Below, piece by piece: positions 1 to 44,678 of a stretch of DNA of 44,678 nucleotides. The position numbers and the translations under genes are program-made. Every line of letters starts with the position of its first letter. Within the stretch, counting starts at the first letter, position 1. The stretch is from Micrococcus lylae NBRC 15355. GTDB taxonomy: Bacteria; Actinomycetota; Actinomycetes; Actinomycetales; Micrococcaceae. The stretch spans positions 1 to 44,678 of the forward strand of contig NZ_BCSN01000020.1 in the NCBI RefSeq assembly GCF_001570885.1. Reading direction: 5' to 3'. Below the pieces are notes generated by a model. The model saw nothing but the letters and a program-made list of their open reading frames with translations. It searched no databases and was not told the origin of the DNA.

Positions 1-26
1 GGCCCACCTCCTGGAGGAGGTGGGCC
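1..26. terminator. Perfect hairpin at window edge
   Basis: Eleven bases at 1-11 pair perfectly with 16-26 around a TGGA loop. It lies downstream of the minus-strand DUF2079 gene and probably ends transcription from one or both sides. No T-run follows, as is usual in such G+C-rich genomes. Confidence 0.6.
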
Positions 27-123
27 ACCGCCGTCGTGGTCCAGGAGGGGCACCGCGGGGCGGGGCTGCGCCACGGACGTCACCCGGCCACCGGGCCTGC
101 GGCGCACGGCGGGCGCCGCTGGC

Positions 124-1626
124 TCAGCGCTCCAGGTAGTCCGGGCAGACCGGGCTGACAGGGGCGCCCTTCTTCTCGAGGACGACCACGTCCCGCTCGT
201 GCCAGACTTCGCTGAAGCCCAGGCGCTCGGCGCGTTCGAGGGCCTGGTCCGGGGTGAGCGGGTCCCAGCCGCCGAGCTCCTCGACCTTGGTGTCCACGAT
301 CATCCAGGTGGACAGCTCGTCGCCGATGTCCCCGTGCAGGCCCACATAGGTGCGGGTGGTCAGGTGGGGGACGGCGTTGTCGGCCGCCTCCACGCAGACG
401 CCGTCCGGGATGAGGGAGACGGCGTGGGCGAGGTCCTGGCCGTGCTGGCGCAGGTGCAGCTCGCCGGTGAGCGTGCGGTGGAACGGGAACACCTGGGGGA
501 AGAAGGCGGTGCCGACCAGTCCGGAGGCCAGCAGGACCGAGGCCACTGCCGTGGGGAGTCTCGAGACCTTGGGCCAGCGCAGGCCGAGGCGGGCGGCGAC
601 CTCGATCGCGGCCATCAGCAGGATCGGTGCGAGGATCGCGTCGTACTGGTAGACGGGGGACCAGACGTTGAGGCGGTCGTTGAACAGGCGGGAGCAGATG
701 ATCGGCAGCGCCATGAGCGTCACCGGGCTGAGCAGCGGCAGCAGGAGCAGCGGCACGAAGTGCAGCAGCCACAGGGCGACCTTCAGCGGGTGGTCGAACA
801 GCACGGCGACGGCGTTCCAGGGCTGGGTGAGCAGGAACGTCAGCGAGCTGCCCATGTCCGGGCCGAGGGCCGTGAACTGCCAGTATCCGAACGCGCCGCT
901 GGGGGAGAAGTGCGGGATCACCACCGAGGTGGCGAACCAGTAGCCGACCAGGCCGGACACGAAGGTGACGAGCGCCGGCCACCAGTGGCGGCGGATCGCC
1001 ATCACCAGGGCGATCGCCACCAGGGTGATGCCCATGTCCTCGCGGACGGACAGGAGGCTGACGGCCAGCGCCGTGGCGAGCCAGGCCCGGTGACCGTCCA
1101 GGGCCCAGATGAGCCACGCCATGATCGGCACACCGAGGGTGATCTCGTGGAAGTCCCAGTTCACCATCGCCTGGAACGGCCACCACAGCAGCAGGGCCGC
1201 GGAGGCGATCATCGCGGTGACGTGACCGGTGCGGCGGCGGGTGAACAGGTAGACCGGGATCGCGGAGACGGCCAGGCACAGGGCCATCACGATGCCGAGC
1301 ATCCGCGGGTCGTCCCAGATCCAGTAGAACGGCGCGAGCAGCGCGAGGATCGGGTGGAAGTGGTCACCGAGCAGGTTGAAGTCCACGCCCTTGACCGGGA
1401 CGATCGGCGCCTTGAACATCGCGTACTGGCGGACGGCCTGGTCGAAGATGCCGAGGTCGTAGCCCTTCGCCTCGTAGGCGGCGAAGCGCAGGAACGAGTG
1501 CGTGACGTACAGTGCCGCGAAGGCCGCCATGAGCAGGCCGAGCTGGATCCACTGGCCGCGGGACACCGTCACCGCGGGAACGGGGGAGTGCGGGGCCGTC
1601 AGCGCGGCTCTCAGGCGGGAACGCAA
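124..1626 (-). CDS. DUF2079 family integral membrane protein
   Basis: This is a polytopic membrane protein of about 500 residues matching the actinobacterial DUF2079 family. The family hallmarks are an early stretch reading YDLGIFDQ, then HFHP, and a WDFHEI motif followed by VREDMG. About ten hydrophobic segments alternate with short charged loops, and the C-terminal part is a soluble, probably external, domain. The biochemical role of the family is not established; the fold resembles GT-C type glycosyltransferases, so a role in envelope glycan transfer is only a guess. The start is uncertain. An upstream reading frame runs into the tRNA-Arg gene, so I chose the TTG at 1626, which is preceded by GAGGAG; a GTG at 1653 is the alternative. 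A perfect hairpin at 1-26 follows the gene. Confidence 0.8.
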   Translation of the reverse strand: MRSRLRAALTAPHSPVPAVTVSRGQWIQLGLLMAAFAALYVTHSFLRFAAYEAKGYDLGIFDQAVRQYAMFKAPIVPVKGVDFNLLGDHFHPILALLAPFYWIWDDPRMLGIVMALCLAVSAIPVYLFTRRRTGHVTAMIASAALLLWWPFQAMVNWDFHEITLGVPIMAWLIWALDGHRAWLATALAVSLLSVREDMGITLVAIALVMAIRRHWWPALVTFVSGLVGYWFATSVVIPHFSPSGAFGYWQFTALGPDMGSSLTFLLTQPWNAVAVLFDHPLKVALWLLHFVPLLLLPLLSPVTLMALPIICSRLFNDRLNVWSPVYQYDAILAPILLMAAIEVAARLGLRWPKVSRLPTAVASVLLASGLVGTAFFPQVFPFHRTLTGELHLRQHGQDLAHAVSLIPDGVCVEAADNAVPHLTTRTYVGLHGDIGDELSTWMIVDTKVEELGGWDPLTPDQALERAERLGFSEVWHERDVVVLEKKGAPVSPVCPDYLER

Positions 1627-1659
1627 GGGACTCCTCAGGGGTCGGCCGTGCACGGGAAG

Positions 1660-1733
1660 CGCCCCAGGAGGGATTCGAACCCCCGACCGGCGGATTAGAA
1701 GGCCGCTGCTCTGTCCGGCTGAGCTACTGGGGC
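1660..1733 (-). tRNA. tRNA-Arg(UCU)
   Basis: The minus strand folds into a standard cloverleaf. The acceptor GCCCCAG pairs with CTGGGGC, the D-arm stem is GCTC/GAGC, the anticodon loop is CTTCTAA giving UCU, and the T-arm carries TTCGAAT. The closing pair of the anticodon stem (31-39) is a C-U mismatch. CCA is not encoded. A TAGACT -10 hexamer lies at 1746-1751 on the same strand. The tRNA would read AGA, a codon that is extremely rare at this base composition. Confidence 0.92.
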
Positions 1734-1745
1734 TGGGCATCGGCC

Positions 1746-1751
1746 AGTCTA
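1746..1751 (-). promoter_or_regulatory. -10 hexamer TAGACT for tRNA-Arg
   Basis: TAGACT on the minus strand ends 12 nt before the tRNA 5' end, so transcription would start about 6 nt before the mature tRNA. I see no clear -35 element. Between here and the SSB start at 1934 there is no further gene. Confidence 0.5.
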
Positions 1752-1933
1752 CTGCTCCGCCGGGGCACGCCGCGGCGGCGTCCGCGGGTCCCTCCTGTCC
1801 TGCACAGCCGACCGGACCGGCTCAGCCGTCCACAGAAGCGGGGTGAGCCCTGGCGCCACGGCAGACGTGCCGCGTGGACTGGTCCCAGCGGCCGGCCATC
1901 CGGGCCGGTCCACCACCGGAAAGGGATCCGCAC

Positions 1934-2539
1934 ATGCAGGACACCATCACCCTCCGCGGCCGCATCGCCACCGACCCGGCCGAGCGCACCACACCGAACG
2001 GCGTCACCGTCGTCAACTTCCGCATGGCCACCACCGAGCGGCGCTTCGACCGCGCGGCCGGCCACTGGGCGGACGCCCACACCAACTGGTACAACGTGGC
2101 CGTCTTCGGGCGGCAGGCCACCAACGTGCTGCAGTCCACGAAGAAGGGCAACCCGCTCGTGGTGGTCGGACGCCAGCGCATCCGGGACTGGTCCACCGAG
2201 GAACGCTCCGGCACCTCGGTGGACATCGTGGCGGACGCCGTCGGGCTGGACCTGAACTTCGGCACCTGCGCCTACAACAAGACGGTCTCCGCACACCAGG
2301 CCGACCAGGACTTCCAGGTACGCACCGGGCAGCCGGGGGAACCGCAGGAGGTCGACGAGGCCGATGTGCCCGAGGGGCATCGTGTGGACCCGGACACCGG
2401 CGAGCTGGCCCGTGTGGGCGAGTCGCTGGCGGACCCGTGGTCCGCAGAGGTGCCCGGCGACGCCGGGGGTGAGGAGGCCGAGGAGGAGTTCGAGGAGGCC
2501 GCCGCCGAGGCGTCTGAGCGCACCCCGAGCTGGGCGTGA
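1934..2539 (+). CDS. Single-stranded DNA-binding protein paralogue
   Basis: The protein (201 residues) begins with an OB-fold of the bacterial SSB type: ITLRGRIATDPAERTTPNGVTVVNFRMA, then WYNVAVFGRQATNVLQS, then a GRQRIRDW strand, within about residues 1-115. The C-terminal half is acidic and disordered but ends in TPSWA. It therefore lacks the DDDIPF-like tip with which replicative SSBs recruit partner proteins. This and the position next to ettA match the second SSB of mycobacteria (Rv2478c next to Rv2477c), not the housekeeping SSB usually found by rpsF and rplI. A role in recombination, competence or stress is likely but unproven. The ATG has a GGAAAGGG ribosome site 8 nt upstream. Confidence 0.87.
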   Translation: MQDTITLRGRIATDPAERTTPNGVTVVNFRMATTERRFDRAAGHWADAHTNWYNVAVFGRQATNVLQSTKKGNPLVVVGRQRIRDWSTEERSGTSVDIVADAVGLDLNFGTCAYNKTVSAHQADQDFQVRTGQPGEPQEVDEADVPEGHRVDPDTGELARVGESLADPWSAEVPGDAGGEEAEEEFEEAAAEASERTPSWA

Positions 2540-2595
2540 GTCTCGTCTCTCGGGCGAAGGTGGCCGTCGAGGCGAGGTTTTCGGCGGCCACCGAC

Positions 2596-2601
2596 TAGCC
2601 T
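2596..2601 (+). promoter_or_regulatory. -10 hexamer TAGCCT, probably leaderless ettA start
   Basis: TAGCCT is followed by exactly 7 nt and then the ettA ATG. No good ribosome site exists at that ATG, so transcription probably starts at or within a base or two of the A of ATG. Confidence 0.5.
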
Positions 2602-2608
2602 GGTGAGC

Positions 2609-4291
2609 ATGGCGGAATTCATCTACACCATGGTCAAGGCCCGCAAGAAGGTGGGCGACAAGCTGATCCTGGACGACGTGACGATGTCGTTCTTCCCCGG
2701 CGCCAAGATCGGCATGGTCGGTCCCAACGGCGCGGGCAAGTCCACGATCCTGAAGATCATGGCCGGCCTGGACGAGCCCTCGAACGGCGACGCCCGGCTG
2801 AGCGCGGGCTACAGCGTCGGCATCCTCATGCAGGAGCCCGAGCTGGACGAGGACAAGACGGTGCTCGAGAACGTCCAGGAGGGCGTGGGGGAGATCTACC
2901 GCAAGATCCAGCGCTACAACGAGATCTCCGACGAGATGGCGAACCCGGACGCGGACTTCGACGCCCTCATGGAGGAGATGGGCTCGCTGCAGACCGAGAT
3001 CGACGCCGCCGACGCCTGGGACCTGGACTCCCAGCTCGAGCAGGCCATGGACGCGCTGCGCTGCCCGCCGGGCGACTTCCCGGTGACCCACCTCTCCGGC
3101 GGCGAGAAGCGCCGCGTGGCGCTGTGCAAGCTGCTGCTGGAGAAGCCGGACCTCCTGCTGCTCGATGAGCCCACCAACCACCTGGACGCCGAGTCCGTGC
3201 TCTGGCTGGAGCAGCACCTGGCCTCCTACCCGGGCGCCGTCGTGGCCGTGACCCACGACCGCTACTTCCTGGACCACGTGGCCGGGTGGATCTGCGAGGT
3301 CGACCGCGGCCGCCTCTACCCGTACGAGGGCAACTACTCCACCTACCTCGAGACCAAGCAGAAGCGCCTGGAGATCCAGGGCAAGAAGGACGCGAAGCTC
3401 GCCAAGCGCCTCGCCGAGGAGCTGGACTGGGTCCGCTCCAACACCAAGGGCCGCCAGGCCAAGTCGAAGGCCCGCCTGGCCCGCTACGAGGAGATGGCCG
3501 CCGAGGCCGAGAAGACCCGCAAGCTGGACTTCGAGGAGATCCAGATTCCGCCGGGCCCGCGCCTGGGCAACGTCGTCATCGAGGCCACCGACCTGAAGAA
3601 GGGCTTCGACGACCGCGTGCTCATCGACGGCCTGTCCTTCTCGCTGCCCCGCAACGGCATCGTCGGCGTGATCGGTCCGAACGGCGTCGGCAAGACCACC
3701 CTGTTCAAGACCATCGTCGGCCTCGAGCCGCTCGACGGCGGCGAACTGAAGATCGGCGAGTCCGTGAAGATCTCGTACGTGGACCAGACCCGTGCCAACA
3801 TCGACCCGGAGAAGTCGCTGTGGGAGGTCGTCTCGGACGGCCTGGACTACATCAAGGTCGGCAACGTCGAGATGCCCTCGCGCGCCTACGTGTCCGCGTT
3901 CGGCTTCAAGGGCCCGGACCAGCAGAAGAAGGCCGGCGTGCTCTCCGGCGGTGAGCGCAACCGCCTGAACCTGGCCCTGACCCTCAAGGAGGGCGGCAAC
4001 CTGCTGCTCCTCGACGAGCCCACCAACGACCTCGACGTGGAGACCCTGACCTCCCTCGAGAACGCGCTGCTCGAGTTCCCGGGCTGTGCCGTGGTCGTCT
4101 CCCACGACCGCTGGTTCCTGGACCGCGTGGCCACCCACATGCTGGCCTACGAGGGCACCGAGGAGAACCCGGCCAACTGGTACTGGTACGAGGGCAACTT
4201 CGAGTCCTACGAGAAGAACAAGGTGGAGCGCCTCGGCCCCGAGGCCGCCCGCCCGCACCGCGTCACCCACCGCAAGCTCACCCGCGACTGA
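2609..4291 (+). CDS. ettA: Energy-dependent translational throttle protein EttA (ABC-F)
   Basis: This is a soluble ABC-F ATPase of 560 residues, the usual length for EttA. The first ATPase domain has Walker A GPNGAGKST (residues 38-46), the signature LSGGEKRR and Walker B LLLLDEPTNHLD. The second has GPNGVGKTT, LSGGERNR and LLLLDEPTNDLD. Both catalytic glutamates are present. Between the domains lies a basic helical linker (around KQKRLEIQGKKDAKLAKR) corresponding to the tRNA-contacting motif. EttA binds the ribosomal E site and gates the first elongation cycle according to the ATP/ADP ratio. The ATG at 2609 gives the canonical start MAEFIYTM; a GTG six bases upstream is less likely. The gene is monocistronic and ends before a strong bidirectional hairpin shared with tesB. 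Confidence 0.95.
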   Translation: MAEFIYTMVKARKKVGDKLILDDVTMSFFPGAKIGMVGPNGAGKSTILKIMAGLDEPSNGDARLSAGYSVGILMQEPELDEDKTVLENVQEGVGEIYRKIQRYNEISDEMANPDADFDALMEEMGSLQTEIDAADAWDLDSQLEQAMDALRCPPGDFPVTHLSGGEKRRVALCKLLLEKPDLLLLDEPTNHLDAESVLWLEQHLASYPGAVVAVTHDRYFLDHVAGWICEVDRGRLYPYEGNYSTYLETKQKRLEIQGKKDAKLAKRLAEELDWVRSNTKGRQAKSKARLARYEEMAAEAEKTRKLDFEEIQIPPGPRLGNVVIEATDLKKGFDDRVLIDGLSFSLPRNGIVGVIGPNGVGKTTLFKTIVGLEPLDGGELKIGESVKISYVDQTRANIDPEKSLWEVVSDGLDYIKVGNVEMPSRAYVSAFGFKGPDQQKKAGVLSGGERNRLNLALTLKEGGNLLLLDEPTNDLDVETLTSLENALLEFPGCAVVVSHDRWFLDRVATHMLAYEGTEENPANWYWYEGNFESYEKNKVERLGPEAARPHRVTHRKLTRD

Positions 4292-4308
4292 CCGCGTCCG
4301 AGCCTGCC

Positions 4309-4350
4309 CCGCGGCCCGCCGTGCGAGCACTCCTCGACGGCGGGCCGCGG
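4309..4350. terminator. Bidirectional terminator between ettA and tesB
   Basis: CCGCGGCCCGCCGT at 4309-4322 pairs perfectly with 4337-4350, with an inner CGAG/CTCG helix. It sits between two convergent genes ending at 4291 and 4410 and can serve both. Confidence 0.75.
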
Positions 4351-4409
4351 TCGGTGCCGGCCGAGCCGGCGGACACCCGTGCTGCCGATCAGGCTTTTCG
4401 TGCCGCCGA

Positions 4410-5462
4410 TCAGCCCTTTCGACGCGGGCGCCGCATCACCGTCTTCATCGCCAGGGTCTGCAGCGCACCCTGGACCTTGGCGGTCACCGCATCGGACCCC
4501 TGCGGCAGGCGGAGCATGCCCTCCTGCGCGACCGTGGCCACCAGCTCCCCGTCTCGGGTGAAGACGTGTCCCTGGCCGAGGCCGCGCGAGCCCTGGGCGG
4601 ACGGGCTGGACTGGACGTAGAGCAGCCACTCGTCGACGCGGGCCGGACGATGGAACCACATGGAGTGGTCCAGGGAGGCCACGGACATCTTCGGCTGGGT
4701 CCAGGCGAGGCCGTGTTGGCGCAGGATGGGCTCCAGGAGCGTGTAGTCGGAGGCGTAGGCGAGCGCCGCGCGGTGCAGGTTCGGGTCGTCGGCCAGCCGG
4801 GTGAAGGTCCGCATCCAGACCATGTTCGTGTTCGTACGCTCGGCGGCGGGACTCACGTAGACGGCCGGGGCCACGTGGCGGATGTCGAAGGGCCGGGCCC
4901 AGGCCCACTCCTGGGCGATGGGGTGGCGGATGTCGCCGAGCAGGTCCGCAGTGGTGGGCAGCTCCTCCGGGGCGGGCACGCCCTCCGGCATGGTCGCCTG
5001 GTGGTCGACGCCGTCTGCCGGCGCCTGGAAGGAACAGGTGAGAGTGAGGATGGCCTTCTCGTCCTGGCTGGCGAGCACGCGGCGGACCGAGAAGGAGCGG
5101 CCGTCGCGGACCCGCTCCACGGTGAAGGTGATGGGCTTCAAGGCGTCGCCCGGGCGCACGAAGTAGCCGTGCAGCGAATGCGCGTCCCGGCCGGGTTCCA
5201 CCGTCCGCGCGGCGGCGGCGAGGCACTGGCTGAGCACCTGGCCGCCGAACACGCGACCATGGGCCTGTTCTGGAGTGATGCCGGTGAAGCGAGCGTCGCC
5301 GGTGAGCGGATGGGCAGCGGCCTCCTCCAGCTCCAGCAGGCCCCGGAGCATGGCGGTGGGATCGGCCGGAGCGGTGTCCGGACGCACCAGGCCGTGGCGC
5401 AGGGGGCGCCGGGCCGGCGAGCCCTGGTTGCCCTCGTGTTCGGGCTCCGGTCCTTGTCTCAT
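4410..5462 (-). CDS. tesB: Acyl-CoA thioesterase II (TesB family)
   Basis: The product (350 residues) is a double hot-dog acyl-CoA thioesterase, hydrolysing acyl-CoA to free acid and CoA in the cytosol. Family motifs are clear: RFTGITPEQAHGRVFGGQVLSQ at residues 58-79, HSLHGYFVRPGD near 95-105, and SLDHSMWFHRP near 263-273, whose Asp265 corresponds to the E. coli catalytic Asp. The catalytic Gln is in VAQEG (Gln313). It is about 60 residues longer than E. coli TesB, through an N-terminal extension rich in Pro, Arg and Gly. The ATG at 5462 is chosen because GAGGAGGAGG lies 5 nt upstream; an internal Met38 would give a more standard length. It is divergent from the next gene. Confidence 0.9.
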   Translation of the reverse strand: MRQGPEPEHEGNQGSPARRPLRHGLVRPDTAPADPTAMLRGLLELEEAAAHPLTGDARFTGITPEQAHGRVFGGQVLSQCLAAAARTVEPGRDAHSLHGYFVRPGDALKPITFTVERVRDGRSFSVRRVLASQDEKAILTLTCSFQAPADGVDHQATMPEGVPAPEELPTTADLLGDIRHPIAQEWAWARPFDIRHVAPAVYVSPAAERTNTNMVWMRTFTRLADDPNLHRAALAYASDYTLLEPILRQHGLAWTQPKMSVASLDHSMWFHRPARVDEWLLYVQSSPSAQGSRGLGQGHVFTRDGELVATVAQEGMLRLPQGSDAVTAKVQGALQTLAMKTVMRRPRRKG

Positions 5463-5548
5463 GCGTCCTCCTCCTCGGCGCGGTACGGTACCAGCGGTAC
5501 TGCTCGGCTGCGGCGCGTGGCGGGCCCCGGAAGCCGGAGCCGCCCTGC

Positions 5549-5554
5549 GACAAT
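5549..5554 (+). promoter_or_regulatory. -10 hexamer GACAAT, probably leaderless start
   Basis: GACAAT lies exactly 7 nt before the ATG at 5562, with no ribosome site between. Geometry is the same as at ettA, the OsmC-globin gene and the VKOR gene. Confidence 0.45.
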
Positions 5555-5561
5555 GACCAGT

Positions 5562-6305
5562 ATGACTGAGCAGCGCCGCCCCGGAGCCGGATCCGAGACC
5601 CATGCAGACCCGTCCCGCCTGACCCTCACTTCGGATGCGGCGGTCGCGGACCTGGAGCAGTTCGCCACACGTGCGAAGAAGGTCTCGGACACCGGCATGC
5701 GCCTGCAGCTGATCGGCCCGGCCGCGGAGGGGAAGGACGCCGTCCTCGCCCAGTGGGTGAACGTCATGGCACCGCGTGGACTCGGCGACGAGGTGCCCAC
5801 GATCCTCGGCCTGCGCACCGTCCCGGTCGCCTCCGCCGAGCACGCCGATGACCTGGACGCGACCGTGCCGTTGGCCGCGGTCCTCGAGCGCACCGCGCGG
5901 ATGAAGGACTCGGGGCCGGCCGGCGGCGTGGACCGTACCTTCAGCGTCCCGCCGTCCCGGGAGAACCAGCCGTGGACTGCCCTGACGCCGCCGCGCGCGG
6001 GCTGGACCCAGGTCGCCGAGGTCGCCCACAAGGACCTCATCATGGTGGCCAAGGACGGCATCACGGCCATCCGACAGGCCCTGCCGACCAACCCCGGGGA
6101 CGCCGTGGTCCAGCGTCTGCGCGCAGCCGTCTGGGGCCAGATGCTGGGCGAACCGGCCGTTGTCCCCTCCGGATGCGCCTTCGCAGCATTCGCCCTCGGC
6201 TTCCTCCCGCCGGAGGGCCGCGCCCGCGTCCTGCAGTCGGGGCCGTGGACGCGCATCGACACCACCGGCGGCTTCGTCCTCCACAGGCCCGCGGTCGCCC
6301 TCTGA
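5562..6305 (+). CDS. Conserved hypothetical protein, function unknown
   Basis: I do not recognise a named family in this 247-residue soluble protein. It has no signal peptide or membrane segment. The N-terminal 25 residues are polar and likely disordered. The body has alternating helices and strands, including the segments DLEQFATRAKKVSDTGMRLQLIG and EVAHKDLIMVAKDGITAIRQ, and a Gly/Pro-rich C-terminus ending FLPPEGRARVLQSGPWTRI. Codon use is like that of its neighbours, so it is probably a real core or clade-specific gene. The ATG at 5562 is preferred over one at 5553 because a -10 hexamer lies 7 nt upstream. It is divergent from tesB and convergent with the OsmC-globin gene. Confidence 0.7.
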   Translation: MTEQRRPGAGSETHADPSRLTLTSDAAVADLEQFATRAKKVSDTGMRLQLIGPAAEGKDAVLAQWVNVMAPRGLGDEVPTILGLRTVPVASAEHADDLDATVPLAAVLERTARMKDSGPAGGVDRTFSVPPSRENQPWTALTPPRAGWTQVAEVAHKDLIMVAKDGITAIRQALPTNPGDAVVQRLRAAVWGQMLGEPAVVPSGCAFAAFALGFLPPEGRARVLQSGPWTRIDTTGGFVLHRPAVAL

Positions 6306-6428
6306 CCCGCCGGCCGTGAGCCTCACCGCCGCCTCGCCGGACGCCTTCCGGCACTTCCCGACGACGGACCCCGCCCCGTCCACCCCGGTGGTGGGCCGGT
6401 GCCGCTCAGGCGGGGGGGGTCAGGCCGC

Positions 6429-7574
6429 TCAGGCGGAGTTGACCATGGAGTGCGCGGCGCGCTCGAGGTAGTCCCAGAGCTCGGCCTCCTGCAGCGGGGC
6501 CAGGTCCAGGGAGTCCACGGCGGTGCGCATGTGGCGCAGCCAGGCGTCTCGGGCGGCGAAGTCCACCTTGTAGGGCATGTGGCGCATGCGCAGCCGCGGG
6601 TGGCCGCGCTGCTCCGAGTAGGTGCGCGGGCCGCCCCAGTACTGCTCGAGGAACAGGCGCAGGCGCTCCTCGGCGCCCTCCCAGTCATCCTGCGGGTACA
6701 TCGGCGCCAGCAGCGGGTCTTGGCGGACGTTCTCATAGAACACCTTCGTCAGCTGTGCGAAGGTCTCGTGGCCGCCCACGGCCTCGAAGAAGCTGGTGGC
6801 CTGTCCGGGGGCCGCCGGCGCCGAGGCCGCCGCGGACGGGGTGGCGGCGCGGTCGGCGGTGGTCGGGGCGCCGGCAGCGGGGCGCATCGACGGCGGGAGC
6901 AGCTGCGGCGTGTCCCCGGAGCGCGCGGCGGGGCCCGCGTCCCGCGCGGCGACCTGCTCGGCGCCGGTGGGCAGGTCTTCCCGCATGACCGGCTCGACTT
7001 CGGTGGGCCGGTCCTTCATGCCGGTCACCTGGGACGGGCGGTTCGCCGGACGCGGACGGGCGACGGCGATCGGCGCGCCCAGGCGGGAGGAGAACTCCGG
7101 CAGGTGCGGCATCTGGCGTGGTGCCTGCGGGGCCAGCTCCACCGGGAAGTTCAGGGAGTTGGCGATGAAGCAGTCGCGGTGGGCCGGGGCGTGGAGGCCG
7201 TCGGCCTGCTCGCGCTGGGCCTCGTCCGCCAGCCACACCTCGGGGCGCAGCGTGGCAGCGGTCATCCGGCCTGCACCGGAGGAATCCACCTCCAGGGTGC
7301 CCTCCACCGCCACCGTCATGCCGGTGACGACCACACCGGCGGCGGTGGCGTGGTGCAGGTAGGACAGCGTGTGACACTGGGCCAGCGCGCCGAGCAGCAG
7401 CTGCTCCGGGTTCCATTGGGACTCGTCACCGTGGAACGCCCGGGCGGAGGAACCGGAGATCTCGCCCGGGCCGGCGGCCTGCAGCGTCACGTCACGTCGG
7501 TAGTCCCTGTACCCGGACGTGCCGGAGCCCTGGTTGCCGGTCCACTCTGCACGGAGGCTGAACTGGTGCTTCAT
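6429..7574 (-). CDS. OsmC domain fused to truncated haemoglobin trHbO
   Basis: One uninterrupted frame of 381 residues joins two redox modules. Residues 1-160 are an OsmC/Ohr-type domain with both conserved cysteines, Cys67 (ALAQCHTL) and Cys135 (HRDCFIANS), expected for thiol-dependent organic peroxide reduction. Residues 165-258 are an Ala/Pro-rich linker. Residues 259-381 are a group II truncated haemoglobin nearly identical in its core to mycobacterial GlbO. It keeps the B10 Tyr (FY280), CD1 Tyr293, proximal His332 (RMRHMPY) and G8 Trp345. In M. tuberculosis glbO is a separate gene of about 128 residues. The fusion suggests coupled handling of peroxide and haem-bound oxygen or NO, which is inference. 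The ATG at 7574 lies 7 nt after TAGGCT, so the mRNA is probably leaderless. pepN lies upstream on the same strand, separated by a terminator. Confidence 0.9.
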
Positions 7575-7581
7575 GGCGTCC

Positions 7582-7587
7582 AGCCTA
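7582..7587 (-). promoter_or_regulatory. -10 hexamer TAGGCT, probably leaderless OsmC-globin start
   Basis: On the minus strand TAGGCT ends 7 nt before the ATG at 7574, with no purine-rich ribosome site in between. Confidence 0.55.
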
Positions 7588-7633
7588 GTGGCGGTGAACC
7601 GGCAGCAGAGCCGGTGCACGGACACAGAGGCCA

Positions 7634-7665
7634 GCGGCCCGGCACGATCGCTTCTGCCGGGCCGC
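7634..7665 (-). terminator. Terminator hairpin downstream of pepN
   Basis: GCGGCCCGGCA at 7634-7644 pairs perfectly with 7655-7665 across a 10-nt loop. It lies 29 nt after the pepN stop, before the OsmC-globin promoter. Confidence 0.65.
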
Positions 7666-7693
7666 ATCGTCCTTCAGACGACGGCCATCCGCC

Positions 7694-10279
7694 TCAGGCC
7701 TGGCGCGCCTTCAGCGCACGGGCCATGTCGTCGCGGCACTCGGCCACCACGCGGGCCAGGCCCGCGTTGGACCCCTTGATCGCATCCACCAGGGCGGTGG
7801 CGCGGTCACAGGTCTGCTGGGAGACCTGCGAGGACGGGAAGCCCAGGGTCGCGGCGGTCTCGGCCATCTCGTGCGAGCGGGAGTTCCACACGCCCTCGAT
7901 GCCCTCGAAGTACTTCTCCGCGTACTCGGCGATCAGGGCCGGGTCGTTGACGCGCTGGAAGCCCAGCAGCACCTGGCGCTGGGTGGTGTTGGACAGTGAG
8001 CCGTCCACGACTTGCTTCCACGCCTCGGCCTTGGCCTCGGCGGTCGGCACGGCGGCGCGGGCCTGGGCGGCGGCCAACGCGCCGGTCGCCGTCGGGTCCT
8101 CGGCCTCGGCGGCGGCGATCTCCGCCTCGCCGGCGCGGCCGCCGGCCACCAGCGAGGTGAGCAGCTCCCACTTCAGGTCGGTGGACAGGTCCAGGCCCGG
8201 CACCTCCACAGAGCCGTCGTGGATGCCGGCCACGGTGTCCAGCTGGGCGTCGGTGCGGGCGTGCAGGGCCAGGGCCTTCACGAACTGCAGCTGGCTGTCC
8301 GAGCCGGCCTCGGCGGCCTGCACCAGCTCCCAGAGACGGTCCGCGGCGGCGGCGCGGGCCTCGGCGGCCTCGTCCTCCGGCACATACTGGCCCAGCGCGG
8401 TGGCCAGCTGACGCAGCAGGGTCTGCACCACGGAGGAGTCCTTCTCGTGGCCGATGTTCGCCAGCACCAGGTCGGCGAACCAGCGGCCCGAGGCCTCGCC
8501 GTCGCGGGCGGTGTCCCAGGCGCAGGACCACAGCAGGGTGCGCGGCAGGGACTCGGCCACGTCCTTCAGACCGGTGGCGGCGACGGCCCAGGATTCGGTG
8601 TCCAGGCGGATCTTGGCGTAGGCCAGGTCGTCGTCGTTCGGCAGGATCACGGCCGGACGCCGGGAGCCGATGGCGTCCGCCACGCTGGTGCGCTCCCCGG
8701 CGACGTCCAGCTCATGGCGGGCCACGCGGGTGAGCTTGCCCTCGGCGTCCACGTCGTAGAAGCCGACGGCCATGCGGTGCGGGCGCAGGACCTGGTCGCC
8801 CGGGGCCAGAGCAGAGCCGTCCGGGGCGGTCTGCACCAACTCCAGCGACGTGATGGCACCGGACCCGTCGGTCTCCACCTCGACGGCGATGGTGTTCACC
8901 CCGGAGGTCTCCAGCCACTGGGCGGTCCACTCGGACAGGTCGCGGCCGGAGGCCTTCTCCAGCTCGACCATGAGGTCCGGCAGCTCGGTGTTGGTCCAGG
9001 CGTGCTTGGCGATGTACGCGCGGACGCCGGCCATGAAGTTCTCCTGGCCGACCCAGGCCACCAGCTGGCGCAGCACGGAGGCGCCCTTGGCGTAGGTGAT
9101 GCCGTCGAAGTTCACCAGCACGTCGTCCAGGTCCCGGATCGGAGCCTTGATCGGGTGGGTGGAGGACAGCTGGTCCTGGCGGTAGGCCCAGGACTTCTCC
9201 ATGGAGTTGAAGGTGGTCCAGGCGCCGGTGTACTTCGTGTTCTCGGCGGCGGCCAGGGTGGACATGAACTCGGCGAAGGACTCGTTCAGCCACAGGTCGT
9301 TCCACCACCTCATGGTCACCAGGTCGCCGAACCACATGTGGGCCAGCTCGTGGAGGACGGTGATGGCGCGGCGCTCGACCATGGCCTCGGGCACGGTGGA
9401 GCGGAACACGTAGTTCTCCAGGAAGGTCACGCAGCCGGCGTTCTCCATGGCACCGGCGTTGAACTCCGGCACGAACAGCTGGTCGTACTTCTCGAACGGG
9501 TAGGGGTGGCCGTACTGGGCCTCGAAGAACTCGAAGCCCTGGCGGGTCAGATCGAAGATGTTGTCCGCGTCCAGGTGCTCGAACAGGGAGGCGCGGCAGA
9601 ACACGCCCAGCGGGATGGTGCGGCCGTCTGCGCTGGTCAGCTCGGAGTGGGTGGACTTGTACGGGCCGGCCACGAGCGCGGTGATGTAGGAGGCGATCCG
9701 CGGGGTGGGGGAGAAGGCCCAGGTGGCGGTCTCACGGCCGTCCGCGTCGGTGCCGGCGGCGGTCGGCTCCGGGGTCGGCTGGTTGGAGACCACGGCCCAG
9801 TCGGCGCGGGCGGTGACGGTGAAGGCGAAGGTCGCCTTGAGGTCGGGCTGCTCGAACACGGCGAACATGCGGCGGGAGTCCGGCACCTCGAACTGGGTGT
9901 ACAGGTACACCTCGTCGTCCACCGGGTCGATGAAGCGGTGCAGCCCCTCGCCGGTGGTCATGTAGTCGGCCTCGCCGGCCACCACGAGCTCGTTCTCGGC
10001 GGCCAGGGGACCGACCTTCACACGGGCGCCGTCGTAGTCGGCGGAGTCCAGCTCCTGCCCGTTGAGGGTGACCGTCGGGGTCTGGGTGGAGACGAAGTCG
10101 ATCCACGTGTAGGTGCCGACGGCGGCGTCGGCGGCGGTGAAGCGGACGGTGCTCACGGAGTCGAAGCGATCGCCCGGCAGGGTCAGGTCCAGTGCCACGT
10201 CATAGGACTGCACCTCCACGGCGGCGGCGCGCTCGGCGGCCTCCTCGCGGGTGATGTTCAGGCGTGCGGCGGTGCTCAC
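7694..10279 (-). CDS. pepN: Aminopeptidase N (M1 zinc metallopeptidase)
   Basis: The product (861 residues) is a cytosolic M1 family aminopeptidase that removes N-terminal residues from peptides, including those produced by Clp and other proteases. The GAMEN exopeptidase motif is at residues 276-280, and the zinc site HELAH at 310-314 is completed by Glu333 in NESFAEF. The N-terminal beta domain (about 1-200) and a long C-terminal helical ERAP1-like domain are present, and the length is typical of the actinobacterial enzyme. The GTG at 10279 is chosen because GGAGG lies 6 nt upstream and the protein then begins MSTAARLNITREEA. It diverges from the exported hydrolase gene, with a 324-bp intergenic region. 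Confidence 0.96.
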   Translation of the reverse strand: MSTAARLNITREEAAERAAAVEVQSYDVALDLTLPGDRFDSVSTVRFTAADAAVGTYTWIDFVSTQTPTVTLNGQELDSADYDGARVKVGPLAAENELVVAGEADYMTTGEGLHRFIDPVDDEVYLYTQFEVPDSRRMFAVFEQPDLKATFAFTVTARADWAVVSNQPTPEPTAAGTDADGRETATWAFSPTPRIASYITALVAGPYKSTHSELTSADGRTIPLGVFCRASLFEHLDADNIFDLTRQGFEFFEAQYGHPYPFEKYDQLFVPEFNAGAMENAGCVTFLENYVFRSTVPEAMVERRAITVLHELAHMWFGDLVTMRWWNDLWLNESFAEFMSTLAAAENTKYTGAWTTFNSMEKSWAYRQDQLSSTHPIKAPIRDLDDVLVNFDGITYAKGASVLRQLVAWVGQENFMAGVRAYIAKHAWTNTELPDLMVELEKASGRDLSEWTAQWLETSGVNTIAVEVETDGSGAITSLELVQTAPDGSALAPGDQVLRPHRMAVGFYDVDAEGKLTRVARHELDVAGERTSVADAIGSRRPAVILPNDDDLAYAKIRLDTESWAVAATGLKDVAESLPRTLLWSCAWDTARDGEASGRWFADLVLANIGHEKDSSVVQTLLRQLATALGQYVPEDEAAEARAAAADRLWELVQAAEAGSDSQLQFVKALALHARTDAQLDTVAGIHDGSVEVPGLDLSTDLKWELLTSLVAGGRAGEAEIAAAEAEDPTATGALAAAQARAAVPTAEAKAEAWKQVVDGSLSNTTQRQVLLGFQRVNDPALIAEYAEKYFEGIEGVWNSRSHEMAETAATLGFPSSQVSQQTCDRATALVDAIKGSNAGLARVVAECRDDMARALKARQA

Positions 10280-10603
10280 GGATGGCCTCCAGAGTCGATC
10301 GGTGACGTGTGGCGCGTGGACCCCGTCACGGTGGCAAGGTCCCGGCGGTCCACAATAGGACACATAGGTCGCATGCACCTGATGCGGTGCGCGCCACTGC
10401 GGACAGGGAACGACGGTCCCGAACGACGCACGGGCGGGGGAGTGGGCTGCACGTCGGCAGATCTGTCCGATCGTCTCTTGTGCGCCGATACTTGCGGTCC
10501 GTAGCGTCTCGAATATCCCGGTCGCCCGCGCGACGTCCCGGAGCGTGTAGTGGCAGGGCCGGAACCGCAACTCAGGTCCGTCAGACGAAGGCAAAGACAT
10601 CTC
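10280..10603. other. Divergent intergenic region, no gene
   Basis: This 324-bp gap separates the pepN start from the hydrolase start. It is less G+C-rich than its surroundings around 10440-10540 and must contain promoters for both genes. I could not assign -35/-10 pairs with confidence and see no convincing small gene or repeat. Confidence 0.5.
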
Positions 10604-11488
10604 ATGTGCCCCACTCACCATGACTCCGCCTCGCCCGCTCATGGCTCCCGCCTCTCCGGCGGCAACGCCTACCTCGGTCGTCGGACGCTGACGCTCGGTG
10701 GTCTCGCCGTGTTGGCCGGCCTCGGTGCCGCCCCCGCGGCCGCGGTGGAACCGACCACGGTGCCGGTCGACACCGTCGGACCGCATCCGGTGCAGGACCG
10801 TCCGCTGGCCGTCGCCGATGTGCGCGGCTTCGCCGGCGGTCACCTGTTCTGGCCCGCGGACGCCACGGCCGGTGCCGACCTGGGGATCGTCGTGACCTTC
10901 CCGGGCTTCGCCGAGCCCGGGGCGGTCATGCACGGCATCGCCCGGCGCTTCGCCTCGCACGGATTCGCGGTGCTCTGCGCCAATTCGTTCGCCGGCGTGG
11001 AGAACCCGACGCTCCGGGCCACGATGGTCCGCGCGGCCGTCGACGCGGCCCCGAGCCTGCCGGCCTGGGCGGACGTGGTCGACGGCGACCGGGTGGCCCT
11101 GGTCGGCCATTCGATGGGAGGCGGCGGCGCGCTCATCGCCGCCGAATCCCTGGCTGTGCGGGCCGTGATCGGCGTGCACCCCTGGACGCAGACGCCGATC
11201 ACCGGTGTGACGGCCCCTACGCTGATCATCGCAGGAGGCATCGACCAGACCGCGCCGGCCGCCGAGCACGCCGTGCCGATCTACCGCGGCTTGACCTCGG
11301 CGGCCGACCGCGGGCTGTTCACCCATCGCCTGGGCACGCACTGGGCGGGCGTCACCCCGGACCGCGCGATCCTGCCCCGCATGACGGCGTTCCTCCGGCT
11401 GTTCCTGGACGGCGATGAGGCATACCGCTCGGCGTACCTCGCCCCGGCGCCGGCCCTCACGTCGTTTGAGACGACGACGCGAGGCTGA
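10604..11488 (+). CDS. Tat-exported PET-hydrolase/cutinase-like alpha/beta hydrolase
   Basis: The 294-residue precursor starts with a twin-arginine signal: GRRTLTLGG (residues 25-33), a hydrophobic core and an AAPAAA site near residue 47. The mature enzyme follows the bacterial polyester hydrolase (cutinase/PETase) pattern closely. It has TFPGFAEPG for the oxyanion region (Phe102 where characterised enzymes have Tyr or Phe) and RRFASHGFAVL. The nucleophile elbow is GHSMGGGG with Ser170 and Met171, followed by HPWTQ with Trp194. The acid is Asp214 in APTLIIAGGIDQTAP, followed by the AVPIY segment, and the base is His246 in GTHWAG. The C-terminal disulfide of many such enzymes is absent. It likely hydrolyses exported esters such as lipids or polyesters; activity on PET is speculation. 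The ATG at 10604 has only a distant GAAGG. Confidence 0.85.
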   Translation: MCPTHHDSASPAHGSRLSGGNAYLGRRTLTLGGLAVLAGLGAAPAAAVEPTTVPVDTVGPHPVQDRPLAVADVRGFAGGHLFWPADATAGADLGIVVTFPGFAEPGAVMHGIARRFASHGFAVLCANSFAGVENPTLRATMVRAAVDAAPSLPAWADVVDGDRVALVGHSMGGGGALIAAESLAVRAVIGVHPWTQTPITGVTAPTLIIAGGIDQTAPAAEHAVPIYRGLTSAADRGLFTHRLGTHWAGVTPDRAILPRMTAFLRLFLDGDEAYRSAYLAPAPALTSFETTTRG

Positions 11489-11523
11489 GCCGACGCATCC
11501 CGGGCGTTCCTCAGCGCGCGACC

Positions 11524-11571
11524 GGGGGCGGTCGTGGGTCACTACGATGTCAGTGACCCACGACCGCCCCC
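11524..11571. terminator. Perfect 20-bp inverted repeat, terminator or insulator
   Basis: Positions 11524-11543 pair with 11552-11571 without mismatch, leaving an 8-nt loop. It follows the hydrolase stop by 35 nt and precedes the rpiB start by 32 nt. A TACGAT -10-like hexamer for rpiB spans the end of the left arm and the loop (11543-11548). Only readthrough RNA from the hydrolase gene would contain both arms. Confidence 0.7.
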
Positions 11572-11603
11572 GCCCCATGCGGCCCGCCGAACAGGAGCAC
11601 CCC

Positions 11604-12077
11604 ATGCGCGTCCACATCGCCACCGACCACGCCGGGATGGAGCTGTCCGCCCACCTGGTGAAGCACCTGACCGCCGCCGGCTACGAGATGGTGGACCACG
11701 GTCCTGCCGAGTACGACGCCCTGGACGACTACCCGGGGTTCTGCATCAACGCCGCGAAGGCCGTCGCCGCCGAGCGCGCCGAGGGCCAGGACTCCCTGGG
11801 CATCGTGCTGGGAGGCTCCGGCAACGGCGAGCAGATCGCCGCCAACAAGGTCGAGGGCATCCGTGCCGCCCTCGCCTGGAACCTGGACACCGCCCGGCTC
11901 GCCCGGCAGCACAACGACGCCAACGTCGTGGCCGTCGGCGGCCGGCAGCACTCCCTCGAGGAGGCCACCGCGCTGATCGAGGCGTTCCTCGCCGAGCCGT
12001 TCTCCGAGGACGAGCGTCACGTGCGCCGCATCGGCAAGATCGCCCACTACGAGACCACCGGAGAGGTGCTGATGTGA
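11604..12077 (+). CDS. rpiB: Ribose-5-phosphate isomerase B
   Basis: This 157-residue cytosolic enzyme interconverts ribose 5-phosphate and ribulose 5-phosphate in the pentose phosphate pathway. It begins MRVHIATDHAGMEL, with the substrate-binding Asp8-His9. It carries GGSGNGEQIAANKVEG at residues 70-85. In this mycobacterial-type sequence a glutamate in GNGE (Glu76) replaces the catalytic cysteine used by E. coli RpiB. The ATG at 11604 is preceded by AGGAG at 6 nt. The stop codon directly abuts the start of the nei-type gene, so the two are cotranscribed and probably translationally coupled, the same pair as Rv2465c-Rv2464c. Confidence 0.95.
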   Translation: MRVHIATDHAGMELSAHLVKHLTAAGYEMVDHGPAEYDALDDYPGFCINAAKAVAAERAEGQDSLGIVLGGSGNGEQIAANKVEGIRAALAWNLDTARLARQHNDANVVAVGGRQHSLEEATALIEAFLAEPFSEDERHVRRIGKIAHYETTGEVLM

Positions 12078-12977
12078 GTGCCTGAGGGGCACTCTCTGCA
12101 CCGACTCGCCCGCCAGGTCCAGGACGTCTTCGGCGGTCAGGCCCTGCGTGCCAGTTCCCCGCAGGGCCGCTTCGCAGACGGTGCCGCCCTGCTGGACGGT
12201 CAGGTCCTCGAGCGCGCCTGGGCGCACGGCAAGCACTTCTTCGCCGACTTCTCCGGCGGGCTGACGCTCAACGTGCACCTCGGCCTGTACGGTGCCTTCT
12301 CCTTCGGCGGAGACGAGAGTTTCGCGGCCGCCTCGTCGATCGGGGCGCCGCGGAGGATCGGGGAACGGGAGCTGCCCTCCGCCGTTGACGACGACGGCCC
12401 CTCACCGTCCGCCGCCGTCCCGCCACCGCCTGCGGCCACCGTGCGGCTGCGGCTGGTCTCCGCCCACGGGTGGGCGGACCTGATCGGGGCGTCGACGTGC
12501 CGCGTGCTCACGCCTGCGGAGGTCCTTCAGGTCACCGCGAAGCTGGGTCCGGACCCGCTCAACGACGACGACCCGGCACCGTTCCTGCTGCGGGCGGGGA
12601 AGACGCGCCGGCCGATCGGGGTGGTGCTGATGGACCAGGCGATGGTCGGCGGCATCGGCAACATCTACCGGGCCGAGTCCCTGTTCCGGGCCGGAGTCGA
12701 CCCGTGGCGGCCGGCGAAGGACCTGGGGGAGGAGGGTCTGCGCGCCCTGTACGAGGACAACCGCCGGCTGCTGCGGGCCGGCGTGCGGCTCGGGCGGATC
12801 GTCACCACCCGCCAGGAGCACAGGCCGGGCGTGACTGCCGAGCAGGCCTGGCCGGAGCACGCGAACTACGTGTATCAGCGGCAGGGGCAGCCATGCCTTG
12901 TCTGCGGCGAGGACGAGATCGTCGCCGAGGACATGGCGAGCCGACGGCTCTACCGGTGCATGGTCTGCCAGACCTGA
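12078..12977 (+). CDS. nei: Fpg/Nei family DNA glycosylase/AP lyase (Nei2-like)
   Basis: The product (299 residues) removes oxidised bases from DNA and nicks the resulting abasic site. After processing of the initiator Met, Pro1 of MPEGHSLHR is the Schiff-base nucleophile and the next Glu is catalytic, and GHS marks the Nei2 branch. A helix-two-turn-helix region includes GGIGNIYRAE. The C-terminus has a zinc finger with Cys273, Cys276, Cys294 and Cys297. A Pro/Ala/Ser-rich insertion of about 35 residues sits near residues 80-115, between the N-terminal strands. The GTG start follows the rpiB TGA with no gap. The gene converges on the DUF1345 gene with only 21 bp between stops. Confidence 0.93.
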   Translation: MPEGHSLHRLARQVQDVFGGQALRASSPQGRFADGAALLDGQVLERAWAHGKHFFADFSGGLTLNVHLGLYGAFSFGGDESFAAASSIGAPRRIGERELPSAVDDDGPSPSAAVPPPPAATVRLRLVSAHGWADLIGASTCRVLTPAEVLQVTAKLGPDPLNDDDPAPFLLRAGKTRRPIGVVLMDQAMVGGIGNIYRAESLFRAGVDPWRPAKDLGEEGLRALYEDNRRLLRAGVRLGRIVTTRQEHRPGVTAEQAWPEHANYVYQRQGQPCLVCGEDEIVAEDMASRRLYRCMVCQT

Positions 12978-12998
12978 GCGTCCGGCGGCAGGACCCGT

Positions 12999-13967
<969 letters not shown>

Positions 13968-14009
13968 ACGGCGCCGCCCTCTCAAGCGGAACGGCGTCCA
14001 CACTAGCAC

Positions 14010-14691
14010 GTGACGCCGGTGCTCCGAGGCACCGCGGCCCAGGTGATCGTCTGGGACGTGGCCGCCGAGTCCGCGGGGGCCGTCGCCGCTGAGGTGCGTG
14101 TGCGCGGAGCCGAGGCGCTCGCCGTCGCCGTGGACGTCACGTCCACCGACGCCGTGGCCCAGGCGAGCCGGCAGAGCCCGGAGGTGGACGTCGTCGTGAA
14201 CAACGCAGGCGTGGTCACCGGTGCCCCGCTGACCGAGGCGACCGAGGCAGGCATCCGCCGTACCTTCGAGGTCAACGCGCTCGCCCCGTACTGGGTCACC
14301 CGCGCGTTCCTGCCGGGCATGGGGGCGCAACGCCGGTGTGGTCGTCACCGTCGCCAGCGCCGCAGGCCTGGTGGGGGTGGCTCGCCAGACCGACTACTCC
14401 GCCTCCAAGCACGCCGCCGTGGGCTTCGCCGAGTCCCTGCGCGCCGAGCTGCGCAAGGCCGGCAGTGCGGTCCGGTCCCTGGTGGTGTGCCCGTTCTACA
14501 TCGACACCGGCATGTTCGCAGGAGCACAGACCACGGTGCCGTGGCTGCTGCCGGTCCGTGCGTTCGACGCCGTCATGGACATGCTCGGCGACAATGCCAC
14601 CATGGACGGCTTCACCGGCCGCGCCGGTGCCGCCGAGCCCGTCGCCGCAGACCGGGCGGCCGACAAGCAGACGCCCCGCACCGGCCGCTGA
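14010..14691 (+). pseudogene. Short-chain dehydrogenase remnant (5' truncated and frameshifted)
   Basis: The encoded product would be an SDR oxidoreductase but the gene is broken twice. The reading begins VIVWDVAAESAG, beyond the first strand and the Gly-rich NAD(P) motif, so roughly 30 N-terminal residues are gone; tRNA-Gly lies just upstream. It continues through VVVNNAG and AFLPGMG. A run of five G at 14321-14325 then shifts the frame; removing one G restores GRNAGVVVTVASAAG. The remainder, in the second frame, keeps the catalytic Ser and YSASK and ends ADKQTPRTGR. The residual coding looks little decayed, so inactivation is probably recent. It is unlike the intact SDR gene at 23221, so it is not a simple duplicate. 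Confidence 0.82.
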
Positions 14692-14856
14692 CGGCTCCCG
14701 AACGCCCTGCGGCCGCTGCCTGGCCTCCAACGCGGACATTTTCCCTGTGACGGCGCGGCGCGGTAGTCTGGCTCAGTCTGCCGACCGGCAGGCTGCGTCA
14801 AGGACGTCATGCCTCTGGCGGGACGGACCGGGTCCACCCGCGTCCCGCAGGCGATC

Positions 14857-14931
14857 CGGGGTGTAGCTCAGCTTGGCTAGAGCGCGCGCTTTGGGAGCGT
14901 GAGGCCGCAGGTTCAAATCCTGTCACCCCGA
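14857..14931 (+). tRNA. tRNA-Pro(UGG)
   Basis: The plus strand folds as CGGGGTG/CACCCCG acceptor, GCTC/GAGC D-stem, CGCGC/GCGTG anticodon stem with loop TTTGGGA (anticodon UGG), and a GCAGG/CCTGT T-stem with loop TTCAAAT. The discriminator is A. A TAGTCT hexamer at 14764-14769 is a plausible -10. The gene ends 48 nt before tig and may be cotranscribed with it. Confidence 0.95.
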
Positions 14932-14979
14932 CTCTTCCCTGACATTCCGTACAGACACCGACCCCTACAGGAGCCATCC

Positions 14980-16419
14980 GTGGTCAAGACCACCGCAGAG
15001 AACCTCAGCCCCACCCGCGTGAAGCTGGCCGTCGAGGTCCCCTTCGAGGAGGTGAAGCCGGCTCTGGACAAGGCGTACAAGGACATCGCCGATCAGGTCC
15101 AGATCCCGGGCTTCCGCAAGGGCAAGGTGCCGGCGCGTCTGATCGACCAGCGCTTCGGCCGCGAGGTCGTCGTGGACACCGCCGTGAACGAGGGCCTGAA
15201 CACCTGGTTCCAGCAGGCCGCCGCGGAGGCCGAGGTCACCCCGATCTCCCGTCCCGAGGTCGACGTCACCGGCACCCCGAGCGCCCAGGGCGAGGACCCG
15301 GTGACCTTCACCGCCGAGTTCGACGTCCGCCCGGAGATCGAGCTGCCGGACTACAAGGGCCTGAAGGTCACGGTCGAGCCGTCCTCTGCCACCGAGGAGG
15401 ACGAGAAGGAGGCGCTGGACCAGCTCCGCGCCCGCTTCGGCACCCTGAAGGACGTGGACCGTCCGGCCGCCAAGGACGACTTCGTCACCATGGACCTGAC
15501 CGCCACCGTCGACGGCGAGCAGGTCGACGCCGCCGAAGGCCTGTCCTACCAGGTCGGCGCCGGCACCATGCTCGAGGGCATCGACGAGGCCCTCGACGGC
15601 TTGTCCGCGGAGGAGGACGCCACCTTCGAGACCACCCTCAACGGCGGCGAGCACGACGGCGAGAAGGCCACCGTGAAGCTGGTCCTCAAGGCCGTCAAGG
15701 AGCGCGAGCTGCCCGAGGTCGACGACGAGTTCGCCCAGCTGGCCTCCGAGTTCGACACCGTGGCCGAGCTCAAGGAGGACCTGAAGAAGCAGGCCGCCGA
15801 GGCCGCTCAGAACCGCCAGGGCGTCGAGGCCCGTGACAAGGTCCTCGAGGAGCTCGTCAAGCTCGTCGAGGTGCCGGTCCCGGACGCGGTGATCGCCGAG
15901 CAGCTGGAACAGCACTTCAACTCCCAGGGACACACCGCCGGTGACGACCACGACACCGAGGAGCACCGCGCCGAGCTCGAGCAGAACACCCGTGAGGCGT
16001 TCAAGAACGAGGTCATCCTCGACGCCGTGGCGGACGCCGAGGAGGTCTCGGTCGACCAGGGCGAGCTGATCGAGTACATCATCGCCACCGCCTCCGAGTA
16101 CGGCATGGACCCGAACCAGTTCGCCATGATGCTGGACCAGGCCGGTCAGGTCCCGATGATCATGGGCGAGGTCCGCCGTCGCAAGGCGCTGGCCAAGGTG
16201 CTCGAGTACGCGAAGGTGGAGGACACCGACGGCAAGGCCGTGGACCTCACCGCCTTCGTGACCCCGGGCGGCCAAGAGGCCGTGGACGCCGCCGAGGCCG
16301 AGAAGGCCGAGGAGGAGAAGCCGGCCAAGAAGGACGAGGGCGAGAAGAAGGCCCCGGCCAAGAAGCCGGCCGCCAAGAAGGCCCCTGCCAAGAAGAAGGC
16401 CGACGAGAAGGACGCCTGA
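14980..16419 (+). CDS. tig: Trigger factor
   Basis: The 479-residue ribosome-bound chaperone and peptidyl-prolyl isomerase folds nascent chains at the exit tunnel. The N-terminal ribosome-docking domain has the signature [13 protein letters not shown] near residues 40-55, docking on protein L23. An FKBP-type isomerase domain follows at about 150-245, then the helical substrate-binding C-domain. The last 40 residues are an Ala/Lys/Glu-rich tail with repeated PAKK units, common in actinobacterial trigger factors. The GTG at 14980 has AGGAG 5 nt upstream. It heads the tig-clpP1-clpP2 proteostasis block but is separated from clpP1 by a terminator and a clpP1 promoter. Confidence 0.96.
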
Positions 16420-16461
16420 TCCGCGTGGTCCCCTCGGCGTGAGGGGACGAGGCCGAGACGC

Positions 16462-16499
16462 ACGGCGCCGCACCACCCGTACGGGAGGTGCGGCGCCGT
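16462..16499 (+). terminator. Terminator after tig
   Basis: ACGGCGCCGCACC at 16462-16474 pairs with 16487-16499, and the loop itself contains the palindrome CCCGTACGGG. A smaller hairpin (CCCCTC/GAGGGG) precedes it at 16431-16446. Confidence 0.75.
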
Positions 16500-16564
16500 C
16501 GTCGTGCGGTGTCCGCCCCGGCGACCGCGGGCGCGTCGCCGCGGTGGCCCGGGCGCCCACCATG

Positions 16565-16575
16565 CGCCAACAGCG
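16565..16575 (+). promoter_or_regulatory. Candidate ClgR operator upstream of clpP1
   Basis: CGCCAACAGCG followed by AA fits the CGCynanrGCG core reported for ClgR, the activator of clp genes in corynebacteria and mycobacteria. It lies about 40 bp upstream of the TAGGCT -10 hexamer at 16616-16621, where an activator would bind. Confidence 0.5.
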
Positions 16576-16615
16576 AAATGGTCCGCCGTGCCCCCACGGG
16601 CGCGGCACGGATGAG

Positions 16616-16621
16616 TAGGCT
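16616..16621 (+). promoter_or_regulatory. -10 hexamer TAGGCT of clpP1
   Basis: TAGGCT lies 84 nt before the clpP1 ATG, downstream of the candidate ClgR box and of the tig terminator. It gives a leader of about 78 nt containing AGGAAGG. Confidence 0.45.
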
Positions 16622-16705
16622 CGAGCCAGATACCGGGCCTGCGTCCGCCCCTGAGGGGGCGGTCGGCAGAGCCCCACCCGGCAGGCCAACAGGAAGGCAC
16701 CCGTG

Positions 16706-17320
16706 ATGACGGACATCACCCCCCGGATGCAGTCGGTGGACCCGGCACAGCGCGAGGACTACATCTACAACCGTCTGCTCAAGGAGCGCATCATCTGGCT
16801 CGGCTCGGATGTGCGCGACGACAACGCGAACGCCATCTGCTCGCAGATGCTCCTGCTCTCCGCGGAGGACCCGGAGAAGGACATCTACCTCTACATCAAC
16901 TCCCCGGGCGGCTCCGTGACCGCAGGCATGGCCATCTACGACACGATGCAGTTCATCCCGAACGACGTCGTCACCGTGGCCACCGGCCTCGCCGCCTCCA
17001 TGGGCCAGTTCCTGCTCTCCTCGGGCACCAAGGGCAAGCGCTACGCGACCCCGCACGCCCGCGTGCTGATGCACCAGCCCTCCGGCGGCATCGGCGGCAC
17101 CGAGTCGGACATCCGCATCCAGGCGCAGCTGATCCTGCACATGAAGAAGGTCATGTCCGAGCTCACCGCGGAGCAGACCGGCCAGTCGGTCGAGACGATC
17201 CTCGAGGACAACGCGCGTGACAAGTGGTTCACCGCGCAGGAGGCCCTCGACTACGGCTTCATCGACCACATCGCCGAGCGCTCCACCGCCGTCTCCGGCG
17301 GCGGAGGCATGCAGGCCTGA
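16706..17320 (+). CDS. clpP1: ATP-dependent Clp protease proteolytic subunit ClpP1
   Basis: The 204-residue serine protease subunit assembles with ClpP2 into the two-ring Clp core fed by ClpX or ClpC. The triad is Ser98 (AASMGQ), His123 (LMHQPSGG) and Asp172 (ARDKWF), at the same numbering as M. tuberculosis ClpP1. The oxyanion and handle regions (INSPGGS, near residues 65-70) are intact. The ATG at 16706 is preceded by AGGAAGG; a GTG at 16703 is equally in frame and would add one residue. clpP2 follows after 41 bp with its own ribosome site, forming an operon. Confidence 0.96.
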
Positions 17321-17361
17321 GGCCACGCCCGCGGACCCACGACCTTCCAGGAGACACAGTC

Positions 17362-18027
17362 ATGAACCACCACACCGCCGGGCTCCCGACCGCGAAGCCC
17401 TCCCAGCCCACTCCGGACGCCCGCTACATCCTCCCGCAGTTCGAGGAGCGCACCCCGTACGGCTTCAAGCGCCAGGACCCCTACGCCAAGCTGTTCGAGG
17501 ACCGCATCGTCTTCCTCGGCTCGCAGGTGGACGACGCCTCGGCCGACGACGTGATGGCGCAGCTGCTCGTGCTCGAGGCCATGGACTCCGAGCGCGACAT
17601 CACCCTGTACATCAACTCCCCGGGCGGTTCCTTCACCGCGATGACCGCCATCTTCGACACGATGCAGTTCATCCGCCCCGAGGTGCAGACCGTGTGCCTG
17701 GGCCAGGCCGCCTCCGCCGCCGCCGTGCTGCTGGCCGCCGGTGCGCCGGGCAAGCGCCTCGCGCTGCCGAACGCCCGCGTGATGATCCACCAGCCGGCCA
17801 TGCAGGGCGACCGCGGCACCGCGACCGACCTCGAGATCCACGCGCAGGAGATCAACCGCATGCGCGTCTGGATGGAGGAGACCCTCGCCTCGCTGACCGA
17901 CAAGTCGGCCGAGGAGGTCTCCCGGGACATCGACCGTGACAAGTTCCTCTCCGCGCAGGCGGCGCTCGAGTACGGCCTGGTGGACGAGGTGCTGTCCTCC
18001 CGCAAGATCACCCGCCCGTCCGCCTGA
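17362..18027 (+). CDS. clpP2: ATP-dependent Clp protease proteolytic subunit ClpP2
   Basis: The 221-residue second Clp protease subunit has triad residues Ser118 (AASAAA), His143 (MIHQPAMQG) and Asp193 (DRDKF). A longer N-terminus (about 25 residues before [10 protein letters not shown]) is typical of actinobacterial ClpP2, which provides the docking face for the ATPase. The start is the ATG at 17362 with AGGAG 9 nt upstream. The gene lies directly after clpP1, and both subunits are normally needed for activity. Two strong hairpins follow before clpX. Confidence 0.96.
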
Positions 18028-18034
18028 CCGGCGT

Positions 18035-18062
18035 CCGGGCGGGACCGGTCGGTCCCGCCCGG
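18035..18062 (+). terminator. First terminator after clpP2
   Basis: CCGGGCGGGACCG pairs perfectly with CGGTCCCGCCCGG across two bases, 8 nt after the clpP2 stop. Confidence 0.75.
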
Positions 18063-18079
18063 CGCAGCAGTCCACGACG

Positions 18080-18122
18080 ACGGCCCCGGGCCGTGCGCTG
18101 CCGGTGCACGGTCCGGGGCCGT
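18080..18122 (+). terminator. Second hairpin between clpP2 and clpX
   Basis: Positions 18080-18096 pair with 18106-18122 over 17 bp with one G-T wobble. With the preceding hairpin it makes clpX a separate transcription unit. A TATCCT hexamer near 18153 could be the clpX -10. Confidence 0.65.
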
Positions 18123-18285
18123 TGCGATTCGCTGTCGTGTCCGGACCGGGTCGTATCCTGGTTCGTACGCGTGGAGCCCTGCGGCTCCGTTGCCGGACCG
18201 GTGAGGTCCGCGCCGCACACGTCCGGCCCCGACCCGATGGGCCCGGACCCGCACACTGCAGTCAGACCCGGAGGAGTCCCGTTCC

Positions 18286-19584
18286 ATGGCACGCATCGGA
18301 GAGAGCGCCGATCTGCTCAAGTGCTCGTTCTGCGGCAAGAGCCAGAAGCAGGTCCGCAAGCTCATCGCGGGGCCCGGTGTGTACATCTGCGAGGAGTGCA
18401 TCGAGCTCTGCAACGAGATCATCGAAGAGGAGCTCGGGGAGGTCAGCGAGTCGGACGAGATGGTCCTGCCGACTCCGCAGGAGATCTTCGACCACCTCGG
18501 CCGCTTCGTGATCGGCCAGGAGAACGCCAAGCGCTCCCTCGCCGTGGCCGTGTACAACCACTACAAGCGCGTCCGGAGCCCGCAGTCCAAGGGCGCGGAG
18601 TCCGCGGACCGCTTCTCGGAGCGGACGGACCTTGCGGACGTGGAGGTCGGCAAGTCCAACATCCTCATCGTGGGCCCCACCGGCTCAGGCAAGACCTACC
18701 TGGCCCAGACCCTGGCCCGCCAACTGAACGTCCCGTTCGCCGTGGCGGACGCGACCAGCCTCACCGAGGCCGGCTACGTGGGCGAGGACGTGGAGAACAT
18801 CCTCCTCAAGCTCATCCAGGCCGCGGACTTCGACGTGAAGAAGGCCGAGCAGGGCATCATCTACATCGACGAGATCGACAAGATCTCCCGCAAGTCCGAG
18901 AACCCGTCGATCACCCGTGACGTCTCCGGCGAGGGCGTGCAGCAGGCACTGCTGAAGATCCTCGAGGGGACCGTGGCCTCCGTGCCGCCTCAGGGTGGGC
19001 GGAAGCACCCGCGCCAGGAGTTCCTGCAGATCGACACCACCAACGTGCTGTTCATCGTGGCCGGCGCCTTCGCGGGACTCGAGGAGATCATCGGCTCCCG
19101 CGCCGGACGCAAGGGCATCGGCTTCGGTGCGCCGCTCAGCCATCTCGGGGACGGCGAGACCTCCTACGCGGACGTCCGCCCCGAGGACCTGCTCAAGTTC
19201 GGCCTCATCCCGGAGTTCATCGGCCGCCTGCCTGTGATCACCGCGGTGGAGGACCTCACCCACGACCAGCTCGTGAAGGTGCTCACCGAGCCGAAGAACG
19301 CGCTGGTGAAGCAGTACCAGAAGATGTTCCTCATGGACGGTGTGGACCTCGAGTTCGATGACGACGCGCTGGACGCCGTGGTGGAGCTGGCCGTGGCCCG
19401 AGGCACCGGCGCCCGCGGCCTGCGCTCGATCATGGAGGACGTGCTCAAGCCCGTCATGTTCGACCTGCCCTCCCGGACGGACATCGGTGCCGTGGTGATC
19501 ACCGGGGACGTCGTCCGCGACGGCGCCGAGCCCACGCTGATCCCGGCGGACGTCGAGCGTTCCCGCCGGGACGAGTCCGCCTGA
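18286..19584 (+). CDS. clpX: ATP-dependent Clp protease ATP-binding subunit ClpX
   Basis: The 432-residue AAA+ unfoldase feeds substrates to ClpP1P2. A zinc-binding domain has Cys13, Cys16, Cys35 and Cys38. Walker A is GPTGSGKT at residues 130-137 and Walker B ends in Asp195-Glu196 ([11 protein letters not shown]). The pore and sensor regions and [10 protein letters not shown] are present. The C-terminus ends in a short Arg/Asp-rich tail. The ATG at 18286 has GGAGGAG upstream. It is separated from clpP2 by two hairpins and from the next gene by a short hairpin, so it probably has its own promoter. Confidence 0.97.
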
Positions 19585-19607
19585 CCAGACCGAAAGACGC
19601 CCGCCCC

Positions 19608-19627
19608 GGGGCCGGTCCGCCGGCCCC
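19608..19627 (+). terminator. Short hairpin between clpX and the DsbA-fold gene
   Basis: GGGGCCGG pairs with CCGGCCCC around a TCCG loop. The 62-bp gap leaves no obvious room for a separate promoter, so this may be an attenuator or processing site within a two-gene transcript. Confidence 0.45.
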
Positions 19628-19646
19628 ACGAAGGAAGGACCCCAGC

Positions 19647-20261
19647 ATGACCGAGAACACCCCCACCGTCGGCTTCTACTTCGACCCGACCTGCCCGTTC
19701 GCCTGGATCACCTCCCGGTGGATCCTGGAGGTGGAGAAGGTCCGTGACGTGAAGGTCGAGTTCAAGCAGATGTCCCTGTACATGCTGAACGAGGGCCGCG
19801 ACCTGGACCCGGACTACCGCAAGCACACCGACGCCGGCCTCGTCCCGGGCCGCGCCACCATGCACGTGCGCGAGACCTACGGCCCCGAGGCCCTGGCCGA
19901 CTGGTACACCGCCCTGGGCACCCGCATCCACAACGAGGGGGACAAGGACTACCCGGCCGTGCTGCGCGCCGCCGCCGATCAGCTCGGCCACGACGCGGAC
20001 GCGATCCTCGCCGCCACCGAGTCCGACGCCCTGGACGCGAAGCTCCGCGAGGCCCAGAAGGAGGCCGAGGACCTCGTGGGCAACGACGTCGGCACCCCGG
20101 TGGTGGCCTTCGACGGCGTCGCCTTCTTCGGCCCGGTCCTCACCCGCATCCCGCGCGGCGAGACCGCCGGCGAGATCTTCGACGCCTCGCTGGCCCTGGC
20201 CCGCTACCCGTACTTCTACGAGATCAAGCGCGCCCGGGACACGACGCCGCAGTTCGACTGA
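19647..20261 (+). CDS. DsbA-fold mycothiol-dependent nitroreductase family protein (Rv2466c-like)
   Basis: The 204-residue cytosolic protein is a clear homologue of M. tuberculosis Rv2466c, which uses mycothiol and protects against oxidative stress. Shared stretches are FDPTCPFAWITSRWILEVEKVRDV at residues 12-35, VGTPVVAF, and FFGPVLTRIPRG with PPQFD-type C-terminus (here TPQFD). The active site here is Cys16-Pro-Phe-Ala, whereas Rv2466c has CPWC. The resolving cysteine is therefore absent and any chemistry must be monothiol, for example through mixed disulfide with mycothiol. The start has GGAAGGA 8 nt upstream. It lies behind clpX and converges on valS across a strong terminator. Confidence 0.9.
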   Translation: MTENTPTVGFYFDPTCPFAWITSRWILEVEKVRDVKVEFKQMSLYMLNEGRDLDPDYRKHTDAGLVPGRATMHVRETYGPEALADWYTALGTRIHNEGDKDYPAVLRAAADQLGHDADAILAATESDALDAKLREAQKEAEDLVGNDVGTPVVAFDGVAFFGPVLTRIPRGETAGEIFDASLALARYPYFYEIKRARDTTPQFD

Positions 20262-20362
20262 TCGACGCGCGCCCGGCCTCGCCGGGGCCGCCGCTCGGCG
20301 GCTGGCGGCGCCGCCCGGTGCGAGTGCCGGCACGGCGCGGACGTCCGGCCCGTGCCATGAGG

Positions 20363-20397
20363 ACGGCCCCGTCACCTCGAGGAGGTGACGGGGCCGT
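20363..20397. terminator. Bidirectional terminator between the DsbA-fold gene and valS
   Basis: ACGGCCCCGTCACCT at 20363-20377 pairs perfectly with 20383-20397, a 15-bp stem with a 5-nt loop between convergent genes. Confidence 0.8.
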
Positions 20398-20448
20398 CGT
20401 CGTGCCGCGTGCGCTCCCGAGACACCTTCCGGGAACGTGCGGCGCGGG

Positions 20449-23136
20449 TCAGGCGTCCTCGGCCGGGGCCAGCTCCACGTCCGAGACGGTCAGCGGCGCG
20501 GACTCGCCGGCGGCGCCCTCAGTGAGGGTGAGGTCGGCGATGTTGCCGGCCGCCTTCAGGTCCGCCAGGCCACGGCGCAGCTTCTCGAGCCACTCGGCCG
20601 GGCCGGTCACCACGGCCGAGCGCACCTGAGTGCGCTGCTTGACCTTGGCCTCGGACTTGGACTTGCGCACGCCACCGAGGACCTGCGCCACGGTGGGCAG
20701 GACCTCGGCGTCGCCGGCGGAGGCGGCGGAGGACAGGGCGGCGGACTCGTCCGCGGCACCCGGCCACGCGGCGGTGTGCACGGAGCCGGCCCGCCACCAG
20801 CTCCACACCTCCTCGGTGGCGAACGGCTGGAACGGTGCCAGCAGGCGCAGCAGGGCGTCCAGGGTGGTGGCCAGCGCAGCCACCACGGACGCCTGCTCGG
20901 CCTCGCCCTGGCCGCCGTAGGCGCGGTCCTTCACCAGCTCCACGTAGTCGTCCGTGAAGGCCCAGAAGAACTGTTCGGTGACAGCGAGGGCGCGGGCGTA
21001 GTCGTAGGCCTCGAACGCCCGGGTCGCCTGCTCCACGGTGGCCGCCAGGCGGGCCAGCAGGGAGGCGTCCAGCGGGTTGGTGACGGCCGCGGCGTCCTCG
21101 GCCGAGCGGATCACCGAGGACTCGGTGGCGCCCAGGTTGAGGACGAACTTGGAGGCGTTGAGCAGCTTGATGGCCAGGCGGCGGCCGATCTTCATCTGCG
21201 CCACCTCGTAGGCGGTGTCCGCGCCGAGGCGCGCAGAGGCGGCCCAGTAGCGCACGGCGTCCGAGCCGAACTGGTCCAGGATGTCGGTCGGGACCACCAC
21301 GTTGCCCTTGGACTTGGACATCTTCTTGCGGTCCGGGTCCAGGATCCAGCCGGAGAGTGCGGTGTCCGTCCACGGCACGGAGCCGTTGAGGGCGTGGGCG
21401 CGCACCACGGTGGAGAACAGCCAGGTGCGGATGATGTCGTGCCCCTGCGGACGCAGATCGAACGGGAAGACGTTGGTGAAGAACGCCTCGTCCCGAGACC
21501 AGCGGCCCACGATCTGCGGGGTCAGCGACGAGGTGGCCCAGGTGTCCAGGACGTCCGGGTCGCCGGTGAAGCCGCCGGGGACGTCGCGCTGGTCCTCGGA
21601 GAAGCCCGGGGCGGCCTCGGCGGCCGGATCCACGGGGAGCTGGTCGTCGGCCGGGAGGATCGGGTTCTCGTAGTCCGGCTCGCCCTCGGCGTCCAACGGG
21701 TACCAGACCGGGATCGGCACCCCGAAGAAGCGCTGGCGGGAGACGAGCCAGTCACCGTTGAGGCCCTCGACCCAGTTCTCGTAGCGATGCCGCATGTGCT
21801 CCGGGTGCCAGGCCAGCTCGCGGCCGCGTTCGATGAGCTCGGCGCGGCGGTCGGCGTCGCGGCCGCCGTTGCGGATGTACCACTGGCGGGAGGTCACGAC
21901 CTCGAGCGGCTTGTCGCCCTTCTCGTAGAAGTTCACGGCGTGCATGATCTTCTTCGGCTCCCCGTCCAGCAGGCCGGCCGCGGTGAGCGCGTCCACCACA
22001 CCCTGCTTGGCGGAGAACACGGTCTTGCCGGCCACGGTGTCCGCGTAGGCCTGCCGGCCGGCGTCCGTGGTGATCCACTCGGGGGTGTCGGCGGCGAAGC
22101 GGCCGTCGCGGCCGATCAGGGTGCGGGTCGGCAGCTGCAGCTCGCGCCACCAGGTGACGTCGTTGAGATCGCCGAAGGTGCAGACCATGGCGATGCCGGA
22201 GCCCTTGTCCGGCTTGGCCAGCGGATGTGGGAAGACCTCCACCTGAACGCCGTACAGCGGGGAGGTGACGGTCGTGCCGAAGAGGTGCTGGTAGCGCTCG
22301 TCGTCCGGGTGGGCGACCAGGGCGGAGCAGGAGGCCAGCAGCTCCGGGCGAGTGGTCTCGATGAACACCTGCTCACCGTCGGCGGCCGTGAAGGCGTAGC
22401 GGTGGTAGGCACCGGGGACCTCACGGTCCTCGAGCTCGGCCTGGGCCACGGCGGTGCGGAAGGTGACGTCCCACATGGTGGGGGCCTCGGCCAGGTAGGC
22501 GTCACCCGAGGCGATGCCGGCCAGGAAGGCGCGCTGGGAGACGGCGCGGGAGACGTCGTCGATGGTCCGGTAGGTCATGTCCCAGTCGACGGACAGGCCG
22601 AGGCGGGTGAAGAGGTCCTCGAAGACTTTCTCGTCCTCCACGGCGAGCTCCTCGCAGAGCTCGATGAAGTTCTTCCGGGAGACCACGTCCCAGTCGCGCT
22701 GGTTCTTCGCCGGCTTCTCCGGCGGGCGGTAGCCCTGAACGTACGGCTTGGCGGGATCGCAGCGGACGCCGTAGTAGTTCTGCACGCGGCGTTCGGTGGG
22801 CAGGCCGTTGTCGTCCCAGCCCATCGGGTAGAAGACGTTCTTGCCGTTCATGCGCTGGTAGCGGGCGAGCACGTCGGTCTGCGTGTAGGAGAACACATGG
22901 CCCACGTGCAGGGAGCCGGAGGCGGTCGGCGGCGGAGTGTCGATGGAGTAGACCTGTTCGCGCGTGGTCTCCGGGTCGAACGCGTAGGTGCGCTCCTCGG
23001 CCCAGCGGGCGGTCAGCTTCTCCTCGAGGCCTTCCAGGGCGGGGCGGTCCGGGACCGAGACGGTGCGTGCCTCGGTGGTCGCGGCGGTGGTGGACTCGGT
23101 GACGGGCGTGTCTGTGCCCGGGGTCTTGTCAGCCAT
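20449..23136 (-). CDS. valS: Valine--tRNA ligase (archaeal/rickettsial-type)
   Basis: The 895-residue class I synthetase charges tRNA-Val. The HIGH motif is HVGH (residues 77-80) in PPPTASGSLHVGH and the KMSKS loop is at residues 605-609. The sequence YPMGWDDNGLPTERRVQNYYGVRCDP marks the subtype also seen in archaea and Rickettsia. M. tuberculosis ValS instead reads GTDHAGIATQ at this point. The CP1 editing domain (residues about 200-450) and the helical anticodon-binding domain (about 650-830) are present, with a short C-terminal extension. The ATG at 23136 is preferred over one at 23145. CAGGAT lies 7 nt upstream, so the mRNA may be leaderless. No T-box was seen upstream. Confidence 0.95.
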   Translation of the reverse strand: MADKTPGTDTPVTESTTAATTEARTVSVPDRPALEGLEEKLTARWAEERTYAFDPETTREQVYSIDTPPPTASGSLHVGHVFSYTQTDVLARYQRMNGKNVFYPMGWDDNGLPTERRVQNYYGVRCDPAKPYVQGYRPPEKPAKNQRDWDVVSRKNFIELCEELAVEDEKVFEDLFTRLGLSVDWDMTYRTIDDVSRAVSQRAFLAGIASGDAYLAEAPTMWDVTFRTAVAQAELEDREVPGAYHRYAFTAADGEQVFIETTRPELLASCSALVAHPDDERYQHLFGTTVTSPLYGVQVEVFPHPLAKPDKGSGIAMVCTFGDLNDVTWWRELQLPTRTLIGRDGRFAADTPEWITTDAGRQAYADTVAGKTVFSAKQGVVDALTAAGLLDGEPKKIMHAVNFYEKGDKPLEVVTSRQWYIRNGGRDADRRAELIERGRELAWHPEHMRHRYENWVEGLNGDWLVSRQRFFGVPIPVWYPLDAEGEPDYENPILPADDQLPVDPAAEAAPGFSEDQRDVPGGFTGDPDVLDTWATSSLTPQIVGRWSRDEAFFTNVFPFDLRPQGHDIIRTWLFSTVVRAHALNGSVPWTDTALSGWILDPDRKKMSKSKGNVVVPTDILDQFGSDAVRYWAASARLGADTAYEVAQMKIGRRLAIKLLNASKFVLNLGATESSVIRSAEDAAAVTNPLDASLLARLAATVEQATRAFEAYDYARALAVTEQFFWAFTDDYVELVKDRAYGGQGEAEQASVVAALATTLDALLRLLAPFQPFATEEVWSWWRAGSVHTAAWPGAADESAALSSAASAGDAEVLPTVAQVLGGVRKSKSEAKVKQRTQVRSAVVTGPAEWLEKLRRGLADLKAAGNIADLTLTEGAAGESAPLTVSDVELAPAEDA

Positions 23137-23143
23137 GCGGTCC

Positions 23144-23149
23144 ATCCTG
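23144..23149 (-). promoter_or_regulatory. -10-like hexamer CAGGAT before valS
   Basis: CAGGAT is 7 nt from the valS ATG, identical in sequence and spacing to the site before the DUF1345 gene. Confidence 0.35.
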
Positions 23150-23208
23150 TCATGTGAGCGCCCGTCCCGACGGCGGCGCCTCGCCCTGGCCGGCAGGCTC
23201 ACCCCGCG

Positions 23209-23214
23209 TAGGCT
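23209..23214 (+). promoter_or_regulatory. -10 hexamer TAGGCT, probably leaderless SDR start
   Basis: TAGGCT is followed by GGGGCC and then ATG at 23221, leaving 6 nt between hexamer and start codon. Confidence 0.5.
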
Positions 23215-23220
23215 GGGGCC

Positions 23221-24072
23221 ATGACCACCGTCCGCGAGTCCCAGGAGTCCGCCGTGCAGCAGTCCTCGGTGCAGAAGTCGCCCGTGCAGCAGTCCTCGTC
23301 CTCCTCCGCCCGCGGCGCCGTCGTCTCCGGCGCCACCACCGGCATCGGCCGGGCCACCGCCCTCGAGATGGCCCGCCGCGGCTGGCGCGTCTACGCCGTG
23401 GGCCGGCGCGCCGAGCGGCTCGAACAGCTGCAGGCGCAGGGCGTGGAGGAGGACGTGCCGGGCCTGCTGATCCCGTGCGCGCTGGACGTGACCGATGCGG
23501 ACGCGGTGGCCCGTCTGGCGGAGCGCGTGACCGAGGACGGTGGCGCGGACACCCTGGTGAACATCGCCGGCGGCGCCCGTGGCACGGACGCGGTGGGCGA
23601 CGGCGACCTGGAGCAGTGGGAGTGGATGTACCGCGTCAACGTGCTGGGCACCCTGACCATGTGCAAGGCGTTCCTGCCGATGCTGCGCGCCCACGGCGAG
23701 GGCACCGTGCTCAACCTGACCTCCACCGCTGCTGTGACCGCCTATGAGGGCGGCGGAGGCTACAACGCCGCGAAGATGGGCCAGCACGGTCTGACGGGGG
23801 CGCTGCGCCTGGAGGAGGCCGAGCACAACGTGCGCGTGATCGAGGTGCTGCCCGGCATGGTGCACACCGAGGAGTTCTCCCTCATGCGCCTCGGCGGCGA
23901 CCAGGCCGCCGCGGACAAGGTCTACGCCGGCGTCGAGAAGCCGCTCACCGCCGAGGACGTCGCCGAGGTGTGCGTCCACGCTGTCGAGCTGCCGCACCAC
24001 GTGAACCTGGACCAGATCGTTCTGCGTCCCGTGGCCCAGGCCGCCCAGCACAAGGTGATCCGCAAGGGGTGA
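23221..24072 (+). CDS. SDR family oxidoreductase
   Basis: The 283-residue protein is a classical short-chain dehydrogenase. It has SGATTGIGRATA as nucleotide-binding motif (near residues 36-47), LDVTD, VNIAGG in place of NNAG, the active Ser in LNLTSTAAV, and YNAAK as catalytic Tyr-Lys. GRRAER after the second strand suggests NADP preference, as in YdfG-like 3-hydroxy acid dehydrogenases. The substrate cannot be told. The N-terminus carries three copies of a 5-residue unit (VQQSS, VQKSP, VQQSS) from a 15-bp tandem repeat at 23254-23298. It stands between valS and the repeat-bracketed accessory segment and probably has its own leaderless promoter. Confidence 0.88.
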   Translation: MTTVRESQESAVQQSSVQKSPVQQSSSSSARGAVVSGATTGIGRATALEMARRGWRVYAVGRRAERLEQLQAQGVEEDVPGLLIPCALDVTDADAVARLAERVTEDGGADTLVNIAGGARGTDAVGDGDLEQWEWMYRVNVLGTLTMCKAFLPMLRAHGEGTVLNLTSTAAVTAYEGGGGYNAAKMGQHGLTGALRLEEAEHNVRVIEVLPGMVHTEEFSLMRLGGDQAAADKVYAGVEKPLTAEDVAEVCVHAVELPHHVNLDQIVLRPVAQAAQHKVIRKG

Positions 24073-24125
24073 GCCGTGGGGGCAGCGCGGGGGCTGCTCG
24101 GCGGGTGCTGACCAGGTACACGTGC

Positions 24126-24174
24126 CTTCGTTCCGATCCAGAGCGTGCGTCGCGTGCTCCGAATCGGAACGAAG
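24126..24174. repeat. Dyad repeat element, copy A
   Basis: CTTCGTTCCGAT at 24126-24137 pairs with ATCGGAACGAAG at 24163-24174. An inner GAGC/GCTC helix gives a stem of about 19 nt per arm with mismatches. Related sequences recur at 24207, 25746, 25832, 25902 and in the tandem array at 25918. Confidence 0.7.
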
Positions 24175-24206
24175 ACATCGGTGCCGGCAACCCCGCCGTC
24201 CCTGAA

Positions 24207-24259
24207 GACTTCGATCCGATCGGGAGCATGCGAGAGGTGCTTCGCATCGGATCGAAGTC
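24207..24259. repeat. Dyad repeat element, copy B
   Basis: GACTTCGATCCGAT at 24207-24220 pairs perfectly with 24246-24259 around a 25-nt loop containing GCATGCGAGAGGTGC. Both arms carry compensating changes relative to copy A (GTTCC to GATCC with GGAAC to GGATC), which supports a selected stem. It lies just 3' of the nuclease-like gene and may also terminate it. Confidence 0.7.
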
Positions 24260-24301
24260 ATGAAGCACGGGAACGACGTCATGAGACTCCGGGCCCAGCG
24301 A

Positions 24302-25543
24302 TCACCGTCGCGCCGTCCGGGACACCCCCGCTCCGTCGAGCAGTCGGCGTAGCCGAGCAGGATCCTGCACATCACGCCAGGTCCAGTGCAGGACGTGGGA
24401 GCACACACGCTGCAGGCGGATCTCCCGACCCTGCTGCCGGCGCAGATAACGCCGCCGTTCCTCGGCATTCGCGTGCGCGTCCACGTCGTACTTGCCGATG
24501 CCGTCGAACTCTCCCACGATGCCCCGCTCCCGCCAGAGACTGTCCACGCGTGCGATGAACCCGTCGGCATCGGACACGGCGACCTGCAGCTCAGGCACCT
24601 CGAAGCCGAGTTCGATCATCCGGCCGCGGCTGACGGACTCTCCAGCAGACTCGGCCAGGGGCGAGGCGTGTTTCCAGTCCTGCTTGAGGCGTCGCCCGGC
24701 GGCCCGTGTCGGCGCCAGCTCGACGGCGGACTTCACGACGGCGTCGGCCGTGATCGTTGCAGGCACCGAACCGTGGGGGACACGTCTGTCCTCAGGAGGC
24801 GGCGGAGCCTTCCCGACAAGCAACCCTGACTCGTCCACGCCTCGAAAGGCGAGGGCGTCCAGAACGGGCAGCGACTCGCTGGCCGTCGTCTCCTTCAGCC
24901 CGACAGCGAGGGCCGGTGCAAGGGACTCCGCCGTGACCTCCCCGATGACCGTGCCATCCGAGAGTGTGACGGGCAGACGGACGGTCGGTCGATCCTGTTC
25001 GTCCTCGCTCCGGGCCCGGTATCGATGGCGGACCGGCGTCCACAGTGAAGGATTCGTGCCAGGAAGTGCCGGGGGATCGCCTTCTGCGTCACTGCATGCG
25101 GCGTGCAAGCCGGCCATGAGCCTCAGACTGCGCTCCGGGGCTGCGAACGGTTCGATGCGGGGTGCCGGCTTCGCTCGTCCCTGCCCGCGGGCCACCAACT
25201 CGACGTGAGGCAGGTGTCTGCCCAGCGGCAGGCCATGGAGCATCAGTGCCGTGGTACCGGTGAGTACAGCGGGGGCAGCGCGACGTGTGCGCACGACGGC
25301 CATGATGCAGAACTTCTCCCGGTCCCATCGACGGGAGTTCTGCCAGAGATCCAGCGGTACGTACGCGCCGTGGGCCAGGCGTACCAGCTCCCCGCGCAGG
25401 AAGCCATTGCGGAGTCGGTCCTTCCACCCGCACGCAGAGGAGCTTCCGGCGGTCAGAATCGGCGAGCCCGTCTCTGCCGTCGCTTCCGCCCAGGTCTCGC
25501 GCCATACCCGTAGTCTCGAGTCCTCGGTGATCAGCAGTGTCAT
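24302..25543 (-). CDS. AbiEi-like winged helix plus PD-(D/E)XK nuclease-like protein
   Basis: The 413-residue protein belongs to a group common in Micrococcales and often labelled AbiEi-type antitoxin-domain or DUF559-like protein. Residues 38-110 look like the AbiEi wing: GWKDRLRNGFLRGELVRLAHGAY followed by LTGTTALMLHGLPL. Residues 295-400 look like a small restriction-type nuclease, with Glu298/Glu302, Asp334 in RVDSLW, then GEFDG (Glu345, Asp347) and Lys351. The middle is unassigned. No AbiEii-type toxin partner is adjacent. Codons 10, 11 and 13 are AGA, CTA and GTA, very rare in this genome type. The ATG has GAGGAGG 6 nt upstream. Dyad repeats flank the gene on both sides. The role is unknown; defence or element maintenance is a guess. 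Confidence 0.75.
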   Translation of the reverse strand: MTLLITEDSRLRVWRETWAEATAETGSPILTAGSSSACGWKDRLRNGFLRGELVRLAHGAYVPLDLWQNSRRWDREKFCIMAVVRTRRAAPAVLTGTTALMLHGLPLGRHLPHVELVARGQGRAKPAPRIEPFAAPERSLRLMAGLHAACSDAEGDPPALPGTNPSLWTPVRHRYRARSEDEQDRPTVRLPVTLSDGTVIGEVTAESLAPALAVGLKETTASESLPVLDALAFRGVDESGLLVGKAPPPPEDRRVPHGSVPATITADAVVKSAVELAPTRAAGRRLKQDWKHASPLAESAGESVSRGRMIELGFEVPELQVAVSDADGFIARVDSLWRERGIVGEFDGIGKYDVDAHANAEERRRYLRRQQGREIRLQRVCSHVLHWTWRDVQDPARLRRLLDGAGVSRTARR

Positions 25544-25901
25544 GGTCGGCCTCCTCAGCTGCGGTTCTGCATCGCCGGCATCGTCGGGCCAGTCTTGCCA
25601 GAACCAGGAGGCCGCAGCCCCAGAGGCAGGCCGATCTGTGGAGAACTCACGGTGACATGCGGCGTTCAGGGGCCGTCGTCGTACCTGTGGAGGAGAGGAC
25701 CACGACGAGGCCGCCTCCTGACGCCCGGCGGGGACACGAAACAGCGCGTGCGAGAGCGGCTCTGGATCGGATCGAAGGGTTCAGGTCCGGTGTCCGCTGC
25801 CCACCCACTCCAGCGGCGTCGATCGGAATCGGAGCGCGCGAGAGCGGCTTCGGATCGGAACGAGGCCACAGGGTGCGGGCGTGCCGCGAATCAGGCGTGC
25901 T

Positions 25902-25944
25902 CGTTCCGAAGAAGAGCGTGCGAGGAGTGCTCTGAATCGGAATG
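25902..25944. repeat. Dyad repeat element, copy E
   Basis: CGTTCCGA at 25902-25909 pairs with TCGGAATG at 25937-25944 (one G-T), and AGAGC at 25913-25917 with GCTCT at 25929-25933. Its right half is the first unit of the tandem array that follows. Confidence 0.6.
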
Positions 25945-26079
25945 AAGGCACTGGGCACCGGAGCGAGGAGTGCTCTGCATCGGAATGAAGGCACTGGGCA
26001 CCGGAGCGAGGAGTGCTCTGCATCGGAATGAAGGCACAGGGCACCAGAGCGAGGAGGGCACCAGAGCGAGGAGGACACC
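25918..26079. repeat. 43-bp tandem repeat array
   Basis: Three full 43-bp units lie at 25918-25960, 25961-26003 and 26004-26046, differing by only a few bases. Two shortened units at 26047-26063 and 26064-26079 have lost the central part but keep GAGCGAGGAG and a CACC end. The unit core (GTGCTCTGCATCGGAATGAAGG) is the right half of the dyad element. The array ends 12 bp before the ileS -10 hexamer. Confidence 0.88.
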
Positions 26080-26091
26080 GCGTGCATCCTC

Positions 26092-26097
26092 TACACT
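26092..26097 (+). promoter_or_regulatory. -10 hexamer TACACT of ileS
   Basis: TACACT sits just upstream of the T-box leader, so transcription would start near 26103. No good -35 is visible; the expected -35 position lies within the last truncated unit of the tandem array. Confidence 0.5.
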
Positions 26098-26102
26098 GGT
26101 GC

Positions 26103-26490
26103 GCACAGGCGTCGACCCGGCCATCACCGGCGAGCCTCCGGAAGAACAGGACCGGCACCGCCTCGCTCCCTGCATCCGCGCGGACTCACCCGCACGGATG
26201 CAGCCGCGCGAAGCCGAGCCCACGCTCAGCGCAGGCCCCCAGTAGAACCGGACGGGTAAGCCCGTCACAGCAGTCACGAGCGGTCGCCCGCGCCCGGCAC
26301 TCACCGCCGGAGCGGACGGCAAGCAGGGTGGTACCGCGCCCGCCGCGCGGAGCATGAGCCCCGGGACGTCCCGGCGCGTGCACCACGGCGAGCGTCCTTG
26401 CAGCAGCGGCACCGCCGGCTCCACCCGGGCCGGCAGCCGGCTCCCGCCGGGAGCAGACCCCACGCAGCCAAGGACCGCAAAGGACGCCTC
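26103..26490 (+). promoter_or_regulatory. T-box riboswitch leader of ileS (translational type)
   Basis: The leader contains the conserved T-box sequence AGGGTGGTACCGCG at 26325-26338, which pairs with the uncharged tRNA acceptor end. A likely specifier ATC (Ile) lies at 26123-26125 in a short Stem I, as described for actinobacterial ileS T-boxes, and a 9-bp hairpin (CTGCATCCG/CGGATGCAG, 26170-26203) follows. Control appears translational. GCGTCCTTGC at 26392-26401 can pair with GCAAAGGACGC at 26477-26487, which contains the ileS ribosome site AAAGGA, leaving one bulged A. Binding of uncharged tRNA-Ile would disrupt this pairing and switch translation on. No T-run terminator is present. Confidence 0.9.
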
Positions 26491-29400
26491 GTGTACCCTC
26501 TCGCCTCCACCGACCCCGCCTCCGGCGCCGCCGCCTCCCCGCGCTTCCCGGAGATCGAGGAGCGCATCCTCAAGTACTGGGATGAGGACGGCACCTTCCA
26601 GGCCTCGATCGACGCCCGCGCCGCCCAGAACGAGGACGGCACCCCGAACGAGTTCGTCTTCTACGACGGCCCGCCCTTCGCCAACGGCCTGCCGCACTAC
26701 GGCCACCTTCTCACCGGCTATGTGAAGGACCTCGTGGCCCGCTACCAGACCCAGCAGGGCCGCCGCGTCGAGCGCCGCTTCGGCTGGGACACCCACGGCC
26801 TGCCCGCCGAGCTCGAGGCCATGAAGCAGCTGGGCATGACGGACAAGGCCCAGATCGAACAGATGGGCATCGACAAGTTCAACGACGCCTGCCGCGAGTC
26901 CGTGCTCAGGTACACCCGCGAGTGGCAGGACTACGTCACCCGCCAGGCCCGCTGGGTGGACTTCGACAACGACTACAAGACCCTCACCCCGGACTACATG
27001 GAGTCCGTGCTCTGGGCCTTCAAGTCCCTCCACTCCAAGGGCCTGACCTACCAGGGCTTCCGCGTCCTCCCGTACTGCTGGAAGGACGAGACCCCGCTGT
27101 CGAACCACGAGCTGCGCATGGACGACGACGTCTACAAGATGCGCCAGGACCCCTCGGTCACCGTGTCCTTCCCGCTGACCGGCGAGGTCGTCGACGGCGG
27201 CTCCGCCTCGGCCGAGACCGCCGCCGCGCTCGCCGGCGTGCACGTGGTCGCCTGGACCACCACCCCGTGGACCCTGCCGACCAACGCGGCGCTCGCCGTC
27301 GGCCCGGAGGTCTCCTACGCCGTGGTGCCGGCCGGACCGAAGGGCTCGGCGATCGACGCCGAGCGCTTCCTGCTCGCCGAGGACCTCGTCGGCGCCCACG
27401 CCAAGGAGCTCGGCTACGAGGACGCCGCCGCCGCCCTCGACGCCATTGCCGAGACCCACACCGGCGCCACCCTGGGCGGCCTGCGCTATGAGCCGCTGTT
27501 CACCTACTTCGCGGACACCGAGGAATACGGCACCGAGAAGGCCTGGCAGCTGCTGGTGGACGACTACGTCTCCACCGAGGACGGCACCGGCGTGGTCCAC
27601 CAGGCCCCGGCCTACGGTGAGGACGACCAGCGCGTCTGCGAGGCCGCCGGCATCCCGGTGGTCCTCTCCGTGGACGAGGGCGCCAGGTTCCTGCCGCTGT
27701 TCGGCAAGGAGGAGAACGGCGGGGGAGTCCTGAAGGAGATCGCCGGCGTTCAGGTGTTCGAGGCCAACATGACCATCGTCCGGGCCCTGCGCGCGGCCGA
27801 CCGTGTCTTCCGCGAGGCCTCCTACGAGCACTCCTACCCGCACTGCTGGCGCTGCCGCACTCCGCTGATCTACCGCGCCATCACCTCCTGGTACGTCCGC
27901 GTGACGGAGTTCAAGGACCGGATGCTTGCCCACAACGAGGACATCAACTGGATCCCGGGCAACGTGAAGCACGGCCAGTTCGGCACGTGGCTGGAGAACG
28001 CCCGTGACTGGTCGATCTCCCGCAACCGCTACTGGGGCTCCCCGATCCCGGTGTGGGTCTCGGACCACCCGGACTACCCGCACACCGAGGTCTACGGCTC
28101 CCTGGCCGAGCTGGAGGAGGCCTTCGGCCGTCTGCCGGTGAACGCCGACGGCGAGGTGGACCTGCACCGCCCGTGGATCGACGACCTCACCCGCCCGCAC
28201 CCGGATCCCCAGGCCGCGGCCGCCGGTGCCACCATGCGCCGCGTGGAGGACGTGCTGGACGTGTGGTTCGACTCCGGCTCCATGCCGTACTCGCAGGTGC
28301 ACTACCCCTTCGAGAACAAGGAGTGGTTCGACTCCCACCACCCGGCGGACTTCATCGTCGAGTACATCGGCCAGACCCGGGGCTGGTTCTACACGCTGCA
28401 CATCCTGGCGACCGCGCTCTTCGACCGCCCGGCGTTCTCCAACGTGATCTCGCACGGCATCGTGCTGGGTTCGGACGGCCAGAAGATGTCCAAGTCCCTG
28501 CGCAACTACCCGGACGTCAACGAGGTCCTGGACCGCGACGGCTCGGACGCCATGCGCTGGTTCCTGATGGCCTCGCCGATCCTGCGCGGCGGCAACCTGA
28601 TCGTCACCGAGGAGGGCATCCGCGAGGGTGTGCGCCAGGTGCAGCTGCCGCTGTGGAACGCATGGCACTTCTTCAGCCTGTACGCGAACACGGCCACCGC
28701 CGGGGGCACCCGCCCGGAGGGCTACCGTGCCCGGCTGAAGCACTCCGCCTCGGACCCGCTGGACCAGTACATCCTGGCGACCACCGGCACCATGCTGCGC
28801 GAGGTGAAGGCCGCTCTGGACGCCTACGAGGTCTCGGACGCCTGCGACGCCCTGCGCACCTACATGGACACCCTGACCAACTGGTACATCCGCCGCTCCC
28901 GGCAGCGCTTCTTCGCCGAGGACACGGAGGCGATGGACGTGCTGTACACGGTGCTGGAGGCCTTCACCCGCGCCGCCGCCCCGCTGCTGCCGCTGGTGAC
29001 GGAGGAGATCTGGCGCGGCCTGACCGGCGGCCGCTCGGTGCACCTGACCGACTACCCGGACGCGGACCTGTTCCCCCACGGTGACGAGGCCGACGCCCTG
29101 ATCGCCCGCATGGACGCCGTGCGTGCCATCGCCTCGGCAGGCTCGGCGCTGCGCAAGGGCGCGAACCGCCGCGTGCGCCTGCCGCTGGCGAACCTGTCCG
29201 TGGTGGTCCCGGACGCCGCCGGTCTGGAGGGCACGTTCGCGCGCATCATCGCGGACGAGCTGAACCTCAAGGACGTGACGCTCTCCGAGCTCACCGCCGA
29301 GGCCGTGGCCGAGTACGGCATCGGCACCGAGCTGAAGCTGAACTTCCGCGAGCTGGGCAAGGCGTTCGGCCGGCAGGTCCCGCTGATCAAGAAGGCCGTG

Positions 29401-29859
29401 GACGTCGGCTCCTACGAGGAGACCGCCTCCGGCCTCCAGGTGAACCTCGACGACGGCCCCGTCACCCTGGCGCCGGAGCTCTACGAGCTGCGCACCGTCA
29501 CCTCCGGCGCCCCGGAGGGCACCGCGGTCGGCGTGCTGTCCGGCACCTCCGGCTTCCTCGTGCTCACCACAGAGGTGTCCGAGGCGCTCGCCGCCGAGGG
29601 CACCGCCCGTGACGTCGTCCGTGCCGTCCAGTCGGCGCGCAAGAACGCCGGCCTGGACGTTGCGGACCGGGTGCGCACCGTCATCTCGGCACCGTCGGCC
29701 GTGGCCGCCGCCCTGCAGGTGCACCGCGAGCTGATCTGCCGCGAGACCCTCACCACCGACCTCGTGGTGGAGGACTCCGGTGCCGCGGACCCGCGCAGCA
29801 ACGCCGCGGACGATGCCACCAGGACCGTGGCCGTCACCGTGGAGAAGGCGGACGCATGA
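26491..29859 (+). CDS. ileS: Isoleucine--tRNA ligase (type 2, eukaryote-like)
   Basis: The 1122-residue class I synthetase charges tRNA-Ile. HYGH (residues 69-72) in [12 protein letters not shown] replaces HIGH, and KMSKS begins at residue 665. The [18 protein letters not shown] and [11 protein letters not shown] sequences identify the type 2, eukaryote-like enzyme, a class known for natural tolerance of mupirocin. An editing domain (about 190-400) and C-terminal anticodon domains are present. The GTG at 26491 is 6 nt after AAAGGA, which the T-box leader can sequester. The stop overlaps the folC start (ATGA), so ileS, folC and the DUF4233 gene form an operon. Confidence 0.96.
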
Positions 29860-31403
29860 TGGACCCCGCACAGGGCCACGTGGACGCCCCGCGCGATGTC
29901 GAGGGGGTCTATCGCGACCTGCTCGCGCGTGCCCCGGAGAACAGGATGCAGCCGCGCATGGAGCCGATGCGCCGGGTGCTGGCGCTGCTGGGCGACCCCC
30001 AGCACGCCGCCCCGGTCATCCACCTGACCGGCACCAACGGCAAGACCTCCACGGCACGGATGATCGAGGCGGTGCTGCGCTCCTACGGGCTGCGCACCGG
30101 CCGGTACACGTCGCCGCACCTGGAACGGGTCACCGAGCGCATCAGCATCGACGGCGAGCCGGTGCAGGACGAGGCCTTCGTCCGCATCTGGGCGGAGATC
30201 CTGCCGATGGTGGAGCTCGTGGACGCCGAGCTCGAGGCCGCGGGTCAGCCGCCCCTGACCTACTTCGAAGCCGTCACCACGCTCGCCTTCGCGGTGTTCG
30301 CGGACGAGCCGGTGGAGGTCGTCGTCCTGGAGGTCGGCCTCGGAGGCATCACGGACGCCACCAACGTGGCGGATGCGAAGGTCGCCGTGGTCACCCCCAT
30401 CAGCCTGGACCACACGGACCTGCTCGGGGAGACGGAGGCGGAGATCGCCGAGGAGAAGGCCGGGATCATCAAGCCCGGCGGGTTCCTCGTCTCGTCCGCC
30501 CAGGACCGGGACGCGGCCCAGGTGCTGCTCGAGGCAGCGCAGGCCGCGGGCGTGCCCTACCGTTTCGAGGGCGTCGAGTTCGGTGTGACCTCCCGTGCCC
30601 TGGCCGTCGGGGGTCAGCAGGTGTCGGTGCGCGGCATCGCCGGCGAGTACGAGGACCTCACCCTCCCGCTCTACGGCGAACACCAGGCGGAGAACCTGGC
30701 GGTCGCCGTGGCCGCGCTCGAGGCCTTCCTCGGCGGCGGCGAGAAGCCGCTCGAGGCGGAGCTGCTCCGTGAGGGCATCGCCCAGGTGACCAGTCCGGGT
30801 CGCCTCGAGGTGCTGAGGGCGGCGCCGACGATCATCGTGGACGCCGCCCACAACCCGGACGGCGTGCGCGTCTCGGCTCGGGCCATGAAGGAGTCCTTCG
30901 GGCTGACCCGTCTGTCCCTGGTGGTCGGCGTGTTGGAGGACAAGGACGCTCGTTCCATGCTCGAGACGCTGTACCGGGAGTTCGGCGACCTCGTGGAGGA
31001 TGTGGCCGTCACCCAGTCCACGTCTCCGCGCGCCGTCCCGGCCGTCGACCTGGCCCAGACGGCGCTGGACGCCGGCTGGCCGGAGGAGGACCTGTTCGTC
31101 ACCGAGTCCGTGCCGGACGCCCTCGAATGGGCCGTCGGCCGCGCGGAGGCCGTGGACACCTCCGCGGACGCGCTGGCCCACGGCACCGGCGGCGGCGTGC
31201 TGGCGATCGGCTCGATCACCCTCGCCGCGGACGTCCGCCACCTGCTCGGCGCCCCCGCGGCGCCCGGCCCGGTGACCGTGGCGGCCCGCGGCATCGACCC
31301 CGCCGACCTGCTCGGCGCGCTCGGCCTGGACGACGAGGACGAGGACGCCGTGGACCCCGAGGTCCTCGACGTCCTGGACGACGACACGGACGGAGGCCGC
31401 TGA
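29856..31403 (+). CDS. folC: Bifunctional folylpolyglutamate/dihydrofolate synthase
   Basis: The 515-residue cytosolic Mur-ligase-fold enzyme adds glutamate to dihydropteroate and to folates. The ATP loop GTNGKTS is at residues 59-65, and [22 protein letters not shown] and DAAHNPDG are the expected folate and ATP-binding motifs. It is about 60 residues longer than most FolC proteins because of an acidic C-terminal tail ([19 protein letters not shown]). The ATG overlaps the ileS stop by 4 nt (ATGA); a second ATG follows at once. Location under the ileS T-box means folate polyglutamylation may respond to isoleucine supply through shared transcription, although T-box control here is translational and would act mainly on ileS. 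Confidence 0.95.
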
Positions 31404-31404
31404 C

Positions 31405-31890
31405 ATGGCGCACACCCCCGACTCCTCCGACGCCGGCTTCGGCTCCGAGGACTGGCGCCCTGCTCGCGAGACGAGGTCCCAGCAGGCCTGGCGCCCCGGC
31501 ATGAAGAAGAAGCGCCGGTCCATCCAGGCGCTGTTCGCCTCCTCGGTGCTGTGCCTGGAGGCGATCGTCCTGTTCTTCCTGGGCATGACGATCTTCGGCC
31601 TGAACCGGGCCGAGGACCACGCCGTGTGGTTCATCGTCGGCTACTCGCTGCTGGCCGTCGTCGCGGTCCTCACCTGCGCGATCATCCGGAAGCCTGCCGG
31701 AATCGCCGTCGGCTGGCTCCTGCAGCTCGTGCTGGTCCTCTCGGGCTTCTGGGAGTACTCGATGTTCGTCATCGGCCCGCTGTTCGCCCTGGCGTGGTGG
31801 TATGCGGTGGTGAAGGGCCGACGGATGGACGTGGAGAACCGGGAGCGCGACCGCCTTCAGGCCGAATGGGAGGCCGAGCACGGCGCCTGA
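31405..31890 (+). CDS. DUF4233 membrane protein
   Basis: The 161-residue protein matches the small DUF4233 family found beside folC in many actinobacteria (Rv2446c in M. tuberculosis). A basic, hydrophilic N-terminal 45 residues precede about four hydrophobic segments, including FASSVLCLEAIVLFFLGMTIFG and FVIGPLFALAWWYAVVKG, and a charged C-terminus. Function unknown. The ATG begins one base after the folC stop, so expression is probably translationally coupled. Confidence 0.88.
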   Translation: MAHTPDSSDAGFGSEDWRPARETRSQQAWRPGMKKKRRSIQALFASSVLCLEAIVLFFLGMTIFGLNRAEDHAVWFIVGYSLLAVVAVLTCAIIRKPAGIAVGWLLQLVLVLSGFWEYSMFVIGPLFALAWWYAVVKGRRMDVENRERDRLQAEWEAEHGA

Positions 31891-31917
31891 GCCGTCGGCC
31901 CTGCCGCTGTGGACCAC

Positions 31918-31923
31918 TACGCT
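31918..31923 (+). promoter_or_regulatory. -10 hexamer TACGCT of ndk
   Basis: TACGCT lies 41 nt before the ndk GTG and gives a short leader with GAAGGAG. It makes ndk separately transcribable from the ileS operon. Confidence 0.5.
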
Positions 31924-31964
31924 GGTCCGAGGAACCGATGTCCCCCTCGTCGAAGGAGACCCCT

Positions 31965-32387
31965 GTGACCCACAACCACGAAGAGACCCTGGTCCTGGTG
32001 AAGCCGGACGGCGTCGAGCGCGGCCTGACCGGCCAGATCCTCGCCCGCATCGAGGCGAAGGGCTACGTGATCACCGAGCTGCGGATGCTCACCCCCACCC
32101 GCGAGATGCTGGTGAAGCACTACGAGGAGCACGAGGGCAAGCCGTTCTTCGAGCCGCTCGTGGAGTTCATGGGCTCCGGCCCGGTGGTGGCCGCCCGTGT
32201 GACCGGCAACCGCGTCATCGAGGGCTTCCGCTCCCTTGCCGGCGCCACCGAGCCGACCACCGCCGCCCCGGGCACCATCCGCGGCGATCTCGGCCGCGAC
32301 TGGGGCGAGCAGGTCCAGAAGAACCTCGTGCACGGCTCCGACTCGACCCTCTCGGCCGAGCGCGAGCTGGGCATCTGGTTCGGCTGA
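31965..32387 (+). CDS. ndk: Nucleoside diphosphate kinase
   Basis: The 140-residue enzyme transfers the gamma phosphate of ATP to nucleoside diphosphates. The phosphorylated histidine is His123 in NLVHGSDS, and LVKPDGVERGLTG and the E-L-GIWF C-terminus are typical. The GTG at 31965 has GAAGGAG 6 nt upstream. An in-frame ATG at 31938 would add nine non-conserved residues and is less likely. It follows the DUF4233 gene and is ended by a long palindrome. Confidence 0.95.
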   Translation: MTHNHEETLVLVKPDGVERGLTGQILARIEAKGYVITELRMLTPTREMLVKHYEEHEGKPFFEPLVEFMGSGPVVAARVTGNRVIEGFRSLAGATEPTTAAPGTIRGDLGRDWGEQVQKNLVHGSDSTLSAERELGIWFG

Positions 32388-32435
32388 TCCGCCGCCGACG
32401 ACCGGGCCGAGGAGGGGACTGCCGTCCCCCGCTTC

Positions 32436-32485
32436 ACGACGACGGGCCGTCGCCTTCCGTACGGAAGGCGACGGCCCGTCGTCGT
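32436..32485. terminator. Perfect 50-bp palindrome between ndk and the VKOR gene
   Basis: The 25 bases at 32436-32460 are exactly the reverse complement of 32461-32485, centred on CCGT/ACGG. It lies between convergent genes and serves as a bidirectional terminator. Confidence 0.85.
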
Positions 32486-32505
32486 ACAGGTCCGCCGCGG
32501 GCGGC

Positions 32506-33189
32506 TCAGAGGCCGAGGACGCCCAGCCCGAAGCGGAGGACGATCGAGGCCGCGACCGCGAGGTACAGGAGGACGACCACAGGCCAGGCGAACTCGCGCG
32601 CCCTGGACCGCAGGCCCTCGGAGGCGGGGATCAGACCGTTCTGGATGGTGGCGGAGGTCACCATGACGGCCTGGATGATGACCATGGCCCAGACGATCAT
32701 GCAGTACAGGCAGAGGGTGTTGATCTGGTAGACGGCCGCGTACCACAGCCACACGGCGAAGCCGAGGCCGGCGAGGATGCCGAGGTTCATCAGCAGCCAG
32801 TACCAGCGGGCGAAGCGGGCGCCGGAGAACAGGGACACGGCCACGGTGATCAGCACGGAGAAGCCCACGATGCCGACGTAGGTGTTCGGGAAGCCGAAGG
32901 TGCCGGCCTGCCAGGACTGCATCACCTTGCCACAGGACATCCAGGGGTTGAGGTCGCAGCTGGTGCGGTGGTTCGGGTCCACCGCCAGGAGCGCGCGCTC
33001 GACGATGATGATGATCGTCGCCGCGAGCGCGACCAGCGAGGTGATCAGCAGCATCGCGGCGACGCCGCGCGGGCGGGCGAGGGCGCCGCGCTCGTCCGGG
33101 GACGGGACGGTGCCACGCGGCGTGAGCGCGGTGGCGTCGTGGGCGACCGGTGCAGCGGCGGTGGCTGCGGCAGAACTGGTGCGGTCCAT
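32506..33189 (-). CDS. Vitamin K epoxide reductase (VKOR) family membrane protein
   Basis: The 227-residue membrane protein has about five transmembrane segments and the VKOR cysteine set. A loop pair Cys78/Cys86 sits in SCDLNPWMSCGKV, and the active CXXC is Cys160-Cys163 in LCLYCM. In actinobacteria such proteins reoxidise exported DsbA-like thiol oxidases, passing electrons to menaquinone. No fused thioredoxin domain is present, so a separate partner is needed. A 40-residue polar N-terminus precedes the first segment. The ATG at 33189 lies 7 nt after TAGACT and is probably leaderless. It diverges from rne. Confidence 0.92.
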   Translation of the reverse strand: MDRTSSAAATAAAPVAHDATALTPRGTVPSPDERGALARPRGVAAMLLITSLVALAATIIIIVERALLAVDPNHRTSCDLNPWMSCGKVMQSWQAGTFGFPNTYVGIVGFSVLITVAVSLFSGARFARWYWLLMNLGILAGLGFAVWLWYAAVYQINTLCLYCMIVWAMVIIQAVMVTSATIQNGLIPASEGLRSRAREFAWPVVVLLYLAVAASIVLRFGLGVLGL

Positions 33190-33196
33190 GGCAGGC

Positions 33197-33202
33197 AGTC
33201 TA
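33197..33202 (-). promoter_or_regulatory. -10 hexamer TAGACT, probably leaderless VKOR start
   Basis: TAGACT on the minus strand is followed by GCCTGCC and then ATG at 33189, exactly 7 nt. Confidence 0.55.
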
Positions 33203-33623
33203 GGCCCGTGGCGCACGAGCTCTGGCTCACATGTCGGCGTGTGAGAGAATCATTCGCGGACGCACCGTGGCCACACCGCGGACGCGTTCCTCTGGGCGAC
33301 CGGCCAGGTCGCCGCCGACGCACCGGGGTCGGCAGAGTCCGACCCGGTCCACGCAGCGCGTGGGGCATCGACTCGCCCCGCAGCGCGCGGACCTGGAACG
33401 GACACCGGCGGAACCGGCCAGGACGACCCAGTGGTTCCGGACGGGGCAGCCGAGGAGTCTTGAGACGAGCGGCCCGCCGGTTCACCACAGGACTTTGGCG
33501 TCTGCTCCGCGACGCACCCCGTGGCCCTTCGGGGCCGGCACCGGGGGCAACGCGTCGGGGCGGCAGACCTGGACGCCTCCGGCACGGTGGGTGTGGCACC
33601 GTCCGGCGGCAGGAGGAGCTGCA
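33203..33623 (+). promoter_or_regulatory. Long structured leader region of rne
   Basis: No gene is seen in these 421 bp. A promoter-like GAGAAT at 33243-33248 would give an untranslated leader of roughly 370 nt. Near its 3' end a nested structure can form: GTCTGC (33500-33505) with GCAGAC (33563-33568), CGACGC (33510-33515) with GCGTCG (33552-33557), and an inner GGCCC-TTCG-GGGCC tetraloop hairpin at 33523-33536. The E. coli rne leader is similarly long and lets RNase E cleave its own mRNA, so autoregulation is a reasonable hypothesis. Confidence 0.5.
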
Positions 33624-36600
33624 ATGGCAGCCGAGAACACCCCCGAGACCACCACGGCGGAACCCGCCGAGACCACCGCGGAGACGGCGATCGCGCCGAA
33701 GGCAGCGGAGACCACGGCCGAGCAGGCCGCCACCGCGGACGTGGACGCGGCGGCGGGCGCGGGCACCGACGCCGCCGGTGACCCCGCCGAGGCCGAGGCC
33801 GAGCAGCCCGCCGCCGCCCAGACCTTCACCTTCGACCCGTCGGACCCGTTCGCCGTGCCGGAGGACCTGATCCCGACCCTCACCGCCTCGGAGCCTCGCC
33901 GCGGCGACCGCGACGAGGAGAAGGACGAAGCGGGTCGTGACGACCACGACGACCAGGTCGACGACGAGTCGCCGGAGTCCGGACGCGGCCGCCGCCGTCG
34001 CCGGGGCCGGGGCCGTGGCTCCCGCACGGACCACGGCGGGCCCGGCGCCGACGCCGACGGCGAGGACGTCGAGTCCGAGGACTCCGGCGAGGAGAACCGG
34101 GACGAGGAGCGTGAGACGGGCACCACCTCGCGCCGTCGTCGCAAGCGTCGCCGCGGATCGGTGGACATGGAGCTGGACGGAGGCGAGGAGGGAGACCCGG
34201 AGAACACGGTGACCCGTGTCCGCGCCCCGCGCCAGGCCTCCGTGAAGGCCACGGACGCCGTGCAGAGCGTCAAGGGCTCCACCCGCCTGGAGGCCAAGCG
34301 CCAGCGCCGCCGCGACTCCCGCGCCGGGGGCCGCCGCCGTCAGGTCATCACCGAGGCCGAGTTCCTTGCCCGTCGCGAGTCCGTGGACCGCAAGATGCTG
34401 GTCCGTCAGCGGGACAAGCGCATCCAGATCGCCGTGCTGGAGGACGGTGTGCTCGCCGAGCACTTCGTCTCCCACACCACGCAGGACTCGATGATCGGCA
34501 ACGTGTACCTGGGCAAGGTCCAGAACGTGCTGCCGTCCATGGAGGCCGCCTTCGTGGACATCGGCCGCGGCCGCAACGCCGTGCTCTATGCCGGCGAGGT
34601 CGACTGGACCGCCGCCGACCTGGACGGCAAGCCGAAGAAGATCGAGAACGCCCTGAAGTCCGGTGACTCGGTGCTCGTGCAGGTCACCAAGGACCCGGTG
34701 GGCCACAAGGGCGCCCGTCTGACCAGCCAGGTCTCCCTGCCCGGCCGCTACCTCGTGTACGTGCCCGGCGGCTCGATGACCGGCATCTCCCGCAAGCTCC
34801 CGGACGTGGAGCGTTCCCGCCTGAAGAAGATCCTCAAGGACCACCTGCCGCAGGACGCCGGCGTGATCGTCCGCACCGCGGCCGAGGGCACCTCGGAGCA
34901 GGAGCTGCAGAACGACATCAACCGCCTGCGCGCCCAGTGGGAGGGCATCCAGGAGAAGGCCAAGGGCACCAAGGTACTGGCCCCGGAGCTGCTGTACGCG
35001 GAACCGGACCTGACCATCAAGACCGTCCGCGACGTCTTCAACGAGGACTTCTCCGCGATGCTCGTGCAGGGTCAGGAGACCTGGGACAACATCGAGGCCT
35101 ACGTGATGTACGTGGCCCCGCACCTGCTGGACCGTCTGCACCACTGGGTGCCGGAGGACCACGAGGGCGAGGACCTCTACACCACCCACCGCATCGACGA
35201 GCAGCTCCACAAGGCGCTCGAGCGCAAGGTGTACCTGCCCTCCGGCGGATCGCTCGTGTTCGACCGCACCGAGGCCATGACCGTGGTGGATGTGAACACC
35301 GGCAAGTTCACCGGCTCCGGCGGCAACCTCGAGGAGACCGTCACCAAGAACAACCTGGAGGCCGCTGAGGAGATCGTCCGCCAGCTGCGCCTGCGGGACA
35401 TCGGCGGCATCATCGTCATCGACTTCATCGACATGGTGCTCGAGTCCAACCGGGACCTGGTGCTGCGTCGTCTGGTCGAGTGCCTCGGCCGGGACCGCAC
35501 CAAGCACCAGGTGGCCGAGGTGACCTCGCTGGGCCTGGTGCAGATGACGCGCAAGCGCATGGGCACCGGCCTCGTCGAGGTGTTCTCGGAGACCTGTGAG
35601 CAGTGCGCCGGACGCGGCATCCTGATCCAGGACGAGCCTGTGGACCGCCACCGCTCCCACAACTCCCACGGCGAGCCGCGCGCCGAGGGCGACGGCCGTC
35701 GTCGCCGGAAGAGGCGAGGCGGCAGCGGCGGACAGCAGCACGACGGCGACGCCGCTCAGAAGGACACCGCAGGTTCCGCCGACGCCGAGGTCTCCGAGGA
35801 GGAGAAGCAGCGTCAGGAGCGGGCCGCCGCCGCGCGGGCCGCGCTCCAGTCCATCGCCAAGGCCTCCGGCAAGTCCGTCGACGACGGCACCGCCTCCGCA
35901 GCGGAGGACACCGCCGCCTCGACCGAGCCCGCCACCGCGTCGGCCGGTTCTGACGGACCGGATGCTTCCGACGGACAGGACGGTTCCGGACAGGAGCAGT
36001 CCTCCGGCCGCTCGCGCCGCAAGCGGCGCGGCAAACGCCGCCGCGGCCGCGGCGGCGAGGGCCGTGGCGGTGAGGGCCGCAGCGAGGGCCGGGACCAGGA
36101 GCAGGACGACTCCGAGTCCGACGGCCGCGATCGCGCGGACACCGGCCGCCAGGACGCGGAGCGCAAGGACGCCGAACCGAAGGCCGAGGGCCGCGACGAT
36201 GCCGTGCAGCAGCGCGCCGGGCAGGGCGAGGCCGCCCAGGCCGGTCCGACGGACGACGCCGTGATCACCTTCGACGGCGAGCCGGTCTCCGTGCCGCGCC
36301 GTCGCGGCGGGCGCCGTGCCGCGACGGAGGAGGGCGCCAAGGACCTCTCCGCCCTCGAGGACGCCCTCGAGCAGAAGTCGGCCTCGCGCCGCCGTTCCGA
36401 GCCGAATGAGACGAAGTCCACATCCGCCGACGCCCGGGACGCGGCCGACGACCGGTCCGCGGCGGACGGCCGGGAGCAGCCGGCGCCGCGTCGTCGTTCC
36501 CGCCGGGCCGTCTCGTCCGGCTCTGCCGGCTCCGCGGTGAGCACCGTCGAGGACCAGAAGGCCTCCGGCGGCGCCACCTTCACCGCCACCGCCGGCGCCC

Positions 36601-36683
36601 CGGCGAAGAAGGAGGAGGCCACCTCCGCCCCGGTGATGCTGGGCGTGGGCGTCAAGGCGGAGGACATCGTCCGCCACCGCTGA
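33624..36683 (+). CDS. rne: Ribonuclease E/G
   Basis: The 1019-residue endonuclease starts mRNA decay and processes rRNA and tRNA. Residues 1-225 are disordered, rich in Ala, Glu and Arg clusters. The catalytic core starts near residue 240, with an S1 domain around 288-380 (IGNVYLGKVQNVLPSMEAAFVDIG). The magnesium-binding aspartates are Asp556 (VVDVNTG) and Asp600 (IVIDFIDM), and the zinc-link cysteines are Cys658 and Cys661 (CEQCAGRG). The C-terminal 340 residues are again disordered, with Arg-rich RNA-binding patches and a conserved-looking end MLGVGVKAEDIVRHR. The actinobacterial layout, with the core between two disordered arms, matches Rv2444c. AGGAGGAG lies 5 nt before the ATG. Confidence 0.96.
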   Translation: MAAENTPETTTAEPAETTAETAIAPKAAETTAEQAATADVDAAAGAGTDAAGDPAEAEAEQPAAAQTFTFDPSDPFAVPEDLIPTLTASEPRRGDRDEEKDEAGRDDHDDQVDDESPESGRGRRRRRGRGRGSRTDHGGPGADADGEDVESEDSGEENRDEERETGTTSRRRRKRRRGSVDMELDGGEEGDPENTVTRVRAPRQASVKATDAVQSVKGSTRLEAKRQRRRDSRAGGRRRQVITEAEFLARRESVDRKMLVRQRDKRIQIAVLEDGVLAEHFVSHTTQDSMIGNVYLGKVQNVLPSMEAAFVDIGRGRNAVLYAGEVDWTAADLDGKPKKIENALKSGDSVLVQVTKDPVGHKGARLTSQVSLPGRYLVYVPGGSMTGISRKLPDVERSRLKKILKDHLPQDAGVIVRTAAEGTSEQELQNDINRLRAQWEGIQEKAKGTKVLAPELLYAEPDLTIKTVRDVFNEDFSAMLVQGQETWDNIEAYVMYVAPHLLDRLHHWVPEDHEGEDLYTTHRIDEQLHKALERKVYLPSGGSLVFDRTEAMTVVDVNTGKFTGSGGNLEETVTKNNLEAAEEIVRQLRLRDIGGIIVIDFIDMVLESNRDLVLRRLVECLGRDRTKHQVAEVTSLGLVQMTRKRMGTGLVEVFSETCEQCAGRGILIQDEPVDRHRSHNSHGEPRAEGDGRRRRKRRGGSGGQQHDGDAAQKDTAGSADAEVSEEEKQRQERAAAARAALQSIAKASGKSVDDGTASAAEDTAASTEPATASAGSDGPDASDGQDGSGQEQSSGRSRRKRRGKRRRGRGGEGRGGEGRSEGRDQEQDDSESDGRDRADTGRQDAERKDAEPKAEGRDDAVQQRAGQGEAAQAGPTDDAVITFDGEPVSVPRRRGGRRAATEEGAKDLSALEDALEQKSASRRRSEPNETKSTSADARDAADDRSAADGREQPAPRRRSRRAVSSGSAGSAVSTVEDQKASGGATFTATAGAPAKKEEATSAPVMLGVGVKAEDIVRHR

Positions 36684-36688
36684 GCCGG

Positions 36689-36723
36689 TGTCCGCTCCGG
36701 TCGCCACGCCGCCGGAGCGGACA
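36689..36723 (+). terminator. Terminator after rne, abutting the rplU promoter
   Basis: TGTCCGCTCCGG at 36689-36700 pairs perfectly with 36712-36723 and is followed by TTTGT. The -35 of the rplU promoter begins one base after the stem. Confidence 0.8.
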
Positions 36724-36724
36724 T

Positions 36725-36753
36725 TTGTCCGGTGAACCGTGACCGCGTATGAT
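36725..36753 (+). promoter_or_regulatory. Promoter of rplU-rpmA
   Basis: TTGTCC at 36725-36730 and TATGAT at 36748-36753 are separated by 17 bp, the best -35/-10 pair in the window. The leader to rplU is about 135 nt and contains a CCGCAC/GTGCGG hairpin near 36832-36843; I cannot assign it to a known ribosomal-protein leader family. Confidence 0.8.
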
Positions 36754-36895
36754 GGTCACTCGGTGTTCACCGCCAGCTGGCTCCCGCATGCCCGTCGCAC
36801 ACGGCGGCGAGGTTCGGAATTTCGGAGCCGCACGTGCGGTCGAGAAGCAGGCGTGGACACAGTCAATCCGAAACGTCGAGAGAAGTGAGTCCCAA

Positions 36896-37201
36896 GTGGT
36901 GTACGCGATTGTCCGCGCTGGCGGCCGCCAGGAGAAGGTTGCCGTCGGCGACCTCGTTACCCTTGACCGCGTTGCCGCTGAGACCGGTGGCTCCGTCGAG
37001 CTGCCCGCTCTGATGCTGGTGGACGGGGACAAGGTCAAGGCAGGCACCGACGCCGCCGGTGTGAAGGTGACCGCCGAGGTCGTCTCCCACTCCCGTGGCA
37101 AGAAGGTCGTCATCCAGAAGTACAAGAACAAGACCGGCTACAAGAAGCGCCAGGGTCACCGCTCTGAGCTGTCCACGGTCAAGATCACCGAGATCGCCTG
37201 A
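36896..37201 (+). CDS. rplU: 50S ribosomal protein L21
   Basis: The 101-residue protein of the large ribosomal subunit binds 23S rRNA. It begins [19 protein letters not shown] and contains [16 protein letters not shown], the conserved basic loop that reaches into rRNA. The first of two consecutive GTG codons is chosen as start because it gives the usual family N-terminus; an AGAAG stretch lies upstream. rpmA follows after 57 bp in the same operon. Confidence 0.96.
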
Positions 37202-37258
37202 GGCCTGCCCCGCGCAGGACCGGCACCTCGATAGCATCCGAGAGGATAGGTAACAGCA

Positions 37259-37516
37259 ATGGCACAGAAGAAGGCCGGCAGTTCCTCGAAGAACGGCCGT
37301 GACTCCAACCCGCAGTACCTGGGCGTGAAGCGCTTCGGCGGCCAGGTCGTCTCGGCCGGCGAGATCCTCGTCCGCCAGCGGGGCACGAAGTTCCACCCGG
37401 GCCACAACGTGGGCCGCGGCAAGGACGACACCCTGTTCGCCCTGTCCGCCGGCTCGGTGGCCTACGGCCAGCGCCGCGGCCGCAAGGTCGTGGACATCGT
37501 CCCGGCCGCCGAGTGA
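37259..37516 (+). CDS. rpmA: 50S ribosomal protein L27
   Basis: The 85-residue protein reaches the peptidyl-transferase centre with its N-terminus. It begins [28 protein letters not shown] and contains the [10 protein letters not shown] family motif. There is no cleavable N-terminal extension of the kind seen in Firmicutes. It is cotranscribed with rplU and followed by a long stem-loop. Confidence 0.97.
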
Positions 37517-37592
37517 CCCTCGGCTGAACAGACTCCGTCGGCCCGCAGATCGGTGAGATGACACCGGCCCGCGGCCGCACAGACGCCCCGGC

Positions 37593-37629
37593 GGGGGCGG
37601 GTCGCTGACACCACTCACGACCCGCCTCC
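37593..37629 (+). terminator. Terminator after rpmA
   Basis: GGGGGCGGGTCG at 37593-37604 pairs with 37618-37629 with one G-T pair. A second small hairpin, GGGCCC-TTC-GGGCCC at 37645-37659, lies in the obg leader. Confidence 0.6.
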
Positions 37630-37737
37630 GCCGTCGGCGTACCCGGGCCCTTCGGGCCCCACGGACGGCCACGGCCGACTCCGTACCCGCAGCGCGGTCT
37701 CCGCGCACCGCCCCTGACCCGAGGAGGGACGTCCGAC

Positions 37738-39291
<1,554 letters not shown>

Positions 39292-39309
39292 CCCCCTCCA
39301 CCGCTTCCG

Positions 39310-39352
39310 GGCGGCCGGCGCGGGGGAGCTCCCGGTCGGCGACCCGGCCGCC
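39310..39352 (+). terminator. Stem-loop between obg and proB
   Basis: GGCGGCCGG at 39310-39318 pairs with CCGGCCGCC at 39344-39352 across a 25-nt loop. It may attenuate readthrough into proB. Confidence 0.4.
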
Positions 39353-39397
39353 GAACGACCACCGCCCCCCCGAGACATCGAGGAGAGTCCACCGCCC

Positions 39398-40615
39398 ATG
39401 GCCGACCGCAAGACCGTCGTGTACCGCTACGCCACCCCCGCCACCGGAGGTGCGCCCGGAGAACCGAAGACGAACCCGGTCACCACCAGGGACACCCTCC
39501 AGGACGCACGCCGGGTGGTCATCAAGATCGGCTCCTCCTCCCTGACGACGGACCAGGGGCTGAACACCGAGGCCATCGACGCGCTCGTCGACCTGATCGC
39601 GTCGCTCCGCGAGCGCGGCACCCAGGTCGTGTTGGTCTCCTCCGGCGCGGTCGCCGCCGGCTTCCCGCAGCTCGGCCTGGCCCGCCGCCCGAAGGACACC
39701 GCGACCCAGCAGGCCGCCGCCGCTGTCGGCCAGGGCGGCCTGATGGCCTACTACTCGCAGTCCTTCGGCCGCTACGACACCACCGTGGCCCAGGTGCTGC
39801 TGACCGCGGAGGAGCTCATGCGCCGCGGCCAGTACATCAACGCCCACCGTGCGCTGGCCCGGCTGCTCACCCTGGACGTCATGCCGATCGTCAACGAGAA
39901 CGACGCCGTGGCCACCCGCGAGATCCGCTTCGGCGACAACGACCGCCTGGCCGCCCTCACCGCCAACCTCGTCAAGGCCGACCTGCTCGTCCTGCTCTCC
40001 GATGTTGACGCCCTCTACACCGGCCACCCGTCGAAGCCCGACTCGCGCCGCATCGACTCGGTCGGATCGGACCAGGACCTTGCCGGCGTCGATGTCGCCA
40101 CCCCGGGTTCGGCCGGCGTCGGCACCGGAGGCATGGTCACCAAGGTGGACGCCGCCGGCATCGCCGCGACCACCGGCATCCCGACCCTTCTGACCTCCGC
40201 CCCGAAGGCGGCGGCCGCGTTCGCCGGCGAGGACGTCGGCACCTGGTTCGAGGTCGCCGGCCGGCGCCGCTCCGCGCGCGCCGCCTGGCTCGGGCTGACC
40301 GCCGAGGTCCGCGGGCGGCTGGTGCTGGACGACGGCGCCGTCCGCGCCGTCATCGAGAACGGACGATCCCTCCTGGCCGCCGGCATCACGGAGTTCAGCG
40401 GCCAGTTCACCTCCGGCGACGTCGTGGAGATCGCGGACTCCCACGGGAAGGTGCTGGCCCGCGGCATGGTCCAGTACTCCTCCTCGCAGCTGCCGCGCAT
40501 GCTCGGCCGCTCCACCGAGACCCTCAAGGAGGAGCTCGGAGCCGGCTACGACGGCGTCGTCGTCCACGCCGACGACCGGGTGAAGCTCGCTCCCTCGCAC
40601 TCCGCCTACCGCTGA
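39398..40615 (+). CDS. proB: Glutamate 5-kinase
   Basis: The 405-residue cytosolic kinase phosphorylates glutamate in the first step of proline synthesis. The amino acid kinase domain carries VVIKIGSSSLT, VSSGAVAAG, NENDAVA and FGDNDRLAA, and LLSDVDALYTG. A PUA domain occupies about the last 80 residues (GRLVLDDGAVRAVIENGRSLL onwards). The N-terminus has about 35 extra residues before DARRVVIKIG. GAGGAGAG lies about 10 nt before the ATG, a rather long spacing. proA follows after a hairpin. Confidence 0.95.
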   Translation: MADRKTVVYRYATPATGGAPGEPKTNPVTTRDTLQDARRVVIKIGSSSLTTDQGLNTEAIDALVDLIASLRERGTQVVLVSSGAVAAGFPQLGLARRPKDTATQQAAAAVGQGGLMAYYSQSFGRYDTTVAQVLLTAEELMRRGQYINAHRALARLLTLDVMPIVNENDAVATREIRFGDNDRLAALTANLVKADLLVLLSDVDALYTGHPSKPDSRRIDSVGSDQDLAGVDVATPGSAGVGTGGMVTKVDAAGIAATTGIPTLLTSAPKAAAAFAGEDVGTWFEVAGRRRSARAAWLGLTAEVRGRLVLDDGAVRAVIENGRSLLAAGITEFSGQFTSGDVVEIADSHGKVLARGMVQYSSSQLPRMLGRSTETLKEELGAGYDGVVVHADDRVKLAPSHSAYR

Positions 40616-40616
40616 T

Positions 40617-40640
40617 CCGGCGGGCGGGCACGCCCGCCGG
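40617..40640 (+). terminator. Stem-loop between proB and proA
   Basis: CCGGCGGGCG pairs perfectly with CGCCCGCCGG around a GGCA loop, directly after the proB stop. It could reduce proA expression relative to proB or stabilise the upstream mRNA. Confidence 0.55.
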
Positions 40641-40702
40641 CCGGCACCGATCAAGACCGAACGCACATCCTCATCCGCAGCCATCGACGAAGGGTGACTG
40701 AC

Positions 40703-42010
40703 ATGACCGAGAACCAGAACGCAGAGAACAAGACCGTCGACGCCATCCTCGAGATCTCCCGCCGCGCCCGCGCGGCCACCCCGGAGCTCGCGACCGCCGG
40801 CCGCGCCCGCAAGGACGAGACCCTGCAGGCCATCGCGGACGCCCTGCGCGCCTCCTCGACCGTGATCCTCGAGGCCAACGGGAAGGACGTGGAGCGGGGG
40901 CGCGAGAACGGCACCTCCGAGGCCCTGCTGGACCGTCTTCGCCTGGACAAGGACCGTCTGGAGGGCCTGGCCACCGCCGTCGAGGCCCTCGCCGCCCTGC
41001 CGGACCCGGTGGGCGTCGTCGTCCGCGGTCGCATGCTCCCCAACGGCGTGCGCATGCAGCAGACCCGCGTCCCGATGGGCGTGGTCGGCGCCGTCTACGA
41101 GGCCCGTCCGAACGTCACCGTGGACATCGCCGGCATCGCGCTGAAGTCGGGCAACGCCGTGGTGCTGCGTGGCGGCTCGGCGGCAAAGGACACCAACACC
41201 ACCCTCATCGCGGTGCTGCGCCAGGCGATCGAGAACCAGGGCTTCGACCCGAACCTCGTCCAGGGCATCGACGACCTCGGGCGTGAGGGCGTCACGGCCC
41301 TGATGACCACCCACGGGGCCGTGGACGTGCTCGTCCCGCGCGGCGGCCGCGACCTCATCCAGAGGGTCGTCCGCGAGTCCCGCGTCCCGGTCATCGAGAC
41401 CGGCGAGGGCAACGTGCACCTGTTCATCGACGAGTCCGCCCCGGTGCAGATGGCCGTGGACATCGCCGTGAACGCGAAGACCCATCGCACCTCCGTCTGC
41501 AACGCCGCCGAGACCCTGATCCTGCACCGCGGCGCCGAGGAGGCCTCCCGTGAGGTCCTGCGGGCCCTCACCCGTCTCGGCGTCCGCCTGCACGCCGACG
41601 CCGAGGCGATGACGCTCATGCCGCAGGGATCGGACCGCGGCGACAACGCCGTGGACCCGGTCGAGGCCACGGACGAGGACTGGGCCACCGAGTACCTGGA
41701 CATGGAGATGGCCGTGAAGACCGTGGGCTCCCTGGCGGAGGCGGTGGAGCACATCACGCAGTACTCCACCGGCCACACCGAGGCCATCGTGACCAACGAC
41801 CTGGCCAACGCGGACCGGTTCGTGCAGGACATCGACTCCGCCGCGGTGATCGTCAATGCGTCCACCCGCTTCACGGACGGCGGCGAGCTCGGCCTCGGCG
41901 CCGAGGTGGGCATCTCGACCCAGAAGATGCATGCCCGCGGCCCCATGGGGTTGGAGGAGCTGACCACCACGAAGTGGATCCTGCGCGGCGACGGCCAGAT
42001 CCGGCGCTGA
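40703..42010 (+). CDS. proA: Glutamate-5-semialdehyde dehydrogenase
   Basis: The 435-residue NADPH-dependent enzyme reduces glutamyl 5-phosphate to the semialdehyde, the second step of proline synthesis. The active cysteine is Cys266 in HRTSVCNAAETL. MGVVGAVYEARPNVT and ALKSGNAVVLRGGSAA are the NADP-binding and family motifs. The ATG at 40703 with GAAGGG upstream is preferred to a GTG at 40694. It follows proB after 87 bp. Confidence 0.95.
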   Translation: MTENQNAENKTVDAILEISRRARAATPELATAGRARKDETLQAIADALRASSTVILEANGKDVERGRENGTSEALLDRLRLDKDRLEGLATAVEALAALPDPVGVVVRGRMLPNGVRMQQTRVPMGVVGAVYEARPNVTVDIAGIALKSGNAVVLRGGSAAKDTNTTLIAVLRQAIENQGFDPNLVQGIDDLGREGVTALMTTHGAVDVLVPRGGRDLIQRVVRESRVPVIETGEGNVHLFIDESAPVQMAVDIAVNAKTHRTSVCNAAETLILHRGAEEASREVLRALTRLGVRLHADAEAMTLMPQGSDRGDNAVDPVEATDEDWATEYLDMEMAVKTVGSLAEAVEHITQYSTGHTEAIVTNDLANADRFVQDIDSAAVIVNASTRFTDGGELGLGAEVGISTQKMHARGPMGLEELTTTKWILRGDGQIRR

Positions 42011-42018
42011 TTCCGGGC

Positions 42019-42024
42019 TAGACT
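42019..42024 (+). promoter_or_regulatory. -10 hexamer TAGACT upstream of the small membrane protein
   Basis: TAGACT begins 8 nt after the proA stop and gives a leader of about 63 nt ending in GAGGAG before the ATG at 42094. It may also drive nadD, rsfS and gpgP. Confidence 0.45.
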
Positions 42025-42093
42025 GGTTCCGACGCCCCTGCGCCGCCGTCAGCACGGTCCGGCGCGCTCATCCGATCGCACCGAGGAGCGAGA

Positions 42094-42333
42094 ATGCTGA
42101 ACTCCGCCATCGTCCTGGCCGCCGGCGAGGGCCACCACGTCGTCAACGAGCTGCCGATCCCGGCGCCGTGGTACGGCATCATCGTGTTCGTCAGCCTGAT
42201 GTTCATGCTGCTGTGCATCATGGGCATGCGCTCCGTGGGCATCCGCCCGTCCGAGCCGGGCGACGAGGTCGTCCCGCACGGCCACGAGGCCCAGGGCCAC
42301 GGCACCCCGCAGGCCCAGGGTCACGGCCGCTGA
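42094..42333 (+). CDS. Small single-span membrane protein with His-rich tail
   Basis: I do not recognise a named family. The 79-residue protein has a short N-terminus, one transmembrane helix at about residues 27-46 (WYGIIVFVSLMFMLLCIMGM), and a cytosolic-looking tail. The tail carries four histidines spaced with Gly (His62, His64, His69, His77), which could bind metal. GAGGAG lies 7 nt before the ATG and codon use is normal, so it is likely a real gene. It sits between proA and nadD, where other Micrococcaceae also seem to keep a small membrane protein; that comparison is from memory. Confidence 0.75.
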   Translation: MLNSAIVLAAGEGHHVVNELPIPAPWYGIIVFVSLMFMLLCIMGMRSVGIRPSEPGDEVVPHGHEAQGHGTPQAQGHGR

Positions 42334-42402
42334 CACCGCTGCCGCAGCGGCCCCGGGCGTTCCCCTCGAGCCCCGGGGGCCGCGGCGGCGTTGTCTTCCG
42401 AC

Positions 42403-43149
42403 GTGAACGACACGCACCCGAACACGCCGTCCGCCGACGCCTCCGCGTCCGTGGGCGGCGCTGTCGCACCCGGGCCGGGGGAGCGGCGCTTCCGCCTGGG
42501 GATCATGGGCGGCACCTTCGATCCGATCCACCACGGTCACCTGGTGGCCGCGTCCGAGGTGGCGGCCCGCTACGAGCTCGACGAGGTCGTGTTCGTGCCC
42601 ACCGGCCAGCCGTGGCAGAAGGCCGGACGGGACGTCTCCCCGGCCGAGCACCGCTACCTGATGACCGTGGTCGCCACCGCGTCGAACCCGCGTTTCACGG
42701 TCTCCCGCGTGGACATCGACCGTCCGGGCGCCACCTATACGGTGGACACGCTGCGGGACATCCGCCGCCAGCGACCCGAGGCGGAGCTGTTCTTCATCAC
42801 CGGCGCGGACGCGCTGAGCCAGATCCTCACCTGGAAGGACATCGACGAGGTCTGGGACCTCGCGCACTTCGTCGGCGTGACCCGGCCGGGCCACAGCCTG
42901 ACGGACTACGGTCTGGAGGGCGACATCTCGTTGCTGGAGATCCCGGCCATGGCGATCTCCTCCACGGACTGCCGTGAGCGCGTCGCGGCCGGCCGCCCCG
43001 TCTGGTACCTCGTGCCGGACGGTGTGGTGCAGTACATCAACAAGCACCGGCTCTACCTCAGGGCCGCTCCGAGCGGCACCGGGCACCGGGCAGACGGCTC
43101 AGGGGGCGAGGCAGACCGAGTCCACGACGACGGCACCCGCCGTCGCTGA
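42403..43149 (+). CDS. nadD: Nicotinate-nucleotide adenylyltransferase
   Basis: The 248-residue enzyme adenylates nicotinate mononucleotide on the route to [18 protein letters not shown] is the nucleotidyltransferase GXFXPX[H/T]XXH motif, and ISSTDCR is the ISSTxxR family motif. A 30-residue Ser/Ala-rich N-terminus and a 30-residue polar C-terminus are extensions. The start is uncertain. GTG at 42403 and TTG at 42391 are both possible and neither has a good ribosome site. rsfS follows after 76 bp. Confidence 0.93.
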
Positions 43150-43225
43150 CCGGCTCGCCTCGTCGTCCGCGACGGCCTCCGACGTCTGCCCGACGTACCC
43201 CACCGACCACTTCCGAAGGAGATCC

Positions 43226-43654
43226 ATGACCGTTCCGGAGATCACCCGCACCGCCCTGCTCGTGGCCGCCCGTGCCGCCGAGGACAAGCTCGCCGAGGAC
43301 ATCGTCGCCTTCGACGTCGCCGAGCGACTCGGCCTGACCGACGCCTTCCTCGTGGCCTCCGGCGCCACCGAGCGTCAGGTCAACGCCATCGTGGACGGCG
43401 TGGAGGAGGAGCTCCTCAAGCAGGAGCAGCTGAAGCCGATCCGCCGCGAGGGACGTTCTGACGGCCACTGGGTGCTGCTCGACTACGGCCACTTCGTGGT
43501 GCATGTGCAGCACGCCGAAGACCGCGAGTTCTACGCCCTCGACCGCCTCTGGAAGGACTCGCCGTCCATCGACCTGCAGCTGGAGGGCCACGCCTCCCCG
43601 GCGTCGGCGGGCGATCCTGAGCCCGAGGACCCGGCCGAGCCCACCAGGGACTGA
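43226..43654 (+). CDS. rsfS: Ribosomal silencing factor RsfS
   Basis: The 142-residue protein binds L14 on the 50S subunit and blocks subunit joining when nutrients are scarce. It shows the family features DIVAFDVAERLGLTDAFLVASGATERQV, EGRSDGHWVLLDYGHFVVHVQ and REFYALDRLW. The Pro/Glu-rich C-terminal tail is variable. GAAGGAG lies 5 nt before the ATG. It is flanked by nadD and gpgP, the usual actinobacterial order. Confidence 0.95.
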   Translation: MTVPEITRTALLVAARAAEDKLAEDIVAFDVAERLGLTDAFLVASGATERQVNAIVDGVEEELLKQEQLKPIRREGRSDGHWVLLDYGHFVVHVQHAEDREFYALDRLWKDSPSIDLQLEGHASPASAGDPEPEDPAEPTRD

Positions 43655-43660
43655 TCGGCT

Positions 43661-44352
43661 GTGCCCGTGCGTCTGATCCTGCTGCGACACGGTGAGACGG
43701 ACTGGAATGCGGAGGACCGCTACCAGGGCCGCACGGACGTCGACCTCAACGCGACGGGGCAGCGCCAGGCCCGCGCCGCCGTCGCCCGGTTCCTCGCCGG
43801 TGCGCTCGAGGACGCCGACGAGCTGGTGGCTGTGGCCTCCCCGCTGACGCGCGCCCGTCGCACCGCGGAGATCGTCCTTGAGGCCGCCGTCGGAGACGCC
43901 GAGCTCACGCTCGACCCGGACCTCATGGAGCTGTACGGCGGGGACTGGGAGGGGCTGCGCCTGGCCGAGATCGCCGAGCGCTGGCCCGCTGAGCACGAGG
44001 CCTGGCGCGGCACCCCGGACCTGGACGCCGGTCCCGTGGCCGGGGAGACCCTCCGGGCCGGCGGTCAGCGCGTGTTGGCCGCCCTCGGTGAGCACGTGCC
44101 ACCGACCTGGACCCCGGCGCGTGGAGCCGGGGAGCGTGCCCGCAGACCCCGGTCCTGCTGGCCGTCGCCCATGGCGGGGTCCTGCGCTCGGCCGTCGGGC
44201 AGCTGCTCGGCGCCGAAGGCGAGGACTTCGCCGCGCTCGAGCGGATCGAGAACGCCCGCGCTGTGGTGTTCGAGGGTGACTGTGCCGCCGGCGGGCCGGC
44301 GTCACGGCGGATCGTGGACGGGTGCTGGCAGCTGCGCGGCTACAACGTCTGA
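43661..44352 (+). pseudogene. gpgP: Histidine phosphatase GpgP-like, frameshifted
   Basis: The gene would encode a histidine phosphatase like Rv2419c (glucosyl-3-phosphoglycerate phosphatase). The first part reads LILLRHGETDWNAEDRYQGRTDVDLN with the phosphorylated His, ASPLTRARRTAEIV, and ELYGGDWEG. Near the CCC run at 44139-44141 the frame slips. Adding one C restores ERAPQTPVLLAVAHGGVLRSAVGQLLGAEGEDF and the natural end RGYNV. Without it the protein loses the second catalytic His (VAHGG). The downstream coding sequence is well preserved, so the lesion is very recent, a programmed or phase-variable slip, or a sequencing error. The GTG start lies 6 nt after rsfS. Confidence 0.8.
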
Positions 44353-44370
44353 GTCGTGCACGGCGCCGAT

Positions 44371-44400
44371 TTGGCGGCGCTGTCGGGTCCGGTGTACAGT
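44371..44400 (+). promoter_or_regulatory. Promoter of tRNA-Ala
   Basis: TTGGCG at 44371-44376 and TACAGT at 44395-44400 are 18 bp apart. The transcript would start about 60 nt before the mature tRNA. Confidence 0.65.
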
Positions 44401-44467
44401 AGTCGAGTTGCCAGCGCGACGAACGGACGGGAAACCTTCCGCGAACGCGGTGGAAACACCCTTTTTC

Positions 44468-44540
44468 GGGGGTATGGCGCAGTTGGTAGCGCGTCTGCAT
44501 GGCATGCAGAAGGTCAGGGGTTCGAATCCCCTTACCTCCA
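44468..44540 (+). tRNA. tRNA-Ala(GGC)
   Basis: The 73-nt sequence folds perfectly. The acceptor is GGGGGTA/TACCTCC, the D-stem GCGC/GCGC, the anticodon stem TCTGC/GCAGA with loop ATGGCAT (anticodon GGC), and the T-stem AGGGG/CCCCT with TTCGAAT. CCA is not encoded. A classical terminator follows. Confidence 0.97.
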
Positions 44541-44564
44541 CGTAAGATGAGAAAATCGAAACTT

Positions 44565-44594
44565 GCCCCGCCTGATGGCGGGGCAGTTTTGTTT
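44565..44594 (+). terminator. Rho-independent terminator after tRNA-Ala
   Basis: GCCCCGCC pairs with GGCGGGGC around TGAT, followed by AGTTTTGTTT. It is the only hairpin in the window with a clear T-rich tail. Confidence 0.9.
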
Positions 44595-44678
44595 CTGCGG
44601 TGACGTGGCCCGGGGCGTCGATGCTGGTGTGGGCGAGGACGCTGGCTGTGGTCTGCTCAGGAGTGTAGGTGGCGTTCT
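44595..44678. other. Window edge, no feature recognised
   Basis: One minus-strand frame is open to the edge and could be the end of a neighbouring gene, but its only continuation runs through the terminator and the tRNA, so I do not call a gene. Confidence 0.4.

Follow-up and report, generated by a model that had tools for sequence, protein, structure and literature searches.

The DNA analysed here, a stretch of 44,678 nucleotides from Micrococcus lylae NBRC 15355 that we call the window, contains one reading frame in which a thiol peroxidase domain is followed by a truncated globin. The locus raises the question of whether this joined frame is genuine and, if so, what two such active sites would do in a single chain.

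The joined gene and its parts

The complete osmC-glbO fusion gene lies at 6429..7574 on the minus strand and encodes 381 amino acids plus a stop from an ATG start, in a frame with no stop codon between the two domains. Its OsmC domain (residues 1–152; 7119..7574, minus strand) was delimited by Pfam, conservation and fold, with the Pfam OsmC model covering residues 49–146 (E 2.3e-16; 60.5 bits vs a cut-off of 27.5), and its group II truncated globin domain (residues 260–381; 6432..6797, minus strand) is matched by Bac_globin at residues 261–379 (E 7.4e-35; 120 bits vs a cut-off of 21). The linker between them (residues 153–259; 6798..7118, minus strand) is predicted to be disordered and measures 95 residues by domain boundaries, or about 107 when counted from one folded region of the predicted model to the next. 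Across the 116 contigs of the genome (2.69 Mb), each Pfam model has a single match at E 0.001, namely the fusion gene; no output domain was found by Pfam in the 381 residues. These results bear out the first-pass annotation of the window, which had described a complete OsmC domain with thiols at Cys67 and Cys135, a linker of about 95 residues and an entire group II globin in which the key haem-pocket residues are kept. A pepN-like gene is likewise present as an upstream neighbour outside the fusion (7694..10261, minus strand; Peptidase_M1 in Pfam, with a start codon of our choosing). Beyond this neighbour, at window positions 10616-11488 (+), is a gene for a PET hydrolase-like protein (PF12740, E 2e-44), whose N-terminus we read as Tat-like (RRTLTLGG).

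Both active sites are strictly conserved across the family when one relic copy (G138, described below) is set aside. Every OsmC domain compared, 26/26 fused and 98/98 separate, has Arg27, Glu57, Cys67 and Cys135; Glu57 stands 10 residues before Cys67, and from its spacing Arg27 is probably the catalytic arginine. In the globin half, alignment to 1ngk identifies His332, Tyr280, Tyr293 and Trp345, which do not vary among the globins compared (26/26 fused, 116/116 separate), and which we take to be the proximal histidine (His332), B10 and CD1 (Tyr280 and Tyr293) and G8 (Trp345). Tyr319, a candidate counterpart of Tyr63 in the Bacillus subtilis group II globin YjbI, is kept in 26/26 fused and 112/116 separate copies.

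A structure was predicted for the single chain from an 84-row alignment from which G138 was left out. The OsmC half matches the fold of OsmC/Ohr peroxidases and the globin half adopts a 2/2 fold whose nearest structures belong to group II, although the proximal-histidine loop (residues 325–332) has a pLDDT below 50, and there was no sign in this model of a fixed domain arrangement or an OsmC-globin interface (pTM 0.52). At the subfamily level, the OsmC half matches five NCBIfam models (SACOL1771, OsmC and Ohr subfamilies) but stays under the curated cut-off of each, the best score being 32.9 bits vs a cut-off of 166.15 (TIGR03563). In the available portion of PMC8945050, Ohr and OsmC are described as peroxidases that are re-reduced by lipoyl or AhpD systems, and the YhfA type as being without the arginine and glutamate near the peroxidatic cysteine.

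A sigma-70 consensus scan returned 0 promoters and 0 terminators, but family comparison brought out a -10-like hexamer, TAGGCT (7582..7587, minus strand), that starts 13 nt before the ATG. When 121 OsmC starts were examined (G138 being left out, and copies with no nearby start codon or fewer than 60 bases upstream being skipped), TAnnnT was found to start 11–18, mostly 12–13, nt before the start codon in 25/26 fused genes and 50/95 separate osmC genes, vs 3.4% in shuffles. Because the element stands 12–13 nt before the start codon, it suggests that the fusion transcript is leaderless.

Distribution and descent

To map the arrangement, 149 genomes of the family (Micrococcaceae) were sampled; at E 1e-10 the query matched in 146 of them, the search being rerun for 22 low or missing scorers; 136 regions were retrieved and, together with loci taken from the family search, gave 145 mapped genomes. 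The four unmapped genomes are G015, which had no listed place, and G002, G101 and G147, which had no match; these last three, all of genus g3, show neither domain with this query at E 1e-4 and have perhaps lost both. In 27/145 mapped genomes the two domains share one open frame, and we therefore rule out a chance read-through as well as an assembly error, which the first-pass annotation had itself raised, with two separate genes in relatives, as the way in which its physical link between the domains might prove illusory. The fusion is present in all 25 genomes of five genera (g1 8/8, g2 1/1, g4 8/8, g21 7/7 and g16 1/1) and in a minority of two more (g20 1/5, the genome G109; g13 1/6, the genome G138), with linkers of 7–95 amino acids. 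Named records matched across query residues 1–381 are two Micrococcus MAGs, Micrococcus terreus and a Citricoccus MAG, and in one of these four (L033) the domains are joined in one open frame.

Elsewhere in the family the two genes are commonly neighbours. In 96/145 mapped genomes a separate osmC precedes glbO in the same orientation, and it is never downstream (0) or on the opposite strand (0). Between the members of these 96 pairs stand an mscS-like gene alone (36), mscS-like and epimerase-like genes together (20) or an alkD-like gene (10), families that we assigned from three examples, so that one of these genes intervenes in 66/96; another 27/96 pairs have none of them and lie no more than 320 nt apart, and 3/96 are arranged otherwise. 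An mscS-like gene directly precedes glbO in many genera (e.g., L126 and L091), and in several loci it ends ~60–130 nt before the globin domain, as if co-transcribed. The globin is found without OsmC in 20/145 mapped regions and OsmC without globin in 2, some of these regions being cut by contig ends; genome-wide at E 1e-10, a globin match unaccompanied by an OsmC match was seen in g6 (7/7), g3 (5/8) and g13 (5/6).

Outside the family no fusion was found in an order sample of 119 genomes (9 of the family; 88 matched at E 1e-40) or in a class sample of 98 genomes (2 of the family and 4 more already in the order sample; 46 matched at E 1e-45), where the only whole-query match was the window's own genome. 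In five genomes of family f19 from the order sample (G184, G213, G226, G239 and G252), OsmC and globin are far from each other or do not share a contig. Neither the 82 plasmid records with a match nor 3 phage records had a place covering 80% of the query, and no viral contig was found in a search that detects close relatives only; the order, class, plasmid and phage samples are thin enough for a divergent fusion to escape detection. Among the phage records, a Staphylococcus phage (H23; OR844991.1 63319-63660; 209 kb) has a truncated-globin-like stretch that is 35.7% identical, and two records named Acinetobacter phage (H21 and H22) have a gene annotated as a SACOL1771-type peroxiredoxin.

The history of the joined gene was approached through two trees of the OsmC and globin domains. 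In the tree of 143 genomes, g1, g2, g4, g16 and g21 come together with g13 and three g3 genomes, the fused-containing group having 34 rows and an SH-aLRT of 93, while two further g3 genomes group with the long-branched g11 and g12, G109 sits inside g20, and the fused label requires 4 changes. In the second tree, of 80 rows, the OsmC columns of G138 were masked, the long-branched g9, g11 and g12 were left out and other genera were thinned to two rows. Here g1, g2, g4, g16, g21 and all five g3 rows come together (88/89), with g3 in two places; g20 and G109 form one group (98/92), g13 falls outside the fused group, and the fused label requires 5 changes. The simplest reading, and the one that the trees favour, has the domains joining in one main event, OsmC being lost from g3, and a further fusion arising in G109, although the direction of change on these unrooted trees is a judgement. 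A descent of g13 from the main fusion would rest on the shared tail motif described below and on G138, in which an OsmC relic is in frame with the globin (L119:4431-5420, plus strand; 31.7 bits in Pfam), with serine in place of the first cysteine and the second cysteine absent. This relic is possibly a snapshot of domain decay. By tblastn the g3 loci and the remaining five g13 loci showed no OsmC relic, and a 22-residue tblastn match (E 0.075) in a g6 locus was taken as chance.

The linker itself appears to be older than the fusion. A short conserved stretch of it (residues 161–185; 7020..7094, minus strand), recognised by family comparison of linkers and tails, carries the motif SR[LF]GxP[LI]A, which recurs in the tails of unfused globin relatives; it is present in 52/143 tails, fused copies counted, whereas shuffling gave 0.075 on average and 2 at most, the pattern having been chosen after the sequences had been viewed. 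A longer form, PIPSRFGxPLAxL, was noted in unfused globin tails of g5, g8, g18, g24, g26, g28 and g31. Judging from these sequences, the linker would be largely the older N-terminal tail of the globin rather than a remnant of MscS.

A proposed pair of tethered peroxide-reducing sites

Since an OsmC peroxidase is joined in one chain to a globin of the YjbI group, we lean, with moderate confidence, towards a bifunctional protein whose two tethered active sites would detoxify hydroperoxides. The OsmC half would reduce small organic hydroperoxides through Cys67 and Cys135, with Arg27 and Glu57 assisting, and thiol systems of the lipoyl or AhpD type would then restore it. The globin half would rely on a haem pocket of the trHbO and YjbI kind to reduce peroxides (H2O2 and protein hydroperoxides) and bind O2 or NO. 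The tether would hold the two peroxide-reducing sites together and in equal amounts, with no fixed channel between them. YjbI is a relevant model, as the available text of PMC9536834 reports that it removes protein hydroperoxides and loses this activity when Tyr63 is changed. That osmC and glbO are neighbours in many relatives and fused in the Micrococcus group points to a shared detoxification job, and the conserved neighbourhood, taken with at least one and probably two fusions, speaks for peroxide metabolism over oxygen delivery. The first-pass annotation had gone further and suggested a two-step detoxification or sensing enzyme. Gene order and the two apparent fusions indirectly favour its joint detoxification role, but the two-step and sensing parts are unsupported, because the linker is long, variable and predicted to be disordered, Pfam detects no output domain, and the globin persists without OsmC in several genera. 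Indeed, the occurrence of the globin with no detected OsmC in g6, g3 and most of g13 indicates that the pairing is not obligatory. The distance between the two genes in the five f19 genomes, the spread of linker lengths (7–95 amino acids), the lack of a fixed domain arrangement in the model and its low-confidence proximal-histidine loop also weigh against the reading that we favour.

Alternatively, one could envision that neighbouring stress proteins simply became one frame by rearrangement, each domain continuing to work alone. As osmC precedes a co-oriented glbO in 96 relatives, the fusion arose most simply from an older neighbourhood, and as other genes separate the pair in 66/96 of these, it may follow from a deletion rather than from selection for coupling: 56/96 separate loci have an intervening mscS-like gene and 10 an alkD-like one, and the regions around the 27 fused genes, several of these regions being only ~4 kb, show no mscS-like frame. 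The variable and predicted disordered linker, the absence of OsmC in g3 and its decay in g13 G138 would fit such a neutral origin too. However, both active sites are retained in 26/27 fused copies, a second fusion has apparently occurred in G109, and gene order is never inverted among the 96 separate pairs; nor is loss of mscS supported as the cause of fusion, since a match to MscS persists somewhere in 18/19 genomes searched, including 12/13 fused ones. We thus regard a neutral fusion as unlikely, though it deserves real weight.

Electrons might also pass within the chain, the OsmC dithiol reducing ferric or ferryl haem so as to give a thiol-driven haem peroxidase or NO dioxygenase. Such transfer from the OsmC thiols to haem is possible, and would be a special case of the two-site protein that we prefer; in this family a dithiol protein is joined to, or encoded near, a globin of the same group as YjbI, whose physiological donor is treated as open, with the DsbA-like YjbH considered, in the available text of PMC9536834. 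Nevertheless, the globin persists with no detected OsmC in g6, g3 and most of g13, which argues that electron flow from OsmC to haem is not required; no interface between the halves is predicted, and OsmC disulfides are reportedly reduced by lipoyl systems (PMC8945050, available portion), which lends no support to a haem partner. We therefore consider a relay improbable. An extension of this idea, in which the group II globin receives its electrons physiologically from the OsmC dithiol and the tail motif docks OsmC or a shared reductase for unfused globins, is a long shot; if true, the fusion would be a self-contained thiol-to-haem peroxidase. It is also quite improbable that one gene yields two proteins, internal initiation or proteolysis in the linker freeing the globin. 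The linker is unstructured in the predicted model, and 14/27 fused genes have at least one in-frame linker start codon preceded by an SD-like tetramer or longer; however, these sites are not at the same place from gene to gene, DNA of such composition is rich in short SD-like words, and the other 13/27 genes, the window gene among them, have no such site. The window linker, scanned from the last OsmC strand, contains six in-frame ATG/GTG/TTG codons with no SD-like sequence before any of them, so the second start that the first-pass annotation had allowed for finds no counterpart in the window gene, although about half of its fused relatives have a candidate. The -10 element at -12/-13 moreover suggests leaderless translation from the first codon.

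Comparison with known systems

The two-site protein that we favour shares its OsmC fold and its set of arginine, glutamate and two cysteines with the OsmC/Ohr peroxidases 1nye, 2d7v and 3cje, but differs from them in scoring under the NCBIfam subfamily cut-offs and in bearing a globin. Conversely, the trHbO and group II globins 1ngk, 2bmm and 1ux8 (YjbI) are single-domain proteins, whereas in the fusion an OsmC domain and a motif-bearing tail precede the globin. A chimera of truncated haemoglobin and antibiotic monooxygenase from Streptomyces avermitilis has reportedly been described by Bonamore in 2007, as the title has it. To that extent it is alike, with a truncated globin and another enzyme domain in one chain, but its partner would be a monooxygenase rather than a thiol peroxidase. 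Truncated globins fused to other domains are indeed already known (PMC7082302, available portion), and the type of chimera is thus known and OsmC is the new partner, an addition to the domains found among chimeric truncated globins. No paper on an OsmC-truncated haemoglobin fusion was found in searches of an open-access library, nor did a term search of PMC4720485 or the available part of PMC1457004 yield fusions of this kind, in agreement with the earlier statement that it was not known to be characterised; the fusion is probably visible in protein architecture databases.

The role of group II truncated haemoglobins is debated and their reductant is open (for YjbI, available text of PMC9536834); the fusion points to peroxide metabolism, and the single-copy Micrococcus gene offers a place in which a role of these globins there can be tested. 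The closest functional parallel is the YjbI/YjbH pair of B. subtilis, in which a group II globin with demonstrated peroxidase-like activity is discussed together with a two-cysteine thiol protein, although disruption of yjbH left AAPH sensitivity unaffected (PMC9536834, available text). YjbI and YjbH are separate proteins and the thiol partner is DsbA-like (same source), whereas osmC-glbO places its thiol protein and its globin in one chain.
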